Origin: an uncultured bacterium
GTDB lineage: Bacteria; Desulfobacterota; Binatia; HRBIN30; CADEER01
Assembly: GCA_902826395.1 (NCBI GenBank)
Contig: CADEER010000018.1
Coordinates: 28,466 to 60,725 of the forward strand
Reading direction: 5' to 3'
Length of the DNA stretch: 32,260 nucleotides
Shown: in pieces, positions 1 through 32,260 of the stretch
Layout: every line of letters starts with the position of its first letter
Position numbering within the stretch: position 1 is the first letter of the stretch
Program-made: the position numbers and the translations under genes
Notes under the pieces: generated by a model
Databases searched by the model: none
Told to the model about the DNA's origin: nothing
What the model saw: the letters and a program-made list of their open reading frames with translations, nothing else

Positions 1-250
1 TGTGGGTGTGCGTATTGGTCGCCGTCGGCGTGTTTGTATGCGTGTGCGTATGGGTGTTCGTCGCCGTCGGCGTGTTGGTGTGGGTATGCGTGTGAGTGTG
101 GGTGGCCGTCGGGACGCTGGTGTTGGTGTGGGTGGCCGTCGGGACGCTGGTGTTGGTGTGCGTCGCCGTCGGGACGCTGGTGTTGGTGTGAGTCGCCGTC
201 GGGACGCTGGTGTTGGTGTGAGTCGCCGTCGGCGTGTTGGTTGGCGTATG
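1..250 (-). repeat. 30-bp tandem repeats encoding a Thr-rich decapeptide stalk
   Basis: Exact 30-bp periodicity runs through 101-130, 131-160, 161-190 and 191-220, with a partial unit from 221. Units 1 and 2 look identical and units 3 and 4 differ only near their first bases. Positions 18-33 and 60-75 share a related GTCGCCGTCGGCGTGT core at a 42-bp period. Read on the minus strand the 30-bp unit encodes [10 protein letters not shown], so the array lies in frame inside the VWA gene that runs off the left edge. Near-identity at DNA level suggests recent copy-number change by slippage. It is not CRISPR: there are no unique spacers and the unit is coding. Confidence 0.9.
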
Positions 251-1162
251 GGTGTGGGTCGGGGTCGCAGTAGGCAGGGACACGCAGTACTGCTCGGCGA
301 TCTGCTCGAGGATCGGCTCGAAGTCGGTCGAGGCGGTAGCTCTGAAGAAATTGTCGCCGTCGCTGTTTTCCGCGGCTGCGGTGGCCTGGTTGTCGGACGA
401 GCCGGTTTGATGGCCGTGCCCGTTGTGGCTGTCGGTCGCAGGAGGGGCAGTGCTGCCGGAGGCGACGGCAGCCAGGAGCTCATGCCCAGCGAAGCCGCTC
501 GGGTCGGCGCCGAAATGGATTGTGAAGATGTTCACGCCCGCCAACTTGAGAGCGTCGGATTCGTCGTAGGTCGCTTCACGGGCCGCCGCCACTGCTCCGG
601 GCTCGCTGGGGTCGCCGTCGGAGATGAGGACGATCGAACGCTGAGATGTCTCGCCATTGTTGGCGAGCTCGATACCGGCGATATCGAGCGCGTCGGTCAG
701 ATTGGTTCCGACCGAGCTAGCGCTGGCGGTGACGTCGTCGACGCCATCGTACAGATCGCCATCGTTGCTGCCGTCGTCGTCGCCGTAGGGCGCCGGCGAC
801 TGTGTCCGCGACAGAGGCTCATCGATGAACGCTTCGGGGGACCCGTTGGTGCCATCCCCGAACGCGCCGATGCTGATCAGAGGCGGCGTCGCCGCGGTCG
901 CGAAGAGATCGAGGAATGCTTTCGCGGCATCGCGCTCCGCCGTGCGGTCGCTGGCCGACATGCTGCCCGTGCGATCGAGCATCAGAACGATGTCGGCGTC
1001 GCAGTGTAGACCTTCGAGCTGCGCATCGACCGGGCTGACGCTCGAAATGCTGAGCAGCGCAGCGGCGATGAGAACAGCAAGCAAGCTTCGCTGTTCTCGG
1101 TTCTCGGAATGCAGCGTGAGGCGGAGAGTTGATCGGACGAACGCTCGGTGCAAACCGCGCAT
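1..1162 (-). CDS. Secreted von Willebrand factor A domain protein with Thr/Pro-rich repeat stalk (3' end outside window)
   Basis: Read leftward from ATG at 1162 the frame stays open to the window edge (387 codons, no stop). A long-headed signal peptide (about residues 1-48, hydrophobic [11 protein letters not shown], then VDAQ) precedes a VWA domain. The MIDAS motif is visible as DRTGS (Asp63, Thr65, Ser67), followed by a metal-loop Thr in GTNLTDAL and the later Asp in LISDGDPSE. After about residue 280 the chain becomes Thr/Pro/His-rich repeats ([10 protein letters not shown]), like a surface stalk or linker. VWA domains bind metal and mediate protein adhesion outside the cell; the ligand here is unknown. 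A GGGGGT Shine-Dalgarno lies 7 nt before the start. The opposite strand has a long open frame caused by this composition, but only this strand shows a signal peptide and MIDAS. The C-terminus, including any anchoring or sorting domain, is outside the window. Confidence 0.88.
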
Positions 1163-1471
1163 GAATGGTACCCCCAGTAGCGCTTGGAGCCCGCAAGTGG
1201 CGCACGCGGTGCCAGTTGGCGGCCGCGAGATATGTTTCCCCCCCGGGAAAGCCTGAATTTCAGGCAGCGAATGCGGGGACGCTATCTGGCCGCAGAATGC
1301 AATGTCAATGACTTTGTATTTCGCAGTGCGCTCTGTGAGGCCCTTTTGGGAGTAAGGGAAAGACGCACTCGAACAGGGGGCTGCCGACGGAATGTAAGGT
1401 GATAGGTGAGTTGCTTGGCGCAACCCGCAGCGCCAGTGGAACTCTGGTTCAGTTGACTGCGCGTGCGAGCT
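1163..1471. other. 309-bp intergenic region between the prfC 3' end and the VWA gene
   Basis: No credible gene is seen. It must hold the VWA gene promoter, read leftward. A TTGACA box on the minus strand (1308-1303) is followed 16-18 nt later by GATAGCGT, a poor -10. Two adjacent palindromes at 1235-1265 lie between that box and the start codon and are listed separately. Promoter assignment is tentative. Confidence 0.35.
1235..1265. promoter_or_regulatory. Two abutting palindromes upstream of the VWA gene
   Basis: TTTCCC/GGGAAA with a 4-nt centre (1235-1250) abuts GCCTGAA/TTCAGGC with a 1-nt centre (1251-1265). Both are perfect inverted repeats, 73-103 nt before the VWA start and downstream of a possible TTGACA box. 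They could be operator half-sites or a leader hairpin. No regulator can be assigned. Confidence 0.35.
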
Positions 1472-3088
1472 TCAGGCAGCCGTCGCTCGTCGCCCGGGTT
1501 GTACCGCCGCGACGAACTTGGAGTGCGAGAACTTCTCGATTCCCTGGCGCAGCCAGAAGTCGCTCTTGAAGAGCACCAACGGCCTTTGCTCGATGTCGAC
1601 CAGGCACTCCATGCCGGCCTGGCCCTGGAACTCCGCCGCGTCGAACTCGCCCTCGACCCATCGCGCGTGCTGGAACGGCAGCGGATCCAGGCGCACGTCG
1701 ACGCCGTACTCGTGTTTCAGGCGGTATTGGATGACTTCGAACTGGAGGCGGCCGACCGCGCCGAGGATGGGGTCGCGCTCGAGGCGCTCGCGGTCGAAGA
1801 AGACCTGCACGGCGCCTTCTTCGGAGAGCTGATCGAGTCCCTTTTTGAGCTGCTTGCGCTTGAATGGCTCGACCAGAACGACGCGCACGAAGTGCTCGGG
1901 CGAGAAGCGCGGGATGCCGGCAAACTCGTGCGCTTCGGTTTCGCAGAGCGAGTCGCCGATCCGGAGCAAGCCGGGATCCCAGACGCCGACGATGTCCCCG
2001 GCGTAAGCCTCTTCGATCAATTGTCGCTCCTGGGCGTGGAACTGGATCGAGCGATTGATCACGAGCTTCTTGCCGGTGCGTACGTGTATCAGCTCCATGC
2101 CGCGTTCGAAGCGGCCCGAGCAGAGGCGCACGAATGCAACGCGATCACGGTGTTGCGGATCCATGTTCGCCTGAATCTTGAACACGAAGCCGGAGCAGTC
2201 GGGGGTTTCCGGCAGGACGATCCCATCGACCGTCTCGCGTGGCTGTGGCGAGGGGGCGAGCTCGACGAAGCGGTCGAGAAAGGGCTCGACGCCGAAGTTG
2301 GTCATGGCGCTGCCGAAGAAGACCGGGCTCAACTGACCTGACAGGAATGCCTTGCCATCAAAGTCAGTGCCGGCCCCGGAGAGTAGGTCGAGGGAGTCGA
2401 GCAGCTCTCGATGGGCGCCGGCGCCAATCAATGTGGGCAGCGCCGGATCTTCCAGATTGGTCAAACGCGTCGTGACCTTGCGCGCGCCCGACTGCCCGTG
2501 ATCGAAGCGCAGCAGGTCGCCGGACCATCTGTCGTACACTCCCTGGAAGTCGGGGCCGGAGCCGACGGGCCAGTTCGCGGGGCTGCAAGGAATCCCGAGA
2601 ACCTTTTCGATCTCGTCGAGCAGGTCGAGTGGCTCGCGACCGTGGCGGTCCATCTTGTTGATGAAGGTGACGATTGGGATGTGCCGCATGCGGCACACCT
2701 CGAATAGCTTGACCGTCTGGGCCTCGACGCCCTTGGCGCTGTCGAGCAGCATGACCGCGCAATCGGCGGCGGCCAGGGTCCGATACGTGTCCTCGCTGAA
2801 GTCGTTGTGGCCCGGTGTGTCGAGGAGGTTGAGCTCGAAACCTCGATAGGGGAACTGCATCACGCTGGTCGCCACCGAGATGCCGCGCTCCTGCTCGAGC
2901 TTCATCCAGTCGCTGGTGGCGTGCCGTTCGGCGCGCTTCTGCTTGACCGATCCGGCCATACGGACGGCTCCACCATAAAGCAGCAGCTTTTCTGTCAGCG
3001 TCGTCTTGCCGGCGTCGGGATGGGAGATGATCGCGAACGTCCGCCGACGGGCGATCTCACTGCGCAGTCGATCGATTGGGCCGGTCAT
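1472..3088 (-). CDS. prfC: Peptide chain release factor 3 (class II release factor GTPase)
   Basis: RF3 is the translational GTPase that helps remove RF1/RF2 from the ribosome after peptide release. The 538-residue product fits the family (about 525-540). G1 is PDAGKTT near residues 24-30, G3 DTPGH at 90-94 and G4 NKMD at 144-147. The N-terminus RRRTFAIISHPDAGKTTLTE is diagnostic of PrfC rather than EF-G. The C-terminal part (FSPEHFVRVVLVEPFKRKQL and GAVGRLQFEVIQYRLKHEYG) matches RF3 domain III. The frame is open upstream to 3265, but the extra 59 residues are low-complexity and unlike the family, so ATG 3088 is preferred although its Shine-Dalgarno is weak. It is divergent from the Pmp3-like gene across about 200 bp. 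Confidence 0.96.
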   Translation of the reverse strand: MTGPIDRLRSEIARRRTFAIISHPDAGKTTLTEKLLLYGGAVRMAGSVKQKRAERHATSDWMKLEQERGISVATSVMQFPYRGFELNLLDTPGHNDFSEDTYRTLAAADCAVMLLDSAKGVEAQTVKLFEVCRMRHIPIVTFINKMDRHGREPLDLLDEIEKVLGIPCSPANWPVGSGPDFQGVYDRWSGDLLRFDHGQSGARKVTTRLTNLEDPALPTLIGAGAHRELLDSLDLLSGAGTDFDGKAFLSGQLSPVFFGSAMTNFGVEPFLDRFVELAPSPQPRETVDGIVLPETPDCSGFVFKIQANMDPQHRDRVAFVRLCSGRFERGMELIHVRTGKKLVINRSIQFHAQERQLIEEAYAGDIVGVWDPGLLRIGDSLCETEAHEFAGIPRFSPEHFVRVVLVEPFKRKQLKKGLDQLSEEGAVQVFFDRERLERDPILGAVGRLQFEVIQYRLKHEYGVDVRLDPLPFQHARWVEGEFDAAEFQGQAGMECLVDIEQRPLVLFKSDFWLRQGIEKFSHSKFVAAVQPGRRATAA

Positions 3089-3286
3089 GGTGATCCAGCC
3101 ATTGCTACCTCGCGGCGCGCACCGACGCGAGTCGGGCGCGCCGGGCGGCGCAGAGGGAATGATAGAGAGGCGATCCTGTAAACCGTACAGCGGCAAACCG
3201 GTGCGAAATAGGTCGCCGCTGTCTCCGGCGCTTCGGCACGCGTCTTGCGTCGTTGGCAAGTTCAACGCCAGCAGCGAGGAGATTCG

Positions 3287-3472
3287 ATGGACCTGTTGAG
3301 ATTGATGCTGTCGATTCTGCTGCCGCCTCTAGGAGTCTTCTTGCAAGTGGGCTTGGGGCCGCAGTTCTGGGTCAACGTTCTCCTCACCCTGCTCGGCTAC
3401 ATTCCCGGCATCGTCCACGCGGTGTGGATCATCGCCACCCGCGGAGAGACGCACCGGGCAGCCGCCCATTGA
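3287..3472 (+). CDS. Pmp3/YqaE (UPF0057) family small membrane protein
   Basis: This 61-residue hydrophobic protein has two predicted membrane segments, LMLSILLPPLGVFLQVGL and WVNVLLTLLGYIPGIVHAVW. The LPPLGVF motif in the first helix and LGYIPGIVHAVW in the second are the family signature. Pmp3-like proteolipids sit in the cytoplasmic membrane and are linked in other organisms to membrane potential and stress tolerance; the bacterial role is poorly defined. The start ATG follows GAGGAG (3276-3281) at normal spacing; an upstream ATG at 3245 would add 14 hydrophilic residues and is not preferred. The next gene starts 41 bp downstream on the same strand, so the two are probably co-transcribed. 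Confidence 0.9.
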   Translation: MDLLRLMLSILLPPLGVFLQVGLGPQFWVNVLLTLLGYIPGIVHAVWIIATRGETHRAAAH

Positions 3473-3513
3473 TCAACGCCGATCAAACCTGACGAAAGAA
3501 AGGAATCGAAGAT

Positions 3514-4101
3514 ATGCGCAGAGAAATGATGTTGGACGAGGTTGATGACCGCTTCGAGCAAGATCTCGGCGAGAAGCGATCGCGGCTCGCGCGGGGAATC
3601 CGAAGATTGTCGACCGGTGTGCCCTTTGCCGCCATCGGGATGTTCACGGAAAGTGCCCGCCGAGGTTACGAGATGGTCGGCCAGACGTTGGCCATTCCGC
3701 CGCGCTTGGTCCGTTTGACCGCCTCGGCGCCTCGGCGCCTGGTTGGCGGTTTGCGAGTTCTGCCCGATCGAGCCGGGGAAATGTTCCTCGACAGTGAGAA
3801 AGCCGGGCGCGATGCTGTCGACCGCGTCCTCGGCCGCAAGTCTCTCGCTCAGGCGCGACGGCAGTTGCGCGCGACTCGCAGCCAGGCAAAGTCCGTGACC
3901 ACCAGTGTCGCGCGGGCGGCGCGCGCGACGGCGACGGCGGTCGAATCGGCGGCGGAGGCCGCATTCGATCCGCGCGATACCCGCCCGTATGAGGAGCGGA
4001 CTCGCGGCGAGCTCTACGAATTGGCGTGCGACCGACAGATCGAGGGTCGGTCGGCGATGAACAAAAAGCAGCTCGTCAAGGCCTTGCGCCGCGACCGCTG
4101 A
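3514..4101 (+). CDS. Uncharacterised basic protein with C-terminal Rho_N/SAP-like motif
   Basis: The 195-residue product is not a family I can name. Residues 1-60 are charged, with one moderately hydrophobic stretch (GVPFAAIGMFTESA). Residues 85-155 are Arg/Ala-rich and helical. The C-terminus (about 158-195, YEERTRGELYELACDRQIEG then RSAMNKKQLVKALR) resembles the helix-extended-loop-helix of Rho N-terminal / SAP-type domains, which bind nucleic acid. The same motif often ends small bacterial stress proteins. AAGGA lies 9 nt before the ATG. It follows the Pmp3-like gene by 41 bp, suggesting a two-gene unit. Its function is unknown; a DNA- or RNA-binding role is inferred only from the C-terminal motif and basic character. 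Confidence 0.8.
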   Translation: MRREMMLDEVDDRFEQDLGEKRSRLARGIRRLSTGVPFAAIGMFTESARRGYEMVGQTLAIPPRLVRLTASAPRRLVGGLRVLPDRAGEMFLDSEKAGRDAVDRVLGRKSLAQARRQLRATRSQAKSVTTSVARAARATATAVESAAEAAFDPRDTRPYEERTRGELYELACDRQIEGRSAMNKKQLVKALRRDR

Positions 4102-4116
4102 TGCGCCGCGTGCACT

Positions 4117-5022
4117 TCAGTTTGGCGCGCTAGCCAGGTCGCGGCCTGCGATCTCCGCGGCGACGTACCGACATGCGTCGGCCAGGGCCGGAACGAACTT
4201 GCCCACCGCGCGGACGCAGGCGAGGTGATCGGCTTCGACTTCGAAAACGCGGGCGCCCGGTATGGCCGCGGCCAGCTCGTATTGTCGGCGCGTCGGCACC
4301 AGTTGATCTCGCGTAGTGATGACGACGGCGGTGGGTACGTCGATGTTGGCCGCCCAATCGTGCGAGGTGAAGCGGACGACAGCGCGCGTCGCCTGCATCA
4401 CGGTTGCCGGATCGGCGCCTGACAGCTCGCTGCGGACCCAGTCCCGCAGGTCGCCCGGCGGTACGCCATCGAGCATCGCGTCGATGATGCGATTGCGGAA
4501 TGCGTTGGGCACCAGGCGCGCGGACAGAACCATGCCCGGGAAGAATGCGCTGGCGATGCCCTGCGTCTGCAGCGGCAGAAAATGACGCGCAGTCGCACAG
4601 AGGACGAGGCCGCGAATGCGATCGCGGTGACGGCTCCAGCACAGTTTGGCGATCGGCCCGCCCATCGAGTAGCCGACGGCGATCAGCGAGTCTATGTCGA
4701 GTTGATCGGCGAGGGCGATCACGTCGTCGGCGCAGTCGGCGAGGCGGAAGTGCGAGGTGCGGATGCCGCCTCCGTGGCCTCGGTGATCGACGACGATGAG
4801 GTTGAAATGGTCGGCGAGGGTGTCGATGGCCGTGAACCAGTTGAGCCTTCCGGTTGCGCCCAGACCGTGCAGCAAGGCCAGAGTCGGAGCACCGGGGGGC
4901 CCTTCGACCTGGCGGACCGAGATCGTGCCGCGTCCGGGGAGGATTACTTCGCGGTCGCGCCATGACTGCTCGGCGCGCGATCTCGCGCTGGCGGAATCCG
5001 GTGCGGGGGTGGTGTTCTCCAT
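4117..5022 (-). CDS. Alpha/beta-hydrolase fold protein
   Basis: This is a 301-residue protein of the alpha/beta hydrolase superfamily. Visible features are the oxyanion HG motif in LALLHGLGATG (about 48-58), VDHRGHG (78-84), the nucleophile elbow GYSMGG with Ser119, the acid in ITTRDQLVP (Asp239) and the catalytic His266 in VEADHLACVR. No signal peptide is seen, so it is probably cytoplasmic. The substrate is unknown; an ester or lactone hydrolase is likely. The frame is open far upstream, but that Arg-rich extension is the antisense of the DNA ligase gene, so ATG 5022 (AAGG about 14 nt upstream) is chosen. It is divergent from the ligase across 104 bp and convergent with the Rho_N-like gene. 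Confidence 0.9.
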   Translation of the reverse strand: MENTTPAPDSASARSRAEQSWRDREVILPGRGTISVRQVEGPPGAPTLALLHGLGATGRLNWFTAIDTLADHFNLIVVDHRGHGGGIRTSHFRLADCADDVIALADQLDIDSLIAVGYSMGGPIAKLCWSRHRDRIRGLVLCATARHFLPLQTQGIASAFFPGMVLSARLVPNAFRNRIIDAMLDGVPPGDLRDWVRSELSGADPATVMQATRAVVRFTSHDWAANIDVPTAVVITTRDQLVPTRRQYELAAAIPGARVFEVEADHLACVRAVGKFVPALADACRYVAAEIAGRDLASAPN

Positions 5023-5126
5023 CGCAGGTGCTGACCTTCGATAAACACCAAACGCGCGATTCAAGCAAAGGCAAAATGCGGCTTTGCGGCTGGCCCGTTC
5101 GCCGTGACGCGGTCTAGTTTGGCGTC

Positions 5127-6776
5127 GTGAAGATCGAGGAGCCAGGAGCCGCCGAACCGCAACAGCAACCGGACGGAGCGCTGTTCCGCGATTTCTGCGA
5201 GCTTTGCGAGAACCTCTCGGCGACCACCGGGCGCAAGGACCGGACTGCGGCGGTTGCGTCCTACCTGGCATCGCTCTCCGCGGCGGAGGCGGAAGCTGCG
5301 GCGCGCCTGTTGGTCGGCCGCATCTTCGCAGAGCGCGAGGGGCGTGTGCTCGCGGTCGGCGGTCGAACGGTTCTCGAGGTCGTGAAACGGCTGGGCGGCG
5401 CAGACGGCGGCGAGGTCGCGGCGGGCGCCGATTTTGGCGAGTCGGTTGCGCGCGGACTGCCCGAGTCGCCGGACGGCAAGCCGCTGCTGCTGCTCGAAGT
5501 AGTCGCCGACCTGCGCGCGGTCGCGGCGCTCGGCGGCGACGGCTCGCGGCGTCGCCGCCTCGATGAGCTGATGCGGCTCTTCGCGCGCGCGTCCCGGCTC
5601 GAGGCGAAATACCTGGCGCGGATCGCCGTCGACGACATGCGGCACGGTGTTCGTGAGGGAACGGTGATCGAGGGCATCGCGGCGATGAGCGGAATGGCAC
5701 CGGCCGATATCCGCCGCGCCCAGCAAACACTCGGCGATGTCGGTGCTGTGGCGCGCCAGGCACGCCGCGATCCGGCGGCGCTCGCCGAGTCGAACGCACA
5801 GTTGTTTCGGCCGCTCAAACCGATGCTGGCGCAGTCCGCGGCCGGACCGGGGGAGGCGTTCGACGAGCTCGGCGGCGACCTGGCGATGGAGTGGAAGCTC
5901 GACGGCGCCCGCGTGCAGATCCATACCCGCGGCGACGAGGTGCGCATCTTCACCAGGCGGCTCAACGAGGTGACGCACAGCCTGCCGGAAATCGTCGCGC
6001 AGATGCGCGAGCGGCGCGCGGACGAGGCGATCTTCGAGGGCGAGGTGCTGGCGGTCCGCGACGGCCGCCCGCTACCGTTTCAGGAGTTGATGCGCCGCTT
6101 TCGCCGCAAGCGCGAGGTCGAACGCATGATCGAGGTCGTCCCGGTCGAGCTGCATTTGTTCGATATCCTCCATCGTGATGGTGTCTCGCTGCTGGACGAA
6201 GGCACCGGCGAGCGTTGGCGCGAGCTCGGTGAGGCGTGCGGAACGCTGCAGCGCGTGGCGCACATCGAGCCGTCGACGCGCCAGGATGCCGTCGACTTCT
6301 ACCGCGCCGCGGTCGCCGCAGGCCACGAGGGTGTGGTCGCCAAGTCCCTGACGGGTCCGTACGCTCCCGGAGCCCGAGGCAGGCACTGGTTGAAGGTGAA
6401 GCGCGTCCACACCGTCGACCTGGCGGTGATCGCAGCCGAATGGGGCTATGGCCGGCGCAAGGGCTGGCTGAGCAACTACCATCTCGCGGCGCGTGACACC
6501 GACGGGCGGTTGCTGATGGTCGGCAAGACCTTCAAAGGCCCGACCGACGCGGTGTTCCGTCAAATGACAGAGACCCTGCTCGGCCTCGAGACCAGCCGCG
6601 ACCGCTCGACGGTCTACGTGCGCCCGCAGATCGTCGCCGAGGTGAAGTTCGAGGGTGTGCAAGCGAGCGATCTGTACGAGAGCGGCATCGCCTTGCGCTT
6701 CGCCCGCATCGTCCGCTTCCGCGACGACAAGCCGATCAGCGAGATCGATACGCTGGAGTCATTGCGTGCCGTGTGA
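5127..6776 (+). CDS. ATP-dependent DNA ligase (archaeal/mycobacterial LigB-like)
   Basis: This enzyme seals nicked DNA using ATP through a covalent lysyl-AMP. The 549-residue product has the N-terminal DNA-binding region (1-240), the nucleotidyltransferase motif I EWKLDGAR with Lys257, motif III AIFEGEVLAV (301-310), motif IV EGVVAKS (401-407) and motif V HWLKVKR (420-426), then an OB-fold C-terminus ending in RIVRFRDDKPISEIDTL. Length and motif spacing match the bacterial/archaeal ATP ligases that exist beside the NAD-dependent LigA. The start is GTG; an in-frame TAG four codons upstream rules out a longer form. No Ku or polymerase/primase partner is present, so it is not an obvious NHEJ LigD. 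It is divergent from the alpha/beta hydrolase. Confidence 0.95.
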   Translation: MKIEEPGAAEPQQQPDGALFRDFCELCENLSATTGRKDRTAAVASYLASLSAAEAEAAARLLVGRIFAEREGRVLAVGGRTVLEVVKRLGGADGGEVAAGADFGESVARGLPESPDGKPLLLLEVVADLRAVAALGGDGSRRRRLDELMRLFARASRLEAKYLARIAVDDMRHGVREGTVIEGIAAMSGMAPADIRRAQQTLGDVGAVARQARRDPAALAESNAQLFRPLKPMLAQSAAGPGEAFDELGGDLAMEWKLDGARVQIHTRGDEVRIFTRRLNEVTHSLPEIVAQMRERRADEAIFEGEVLAVRDGRPLPFQELMRRFRRKREVERMIEVVPVELHLFDILHRDGVSLLDEGTGERWRELGEACGTLQRVAHIEPSTRQDAVDFYRAAVAAGHEGVVAKSLTGPYAPGARGRHWLKVKRVHTVDLAVIAAEWGYGRRKGWLSNYHLAARDTDGRLLMVGKTFKGPTDAVFRQMTETLLGLETSRDRSTVYVRPQIVAEVKFEGVQASDLYESGIALRFARIVRFRDDKPISEIDTLESLRAV

Positions 6777-6894
6777 CTCGTAGCCTCTGCAAAGGCTCGC
6801 CGGCCAGGGGGGGTGGTTTCGCAGCCCAGGGTTGTGATCTCCGGTGAGGCTGGGCAAGAATGCGGGTTCACTGGCTTCTTTAAGGAGGGGACCC

Positions 6895-8331
6895 ATGGCC
6901 CAGACTGCTCAGCTCCGGAAGATCGAACAGGTCGAGAACGAGGCGCAGCGGGTGTTCGCGCTGCAGCGCGCCGCCTATCTGAGGCACCCTTATCCGAGTT
7001 TCGAAGAGCGTCTCGAGTCGCTCGCCAAGCTCGAGCGCATTCTCGTCGACAACGCCGACGCCATCGCCGACGCGATCAACCGCGACTTCACCAACCGCAG
7101 CGTCGAGGAAACCAAAATCCTCGAGATCTTCGGGTGTGTCGACGGCATCCGCCACACCCGCAAACACCTCAAGAAATGGATGCAGCCGCAGAAGCGGCAC
7201 GTGTCGATCAATTTCGCGACGGGTTCCAACCGCGTCATCCCACAGCCGAAGGGCGTGGTCGGCATCGTGTCGCCGTGGAACTATCCGCTGTTCCTGACCA
7301 TCAGCCCGCTGACCAGCATCCTCGCGTCCGGCAATCGGGCGATGATCAAGATGGCCACCAACTCGCAGAATCTCTGTGCGCTGCTCGCCGAGAAGTTCGC
7401 TGCCGTCTTCCCTGAAGAGTTGGTCGCGATTCTGCCCGGCGTGCGCGGCGGCGACTTCTCGTCGCTCCCCTACGACCATCTGATCTTCACCGGTTCGGCC
7501 GATGCGGGTCGCACCGTGATGCGGTCGGCCGCCGACAACCTGACGCCTGTCACCCTCGAGCTCGGCGGCAAGTCGCCCACCATTATCTGCGAGGACTTCG
7601 ACATCGAGACCGCGGCTTCGCGCATCCTCTACGCCAAGCTGGTCAACGCCGGACAGACCTGCCTGGCTCCGGATTATCTCTTCGTGCCGGAGAGCAAGCG
7701 CGAGGCGTTCATCGAGGCCGCGCAGCGCATCGTTCCGCAGCGCTATCCGGACATCAACGATCGCAGCTACACCTCGGTCATCGACGATAAGTCATATCGC
7801 CGGTTGCGCGAGACTCTGGACGATGCGGCGAAGAAGGGTGCGCGCCTGGTGTCGCTGGTTCCGGGCGCCAACTTCAACGACGTGCAGCGCAAGATCCCGC
7901 CGCATCTGGTCATCGATCCGACCGACGACATGATCATCATGCGCGAGGAGATCTTCGGCCCGCTGTTTCCGGTCAAGACATACCGCAACCTCGACGAAGT
8001 GCTCGCCTACATCAACGAGCGCGATCGGCCGCTCGGCCTATACCTCTTCACCAACGATCGCGAGACGGAGGAGCGGATTCTGTACGGGACCATCTCGGGC
8101 GGCGTGACGGTGAACAATTGCATCATGCATGTCGCACAGCACGACATGCCGTTTGGTGGCATCGGTGCGAGCGGCATGGGCCAGTACCACGGCTACGAAG
8201 GATTCGTGGAGTTCTCCAAGCTGCGGCCGGTTTTCAACAACCCGAAGCTGCGCATTCTCGAGATGTTCTACCCGCCCTATCGCAAGCGCCACAGCAGCAT
8301 CGTCGACTTCCTGCTGCGCTACGGCCGCTGA
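6895..8331 (+). CDS. NAD(P)-dependent aldehyde dehydrogenase, coniferyl-aldehyde-dehydrogenase-like
   Basis: The 478-residue enzyme oxidises an aldehyde to the acid with NAD(P). Visible features are the cofactor region VVGIVSPWNYPLFLTISPL (about 121-139), the general base Glu222 in LELGGKSP, and the catalytic Cys256 in NAGQTCLAPDY. The C-terminal MPFGGIGASGMGQYHGYEGF is also typical. The length and the NYPLFLTISPL segment resemble the coniferyl aldehyde dehydrogenase (CalB) branch. The usual KPSExTP cofactor motif reads KMATNSQN. The ATG follows a near-perfect Shine-Dalgarno, AAGGAGGGG at 6882-6890; an in-frame upstream ATG at 6844 lacks one. The real aldehyde could be aromatic or fatty. It is 118 bp downstream of the ligase gene on the same strand. 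Confidence 0.93.
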   Translation: MAQTAQLRKIEQVENEAQRVFALQRAAYLRHPYPSFEERLESLAKLERILVDNADAIADAINRDFTNRSVEETKILEIFGCVDGIRHTRKHLKKWMQPQKRHVSINFATGSNRVIPQPKGVVGIVSPWNYPLFLTISPLTSILASGNRAMIKMATNSQNLCALLAEKFAAVFPEELVAILPGVRGGDFSSLPYDHLIFTGSADAGRTVMRSAADNLTPVTLELGGKSPTIICEDFDIETAASRILYAKLVNAGQTCLAPDYLFVPESKREAFIEAAQRIVPQRYPDINDRSYTSVIDDKSYRRLRETLDDAAKKGARLVSLVPGANFNDVQRKIPPHLVIDPTDDMIIMREEIFGPLFPVKTYRNLDEVLAYINERDRPLGLYLFTNDRETEERILYGTISGGVTVNNCIMHVAQHDMPFGGIGASGMGQYHGYEGFVEFSKLRPVFNNPKLRILEMFYPPYRKRHSSIVDFLLRYGR

Positions 8332-8346
8332 GGACTGTCGTCAATC

Positions 8347-8385
8347 GTGAACCGCGAGTTTCCAAGCTCGCGGTCCACGGTTCAC
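8347..8385. repeat. Two overlapping, mutually exclusive inverted repeats
   Basis: ACCGCGAG (8351-8358) pairs with CTCGCGGT (8367-8374) across an 8-nt loop. GTGAACCG (8347-8354) pairs perfectly with CGGTTCAC (8378-8385). The arms share 8351-8354, so only one hairpin can form fully. The site lies in the 73-bp gap between the aldehyde dehydrogenase and the next gene, with no T-tract. It could be a terminator, an mRNA processing hairpin, or a dispersed intergenic repeat. Confidence 0.55.
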
Positions 8386-8404
8386 CGTTCGCGGTTCTCC
8401 CTCC

Positions 8405-9340
8405 ATGGCGCGATCCGATTATCTCGAGCAGATGCTGCGACACGTCGGACATGCGGACGTGTTGCCCAACGGGCTGGTCGTGCCCTCATTGCCGCACGGT
8501 ACGGACTGGCGCCCGGGAGCGTGCCGCGGCATCGCCGTGCTCGACGATGTGGTGTTGGCTGGCAATCGCTGGCCGGCGGTCTCGGGAGCACTGCTCGCAG
8601 AGCTGGCTCGTCGCTGCGCCGTACTCGGCGCGCTGACCGCGATCGACCGGAGCCAGTGGCCGCTGCCGCGCGAGATCGCAGTTCGCTTCCGCAAGGCGAT
8701 TCCGGTTGCCGACCCGCTGCGCCGGCCGAAGGTGGCCGACGGTGCCGCGGTGCTGTACTGGCAGGCAACGGTTTTGGCAGGAGCGTCCGACGAGCTCGAC
8801 ACGGTCGAGGTGCAGATGACGCGACGTCCGCCGTCGTCTGCGGATCCGGCGACGACCGAGGTCGCCACCGTCGAGGCGCGGATGCGGTTCGCCCTCGGTA
8901 CGGCCGAGCCCGACGCCGACTTTCGCGGGCTGATCGAGCGCCGCATGTCTACCTATTGCCTGAAGTTGCCGCGTCGCCTGGCGCTACCGGTCTACTTGCC
9001 GGGATGGAGCGCGGACGAGATCCGCGGCATCTGTCGGGAGCGGCCGGGATCGCTGCTCGCCGCCGCCGAGCAGGCGCTCGCCGATGCCGGCAAGATCATC
9101 CGCGGCGATGGTGTGGACGTCGACGAAGAGGAATCGATGCTGCTCGCCGATCTGACCTACTGCTGGCTCGCCGATGTCGACGACGAGTGCGCGGAATACG
9201 TTGCCCGGCCCGGCCCGCGCCGGCGCGACGACAAGGGCCGCGATTGGGTGGCGGCGAGTGCGACTCTCCGCGTCGGGGGAGTCGCCGTCGGCGAGGCGAC
9301 CGGCAACCTCGTCTTTCGCCGACAGCGGCGCGTTCTCTGA
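8405..9340 (+). CDS. Uncharacterised protein, possibly hotdog-fold
   Basis: This 311-residue soluble protein has no signal peptide or membrane segment and is not from a family I can name with confidence. The segments LPREIAVRFRKAIPVADPLR and AAVLYWQATVLAG, then DTVEVQMT (about 85-138), have the alternating beta pattern seen in hotdog thioesterase/dehydratase proteins. The phrase RFRKAIPVADPL is reminiscent of hotdog proteins binding acyl-thioesters. This is weak pattern evidence only. The C-terminal third is acidic (VDVDEEESMLLAD) and ends in a basic tail. It starts 73 bp after the aldehyde dehydrogenase, so they may be co-transcribed, and it is convergent with the MFS gene 18 bp away. No strong Shine-Dalgarno is seen before ATG 8405. 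Confidence 0.75.
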   Translation: MARSDYLEQMLRHVGHADVLPNGLVVPSLPHGTDWRPGACRGIAVLDDVVLAGNRWPAVSGALLAELARRCAVLGALTAIDRSQWPLPREIAVRFRKAIPVADPLRRPKVADGAAVLYWQATVLAGASDELDTVEVQMTRRPPSSADPATTEVATVEARMRFALGTAEPDADFRGLIERRMSTYCLKLPRRLALPVYLPGWSADEIRGICRERPGSLLAAAEQALADAGKIIRGDGVDVDEEESMLLADLTYCWLADVDDECAEYVARPGPRRRDDKGRDWVAASATLRVGGVAVGEATGNLVFRRQRRVL

Positions 9341-9358
9341 GCGGTTGGCGCCTGCGCG

Positions 9359-10618
9359 TCACGATTCGGCGTCTGGCACGGGCACCCGCCATACCGCGAA
9401 CGCCGCGATCGGGGCGATGACCAGCAACACGCGCAATGCGGCCGCGTAGCCGCCCAGAGCTTCGGCGAGAACGCCGACGGTCAAGGGGCCGAGGCCGCCG
9501 CCGATTCCGGTCACCAGGTTCATGGCGCCAAACACCGTCCCGTAGGATGCCAATCCGAACAGCTCCGCGACGAGAAGACCCTGCAGCATGAACACCGCCC
9601 CGATGGTCAGTCCGAATGCCACGGATGCGAGAAGCAACGGCAGCGGTTCGACCGCCGAGCTCAGCGCCAGGATGGCGATGGCTTGAACGGAGAACAGCGC
9701 GGCCGCGACGCGCCGCTTTTGCAGGCGATCTGCGAAGCGACCGCAGATCAGACGGCCGACGATGCTGCCGAACGGAATCGTCGCGGCGCCGAGCGCCGCC
9801 GCGGAAGTCGACAGATGTTCGCGTAGCAGATGCAGGTGATGCACGGCGACGCCAGTCTGGCAGAGCAGAATCGCCGCAAACGACCCGGAGAGGAGAATGA
9901 AGGTTCGGGTGCGCAACGCGTCGCGCGCTCGCCAGGTGCGAACCGCTCGCGCCGTGCCGCCGCCGGTACCTCCGCCGTCCGGCTCGAGGCCGTGCGCGGC
10001 GGGATCGTCACTGACCACCAGCAGTGCAACAGGGAGTGCCACGGCCAGTACCAGGCCGGCGAGTACCACCGTGGCGGTTTGCAATCCCCGTCTCGCGATG
10101 AGCTCGGTGGCGAACGGTACGAGGATCAGGCCCCCGACCGAAACTCCGGTCTGTGCGAAGCTCATGGCGCGAGCGCGCTGCGCGACGAACCAGCGATTGA
10201 CGAGGCTTGACAGTGGAATCGCGGCGCTCATCGCGAAGCTCGTCGCGAACAAGGCGTAGACCAGGTAGAGGTGCCATGGATTGTCGATGCGGCCGAGCAG
10301 AAGCAGCGCCGTGGCCATCGATAGGGCGCCGCCGACGAGGATCCGCCGCGAGCCCCATCGATCGATGGCGCGCCCTACTGCGGCGCTGGCGACGCCGGTG
10401 AGCATGAAGAACGCCGTTGACGCCCCGGACACCGAAGCCTTCGACCAGCCTTTCTCGTGAATCAGGCCGTCGAGGAAGACGGTCTGCCCGTAAAAGCCGA
10501 TGCCGACCGACACGAAGCTCAATGCGAATGTGCCGGCGACGATGAACCAGCCGTAGTAGAGGTCCGGTCGCAGGCGGTGAACGGCCGGGAGCGGTCGCGG
10601 CGGCATCCTCGTCCGCAT
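9359..10618 (-). CDS. Major facilitator superfamily transporter (monocarboxylate/oxalate-formate antiporter-like)
   Basis: The 419-residue protein is an integral membrane permease with about twelve hydrophobic segments in two halves, joined by a hydrophilic loop (about 190-235, containing GGGTGGGTARAVRTWRARDA). The loop between helices 2 and 3, GRAIDRWGSRRILVGG, is the MFS signature. The second half repeats it as GRFADRLQKRR. The opening DLYYGWFIVAGTFALSF is typical of the OFA/monocarboxylate group, so organic-acid transport is the best guess. The frame is open to 10714, but that overlaps the upstream glycosyltransferase gene and reads Arg-rich, so ATG 10618 is preferred (ATG 10606 is also possible). 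It is the second gene of a minus-strand pair, 46 bp after the GT39-like gene. Confidence 0.88.
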   Translation of the reverse strand: MRTRMPPRPLPAVHRLRPDLYYGWFIVAGTFALSFVSVGIGFYGQTVFLDGLIHEKGWSKASVSGASTAFFMLTGVASAAVGRAIDRWGSRRILVGGALSMATALLLLGRIDNPWHLYLVYALFATSFAMSAAIPLSSLVNRWFVAQRARAMSFAQTGVSVGGLILVPFATELIARRGLQTATVVLAGLVLAVALPVALLVVSDDPAAHGLEPDGGGTGGGTARAVRTWRARDALRTRTFILLSGSFAAILLCQTGVAVHHLHLLREHLSTSAAALGAATIPFGSIVGRLICGRFADRLQKRRVAAALFSVQAIAILALSSAVEPLPLLLASVAFGLTIGAVFMLQGLLVAELFGLASYGTVFGAMNLVTGIGGGLGPLTVGVLAEALGGYAAALRVLLVIAPIAAFAVWRVPVPDAES

Positions 10619-10664
10619 AGCACGGCGACTGCCACGGCGAGAGAGCGCGCGGTCCTGCGACGGA

Positions 10665-12218
10665 CTAATACCGGATCTCGAATACCTCGATGACCTCACC
10701 CTCGCCCGCCGCATACTCGAGGCCCTGGATCCGGTATCGCGAGCGAACCATCGCGAGGAGTTCCAGAAACGTTTCGCTGTTCAGCAATCGCCGGTACAGC
10801 GTATCGGGCGGCGGAATGCGCTGGAGCAGCACCAGCCCGGGCTGAAGTGCCAGCCATTTGCGCACGGCGGGACTGCCCGCGATGACGTACGTTCCCGGCT
10901 GCGACAGCGCGCGGTGGTCGCTGCCGGCTTCCGCGTAACCCAAAACCCCGACGGTGCGGTAGCTCGTGCCGTCCGGGCGCAGCACCGCTACCGGCATGCG
11001 CGGGCGATAGCCGCTGAAGAACAGGAAAGGAGCGCTCGCCTCTGGGTCGACGACTACTCTGGCGGGATTGGCCTCGGCGATCACCGCATGGGCGTGCCGA
11101 TACCCATCTGCGCGCGCGCGGCTGCCGTCGAGGACGACGCAGGCGAGCGACGAAACGAGTATCGCCACGCCGACGGCGATCGACGTGGTCGGTGCGAGCC
11201 GGCGCAGCCAGAGAGCGAGAAGCAGGACGAGGGGAAGCTGGAAGAGCGAGAGGTAGCGCGGCAGGCGATCGAGCGGCGCATAGGTGAAAGGTGAGATGGT
11301 GCCGTACGAGATCCAGACAAAGAGCACGGCCACGAACAGAGCGAGGGTGCGCTCCGTGCGATCGCGCGATTTGATCAGGCACCAAACCGCCAGCGGCAAG
11401 CCCAGCAGCAAGTAGAGACCGAGCTCCTGCTCGCTGGCGATCCGCAACAGCGGGTGCGAAAGCCAGTCTATGGTCCAACCGGCTTCGGCCACGTCGACGT
11501 TCACGCCGCGCACCGTCGCCTGGCGGGACAGAGCCGCGAAGCGGACAAGCGGGTCGCCGTAGATCGCGGCGGAGACCGTCGCATCGATTACCAGGGTCGC
11601 GACGAGCGCGGCGAGTGCCGCGAGGTGAGCGCGCGACGGCCGCCCTAACGTGACCGCGTAGACGGCGTATGCGATCAGCACCAGGAGCGGCGTTTCGGAG
11701 AAGGATGCAGCGATTCCGAGAGAAGCTCCCGCGACGGCGAACGTCCGCGTGTCACGTGTGCGCTCGCCGAGCGCGAAGAGCAGGATCGCCGCCCCCGCGA
11801 ACAATCCGATCGGCGTGGTCGGCGAGGTTGTCGTCGCGAAGATGACGTCGAGCGGGAACACCGCGAGGAGTGCGGCCGCCACCAAGGCCGTCGTCTCGTC
11901 GAACAGATCCCGGCCGAGAAGGAACAGCGCCAAGAAGCCGAGCGCCGAACATGCCAATGGGATCGCTACAGCGGTTGCCGCGTTGACGCCAAAAGCGGCG
12001 AACAGTGCGGCGGTAGAGCCGACCATGCCGTTACGCGTCTCGAAGTGCTGTGGGGTGCCGGATTGCTGGCCGACCGACAGCAGGTACGCTCCCTCGATGT
12101 AATGCCGATCGTCGAAGCCGACGTACACGCTCGCGAAGGCGAAGCGGATCGCCAGCCCGATGATGACGATCGAGACTAGCAGCAGTTGCGTCGACCGTGG
12201 CGATCGCGGTTGGCCCAC
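10665..12218 (-). CDS. GT39/ArnT-like polytopic membrane glycosyltransferase
   Basis: The 517-residue integral membrane protein resembles the dolichyl-phosphate-mannose / ArnT-type transferases, which move a sugar from a polyprenyl-phosphate donor at the outer face of the membrane. After the first helix (about LLLVSIVIIGLAIRFAF) comes the acidic loop VGFDDRHYIEGAYLLS, where an Asp pair normally lies in the active site. There are then about ten more hydrophobic stretches and a soluble C-terminal domain from about residue 370. The start is assigned to GTG 12218, because GAGGGG (12230-12225) sits 6 nt upstream. The frame is also open to ATG 12311, but the extra 31 residues are hydrophilic and lack support. 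Acceptor and sugar are unknown. Confidence 0.8.
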   Translation of the reverse strand: MGQPRSPRSTQLLLVSIVIIGLAIRFAFASVYVGFDDRHYIEGAYLLSVGQQSGTPQHFETRNGMVGSTAALFAAFGVNAATAVAIPLACSALGFLALFLLGRDLFDETTALVAAALLAVFPLDVIFATTTSPTTPIGLFAGAAILLFALGERTRDTRTFAVAGASLGIAASFSETPLLVLIAYAVYAVTLGRPSRAHLAALAALVATLVIDATVSAAIYGDPLVRFAALSRQATVRGVNVDVAEAGWTIDWLSHPLLRIASEQELGLYLLLGLPLAVWCLIKSRDRTERTLALFVAVLFVWISYGTISPFTYAPLDRLPRYLSLFQLPLVLLLALWLRRLAPTTSIAVGVAILVSSLACVVLDGSRARADGYRHAHAVIAEANPARVVVDPEASAPFLFFSGYRPRMPVAVLRPDGTSYRTVGVLGYAEAGSDHRALSQPGTYVIAGSPAVRKWLALQPGLVLLQRIPPPDTLYRRLLNSETFLELLAMVRSRYRIQGLEYAAGEGEVIEVFEIRY

Positions 12219-12641
12219 GGCTAGCCCCTCAAAAGGTTGCGACCCGGCGCTCGCGTTTCTCGGCCGACGGCCGTTTCTGGTGTGGCGTCGGGATGCCTCC
12301 GCCGAAGGCATCCACCCGCGGTGACCGTGCGCGCAAGGGCGAGCAAGTTGAATCGACCGCGTTTCGGAGAGTTGGATACGAATGGGGCGGATGCGGCTCG
12401 ACGTGGACAGGGGAGGTCAGTGTTAAGAGATCGAGAAACCTGGCATATGCCGGGCCAAGCGCCTGATAGTGGGTTGGCATTGTTGGTGATTCTGGTAGGG
12501 TGAACCAACTTCGTGGGGTTGCGATCTCGCATCGGCGACTTAAGCTGCGCGGCAAGCCGATAGACGAAACCCCGGTTGACCGGCCGGATCCGAACGACGA
12601 CTCGGAGTTTGATGACAGGCGCGTGGATGTCAGGCCTCTTA
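12219..12641. other. 423-bp divergent intergenic region between the GT39-like gene and mlaA
   Basis: No convincing gene is present; the open frames here are short and Arg-rich. It should carry both promoters. A perfect 8-bp hairpin, GGATGCCT/AGGCATCC, lies at 12291-12313. A self-complementary GGCATATGCC is at 12442-12451. A weak rightward promoter candidate is TTGGCA (12474-12479), a 16-bp spacer, then TAGGGT (12496-12501). Several in-frame ATGs (12576, 12612, 12627) precede the mlaA start chosen here. Confidence 0.4.
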
Positions 12642-13520
12642 ATGAGAACCGCCAAGAGCACGCTTGGCGCGATTGCCGTTGTATTGGCGATGGCCGCGCC
12701 GGGATTTGCGGTCCCGAACGGCGAGGGGGACGTCCCCGCGGCGGACGCGGACGAGTTCGCCGACGAGTTCGAGGCCGAAGAGCCGGCAGTCAGTCACTTC
12801 CCCGACCCCCTCGAGCGCATCAATCGCGGCACGTTGCAGTTCAACCGAGGTATCGATCGTTGGGTCCTCGATCCGGTTACCGCAGTTTATCGTTTCGTGT
12901 TGCCCAGCCCGGCTCGCAAGTGCGTGCTGCGGTTCCTGATCAACCTCGATTCGCCGGCGGTGCTCGCCAACGACCTGATGCAGCGCGAATGGCGTGACGC
13001 CGGTGTGACCGTCGGACGATTTGGCATCAACAGCACGATTGGTATCGCCGGCCTCTTCGATCCTGCGACGCCGTTGGGATTGCCCCTCCACATCTCTGAT
13101 TTCGGACAGACGCTCGCGCTCGAAGGGGTACCGAGCGGCGCCTATCTCGTGGTACCGCTGTTCGGGCCCTACACCGTTCGCGACGGCTTGGGCGACATCG
13201 TCGATATATTCTTGCGGCCGATCACCTTCTTCATCGGTCCCGTCGACCAGATCTTCTACGCGACGATTTACGGCGGGAGCTCCGGCATAGCCCTGCACGA
13301 CAAGTACGACAAAGAGCTGGACATGCTCGAGGAGTCGTCGGTCGATTTTTATGCGGCGCTGCGCAACGCCTATTACCAGAAGCGCACCGCCGAGATTTGG
13401 GAGCGCCGCGACGACCATGAGTCGCTGGTGGAGGTGGCCCGCAGTTACTGGCCGTCGCCACCGGACGTGCCGGCCCGGGCCGAGGCCGAACCGCCGCCGG
13501 CGCACGCCTCGTCGCGCTGA
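12642..13520 (+). CDS. mlaA: MlaA/VacJ family outer-membrane phospholipid transport protein
   Basis: MlaA removes mislocalised phospholipid from the outer leaflet of the outer membrane and passes it to periplasmic MlaC. The 292-residue product has a signal peptide (MRTAKSTLGAIAVVLAMAAP, then GFA). The conserved core follows: DPLERINRGTLQFNRGID (55-72), LINLDSPAVLANDLMQ (99-114), GRFGINSTIGIAGLFDPAT (125-143), DFGQTLALEGVPSGAYLVVP (153-172) and GPYTVRDGLGDIVD. Family members are usually lipoproteins, but no lipobox Cys is seen near the cleavage site, so this copy looks soluble-exported or anchored differently. ATG 12642 is chosen because it begins the signal peptide. The end is Pro/Ala-rich. 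It is convergent with an mlaC-like gene 15 bp away. Confidence 0.93.
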   Translation: MRTAKSTLGAIAVVLAMAAPGFAVPNGEGDVPAADADEFADEFEAEEPAVSHFPDPLERINRGTLQFNRGIDRWVLDPVTAVYRFVLPSPARKCVLRFLINLDSPAVLANDLMQREWRDAGVTVGRFGINSTIGIAGLFDPATPLGLPLHISDFGQTLALEGVPSGAYLVVPLFGPYTVRDGLGDIVDIFLRPITFFIGPVDQIFYATIYGGSSGIALHDKYDKELDMLEESSVDFYAALRNAYYQKRTAEIWERRDDHESLVEVARSYWPSPPDVPARAEAEPPPAHASSR

Positions 13521-13535
13521 CACGCCCCGACGCCC

Positions 13536-14258
13536 TCAGTCGTCGGTGGGGTTCGCGAAGTCGGCGATCTTCGCTTTGACGTTGGCGATCAGCGCCTCGA
13601 AGCCATCGCGCTTCAAGACCGATGCATACTCGGAACGGCGCAGCGCCAACTCGCTGACCGTTCCTTTCAAATAGACGTCGGCGACCTTCCACGCGCCATC
13701 AGTTCGGTGCATCCGGTAACTGAGGTCGACATTCTCGGCGGCGGGATCGATGACCCGTGTACGCACCAGCACGGTGTCCTTGGCGCCCGGTTCCTCACCG
13801 AGAATCTCGAACTGCTGATCCGAGAAATGATCGAAGCGGGCCGCGTAGTTGGCCGTCATGTAGTCCTTGAAGAGGGTGTACCACGCCTGACGCTGTGGCT
13901 CGTCGAGGTCCAGAAACGAGCGGCCGACGGCTTGTCGCGCCATGTACTCGAGGTCGAACATGTTCTCGAGGATTGGGGCCAGCAGCGTGAACCGTCCGGC
14001 GTAGTCGAGATCGTTTGATTGCCGCAGTACGCCAAGTAGGGCGTCGTTCAGAGCCGCGACGACGTCGCGCGGTGATCGCTCGTTCGGGGCGGGTTGATTA
14101 GGAGGAATCGCGGGCGCAGCAGCGGGTGTCTCGGCGGCTCGAGCTGCTGGCGTTGTCAGACCCCATCGACTTTCGAGTAGCTCGCTGCCACCGGTCGTAA
14201 GGACGGTCAGAGCTGCGGATACGATGTGGAGCGCGGTGGTGCGATTCGCCTGCGACAC
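13536..14258 (-). CDS. mlaC: MlaC/Ttg2D family periplasmic phospholipid-binding protein
   Basis: MlaC shuttles phospholipid between the outer-membrane MlaA complex and the inner-membrane MlaFEDB transporter. The 240-residue product starts at GTG 14258 behind a strong AGGAGG Shine-Dalgarno 5 nt upstream, which overrides the longer open frame to 14525. Residues 1-42 form a weak signal sequence (LHIVSAALTVLTT), then an Ala/Pro linker (43-60). The family core is LLAPILENMFDLEYMARQAVG (92-112), FLDLDEPQRQAWYTLFKDYM (115-134), VDLSYRMHRTDGAWKVADVY (177-196) and the C-terminal SEYASVLKRDGFEALIANVK. It faces mlaA tail to tail, so the two cannot share a transcript. The ABC components mlaFED are not in the window. 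Confidence 0.92.
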   Translation of the reverse strand: MSQANRTTALHIVSAALTVLTTGGSELLESRWGLTTPAARAAETPAAAPAIPPNQPAPNERSPRDVVAALNDALLGVLRQSNDLDYAGRFTLLAPILENMFDLEYMARQAVGRSFLDLDEPQRQAWYTLFKDYMTANYAARFDHFSDQQFEILGEEPGAKDTVLVRTRVIDPAAENVDLSYRMHRTDGAWKVADVYLKGTVSELALRRSEYASVLKRDGFEALIANVKAKIADFANPTDD

Positions 14259-14325
14259 GGTGTCCTCCTCTTCTCTGCGCGAACGGCAAGCTACCACGCA
14301 TCGAACCACATGCCACGGCGTGCGA

Positions 14326-15204
14326 TCAGTTCTTCTCCGGCGCGAAGGCCGCGAGCAGGTCGAGATCCGGACCCAGCTGTCCGTCGCTGCGGATGGGTTG
14401 CATACAGACGTGATCGGCACCGGCATCGCGATGTGCCTGCAGGCGCGAGGCGATCGCGGTCTCGTCTCCCCAGACAAAGACCGTGTCGATGAGTCTGTCG
14501 CTGCCGCCAGCCGCGAAGTCTTCATCGCTGAAGCCGAGCGAGCGCCAGCACTTCCGATAGTTCGGCAGCCCGATGTAGGTCGCCAGGTGTTGGCGGCCGA
14601 GCGCTCGCGCCTGCGCGGCGTCCTTGACGAGGATCGCCTTCTGCTCCGGGCACAAGAGCGGCCCGGAACCGAGTATCTCTCTTGCGCGCGACGTGTGCTC
14701 AGGCGGCGTGTTGTAGGGGTGCGCTCCCTGCGCCAGCTCGGCCGAGAGGGCCAACATCTTGGGTTGGAGCGCGCCGATCACGATCGGCGCCTCGGCTGCC
14801 GGCGGCGGGCCGAGATAGAGCGCCTTCTTCATCGCTTCCAGCATTTGCCGCATCGTGGTCAAAGGCTTCGAGTAATCGTGACCGCGCAGGTCGGCGACCA
14901 TCGGCTTGTGGGACACGCCGAGGCCGAGCAGAAATCGCCCTTCCGAAAGCTCGGCGAGCGTCTGTTGCAGGGCACGCGTCGTCATCGCGTCGCGCGCGTA
15001 GATGTTCGCGATGCCGGTGGCGAGCACCAGCTTGCTGGTTTGGGCAGCCAGGAAAGAGTGCACCGCGAAGGGGTCGCGCCCAACGGCTTCCGGCATCCAG
15101 AGAGCGCTGTAACCCCACTTCTCGAGCTTGCGCGCGAACTCGACCGCGTCGCGCGGGGAGAGCGTGTCGAGAAAGGTCCAAACTCCGAGACGACTGATAT
15201 CCAT
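14326..15204 (-). CDS. Luciferase-like F420-dependent oxidoreductase (TIGR03620-type)
   Basis: This 292-residue (beta/alpha)8 flavin/F420 enzyme is of the bacterial luciferase-like monooxygenase superfamily. The start LGVWTFLDTLSPRDAVEFAR, SALWMPEAVGRDPFAVHSFL, LATGIANIYARD, ELSEGRFLLGLGVSHKPMV and the closing AHRDAGADHVCMQ are characteristic of the MSMEG_4141-type subfamily (TIGR03620). The strict conservation of that subfamily suggests coenzyme F420 rather than FMN; the substrate is unknown. GGAGGT lies 7 nt before the ATG. It is 67 bp upstream of mlaC on the same strand, and 107 bp downstream of the four-helix-bundle gene. A second F420-type protein is encoded at 28217-28630. Confidence 0.92.
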   Translation of the reverse strand: MDISRLGVWTFLDTLSPRDAVEFARKLEKWGYSALWMPEAVGRDPFAVHSFLAAQTSKLVLATGIANIYARDAMTTRALQQTLAELSEGRFLLGLGVSHKPMVADLRGHDYSKPLTTMRQMLEAMKKALYLGPPPAAEAPIVIGALQPKMLALSAELAQGAHPYNTPPEHTSRAREILGSGPLLCPEQKAILVKDAAQARALGRQHLATYIGLPNYRKCWRSLGFSDEDFAAGGSDRLIDTVFVWGDETAIASRLQAHRDAGADHVCMQPIRSDGQLGPDLDLLAAFAPEKN

Positions 15205-15311
15205 GCGGTGACCTCCACGGGCAACGTGCTGAGTCCGGGGCGATCGAAACCACAGATGCCGGCCGATGAACAGGCCTCGGAGTGTAGTGCGCTACTTTTC
15301 ACAGCCTTTCG

Positions 15312-15692
15312 CTACTGAAGGTGCGCGGCCGGAGCGCAATCGTCCGCCCATTCGCCCATCGCGATCAAAAGGGCGACGATGGCCCGCAGTCGCCCCTTGC
15401 CGTCTTCGATACGAAGCCGGTCTGGCACGCCGAGCGTGCGCAGGATGTCGAGAACGGCGGCGCACTCGATTGCCGACCGCCGCGCCCGCCGGAAGTAACG
15501 CGCCTTGTCGGCGCCCGGTAGTTCACCGCCGCCTTTGGCGACGTTGAGGACGACAGCAATCGCCGCCCGTTCGAGGCGCGTGCCGAGCTCGGTACAATCG
15601 GCCGGCAGGTGGCCGCGAATCGCGGCGCACTCTCTGACGAGGTCGAGGGTGGCCGCGTAAACCTCGGCTCGCTCGCAGTCGAATATGCCCAT
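15312..15692 (-). CDS. Four-helix-bundle protein (S23/23S rRNA intervening-sequence-like family)
   Basis: This 126-residue helical protein matches the four helix bundle family first seen encoded inside 23S rRNA intervening sequences, now known mostly as stand-alone chromosomal genes of unknown function. The pattern is an opening FDCERAEVYAATLDLV, then LERAAIAVVLNVAKGGGEL (the conserved N-x-A-x-G turn), then KARYFRRARRSAIECAAVLD and the final amphipathic helix RLRAIVALLIAMGEWAD. No rRNA sequence is near. An in-frame ATG at 15719 with AGGA 4 nt upstream would add nine residues; ATG 15692 is chosen because the family usually opens directly with the FDxExLxVY motif. About 230 bp of apparently non-coding DNA separates it from the gene upstream. 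Confidence 0.82.
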   Translation of the reverse strand: MGIFDCERAEVYAATLDLVRECAAIRGHLPADCTELGTRLERAAIAVVLNVAKGGGELPGADKARYFRRARRSAIECAAVLDILRTLGVPDRLRIEDGKGRLRAIVALLIAMGEWADDCAPAAHLQ

Positions 15693-15922
15693 CGAGATCC
15701 GTTCTGTTTGGCGCCGCATACCGTCCTACAAGTGTCGACCCGATTCATCTTGCCGGGCGGCGCGCCGTGGGCGGCCGGTTGTCGAACGTCACCGCGACGC
15801 GGGCCTGGCGCTGGCCCCGGCCCTCCTGGCCCGTCCCCCCTTGTTCCCATCCAGATGAGAATCGGCTTACGGAACTGCGACGGAGAGGGCAGGGGCCCGC
15901 GCCAGGGCTCGCGTCGCGGTGA

Positions 15923-16384
15923 TCAGGCGGCGCTGGCCTCGACGGCGTCCGCGAGCGGCTGAAGTGCTTGCCGGCCGCGCCGCCGTCGCTGCCGCTTTGG
16001 CCGCAGTCGCCCGCGCCGGCGAGGATTACTGCGCGTGCGGATCTTGCGGCGCGCGACAAATCCTCCCGCCTCGCGGCGGTCGCGCAACGACTCGTAGACG
16101 GCGGCGCCATCGAGCTCGAGGGCATCGCAGATGGTGAGGAACGCAAAGACGTAGCCGCGTTCGTGCGATTGCATCCACTGCTCCGCCTCCGATCGCTCCT
16201 CGTCTTTCGGGCTGAGAAAGCAGCGGATGCCGTCCTCCATGACCGCGATCATCAAGGACTTGACGCCGCCGTCGCAGGGACAGCGGCCGCGAATTTCCGC
16301 GAGAACGTAGGGAAGTGCTGCGCCGTCGAACTTGTAGCTCGAGCTCTCCGGCCCGTCCGCGGACACTTGTTCGGAAATCGACAT
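15923..16384 (-). CDS. Uncharacterised protein with Cys-Pro-Cys motif and Arg-rich tail
   Basis: This 153-residue protein has no assigned function. Residues 15-60 contain VLAEIRGRCPCDGGVKSLMI and AVMEDGIRCFLSP. Residues 61-105 include EAEQWMQSHERGYVFAFLTI, then CDALELDGAAVYESLRDRR. This order (EAExWI, FSFxxVCExLGLDxxxLRxxL) is one I recall from hypothetical proteins of deltaproteobacterial-type genomes; that is memory, not a search. Residues 108-140 are strongly basic (RRKIRTRSNPRRRGRLRPKR), suggesting nucleic-acid binding. ATG 16384 is chosen because AGGAG sits 9 nt upstream; the longer open frame to 16471 runs through the promoter region. It is divergent from the 52-residue RHH-like gene, with inverted TTGACA boxes between them. 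Confidence 0.8.
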   Translation of the reverse strand: MSISEQVSADGPESSSYKFDGAALPYVLAEIRGRCPCDGGVKSLMIAVMEDGIRCFLSPKDEERSEAEQWMQSHERGYVFAFLTICDALELDGAAVYESLRDRREAGGFVARRKIRTRSNPRRRGRLRPKRQRRRRGRQALQPLADAVEASAA

Positions 16385-16427
16385 GAAGGAAGTCTCCTCT
16401 CCAAGCTGCGTTCGTCTGACAAAAGCA

Positions 16428-16500
16428 GCGATAGTCTGGATTGAATCGCCTGTCAAGCAAGATGTCGGCATTTGACAGATAATTGCATTTATTCTCAGAT
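16428..16500. promoter_or_regulatory. Divergent promoter region with inverted TTGACA boxes
   Basis: TTGACA is present on both strands: minus at 16456-16451 and plus at 16472-16477, forming an inverted repeat with a 15-bp centre. Leftward, a 17-bp spacer leads to TATCGC (16433-16428) ahead of the Cys/Arg-rich gene. Rightward, a 17-bp spacer leads to TCAGAT (16495-16500) ahead of the RHH-like gene. The -35 matches are perfect and the -10 matches partial. The local AT-richness contrasts with the surroundings. Back-to-back promoters sharing an operator are plausible. Confidence 0.5.
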
Positions 16501-16520
16501 TTCATCGGACAGGAGGAGGT

Positions 16521-16679
16521 ATGAGCCAATCAAGTCGCGAACAGTACACGGAAAAAGTCGATGTACGGCTGCTGCCCAGCCAGAAGAAGGCGGTGGAGCA
16601 GGCTGCTCAGCGCCTCGGGCTTTCGGCGTCGAGCTGGGTAAGGATGATCGTTCTCGACCGCCTCGATCCGGACAAGTGA
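16521..16679 (+). CDS. Small ribbon-helix-helix-like protein (52 aa)
   Basis: This short gene begins at ATG 16521 directly after AGGAGGAGGT (16511-16520), one of the strongest Shine-Dalgarno sequences in the window, and ends at TGA 16677-16679. The product has the layout of a ribbon-helix-helix DNA-binding protein. A beta strand KVDVRLLPS (12-20) is followed by helix A QKKAVEQAAQRLGL (21-34), the turn SASS and helix B SWVRMIVLDRLD (38-49). RHH proteins act as dimers whose strands enter the major groove; many are autorepressors or antitoxins. No toxin-like gene follows: the next gene is convergent. The divergent inverted repeat just upstream is a natural candidate operator. The fold is inferred from pattern. 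Confidence 0.8.
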   Translation: MSQSSREQYTEKVDVRLLPSQKKAVEQAAQRLGLSASSWVRMIVLDRLDPDK

Positions 16680-16687
16680 TCGCGGTC

Positions 16688-16709
16688 CGGATCCCCCCGG
16701 GGTGATCCG
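16688..16709. terminator. Hairpin in convergent gap (candidate bidirectional terminator)
   Basis: CGGATC (16688-16693) and GATCCG (16704-16709) are perfect inverted arms around a C/G-rich centre that can extend the pairing. It fills the 32-bp gap between the convergent RHH-like and tandem-PAS genes. No T-tract follows on either strand, so intrinsic termination is uncertain. Confidence 0.45.
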
Positions 16710-16711
16710 CG

Positions 16712-17827
16712 TCAGTGTGCGCGGCCGAGTAGGAGCGCCGCCTGGCCGCGCACATCCTCGGCTGACAGCTCGAGTGCTGCAGCGATGTTGGCGACGCTGG
16801 CGCCGCTCAGTAGGAGGCGAGCGAAGGCGTCGCTGATCTGTGCCGGGCCGAACGCGCCATCGGGATTCAAACCGAGGAGTAGCCGCAAGGCCTGGAGTCG
16901 TATGTCGGCGGTGACGTCTTCCGAGAAGATGAGTATCTGGCTCGTGCTGACCGGCGTCGTGCGCACGGACATCCACTGCTGCTTGCCGCGCAGACTGTGG
17001 CCGTGGTGGACCGCGTCGATCGAACGATGCTCCGCCATCGAGCGTTCGATGATCGAGAGCCAGATTGGCACGTCTTCCCAGACGGCGCGGGCGTCGGTGC
17101 CGATGACGTCTTCCGCGCGGAGCTGGTTGCGTTCGAGGACGGCGCGGTTCACCCACTGCACCGTCAACGCCGGGTAGTCGAGCAGCAGGGTCGGTCCGGG
17201 CAGATCCCAGTAGTGGCTGACCCATGCCGGTACCAGCGGCATGTCCTCGGGTGGTGCCTCGACGGCCGGCGGTAGCTGAAGGCCGGCCGAAGCGTCCTGC
17301 TCGCCGACCAGCTTGCCGAGCTTGGCAAGCACCTGGGTTGGTTCGAGTTTTTGCTGGGCGCAAATGTCTTCGAGGGAGGCGCCTTCGAGCAGTTGGCGGG
17401 CGAAGTCTTCGCTGAAGCTCTCTCGTGTTTCGGTGCTGAAACTGCGACCGAGGACGAGCCGCAGACCGGCTAGCTTGATCCGCGCGCTGATGTCCTGACA
17501 GATCACCAGGAGCCGATTGCCCGCGATTGGTGTGATACGCGCGTCGAGCCAACGCCACGTGCCTCGCAGATCCCTTCCGTCCCCGATGACGTCGATGCTG
17601 CGATTCTCCTCGATGGCCCGATGGCCGGACCGCCGTTTGTGGCTGTCCGTCCAGATCTCTCCCACGGCGCGACCGACGAACCAAGGCCGCCGCTCCCCGA
17701 GATCGGCAGCCAGGCGATCGTTTACCCACAGGATGCGCTCGCTCGGCATCTCGACGAACAGCACCCACGCAGGCACGCGCAGGTAGTGTTTGAGCCAATC
17801 CGGCAAGCGCTCCGAGCGGTTGCTCAT
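16712..17827 (-). CDS. Tandem PAS-domain protein with duplicated PAS plus helical (HTH-like) modules
   Basis: The 371-residue protein consists of two copies of one module. Copy 1 (about 8-175) runs LPDWLKHYLRVPAWVLFVEM, RILWVNDRLAADLG, ENRSIDVIGDGRDLRG, LLVICQDISARIKLAGLRLV, FARQLLEGASLEDICAQQKL. Copy 2 (about 200-371) runs VPAWVSHYWDLPGPTLLLDY, LTVQWVNRAVLERNQL, EHRSIDAVHHGHSLRG, ILIFSEDVTADIRLQALRLL, FARLLLSGASVANIAAALEL. Each half is a PAS fold (WVN, then VIG, and a closing DITxR-like strand) followed by a segment resembling a LuxR/sigma-type helix-turn-helix. No kinase, cyclase or receiver domain is present. The ligand and output are unknown; a transcription regulator or PAS adaptor is inferred. 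ATG 17827 is preferred; GTG 17866 would add 13 residues. Confidence 0.85.
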   Translation of the reverse strand: MSNRSERLPDWLKHYLRVPAWVLFVEMPSERILWVNDRLAADLGERRPWFVGRAVGEIWTDSHKRRSGHRAIEENRSIDVIGDGRDLRGTWRWLDARITPIAGNRLLVICQDISARIKLAGLRLVLGRSFSTETRESFSEDFARQLLEGASLEDICAQQKLEPTQVLAKLGKLVGEQDASAGLQLPPAVEAPPEDMPLVPAWVSHYWDLPGPTLLLDYPALTVQWVNRAVLERNQLRAEDVIGTDARAVWEDVPIWLSIIERSMAEHRSIDAVHHGHSLRGKQQWMSVRTTPVSTSQILIFSEDVTADIRLQALRLLLGLNPDGAFGPAQISDAFARLLLSGASVANIAAALELSAEDVRGQAALLLGRAH

Positions 17828-17936
17828 GGCCGGGTTCCATACCAGAAGCCGCCACTCTTTGACCACGCGACGCGCCCCCGCATTGAGTCTCGCCGTCGAG
17901 TTGCAACAGCGACGGCGGCCGCGCTAGCGTCCCGGC

Positions 17937-18620
17937 ATGGCGCGAATGATCAGGCTGCTGATGTTGTTGACCGTGTTGTCTCCTCAACTCGCTAGCGCGC
18001 AGGATTGTCTGGGCGACTGCAATGGCGATGGGCGAGTGGCCGTCAATGAGCTGGTCATCGGGGTCAACGTCGCGCTCCAGCGCGCCGAGATCTCCACTTG
18101 CGAGGCGTTCGACGACGGGTCGGGCGAAGTCGGGATCGCCGTTCTCATCGGCGCGGTGCTCAACGCTTTGGAAGGTTGCGGCGCGGCGACGCCGACGCCG
18201 GCTGCAACCGCGACGCCAACGACCGCCGGCGCTACGGTATTCCAGGGAGCGCTGCCACGCACCAGCGGGCGGTTCTCGTTCCAGGGATCGATCGGCATCG
18301 ACGGCGCCGACACCGAATGTGACGAGCAGTTTGCTGGTTCCCACGCCTGCACGATCGGCGAGCTGCGCGCCGCCGAGAGCGCCGGCGAGCTCGACGGCGC
18401 CACCGACACGGCCGGTGTGGCGGTGACATCTTTCTGGGCGATCGATCCGACCCGCCCGGCGGACGAACAGTGTGAGGTTTCGGTACCGTGGGACTACGCG
18501 ACAGCGCACACCGGGCAATTCGCCGACGTGGTCGCGCTGGACAATGGCACCGGGGCCCTGGGAGCTCTGCAGGAGAACGCCGTCTGCGCGACCCAGCGCT
18601 GGGTCGGCTGCTGCCTGTAG
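17937..18620 (+). CDS. Secreted protein with dockerin/EF-hand-like segment
   Basis: The 227-residue exported protein has a signal peptide (residues 1-21, MIRLLMLLTVLSPQLASA). Residues 24-81 form a dockerin-like pair of EF-hand segments. The first calcium loop is clear, DCNGDGRVAVNELVIGVNVA (27-46); the second is degenerate (DDGSGEVGIAVLIGAVLNAL). Flanking cysteines may pin the two together. A Thr/Pro linker (TPTPAATATPTTAG, 85-98) joins a C-terminal domain of unknown type (100-227) containing several Cys. In cellulosomes dockerins bind cohesins, but no cohesin or glycosidase is seen here, and such segments are common in surface proteins of this kind of genome. No strong Shine-Dalgarno is visible; ATG 17946 is an alternative start. 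Confidence 0.82.
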   Translation: MARMIRLLMLLTVLSPQLASAQDCLGDCNGDGRVAVNELVIGVNVALQRAEISTCEAFDDGSGEVGIAVLIGAVLNALEGCGAATPTPAATATPTTAGATVFQGALPRTSGRFSFQGSIGIDGADTECDEQFAGSHACTIGELRAAESAGELDGATDTAGVAVTSFWAIDPTRPADEQCEVSVPWDYATAHTGQFADVVALDNGTGALGALQENAVCATQRWVGCCL

Positions 18621-18928
18621 CAAGGCAAGCCGTGCGATCGTTGGCGCGACGGATCTCGGGTCGCGTCATTTGGCAACGCTACAAAGGTGCCGTTGCCGCT
18701 GGCTCGACCAACTCGCCGTATCGCGCTGCGTGTGTCGCAGCGCATGGCGTCTGCCGGCGCACTTGAGCGGCACTGCCGCCGAAACTGGACGCGTCTCAGA
18801 ACATCCTTGTCCTGTTCGTCGAATCACCGTCGATGGGCGCGCTCATCAACGGCCCGAATGCAGCTTCTCTCGCCGCTTTTGTAGCTTGGCATGTGCTTCG
18901 CATCCCGCACACCTGAGATTGTCAGAAA
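18621..18928. other. Intergenic region upstream of the Cys-rich secreted protein gene
   Basis: About 300 bp with no gene I would support; the short open frames on both strands are Arg-rich composition artefacts. A 7-bp inverted repeat, GGCAACG/CGTTGCC, with a 12-nt loop at 18672-18697 could end the upstream transcript, but it has no T-tract. A promoter for the gene at 18959 should lie near the right end; I see no convincing -35/-10 pair. Confidence 0.35.
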
Positions 18929-18950
18929 TCGCAACACAGTTGCGAAGGAG
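18929..18950 (+). promoter_or_regulatory. Hairpin abutting the Shine-Dalgarno of the Cys-rich secreted protein gene
   Basis: TCGCAAC (18929-18935) and GTTGCGA (18939-18945) form a perfect 7-bp stem with a 3-nt loop, and the last A of the stem is the first A of the AAGGAG ribosome-binding site (18945-18950). In the mRNA this stem-loop would sit directly against the site and could modulate initiation or stabilise the 5' end. The effect is inferred. Confidence 0.4.
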
Positions 18951-18958
18951 ATGCCGAG

Positions 18959-19807
18959 ATGCATGCCAAAGCCCCGATCGTTGCCGTGATGCTCGTGCTG
19001 TGCGCACTGCCCGCCGCTGCGCAACTGCAGAGCAAACATCAAATTCGCTGTCTGCAGGAGCTCTGGAAGTCGAGCGTGCAAGTCTCGAAAGCTCAGGGGA
19101 ACGAGTGCGGCGCATGCGCGAAGTTTGCCGCGCAAGGCCGACTGGCGCCGATGACCAGTGAGGAGTGCATGTACGCCGACCTCAACGCGAAGGTGGCGAA
19201 GCAGCAGCAGCGCACCGTGACCGTCGCCGGAGAGAAGTGCGCGGTCGAATGGCCGACCTACGGCGCGACCAGCCCGGTGACAGTCAACGCACTGAGCGCG
19301 CAGGCGCAGATCGACCTGGCGATAGACCTCTTCGGCCCCGATCTCGATGCCGGCCTCGTCGAGTGTGGCAGCGACAGTGCTGCGTGCGGCTGTCAGGTGA
19401 AGACCGTGAAAGCGGCGACTGGCCTCGCGTCGACGGTCCTGGCGGAATTCGGCGCGTGCGCCAAGCGGGCGATAAAGATCAACAAGCAGCCGTTCCTCAG
19501 CGGCGTCGTGTCGCCCGAGGAATTGGAGCGCTGTCTATACGACGCGACCATCCCGTGGTCGGTCGCCAGCGATGACCGCGGCAAGGTGGCGAAAGCGGCC
19601 GGCAAGATTTCCGACTCGCTGGCCAAGTGCGGCGACCCGGCGGGTCTGTTTCCGGGGGCGTGCTCCGCGGCGACCGGCGCTGGTCTCGTCGACTGCATCG
19701 CGGCGCGCGCCAGTTGCCGCAGCTGCCTCGCGATCAATGGAATGTTCGATCTAGTCGTCGATTGCGACGCATACGACGACGGCGCGGCGAACACATCGTG
19801 TAACTGA
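18959..19807 (+). CDS. Cysteine-rich secreted protein of unknown function
   Basis: The 282-residue exported protein has a clear signal peptide (HAKAPIVAVMLVLCALPAAAQ, cleavage near residue 22). The mature part has about sixteen cysteines in spaced pairs (CGACAKF; CGC; CAKRAIKI; CRSCLAINGMFDLVVDCDAY) and ends in DDGAANTSCN. The helical Lys/Ala-rich segments between Cys resemble secreted proteins I recall as abundant in Binatota and related genomes, typically closing with a CxxCLxxxxxxLxxDCDxxDDG..xxSC motif. That is recollection, not a search. A disulfide-stabilised periplasmic or surface protein is likely. AAGGAG lies 8 nt before ATG 18959, abutting the small hairpin described separately. It follows another secreted Cys-containing gene and is convergent with lgt. 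Confidence 0.85.
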   Translation: MHAKAPIVAVMLVLCALPAAAQLQSKHQIRCLQELWKSSVQVSKAQGNECGACAKFAAQGRLAPMTSEECMYADLNAKVAKQQQRTVTVAGEKCAVEWPTYGATSPVTVNALSAQAQIDLAIDLFGPDLDAGLVECGSDSAACGCQVKTVKAATGLASTVLAEFGACAKRAIKINKQPFLSGVVSPEELERCLYDATIPWSVASDDRGKVAKAAGKISDSLAKCGDPAGLFPGACSAATGAGLVDCIAARASCRSCLAINGMFDLVVDCDAYDDGAANTSCN

Positions 19808-19813
19808 TTCGCG

Positions 19814-19828
19814 GCGCTCGGAGAGCGC
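19814..19828. terminator. Short hairpin in the convergent gap (Cys-rich gene / lgt)
   Basis: GCGCTC (19814-19819) and GAGCGC (19823-19828) form a 6-bp stem with a GGA loop, inside the 28-bp gap between two convergent genes. The position suits a shared terminator; no T-tract is present on either side. Confidence 0.45.
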
Positions 19829-19835
19829 ACTCGTC

Positions 19836-20660
19836 TCAGGCGCGGGCGCGCGCTCGGCTTTTCTTGGTGCCGCCGCGCGGCGACCGCGCCGGTTGTCGGG
19901 AAGTCTGTGCTTCTTCGGGGGCGCTGGGGCGCACTGCGAGGATCCAGAGACCGGCAACGATCGCGATCAGGCTGGTAATCTGTGCGACCGAGAGGCCGAG
20001 CATCACACGGCTATTGGTGCGCACGAACTCGACGAGGAACCGTTCGAGGCCGGACAGGACCAGGTACAGACCGAACAAGCGACCGTTGTTGGCCCACGGT
20101 TGCGTCCGCAGTCGCCACAACACGGCCGCCGCGAGCCCCATTGCCATGGTCTCGTAGACGGGCGTCGGATGAACCGGCACATCAGTCGGAACGATCGCAT
20201 CGGGATACGCCATCGCCCACGGCAAGTCGCTGGGGATGCCGTAGTCGCCGTCGCCGGCGAGCTGACACCCGATTCGCCCGATCGCGTAGGCGGCGGCGAG
20301 ACCTGGCGCGAAGGCGTCGGAAATGCTCCACAGCGATTGCCCGCGTCGCCACGCCATGATGAGCACCGTCAAGGCGCCGCCTGCGGCGCCGCCGTACCAC
20401 GTGAGTCCCGACCCGCCGAACAGCGTGGCGAGTGGGTCGCGCGCCAGCCTCTCCAAGTGCTCGGCGACGTAATAGAGGCGCGCCCCGATCACGCCGCCGA
20501 TCATCGCCGCCAGCGGGTAGCCTTCCATGTGTGACGGCTCCAAGCCGCGTCGTTCGAGCTCCTTCGCCACCAGCCAACTGGCGACGAAGAAGCCGATCGC
20601 CACCATCAGCCCGAAGCTGTAGACCCGGAAGAAGCCGAAATCGAGGAGGACTGGGTACAT
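19836..20660 (-). CDS. lgt: Prolipoprotein diacylglyceryl transferase
   Basis: Lgt transfers diacylglycerol from phosphatidylglycerol to the lipobox Cys of prelipoproteins, the first step of lipoprotein maturation in the inner membrane. The 274-residue product has about seven membrane segments. The Lgt signature appears as GRIGCQLAGDGDYGIPSDLP (about 129-148). Other conserved pieces are GGSGLTWYGGAAGG, HPTPVYE and the late ERFLVEFVRTN carrying the essential Arg and Glu. The usual FHGG His is Tyr (WYGG), a variant I recall in other phyla. The C-terminus ends in a basic tail (GGTKKSRARARA). A lipoprotein substrate with a lipobox is encoded nearby at 22353. No strong Shine-Dalgarno is seen at ATG 20660. 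The csp gene lies upstream behind a strong hairpin. Confidence 0.95.
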   Translation of the reverse strand: MYPVLLDFGFFRVYSFGLMVAIGFFVASWLVAKELERRGLEPSHMEGYPLAAMIGGVIGARLYYVAEHLERLARDPLATLFGGSGLTWYGGAAGGALTVLIMAWRRGQSLWSISDAFAPGLAAAYAIGRIGCQLAGDGDYGIPSDLPWAMAYPDAIVPTDVPVHPTPVYETMAMGLAAAVLWRLRTQPWANNGRLFGLYLVLSGLERFLVEFVRTNSRVMLGLSVAQITSLIAIVAGLWILAVRPSAPEEAQTSRQPARSPRGGTKKSRARARA

Positions 20661-20806
20661 CGCGGACGGTTCGTCGCAGTAGGTCGAGCTTTCAGCGAGC
20701 AGCTACGCCGACAGGGAAGCGCGCACGATGAGCGTGCTTCTTCCGCGCTGTCAAGTTTGCCCGCCGTGCCAAGGGGCAGCGGATGCACACGCCGGGCGGA
20801 GTTTGT

Positions 20807-20841
20807 GGACACCGTCGCCGCAGGTTGCGGCGACGGTGTCC
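20807..20841 (-). terminator. Perfect 16-bp hairpin after the cold shock gene
   Basis: Arms 20807-20822 and 20826-20841 are perfectly complementary over 16 bp with a GGT loop (plus-strand reading). The hairpin begins 7 nt past the csp stop codon, where a terminator is expected. The following minus-strand sequence (ACAAACTC) is not T-rich, so it may act with Rho or as a 3' stabilising structure. Confidence 0.75.
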
Positions 20842-20848
20842 CGATTGG

Positions 20849-21055
20849 TCAGATCCGAATGACGTTCTCGGCTGCCGGACCCTTCTTGCCGTCGACTACG
20901 TCAAACTCGACCTTGGCGCCTTCCGGCAAACTTCGGTGGCCTTCCGCCTGGATCGCGGTGTGATGGCAGAACACGTCCTTCTTGCCGTCGTCGCGCTCGA
21001 TGAAGCCGAAGCCCTTGTCGTCGTTGAACCACTTTACCGTTCCAGTTACTCGCAT
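20849..21055 (-). CDS. Cold shock protein (CspA family)
   Basis: This 68-residue single cold shock domain protein is a cytoplasmic RNA chaperone binding single-stranded RNA/DNA. RNP1 is KGFGFIE (14-20) with the preceding GTVKWFNDD, and RNP2 is DVFCHHTAI (27-35). The second motif normally reads VFVHxSAI, so the Cys and Thr are mild departures. The end [10 protein letters not shown] is canonical. AGGAG lies 7 nt before the ATG. Cold shock genes often have long structured 5' leaders; the 227 bp upstream contains a perfect GC palindrome at 21188-21214 but I cannot place a promoter. A 16-bp hairpin follows the stop codon. Confidence 0.95.
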
Positions 21056-21187
21056 TGCCTTACTCCTGCTGATTGTTGGGATCGCCGGAGTGCGGTGCTG
21101 CGTTTTCCTGCATCATCCATCATTTCCGACTACTCTCCTGCCGGGAATCCGTCCCGTGTCGGCTGACACCCGACCTTGGGTGCCTCG

Positions 21188-21214
21188 CGCGGCGCGCCAC
21201 CGTGGCGCGCCGCG
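21188..21214. terminator. 13-bp perfect palindrome between csp and the upstream operon
   Basis: CGCGGCGCGCCAC (21188-21200) and GTGGCGCGCCGCG (21202-21214) are perfect inverted arms around a single C. It lies 69 nt past the stop of the minus-strand gene at 21283 and 133 nt before csp. A terminator of the upstream two-gene operon is the simplest reading, with no T-tract; a csp leader structure or protein-binding site is also possible. Confidence 0.45.
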
Positions 21215-21282
21215 ACCGTTGTCGTCCGAGCCCGTCGAGGCTCGAGGTTCTCTCGTTTGTCTGCCTGCCGTCTCTTCCAAGC

Positions 21283-21681
21283 CTACTGCCGGCCGTTTTT
21301 CGCCGGCGGCGCAATCGGCACGATCAATACGTGGCCACCGCCGGTCGAGCTGCGAATGCCGAGCTTTTCGAGCAGGCCTTCGACCTCTTCCCGCTCGTCT
21401 TCGATGATGCCGATGAAGAACAGAATCGTGCTGCGGCTGCGGGTCCGGCGCTGCGAGAAGGTCTTCAATCTCTCGTGGCACGTCGCACGCTGCAGGTCGC
21501 TCCTCAAAACGGTCTCGCCAAAGGCGATGCGGCCACGACCGGGGTTGCGACGCACGATCTCTGGCGCCGGGCCGGCGGACTCGGCGAGGCGGGGCCGCGT
21601 AAACCCGAGCGACGACATGTGATCGTTCAAGGCGCGGCGAACGTGGTCACGCAGGGCCGAATCGCGCTTGCCGGAAGCCAT
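21283..21681 (-). CDS. Uncharacterised basic protein, second gene of a coupled pair
   Basis: This 132-residue protein is not a family I recognise. The N-terminal half is basic and helical (GKRDSALRDHVRRALNDHMS, then RRNPGRGRIAFGETVLRSDL). The C-terminal half carries a hydrophobic strand STILFFIGIIEDEREEVEGL and ends GGGHVLIVPIAPPAKNGRQ, suggesting a small alpha/beta domain. It has one Cys and no signal peptide. The start is ATG 21681, only 2 nt after the TGA of the upstream gene (21686-21684), so the two are almost certainly translationally coupled. The frame stays open upstream across that gene, but there it is antisense-like Arg/His-rich sequence. Function is unknown. Confidence 0.72.
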   Translation of the reverse strand: MASGKRDSALRDHVRRALNDHMSSLGFTRPRLAESAGPAPEIVRRNPGRGRIAFGETVLRSDLQRATCHERLKTFSQRRTRSRSTILFFIGIIEDEREEVEGLLEKLGIRSSTGGGHVLIVPIAPPAKNGRQ

Positions 21682-21683
21682 GA

Positions 21684-22007
21684 TCAATCGGCCACGGCGA
21701 TCGAGGCCTGTTGCGGCGCTCCGGTGGCGCGCAGATGCGAAGCTGAAATCCACCACTCCGTGTCGTCCTGCAAACGGCGAACCTCGTAGATCAAACCCAG
21801 GCTCGACCGCGGTTGCCACGAGAGGATCTCCAACTCCTGTCCGTCGGCGAGATCGTTGTCCAACGGCCCGCCGTTGCGGTCGGTCGCCGGAAGCATGATC
21901 GACCCCTTTCGCGGCCAGTTGACGAAGACACGGCGGCCGATGCCGAACACAGTCCCCTTGGGCTGCTTGCGGCTGGGCGCCGACGAATACGTCTTTCCGA
22001 ATGCCAT
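21684..22007 (-). CDS. Uncharacterised small beta-rich protein, first gene of a coupled pair
   Basis: This 107-residue protein of unknown function begins at ATG 22007 with GGGAG 5 nt upstream; the longer open frame to 22145 is not supported. Predicted beta strands GTVFGIGRRVFVNWPRKGSI, ELEILSWQPRSSLGLIYEVR and DDTEWWISASHLR suggest an SH3-like or similar small barrel. The closing pattern (xWWISASHLR) resembles the last strands of SH3-type domains; this is pattern inference. It is followed after 2 nt by the ATG of the partner gene. Upstream lies an AT-rich divergent region with an 8-bp inverted repeat at 22141-22180 facing the lipoprotein gene. Confidence 0.75.
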   Translation of the reverse strand: MAFGKTYSSAPSRKQPKGTVFGIGRRVFVNWPRKGSIMLPATDRNGGPLDNDLADGQELEILSWQPRSSLGLIYEVRRLQDDTEWWISASHLRATGAPQQASIAVAD

Positions 22008-22352
22008 GCAGACTCCCTCTCCGCACGCACCGGCGTGCAGGTCGCGGCGTGCGTTTGCGTCACCACCGGGCCGAGTCGTCCACTGGCGGCGTCTTCCGCG
22101 TCCGAGATGCGAGGGGCTTTGGTGGGATCTAGAACGAGAAAGCAATTCGTAAAAAAATCGTGCAAACTAAATGAATTGCTAGCATCGCCGCCGCCGTCAC
22201 GCAACCTGACCGCGCGCCTGAACGCGAATGGTGGCCGCAGGTTCACGAGCGGCGGCTACAGGTTGACGGCAACGGGCGGCCTCGCGTCGCTTGCCCACCC
22301 GCCACGTGGTAAAAGGCTCGTCCATCTGCTCCATGGGGCGAAAGGATCGACG
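22008..22352. other. 345-bp divergent intergenic region with AT-rich island
   Basis: No gene is supported. It separates the coupled unknown pair (leftward) from the lipoprotein gene (rightward) and must contain both promoters. The segment 22130-22185 is sharply AT-rich compared with everything around it and holds the inverted repeat listed separately. I could not fit a good sigma70 -35/-10 pair on either strand with confidence. Confidence 0.4.
22141..22180. promoter_or_regulatory. AT-rich inverted repeat in divergent promoter region
   Basis: AGCAATTC (22141-22148) and GAATTGCT (22173-22180) are perfect inverted 8-mers separated by 24 bp that include a run of seven A. The AT-rich setting in a high-GC genome and the divergent flanking genes suggest a promoter/operator or a nucleoid-protein site rather than a terminator. 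Confidence 0.45.
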
Positions 22353-22919
22353 ATGCGAATCTCATACTGGGCGGTGCTTCCTCTGTTGGTCGTGTTGGGA
22401 TGTGGGGGCGACGACAGTGCGCCCGGTACGGTGGAGGGCGAGGTGCGGCCCTGCAACCAGGGCGAGCCATCCTTCGACGTCTGGCGCGCCGACTTCGCAC
22501 CCAATGGCCGGACCCAGATCTCGGCGCAGGTCGACACGCTCGATTCGGCCACGGCCGCCGAGTTCCGACTGGTTGTGGCCTGCCAGGGCGAGATCGTTGA
22601 GGAGGAAATCGATGGGCGCGTCTGCACCCATCAACCGCCCCAGCGCGGCCCCGGCGATACGCCCGAGTGCCCCTTGATCTTGATCGACGTAGAAGATCTG
22701 GACTTCGACGACGACGATCCCGACGGTCGGATCGAGTGTCTCGTCGAGATCGGTACGACAGAATCACTCGACATCGGCACGGGCGGCTGCACGGACGCGG
22801 CCGCTGCCGGGTATCGTCTGCGCATGCAGATTGACGCGGCCGCTTTGGCGCTGGATGTCGCGGCGGACGACTGCCGCGACGAAGAGAGCTGTCTAGAGTC
22901 GATGTTCGGCCTGGAGTAG
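22353..22919 (+). CDS. Small acidic lipoprotein
   Basis: The 188-residue predicted lipoprotein has signal sequence MRISYWAVLPLLVVLGC with a lipobox (VLGC) placing the lipidated Cys at residue 17, followed by GGDD. The mature part is acidic and contains several Cys plus an Asp-rich stretch, DVEDLDFDDDDPDG, which could bind a divalent metal. It closes with DDCRDEESCLESMFGLE. No known enzymatic motif is seen. AAGGA lies 6 nt before the ATG. Asp at +2/+3 is not clearly present (GGDD), so retention versus outer-membrane sorting cannot be called. It depends on Lgt, which is encoded 1.7 kb to the left. Confidence 0.82.
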   Translation: MRISYWAVLPLLVVLGCGGDDSAPGTVEGEVRPCNQGEPSFDVWRADFAPNGRTQISAQVDTLDSATAAEFRLVVACQGEIVEEEIDGRVCTHQPPQRGPGDTPECPLILIDVEDLDFDDDDPDGRIECLVEIGTTESLDIGTGGCTDAAAAGYRLRMQIDAAALALDVAADDCRDEESCLESMFGLE

Positions 22920-23192
22920 GTACAGCGTCCCGGGGTCGCGGATCAGATCCGTACTGGCGCAATGCGGCGATCCGTGCCATAGTCCGCGCCATTGAACCCC
23001 TTCTCGGGCGTCCCCGGAGCGTCTTCCGTCGGGTCCGACATTGCCGAGAGTAGGGTGGGCGGGCGCCGCCGAAGACAGGGAAGGGCGGCCCGCGCGACGA
23101 CGTGGCTCCGAGCGGAAAGGTCTCGGCGCCGAGACCATGATGCCGGCACGGGCCGGCGAGAAACCGCGCCACCAGTGGCCGCTTGGAGACCC

Positions 23193-24485
23193 ATGACCAT
23201 CACGATGAATGACCTCAACCTGATCCCTGCGCTCGCCGACGCCGTCGGCGACCTGGGATTCACCGAACCGACCCCGATCCAACAAAAAGCCATCCCGCTC
23301 ATTCTCGAAGGACGCGACCTCATCGGTTGTGCATCGACGGGAACCGGCAAGACCGCGGCCTTCCTGCTGCCACTGCTGCAGAGACTCGGCAGCAGCCGCA
23401 CCGGTGGCAGCCGCGCACTGATCCTTTCGCCCACGCGCGAGCTGGCCATGCAGATCGACGAACAGGCGCTCGCGCTCGGCTACTACCTCGGCCTCAGCGC
23501 CGTATTGGTCGTCGGTGGCGTGAAGATGGACCCGCAAGAGCGCGGCTTGAAGGCGGGCAGCGACATGATCGTCGCCACCCCCGGGCGCCTTCTCGATCAC
23601 ATGCGCTTCGATTCGGTGGATCTCCGCAATATCGAGGTCTTGGTCCTCGACGAAGCCGATCGCATGCTCGACATGGGATTTCTCCCCGACATCAAGCGCA
23701 TCCTCGCCGCGCTGCCGGCACAGCGACAGACGCTGCTGTTCTCGGCGACGATGTCGCCGCGCATTCGCGAGCTCGCTTCCGAGATCCTGCGCGATCCCGC
23801 CGAAGTGACCGTCGACCGCCAGAAGCCGGCGAGCGGCATCGAGCAGAGCGTCTACCTGGTCGACCAGGATCGCAAGGCGGCGCTGCTCACCCGGTTGCTG
23901 CGGCGTGAGGGCATGCAATCGGTGCTGGTGTTCGTGCGCCGCAAGGCCGACGCCGACCGCCTGGCGCGCGGCGTGCGGCGCGCCGGCGTCGAGGCGACGA
24001 GCATCCACGCCGACCGCTCACAGGAAGAGCGATTTGCCGCCCTCGAGGATTTCCGCACCGGCCGTTGTCCGGTGCTCGTTGCCACCGACGTCGCGGCACG
24101 AGGCCTCGACATCGACGGCATCTCGCACGTGATCAACTTCGACGTGCCGTTCTCGCCGGAAGACTACATCCACCGCAGCGGTCGTACGGCTCGCGCCGGC
24201 GCCGTGGGCGACGTCTTCACTTTCGTGTCGCCGGAAGAACGGCGGTCGCTCGCCGAGATCGAAGCCGTGCTGCAGCATCAGATCCCGCGCCGCACCGAGC
24301 CCGGCTTCGAGTCCGAAGGCGGCGGGAGCGAGCCGATCCAGCGGCGATCTTCTCCGCGCCGGCCGGCGCGCGGCCGACAGGCGGACCAGCCGCGCACGGC
24401 ACCGGCGGCAACCGGCGACGACAAGACGGCGGGCAGCGGTCGCCGCCGCCGCCGTCGCTCGCGGCCGGCCGTCAGCGCTTCCTGA
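23193..24485 (+). CDS. DEAD-box ATP-dependent RNA helicase (RhlE/RhlB type)
   Basis: The 430-residue enzyme unwinds RNA duplexes using ATP. Motifs in order are the Q motif GFTEPTPIQQ (22-31), Walker A ASTGTGKT (47-54), SPTRELA (79-85), ATPGRLLDH (128-136), DEAD (153-156), SAT (184-186), ATDVAARGLDID (297-308) and HRSGRTARAG (327-336). After about residue 365 comes a Ser/Arg/Pro-rich basic tail ending GRRRRRRSRPAVSAS, typical of RhlE-like helicases and likely RNA-binding. ATG 23193 is preferred because it opens directly before the Q-motif region; ATG 22992 would add 67 Arg-rich residues. GGAG lies 4 nt upstream. A strong hairpin follows the stop. Confidence 0.95.
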   Translation: MTITMNDLNLIPALADAVGDLGFTEPTPIQQKAIPLILEGRDLIGCASTGTGKTAAFLLPLLQRLGSSRTGGSRALILSPTRELAMQIDEQALALGYYLGLSAVLVVGGVKMDPQERGLKAGSDMIVATPGRLLDHMRFDSVDLRNIEVLVLDEADRMLDMGFLPDIKRILAALPAQRQTLLFSATMSPRIRELASEILRDPAEVTVDRQKPASGIEQSVYLVDQDRKAALLTRLLRREGMQSVLVFVRRKADADRLARGVRRAGVEATSIHADRSQEERFAALEDFRTGRCPVLVATDVAARGLDIDGISHVINFDVPFSPEDYIHRSGRTARAGAVGDVFTFVSPEERRSLAEIEAVLQHQIPRRTEPGFESEGGGSEPIQRRSSPRRPARGRQADQPRTAPAATGDDKTAGSGRRRRRRSRPAVSAS

Positions 24486-24495
24486 AGTACCCGAA

Positions 24496-24526
24496 GTACG
24501 CGAGCTGCGGCCCGCAGCTCGCGTAC
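24496..24526. terminator. 13-bp hairpin between convergent helicase and hemolysin III genes
   Basis: Arms GTACGCGAGCTGC (24496-24508) and GCAGCTCGCGTAC (24514-24526) pair perfectly with a GGCCC loop, 10 nt past the helicase stop and 41 nt past the end of the convergent gene. This is a likely bidirectional terminator. No T-tract follows. Confidence 0.7.
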
Positions 24527-24567
24527 CGCGATACGACTCCAGCTCTCGTTCTCGGCCGGTCCAGCTC

Positions 24568-25212
24568 TCAACCAGCGAGCACGACGATCGCCACGGCGGC
24601 GAAATGCGCCGCCGCCGCCAGCACGACGAGAGAGTGGAAGACTTCGTGATATCCGAAGACGTGCGGAATCGGATCGGGTCGCTGTAACGCATAAACAAGG
24701 GCGCCCAGCGAGTACACGATCCCGCCGGCGAGTAGGAGTAGAGTCGGCGTCCAACCCAGTTGCTCGCTCAGCCCCGGCATCGCAACGCCTCCGACCCAGC
24801 CCATCGCGACATAGATCGCCGCGCTCAACCACTTCGGCGCGTCTGACCACAAAACGTGCAAGACGACGCCAGCCGAAGCGACGATCCAGATCGGCAGCAG
24901 CAGGGCCGCGGCCATCGTGCCCGACACCGCTGCCATGCCGAACGGCGTGTACGTGCCCGCGATCAACATGCTGATCATCGAGTGGTCGAGGCGTGCCACC
25001 CAGCGCCGCGTCGGCACCGACCACGTGACGCGGTGATAGAGTGCACTCGTCCCCAGCAAGGCCGAGAGGCTGGCGGCGTAGATACTCACCCCGAGGAGGG
25101 CGCGCGGCGTTTGCGCCAACGCGATGAGGACGGCTCCCGCCAGTAGCGACAGATAGAATGAATAATGATGGATGACGCCGCGCAGGCGCGGCCGAGACGC
25201 CGGTTCGTTCAC
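24568..25212 (-). CDS. Hemolysin III / PAQR family membrane protein
   Basis: The 214-residue protein has about seven membrane segments. The conserved metal-site residues of the superfamily are visible: SALYHR with the early His, RLDHSMI with Asp-His, and the C-terminal GYHEVFHSLVVLAAAAHF with two His about four residues apart. These match the Ser/His/Asp/His-xxx-His zinc motif of the PAQR (adiponectin-receptor-like, YqfA/hemolysin III) superfamily, membrane proteins proposed to act as hydrolases on lipid amide or ester bonds. The bacterial role is not established, and the haemolysin name is historical. The start is GTG 25212 with no clear Shine-Dalgarno. It faces the DEAD-box helicase tail to tail across a perfect hairpin. 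Confidence 0.9.
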   Translation of the reverse strand: MNEPASRPRLRGVIHHYSFYLSLLAGAVLIALAQTPRALLGVSIYAASLSALLGTSALYHRVTWSVPTRRWVARLDHSMISMLIAGTYTPFGMAAVSGTMAAALLLPIWIVASAGVVLHVLWSDAPKWLSAAIYVAMGWVGGVAMPGLSEQLGWTPTLLLLAGGIVYSLGALVYALQRPDPIPHVFGYHEVFHSLVVLAAAAHFAAVAIVVLAG

Positions 25213-25388
25213 CCGCAGAGGACTAGCGCCGCGACGGCACTGTCGCCAAGCGCCGAAGCGTCACAGTATGGTCACACGGTCACGCGATCCGATCGCGCGG
25301 CCGGCTTCGCAGGATCGTGGCGTTATGCGGCTTCGTTCGCTACGACACGTGGGATAACCAAGTCACTCGGCATCAGGAGTCGGTACCA

Positions 25389-25970
25389 ATGACAGATGAA
25401 GCTTCGGATCGTTTGCGCGAACGGCTCGTCGCCTGGGTCGGGAAGTCGCTCAGCACGACCGGTCCGGTGGAGGCGCCCGACGAGGTCAACCTGCCGATGA
25501 TTCGGCACTGGGTGGACGCGTTCGAAGACCGCAATCCCGTCTACCTCGACGACGCAGCGGCCGCTCGTACGCGCTTCGGCGGCATCGTGGCGCCGCCGGC
25601 GATGCTCCAGACGTGGACCTTCCCGCGGCCGCGCATCGACGGCATCGCCGAGCGCGGCGGCGCGCCCGACGAGATCCCCGCCGATCATCCGATCGCCATG
25701 CTGGACGAGGCCGGCTACGTCGGCACGCTGGCGACGAACTCCGAGCTCACCTTCGAGCGCTACCTTCGACCGGGCGATCGGCTGGTGTCGGACATCGTGC
25801 TCGAGTCGATCTCGCCCTTGAAGAAGACTTCGCTCGGCCGCGGCTACTTCGTCACCTGGACGATGAAGTACACCGACCAGCGCGGTGAATGCGTCGGACG
25901 GCAGATGTTCCGCATCTTCAAGTTCGATCCGTCCACGATCGACCCGGCCGTCTTTGCAGGTGGCGCATGA
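25389..25970 (+). CDS. MaoC-like hotdog dehydratase subunit lacking the catalytic His (ChsH2-like N-domain)
   Basis: This 193-residue hotdog protein is of the MaoC N-terminal / FAS1 dehydratase-like type. The opening DEVNLPMIRHWVDAFEDRNP, then VYLDDAAAARTRFGGIVAPP and AMLQTWTF, is the pattern of the ChsH2-type hydratase domain. In the R-hydratase consensus the Asp and His lie in DxNPxH; here it reads DRNPVY, so His is replaced by Tyr and this chain is probably non-catalytic. CAGGAG is 9 nt before ATG 25389. Its stop overlaps the next start (ATGA), so the two MaoC chains are translationally coupled and probably form a heteromer. The acyl-CoA substrate is unknown. No DUF35 domain is attached, unlike mycobacterial ChsH2. 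Confidence 0.88.
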   Translation: MTDEASDRLRERLVAWVGKSLSTTGPVEAPDEVNLPMIRHWVDAFEDRNPVYLDDAAAARTRFGGIVAPPAMLQTWTFPRPRIDGIAERGGAPDEIPADHPIAMLDEAGYVGTLATNSELTFERYLRPGDRLVSDIVLESISPLKKTSLGRGYFVTWTMKYTDQRGECVGRQMFRIFKFDPSTIDPAVFAGGA

Positions 25971-26392
25971 GCCGCGGCGACGAAATTGCCGTCGGCGACT
26001 CGCTGCCGCCGCTCGATCTCGACGTGACGCCGTCTCGCGTCGTCGCGACCGCGATCGCCTCGCGCGACTTCATGCCGGCGCACCACGATCCGGAGTTCGC
26101 CCGCGCGCAGGGAGCCCCCGATATCTTTCTCAACATCCTCTCCACCAACGGCTACGTCTCGCGCTTCGTCACCGACTGGGCCGGGCCACAGGTCATGATC
26201 CGGCAGATCTCGATTCGCCTCGGCGTGCCTGCCGTGCCGCGCAAGGTGCTGCGCTTCACCGGCGAGGTGACGCGAGTCACCGACGAACCGGAAGAGCGGC
26301 TGATCGAGCTCGCCATCCGCGTCGCCAACGACCTCGGCGACCACGCGACGGGATCGGTCGTGTTGTCGCTGCCGCGGGGCGATGCCCGCTGA
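25967..26392 (+). CDS. MaoC-like enoyl-CoA hydratase, catalytic partner (ChsH1-like)
   Basis: The 141-residue hotdog protein starts at ATG 25967, overlapping the TGA of the upstream gene by the ATGA arrangement. The segment ATAIASRDFMPAHHDPEFAR then QGAPDIFLNILSTNGYVSRF resembles ChsH1-type single-domain hydratases. Asp and His in DFMPAHHD stand where the hydratase catalytic pair is expected (D-x-x-P-x-H). It therefore appears to be the active member of a split MaoC pair, the neighbour being the His-less one. It would add water to a trans-2-enoyl-CoA. In mycobacteria an equivalent pair works on steroid side-chain CoA thioesters; that substrate is only an inference here. It is convergent with the P450 gene, 10 bp away. 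Confidence 0.88.
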   Translation: MSRGDEIAVGDSLPPLDLDVTPSRVVATAIASRDFMPAHHDPEFARAQGAPDIFLNILSTNGYVSRFVTDWAGPQVMIRQISIRLGVPAVPRKVLRFTGEVTRVTDEPEERLIELAIRVANDLGDHATGSVVLSLPRGDAR

Positions 26393-26402
26393 GGGCGTTG
26401 GG

Positions 26403-27632
26403 TTACGCCCGACCGAAACGGACGAGCAAGTGGCGCAGGCCGGTGTGCTTGTTGCTGCGCGTCCACTCCGGCGGCGCGACGAGATCCAGATCGGCACAGC
26501 GGGCGAGTAGCTCGCCGAACACGACTTTCATCTCGAGGCGCGCGAGGTTGGCGCCGAGACAATGGTGGATTCCGTGGCCGAAGCCGATGTGCGGATTCGG
26601 CTGGCGGCGGATGTCGAACGTCATCGCGTCGGCGAACACCAGCTCGTCGCGATTGGCCGATGCTTCCCAGAACACCACCTTGTCACCGGCGCGGATCTTC
26701 TCGCCGCGCAGCTCGGTGTCGCGCGTCGCCGTGCGACGGTTGTAGGCGGAGGGGCTGCTCCAGCGCACCATCTCCTCGATGGCGCTCGGCAACAGCGAGG
26801 CGTCCGCGGCTAGCGCGCGGCGCTGCGCCGGGTGGCGGATGAGCTCCAGCAGGCCGCCGGCGATCGCGTTGCGCGTCGTATCCGCGCCCGCGGCGAAGAG
26901 CAGGAAGAAGAACGACAGCAGCTCGCCCTCGGTGAGCCGCGCCGGATCTTCGTCGACCAGCTCGGCCTGTGCGACCAGAGAGAGCATGTCGTCGCGCGGC
27001 GCCGCGCGCTTGCCGGCGATCAGCTCGCTGCCGTAGGCCGCGAGCTCGGCCCAGGCGCGGCGTGTCTCGTCGGTCTCCTCGAAGGCGTCGCGATCGCGAA
27101 AGTCGAAGACGTGATCGATCCATTCGAAGAGCCGGTGGCGATCCTCCTCGGGCGTGCCGAGCAGGATGCTGATCGCCTGCAGCGGCAGCTCGGCGGCGAC
27201 CTCGCCGACGAAATCGCATTCGCCTCGCGCAAGGGCTTGCTCGATCAAGACCGATGCGCGGCGTCGCAGCTCGCCCTCGAGCTGCCCGATCACGCGCGGC
27301 GTCAGTCCGTGGCTGACGAGGCGGCGAACCCGCTGGTGGCGCGGGTCGTCCATCATATTCAACGCCAAGCCCGCCATTTGGTTGTCGGGCAAGATCGTGC
27401 CGCCCTGTGGCCGATTGCCGCCGCCCACCGACGAGTACGTGTCGGGGTCGCGCATCACCAGCAGCGACTCGGCGTGCGTCGCCACCGACCAGAAGCCGAC
27501 GCCGTCCGGCGTGTGGGTTGTCGGCGGATGCCACCATACCGGCGCCGCGCGCCGGTGCTCGGAGAAGACGTCGTGCGGGAAGCCCTTCTCGTACAGCGCC
27601 AGATCGGCGAGGTCGTAATCGATCAGAGGCAC
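26403..27632 (-). CDS. Cytochrome P450 (CYP125/142-like bacterial class)
   Basis: The 409-residue soluble bacterial P450 is a heme monooxygenase. Landmarks are the I-helix AGADTTRN (248-255) with the oxygen-activation Asp-Thr, ExxR at Glu287-Arg290, and the heme-binding loop FGHGIHHCLG with axial Cys358. The ANLARLEMK segment follows. The C-helix WxxxR region is replaced by DDPRHQRVRRLVSHGLTP, as in the mycobacterial CYP125/142/124 group. The TTRN after the I-helix Thr also fits that group, many of which hydroxylate steroid or branched-chain termini. It needs a ferredoxin and reductase not present here. The start is GTG 27632. It is the second gene after a cNMP-binding protein, 24 bp apart, so co-transcription is likely. 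Confidence 0.93.
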   Translation of the reverse strand: MPLIDYDLADLALYEKGFPHDVFSEHRRAAPVWWHPPTTHTPDGVGFWSVATHAESLLVMRDPDTYSSVGGGNRPQGGTILPDNQMAGLALNMMDDPRHQRVRRLVSHGLTPRVIGQLEGELRRRASVLIEQALARGECDFVGEVAAELPLQAISILLGTPEEDRHRLFEWIDHVFDFRDRDAFEETDETRRAWAELAAYGSELIAGKRAAPRDDMLSLVAQAELVDEDPARLTEGELLSFFFLLFAAGADTTRNAIAGGLLELIRHPAQRRALAADASLLPSAIEEMVRWSSPSAYNRRTATRDTELRGEKIRAGDKVVFWEASANRDELVFADAMTFDIRRQPNPHIGFGHGIHHCLGANLARLEMKVVFGELLARCADLDLVAPPEWTRSNKHTGLRHLLVRFGRA

Positions 27633-27656
27633 GTCGAGAGATGGGGCACTCGGGGG

Positions 27657-28130
27657 CTAGCCCATGATGTAGTTGATCAGATGCGCGTGCTGGGAGTTCA
27701 TGTTGCTCACCACCTGGTGCACTGATCGGAGAATCGCGCGCATCACGCGGTAGGTCAGCAGCGGGTCGGTGTCGAGCAGCGACTCGAGGTTGGACCGCCG
27801 CAGCGAAACGACCGTCGTCTTCCCAGCGGCGCGCACGGTGGCGGTGCGCTCCATGTCCTGCAGAAAAGCCAGCTCCCCGGTGATGTCGCCGGGATGCAGA
27901 CGAACGACCGTCGACCACTCGCCGCTCTGGGCCGACGGTAGCCCGACCTCGAGCGCGCCGGTGACGACGACGAAGAGCCGATCGTCCCGATCCCCGCGTT
28001 TGATCAGCACCTCGCCGTCGGCCAGGTCGTGCAGTTCCGCCACGGCGGCGAGCGTCCGAACCTGCTCGTCGCTCAGCTCCGCCGCCAGCGCAGACGCCCC
28101 GATCCTGCCCGCATTGTCTTTGTCCAGCAT
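27657..28130 (-). CDS. Stand-alone cyclic-nucleotide-binding domain protein
   Basis: This 157-residue protein consists of one CRP-type cNMP-binding fold with no helix-turn-helix, kinase or channel part. ADGEVLIKRGDRDDRLFVVV (38-57) is the first beta-roll. The phosphate-binding cassette is GELAFL (85-90) and MERTATVRA (93-101), with Arg95 in the place that contacts the cyclic phosphate. A C-terminal helix (NLESLLDTDPLLTYRVMRAI, about 114-133) and tail HLINYIMG follow. It may sense cAMP or cGMP, or the domain may be used only as a fold. GGAGAG is about 6 nt before ATG 28130, which is preferred over the longer Arg-rich frame to 28415. It heads a two-gene operon with the P450 gene. Confidence 0.9.
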   Translation of the reverse strand: MLDKDNAGRIGASALAAELSDEQVRTLAAVAELHDLADGEVLIKRGDRDDRLFVVVTGALEVGLPSAQSGEWSTVVRLHPGDITGELAFLQDMERTATVRAAGKTTVVSLRRSNLESLLDTDPLLTYRVMRAILRSVHQVVSNMNSQHAHLINYIMG

Positions 28131-28216
28131 GTGTCTCTCCGCTTCAGGTTGAGCCCAGCGAGCGGAGAGTAATGCAAACGTCGACCGCTGGGAACGCACC
28201 CATCGGGGTGTGTCGC

Positions 28217-28630
28217 TCAGCGCGGCTTCAGCAGGACCACGGGGATGTCGCGCGGCGACTTGGCCTCGTACTTGTCGTAGTCCGGCCACTGCGCGGTCAT
28301 CACCGGCCAGACGCGGCGCTTCTCCTCCGGCGTCGCGGTGACAGCAGTAACCGGAATGACGCGGTCCCAGACCTGGATGTCGACATCGGGATGGGCGAGC
28401 AGGTTCTCGTACCATCCCGGGTTCTCGGGTGCTCCGCCCTTCGACGCTACCAGCACGTAGTCGTCCCCGGCGCGGCCGTAGATGAGCGGCACCTTGTGCA
28501 CTTTGCCGGAACGGCGGCCGCGCGCGTGCAGAATGAGGCAGCTCGTGTCGTTCCAGTCGTGACCGACGGCGCCGCCGGTCTCCTCGTACTTGCGAACGTG
28601 ATCGTCTCCGAAAAGGCTGAAGTCAGGCAT
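28217..28630 (-). CDS. Deazaflavin (F420)-dependent nitroreductase-family protein, DDN type
   Basis: This 137-residue split-barrel protein is of the DDN/AclJ family, small enzymes that use reduced coenzyme F420 to reduce substrates. The family signature is seen as LILHARGRRSGKVHKVPLIY and VLVASKGGAPENPGWYENLL, then AHPDVDIQV. The C-terminal EEKRRVWPVMTAQWPDYDKY includes the usual Trp/Tyr of the active site. The physiological substrate cannot be told from sequence. It has a weak Shine-Dalgarno at ATG 28630. It is 86 bp upstream of the cNMP-binding gene and on the same strand. With the luciferase-like gene at 14326-15204, it indicates that the organism makes F420. Confidence 0.92.
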   Translation of the reverse strand: MPDFSLFGDDHVRKYEETGGAVGHDWNDTSCLILHARGRRSGKVHKVPLIYGRAGDDYVLVASKGGAPENPGWYENLLAHPDVDIQVWDRVIPVTAVTATPEEKRRVWPVMTAQWPDYDKYEAKSPRDIPVVLLKPR

Positions 28631-28688
28631 TGCGAAACTCTGGCACAGTGATCGCCACTTGGCGATCGCGCCGGCAGATCTGTCGGTC

Positions 28689-30386
28689 TCAATCGCGACG
28701 CATCTCCGGCACGAGGCTGAGCACGCCTTCGGCCACGTTTGCTGCGAGGAGGCGATTGCCCTCGACCGTCAAATGACCGAAGTCGCCGGCGAAGAGATCG
28801 GTGAAGATCTCCGTGTAGGGGCGGCCGAGCAGCGTGTCCTTGAAGGCGCGCTCGTTATCGACAAAGACGACACCGTACGGTGATGCCTCGATCAGTCTCT
28901 GCAGAGTTTCCAGTGGTCGCATCGGATACTGAACGGCCACCAGCGGCACGCCGCGCGACGCGAGGAGTCTGTGCAGCTCGAGATAGTTGGTCGCAGTAGT
29001 CGGATTGGTGCCGCTGCGCAGCAACTCCTCTACGGCGCGATGGTGCTTCTCGGCGCGATCCGCGTCGCCGTCCTGCAAGGCGAGAACCGCGAGCTGACCA
29101 TGGGCGCGGATACGCACGCGCGCGCTGACTTCGTCATCGGCCTCGGCGAGACCTTGCAGCCCCTTCGCCGCGTCCTGCGTGGCACCGCGGGCGATCTGTT
29201 CCCAACTCTGTTTCAGATGCAGGCCGCGCAGTCCCTCGTCGAGCTCGCTTCTGGCGCGCCGGAACCATAGCTCTTGCGAAGTCGGCTCAACCGTCGGGTC
29301 GGGGCTTTCGGGTCGAGGCGCCGCGGCTGCGACCGCGGCGAGCTCCGGCGATCCGATGAGCAGGTCGCCGGCCAGCAGGTAGACCAGCCGCGGATTGGCT
29401 GCCACGGCCGCTTCGTAGCTGCGCCGGGCTTCCTCGGGCGATTCCATGATCTCCAGCACGCGGCCGTGGACCACCCAAGCGACCGTGTTGCGCGGATCGA
29501 TCTCGGTCGACCGTCTCGAGTAGTACTCGGCGCCGGCGGTATCGCGACGGCGAAACGCGATCACGGCGCGCGCCGCCAGGGCGTCGGAGCTTTGCGGCAT
29601 TCGCGACGCCACCCAGTCGAGCACGCCGACGAACGGATTCTCGACGCCGAACGCGTACCCAACCACCACCGGCGCGTCGACTTCGAATGCTTTCACGTAG
29701 GCGGCGGCCGCAGCTTCGATCTGGTTCTGCGCGACGCGCGCCTCGGCGAGGGCGATATGACCGCGCGGATCGCGCGGCGCCAACTGTTGCACCTGCGCCG
29801 CGAGCTCGGCCGTCGTATCTGGCCGGTGCTGCAGTGCTGCCTCGGCGCGCACCAACAAGTCCTCGATCTGATCCTCGACGGGTGGCGGGCGATAGGAGTG
29901 GTAGAGCATCTCGAAGAGCTTCCAGACCCGCAGCGAGCTGCCGGTCTGGAACACCGGGTCGATCAGATGGCCGTCGTTGACGCCCATCATCGTGACGACG
30001 ATGTCGGGGTCGTCGCGTTCGAGCATTTCCGGCAGCCTGGCGACGATGACGTCGGTGGTGGTGCCCGGCCGGCCGCCGTTAATCACCTCGAACCGCGCCT
30101 TGCCGCCCGCCTTTTCATTGAGGATCTCCTCGAGCTGCTGAGGATAGGACTTTTCGCCGGCATCGATACCGGCGGTTGTCGACTCGCCGAGGCAGAGTAT
30201 GCGGTAGACGCCGTCAGCGCTCACCGTTCCGCCGCCCTCGATGCTGCGTTCCGGCTCATAGAGCAGACCGCCGAGGCGCAGCAGCAACTCGATCAACGCC
30301 AGGGCGACGATGATCCCGGCGGCGGCGAGCAGAATGCGGCCGCCCCAGCGTCGCACCAATCCGATCAACGGCGTCGCTTCCGCCAC
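28689..30386 (-). CDS. Membrane-anchored SGNH/GDSL hydrolase with large TPR-like insert
   Basis: The 565-residue protein has an N-terminal membrane anchor (IIVALALIELLLRLGGLL, about 25-42). The SGNH blocks follow: CLGESTTAG with nucleophile Ser69, GGRPGTT with its oxyanion Gly (104-110), MGVNDG with Asn137, and the late DFGHLTVEGN with Asp535 and His538. Between block III and block V lie about 390 residues. Much of it reads as TPR-like helical repeats (HIALAEARVAQNQIEAAAAA; ALAARAVIAFRRRDTAGAEY; SPEEARRSYEAAVAANPRLV). The active site is therefore split by a protein-interaction region. Such enzymes de-acylate polysaccharide or cell-wall polymers; the substrate here is unknown. The start is GTG 30386 with GGGGA upstream. 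Confidence 0.88.
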   Translation of the reverse strand: MAEATPLIGLVRRWGGRILLAAAGIIVALALIELLLRLGGLLYEPERSIEGGGTVSADGVYRILCLGESTTAGIDAGEKSYPQQLEEILNEKAGGKARFEVINGGRPGTTTDVIVARLPEMLERDDPDIVVTMMGVNDGHLIDPVFQTGSSLRVWKLFEMLYHSYRPPPVEDQIEDLLVRAEAALQHRPDTTAELAAQVQQLAPRDPRGHIALAEARVAQNQIEAAAAAYVKAFEVDAPVVVGYAFGVENPFVGVLDWVASRMPQSSDALAARAVIAFRRRDTAGAEYYSRRSTEIDPRNTVAWVVHGRVLEIMESPEEARRSYEAAVAANPRLVYLLAGDLLIGSPELAAVAAAAPRPESPDPTVEPTSQELWFRRARSELDEGLRGLHLKQSWEQIARGATQDAAKGLQGLAEADDEVSARVRIRAHGQLAVLALQDGDADRAEKHHRAVEELLRSGTNPTTATNYLELHRLLASRGVPLVAVQYPMRPLETLQRLIEASPYGVVFVDNERAFKDTLLGRPYTEIFTDLFAGDFGHLTVEGNRLLAANVAEGVLSLVPEMRRD

Positions 30387-30510
30387 CGCTCTTCCCCAAC
30401 CGTCGTCAAATGCGGCGACGCTCCCATCGGGTCAGCAACCTGTCAAGGCGAATGACCCGTATCGATGCGGCACGCTCGACGCAGCGGCGGCTTTGTGCGA
30501 AGGGGCTGGC

Positions 30511-31353
30511 ATGAGCGACTCTTCCACGTATACGCCGCCGAAGGTCTGGCAGTGGGACGCCAACATGGGCGGCCGATTTGCCGGCATCAATCGTCCCGTC
30601 GCGGGACCTACGCACGAGAAGGAGCTGCCGGTCGGCAAACACCCGCTGCAGCTCTACTCACTGGCCACGCCGAATGGGATCAAAGTCACCATCATGCTCG
30701 AGGAGCTGTTGGCGATCGGCCGGCAGGAAGCCGAGTACGACGCCTATTTCATCAACATCCTCGAAGGCGAGCAGTTCGGCAGCGGCTTCGTCGCGGTGAA
30801 TCCGAACTCGAAGATCCCCGCTCTCCTGGACCGCAGCACTTCGCCGCCGACGCGCGTATTCGAGTCGGGCGCGATCCTGTTGTACCTGGCGGAGAAGTTC
30901 GACGCCTTCCTGCCGCGCGATCCAGCAGCGCGCGCCGAGTGCTACTCGTGGCTGTTCTGGCAGATGGGCGCCACTCCCTTTCTCGGTGGTGGCTTTGGAC
31001 ACTTCTACGCCTACGCGCCCGAGAAGCTCGAATACCCGATCAACCGCTACGCCATGGAAGTGAAGCGCCAACTCGATCTACTCGATCGCAACCTCGCCGA
31101 GCGCGAGTATCTCGGCGGCGACGAGTACACCATCGCCGACATGTCTACCTACCCATGGTACGGCGGTCTCGTGCGGGAGAACCTCTACCAGGCGGCGGAG
31201 TTCCTCGATGTGAAGTCGTACGGGAACGTCGCCCGTTGGGCGGACGCAATCGCGGCACGCCCCGCCGTGCAGCGCGGCCAGCGGGTCAACAAGGCCTGGG
31301 GCCCGGAAGAGCTGCGCGTCCCGGAGCGCCACAGCGCCAGCGATCTGGATTGA
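30511..31353 (+). CDS. yghU: Glutathione transferase family protein YghU
   Basis: The 280-residue product is a close match to YghU-type glutathione transferases (disulfide-bond reductases that bind two glutathiones). The diagnostic opening is TYTPPKVWQWDANMGGRFAG, then INRPVAGPTHEKELPVGKHP, and LQLYSLATPNGIKVTIMLEE, the thioredoxin-like domain with its Thr-Pro-Asn in place of an active-site Cys. NPNSKIPAL, FESGAILLYLAEKF and the helical domain PFLGGGFGHFYAYAPEKLEY and DEYTIADMSTYPWYGG follow. It acts in the cytoplasm and probably handles organic peroxide or disulfide stress. ATG 30511 follows AAGGGG; the frame is open to 30310 but that overlaps the divergent SGNH promoter. It is followed 27 bp later by the HIT-like gene. 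Confidence 0.96.
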   Translation: MSDSSTYTPPKVWQWDANMGGRFAGINRPVAGPTHEKELPVGKHPLQLYSLATPNGIKVTIMLEELLAIGRQEAEYDAYFINILEGEQFGSGFVAVNPNSKIPALLDRSTSPPTRVFESGAILLYLAEKFDAFLPRDPAARAECYSWLFWQMGATPFLGGGFGHFYAYAPEKLEYPINRYAMEVKRQLDLLDRNLAEREYLGGDEYTIADMSTYPWYGGLVRENLYQAAEFLDVKSYGNVARWADAIAARPAVQRGQRVNKAWGPEELRVPERHSASDLD

Positions 31354-31380
31354 CGGGGCGGGGCAGGGCTCTGAGCGATC

Positions 31381-31824
31381 GTGACCGCGGTCAACGAAAC
31401 GATGCGGAAGTTCGGCTACCCGCGTGCGGCGGTCGCCGAGCACGAGCATTGGGTTGTGCTGGCGCGCCCGAAGCAAATCACCCTCGGTTCGCTCGTCCTA
31501 GCCTGCCGCGACGACGTGACGGCGTTCGCGGACATCTCCGCCGGAGCGTTCGCCGAGCTCGGCGCCGTGATCGGGGATGTAGAGGCGAATCTGCGCCGGA
31601 TCGTCGACTACGAGAAGATCAACTATCTGATGCTGATGATGGTCGATCCAAACGTGCACTTTCACGTCATCCCTCGCTACGCGGGCTCGCGCAGTCACGA
31701 GGGCATCGACTACCCGGACACATCCTGGCCCGGCCCACCCGATCTGAGGACGGGGCCGGAGCTGACGCCCGACGGCTTGGCAGCGGTCGTCGACCACCTC
31801 CGCACCGCCTGGCGCAGGCGATAG
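31381..31824 (+). CDS. HIT-like nucleotide-binding family protein
   Basis: This 147-residue protein has the HIT-type closing motif DPNVHFHVIPRY (residues about 89-100), preceded by INYLMLMMV. In classical HIT hydrolases the motif is HxHxHxx; here the first His is Asn (NVHFHVI), a variant I recall in a HIT-like subfamily from bacteria. HIT proteins bind nucleotides and hydrolyse or transfer nucleoside phosphates. The substrate is unknown, and loss of the first His leaves activity open. The start is GTG 31381, 27 bp after the GST stop, so the two are probably one transcript. A terminator-like hairpin follows at 31839-31871. Confidence 0.85.
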   Translation: MTAVNETMRKFGYPRAAVAEHEHWVVLARPKQITLGSLVLACRDDVTAFADISAGAFAELGAVIGDVEANLRRIVDYEKINYLMLMMVDPNVHFHVIPRYAGSRSHEGIDYPDTSWPGPPDLRTGPELTPDGLAAVVDHLRTAWRRR

Positions 31825-31838
31825 TACGCGCATTCGCC

Positions 31839-31871
31839 GAGCGGTTCGCCATCTCTCTTTGCGGACCGCTC
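31839..31871 (+). terminator. Hairpin after the HIT-like gene
   Basis: GAGCGGT (31839-31845) and ACCGCTC (31865-31871) are perfect 7-bp arms around a 19-nt loop, 15 nt past the HIT-like stop. The following CTTTCCGTTGTATT is pyrimidine/T-rich for this genome. This is a probable terminator before the next gene. Confidence 0.45.
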
Positions 31872-31925
31872 CTTTCCGTTGTATTGAGCCGCCCGTTAGC
31901 TCGTAACTTTCGCAGGGGGGCAAGA

Positions 31926-32260
31926 GTGTTCGAATCGGCAGTCGGTCCTGATGACTGGACCGAGAAGCATCAGGAGCTGCACACCGTATTGTGGAGCTCG
32001 TTCCTCGACGTCGAACGCGACTATGACGCCGACGTCTTCCGCAGACGCTATCACGTGAAGGCGGTGACCGACGTCGCTGAGATGCTCCTCCAGCACATCA
32101 ACGATCCGAGCGCCAACCCGAAGCTGCGCAGGACGTTCGTGAAGCTGGCGCTGTGGGCGCTGGCCCCGTCAATGGTCGTTGACAAGCACCCGGAAGCCCC
32201 CTGGATCCGCGAGATCTTCTCGAAGACATTCGGCTTTGGCGTGGCAGCAGTAAGCGGAGA
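31926..32260 (+). CDS. Uncharacterised protein, 5' part only
   Basis: An open frame starts at GTG 31926 behind AGGGGGG and runs off the right edge with no stop (111 codons). The N-terminus reads VFESAVGPDDWTEKHQELHT, then VLWSSFLDVERDYDADVFRR, RYHVKAVTDVAEMLLQHIND and APWIREIFSKTFGFG. It is soluble and rich in acidic and basic residues, with regular helices. There is no signal peptide and no family I recognise. Composition is coding-like, and the opposite-strand frame at 31896-32096 looks like its shadow. The C-terminus is outside the window. Confidence 0.65.
   Translation, partial: MFESAVGPDDWTEKHQELHTVLWSSFLDVERDYDADVFRRRYHVKAVTDVAEMLLQHINDPSANPKLRRTFVKLALWALAPSMVVDKHPEAPWIREIFSKTFGFGVAAVSG

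Follow-up and report, generated by a model that had tools for sequence, protein, structure and literature searches.

A membrane-anchored SGNH protein with a helical, TPR-like insert between its catalytic blocks in an uncultured Binatia bacterium, and its relatives in Omnitrophota

The locus in this study raises the question of how a protein with the catalytic blocks of an SGNH hydrolase at its two ends, and a long helical region between them, may fold, and what such a protein might do. The window (the whole stretch of 32,260 nucleotides that was analysed) contains the gene as an open reading frame on the minus strand at positions 28689–30386, stop included, with a GTG start and a product of 565 amino acids; the plus-strand reading of the same positions is broken by stops. 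A first-pass annotation of this DNA placed blocks I–III within residues 66–139 and the Asp-His block at residues 535–538, and both the positions and the residues named are right.

The protein carries the block I serine and the block V Asp-x-x-His that are features of the SGNH/GDSL superfamily, and Pfam matched Lipase_GDSL_2 at residues 65–191 (E 1.8e-12), while no NCBIfam cut-off was reached by the protein or the four relatives scanned, among the matches listed. On motif and alignment, block I is GEST (residues 67–70; 30177–30188, minus strand) with the putative nucleophile Ser69, block II is NGGRPG (residues 103–108, with GGRPG at 104–108; 30063–30080, minus strand) with Gly105, and block III is GVND (residues 135–138, with GVNDG at 135–139; 29973–29984, minus strand) with Asn137 and Asp138; both oxyanion-hole residues, Gly105 and Asn137, are thus present. 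Further along the protein, the AlphaFold2 (AF2) model and alignment place beta4 with QYPMR at residues 482–490 (28917–28943, minus strand) and beta5, FVDNE, at residues 508–512 (28851–28865, minus strand), and the alignment places block V, DLFAGDFGH, at residues 530–538 (28773–28799, minus strand). Across 80 non-identical family sequences, Ser69, Asp138, Tyr487, Pro488, Asn511 and His538 are retained in all 80, Gly105 in 78, Asn137 in 76 and Asp535 in 67. A second aspartate, Asp530, lies eight residues before His538 and is better kept (77/80) than the expected catalytic Asp535, and its conservation is, as judged from the alignment, a feature of this SGNH-TPR family. DFGH at 535–538 is the sole DxxH in the whole protein, and a scan of the whole protein found one G[DE]S motif in all, that of block I, so a pairing of DFGH with a second GDS-type block that had been missed is ruled out.

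The membrane anchor that had been proposed is borne out by hydropathy (KD19), which gave a single hydrophobic segment at residues ∼15–40 (30267–30344, minus strand) with a maximum of 2.84 at residue 18 and no value above 1.6 elsewhere, and by a predicted helix at residues 7–42 in the AF2 model. Judging by the basic residues that precede this N-terminal helix, the SGNH core would face the periplasm.

The region between the blocks had been described as about 390 residues of helical repeats. The distance from block III to DFGH is indeed 395 residues, but some 75 of these belong to the SGNH core and are common to relatives (beta4 'LVAVQYPMR', beta5 'VVFVDNE' and their helices), and the insert is therefore ∼300 residues long. 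Its extent, residues ∼165–462 (29001–29894, minus strand), was taken from HMM bounds (299 aa), the all-helical part of the AF2 model and alignments to TPR-protein PDB chains within residues 225–460; in an alignment with nine relatives, the conserved C-terminal part starts near residue 463. The insert site follows the helix that comes after beta3 and precedes the one that leads into beta4. The modelled insert is all-helical rather than unstructured, albeit at low confidence, and the TPR-like character claimed for it is matched in part by Pfam, with TPR_2 (PF07719) at residues 208–236 (29679–29765, minus strand; 28.2 bits for the whole protein against a cut-off of 27, with no single stretch passing E 1), TPR_8 (PF13181) at residues 303–332 (29391–29480, minus strand; 24.9 bits, below the cut-off of 25.7) and a third weak match at residues 427–471. 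One TPR family is thus over its cut-off, by whole-protein score, but a repeat HMM trained on the repeats of relatives finds no TPR in the window insert. Against TPR-protein chains the insert gives Z ∼12 with an rmsd of 6–12 Å, or 3–4 Å for a few shorter alignments, a level that is ambiguous for helical repeats. By sequence, then, the insert of the window copy is weakly TPR-like, and its repeats are probably degenerate.

AlphaFold2 models were built from two sequences, with a pLDDT of 51 for the window protein and 62 for the relative L004, which comes from an Omnitrophota assembly. Both models show beta1-beta2-beta3, an all-helical middle and then beta4-beta5. The window model, of low confidence, aligns with SGNH enzymes over residues ∼59–560, spanning the insert, at Z ∼13–15 over ∼150–180 residues overall, including AlAXEase (7ddy_B; Z 14.9, 3.6 Å, 176/200 residues) and E. 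coli TesA (6lfb; Z 14.6, 3.1 Å, 161/179 residues); at Z 14–15 with these esterases, the superposition of both ends agrees with the earlier proposal that pieces far apart complete one compact fold. For the L004 model there is a match to a GDSL esterase (7e16_A; Z 16.6, 3.1 Å, 182/207), and the insert of this model matches MamA, a TPR protein (3as5_B; Z 19.4, 2.2 Å, 158/169). A profile from which the insert had been removed found 33 distinct PDB sequences at E ≤0.01, nearly all named SGNH, GDSL or esterase, and matched solved SGNH chains almost solely via its N-terminal half. The alignment with Axe2 pairs D535 with D191 and H538 with H194, two Axe2 residues whose D191A and H194A variants are called catalytic mutants in the titles of their PDB entries; that C-terminal stretch scores 4.6 bits.

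The architecture is also found in other genomes. Within the window's class, at least 10 of 148 genomes match both ends (G000, the window's own genome, which has three family copies, and G001, G002, G003, G006, G039, G052, G104, G113 and G115), a count read from the matches listed with ten candidates scored per genome. In a thin sample of the window's phylum, the C-terminal signature (D-x-F-x-G-x-F-G-H) was present in one of 395 genomes, the window's own, and in Omnitrophota, which are mostly uncultured, it was present in 59 of 237 genomes, with up to 17 matches in one genome. The 80 sequences used for conservation and for the tree are what remained of 88 with both blocks after removal of repeats, and one earlier conservation alignment comprised the 64 of 75 sequences in which both blocks were well covered. 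Block order and insert site are constant across all 80 sequences, from two groups of genomes, and this constancy makes the architecture more than a chance arrangement. A midpoint-rooted tree of the core of these sequences does not place the class copies in one clade; the smallest clade with all of them has 69 tips and a support of 62, and at that support no transfer history was drawn from the tree. Spread of the family on mobile elements was considered and rejected, as plasmids and phages gave no family match at E 1e-6 and none of 81 pattern matches in viral contigs was confirmed.

The insert is the variable part of the family. Its length ranges from 44 to 723 residues across the 80 sequences, with at least three TPR matches by the repeat HMM in 46 of them, commonly spaced 33–35 residues, and none in 22. 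TPR repeats are clear in L004 and many Omnitrophota relatives. In the class, the repeat HMM finds none in 13 of the 14 sequences, the window copy among them, and one in the remaining sequence, L039. A genome of the same genus as the window's (G001:C77, locus L005) carries two tandem family copies with inserts of ∼113–118 aa, in which block V reads 'GIFGH' or 'GSFGH' where the window has 'GDFGH'. The shortest insert, 44 residues, is that of L135 (322 aa), which has both halves and sits on a long tree branch among insert-bearing members, and may reflect secondary loss. Variation is also found within a single genome, the Omnitrophota genome G593, in which seven SGNH-TPR genes lie in a row (L100, G593:C27:34000-51484; the contig ends within the last of them) and three further ones lie at L101 (G593:C45), all with similar cores and inserts that differ in repeat number. 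Among nine of these ten genes, the tenth being the one cut by the contig end, mean identity is 0.68 in the N-terminal part, 0.76 in the C-terminal part and 0.46 in the insert, with insert identity the lower in 36 of 36 pairs and several length differences near multiples of 34.

Polysaccharide genes beside the window gene had been suggested as a check on its role, and none were found near it. Its near neighbours encode a deazaflavin/F420 reductase, a cNMP-binding protein, a P450, a GST-type protein and a weakly HIT-like protein; the GST-type gene (30310–31353) scores 499.5 bits against an NCBIfam cut-off of 325 as a glutathione-dependent disulfide-bond oxidoreductase. Pfam scans covered 7 plus 20 ORFs of the window, leaving out two short ORFs and a further one of 238 aa, and among the 20 further ORFs there is one glycan-type gene, a PMT_2 gene (GT39-like; 10668–12311) ∼16 kb away. 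With none among the near neighbours, a polysaccharide operon at the window was rejected. PMT_2 genes occur in the window and within one or two genes of both paralogs of the same genome: at L002 one adjoins the paralog and is followed by an SGNH gene with an AlgX match, and at L003 one lies one gene away. No shared partner gene stands out in the class set among the best 25 of 110 families listed. Around the Omnitrophota copies L112–L116, L118, L119, L100 and L101, radical SAM proteins make up 13 of 73 neighbours and SPASM domains 6 of 73, where the radical SAM background is 507 matches in 8 genomes (∼17.3 Mb) and the neighbour enrichment counts clustered, possibly non-independent genes; radical SAM is not among the best 25 families listed for the class set.

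Association with MBOAT proteins is found in relatives. At seven Omnitrophota loci (L115 and L120–L125), the MBOAT and SGNH-TPR frames lie on the same strand with a 3 nt gap or overlapping. Direct neighbours of a family gene thus make up 7 of the 40 MBOAT genes detected across 55 Omnitrophota genomes, where 0.35 would be expected within 3 kb. These counts cover 55 of the 59 positive Omnitrophota genomes (G611, G675, G678 and G725, with partial, broken or weak matches, were excluded), and with L121 and L123 being close relatives, independent pairings number fewer than seven. The inserts at L120–L125 have at most one TPR by the repeat HMM. Among the eight sequences at these seven loci, Asn137 is lost in three and Gly105 in two, and one section of PMC12148441 bears a title that likewise speaks of a noncanonical oxyanion hole. 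One class genome, G115, has a convergent MBOAT neighbour (L109), and all eight adjacent MBOATs end in FXYXXF, as FIYFQF or FIYYIF. This tail is presented as an acyl shuttle for PatA and as common among bacterial MBOATs in the parts of PMC12148441 consulted. It is also carried by unpaired MBOATs (L126 and G000), and being so common it shows the kind of MBOAT and not a partnership.

No MBOAT gene adjoins the window copy, nor does one lie on any of the contigs of the three family copies of its genome (C18, C12 and C37). The three MBOATs of this genome, on C5, C153 and C65, end in FIYFQF, FIYFQF and FVYQGF. A search next to them with the family profile, which could overlook distant SGNH types, gave no SGNH-like ORF, and the seven neighbours scanned included none either. 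Pairing of the window copy in trans with an MBOAT encoded elsewhere in the genome is possible. The earlier proposal of docking on a partner or polymer machinery is supported indirectly, by the MBOATs that adjoin relatives at seven loci, but not by the immediate surroundings of the window gene.

Taken together, the reading we favour, which we regard as evenly poised between right and wrong, is that the window protein is a single-pass, membrane-anchored periplasmic SGNH acyl-transfer enzyme whose solenoid docks on a partner. The N-terminal helix would anchor the protein in the membrane, and the core would be formed by residues ∼55–165 and 463–560, with a TPR-type solenoid of ∼300 residues looped out between. 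Ser69 would attack an acyl donor to give an acyl-serine, with His538 as the base, Asp535 as the usual third residue and an oxyanion hole from Gly105 and Asn137, and the acyl group would be passed to, or taken from, an envelope glycan or a lipid-linked sugar. The solenoid may dock the enzyme on a protein partner or polymer complex and would be the diversifying part between paralogs. In some relatives, the adjacent MBOAT with its FXYXXF tail could supply the acyl donor, most simply as its acyl-Tyr, which would make these relatives O-acyltransferases, and the window copy may likewise transfer acyl groups, perhaps together with an MBOAT whose gene lies elsewhere in its genome.

This reading presupposes that the two ends form one fold and that the fold is still an enzyme. 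That the C-terminal block is instead an unrelated domain, in which DFGH has another role, would fit the low confidence of the model near block V (pLDDT <50 at residues 512–539) and the poor match of the C-terminal half alone to solved SGNH chains, but we consider it highly improbable. Both models, built on one and the same pair of sequences, can be overlaid on SGNH enzymes all the way from beta1 to the final helix; in 70 of 75 sequences a single frame contains both the N- and the C-terminal block (four of the exceptions continue beyond the DNA retrieved, and the fifth, L072, is a complete frame of 205 aa that lacks the N-terminal block); and the window protein has no second block I with which DFGH could pair. 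One SGNH fold built from both ends with a helical solenoid looped out is supported by the structure comparison, which spans the insert albeit with weak models, by the conservation of the blocks in 80 relatives and by L135, in which only 44 residues separate the two halves. It is also improbable, if a little less so, that in many copies the SGNH core survives as a remnant with a structural or binding role and the protein acts through its TPR part, as a scaffold. Asp535 is lost in 13 of the 80 sequences and Asn137 in four, of which three are at MBOAT loci, as such a remnant might show. Against this, Ser69 and His538 are retained in all 80, conservation is concentrated in the core and variation in the TPR part, and other SGNH enzymes are known to do without the block V Asp, with NanS and Streptomyces SsEst as examples in the sections of PMC9487903 consulted.

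A stronger rival is that the protein is a stand-alone periplasmic esterase, such as a glycan de-O-acylase or a TesA-like thioesterase/lysophospholipase, in which the solenoid selects a protein- or polymer-bound substrate and MBOATs are uninvolved in most copies, a reading we rate as plausible though short of even. No MBOAT was detected in 34 of 65 genomes with the family, and neither an MBOAT nor the acyltransferase AT3 in 30 of 55 Omnitrophota genomes; as these genomes show neither, most copies cannot need such donors, unless the assemblies miss them. AT3 was itself considered as an alternative donor and rejected, being present in 12 of 56 genomes and, at its nearest, 17 kb from a listed family copy (contig G593:C12). 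The nearest solved relatives are esterases as well (acetylxylan esterases, TesA and CE3), and Gly105 and Asn137 are retained in 14 of 14 class sequences. Against an esterase stand the seven direct MBOAT adjacencies, far above expectation. For the window copy, transferase and stand-alone esterase are about equally likely. A wider reading, that this is a family of membrane-anchored SGNH acyltransferases whose fold incorporates the TPR scaffold found as a separate protein in other exopolysaccharide systems, and that its multiplication in Omnitrophota gave sets with a constant core and interchangeable docking arms of varying repeat length, each directing acylation to its own envelope partner, is speculative and seems rather unlikely.

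If the single fold holds, one loop of the SGNH fold can accommodate inserts that range from 44 to over 700 residues, and if the docking role does, targeting of envelope acylation would have a one-gene solution. The family may also give a handle on the envelope chemistry of Omnitrophota, and the tandem sets, in which the core is steady and the solenoid changes, mean that swaps of the solenoid between paralogs could test whether the TPR part sets the target.

The family is apparently undescribed: in the titles and abstracts searched (SGNH/GDSL, TPR, MBOAT and Omnitrophota), no description of an SGNH-TPR architecture was met, and by word counts TPR is not mentioned in the main texts of PMC12148441 and the SGNH review PMC9487903. 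Known SGNH/GDSL esterases (TesA, Axe2, AlAXEase and CE3) share with the window protein the block order, the modelled fold and the Ser/Gly/Asn/Asp-His set, but the PDB chains compared are 175–220 residues long, and to our knowledge none of these enzymes has a solenoid insert or an N-terminal membrane anchor like that predicted here. In the MBOAT-SGNH acyltransferase pairs, such as PatA/PatB, DltB/DltD and AlgI/AlgJ, the SGNH partner is membrane-anchored as here, and the seven Omnitrophota loci have their MBOAT adjoining, but the window copy is unpaired and about half of the family's genomes are without a detectable MBOAT. In AlgX and PatB1, the SGNH order is permuted, with Asp-His before Ser, whereas the order of the window protein is canonical (Ser69 before Asp535 and His538). 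The passages of PMC12148441 consulted give PatB beta-hairpin additions. For a binding domain within an SGNH fold, the nearest printed parallel met is that of the viral hemagglutinin-esterases (PMC9487903, section 11), in which the inserted domain is a jelly-roll lectin of a viral glycoprotein. The present protein is bacterial and its insert would be a helical solenoid, and the parallel does not imply that the families are related. The nearest functional parallel, by analogy, is AlgK-AlgX of alginate export, in which a TPR protein and an SGNH acetyltransferase form one periplasmic unit (PMC9734138, as far as consulted), AlgX being of the circularly permuted SGNH type in the pages of PMC9487903 seen. 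AlgK-AlgX consists of two chains, whereas the window protein would hold its helical repeats inside one catalytic fold.
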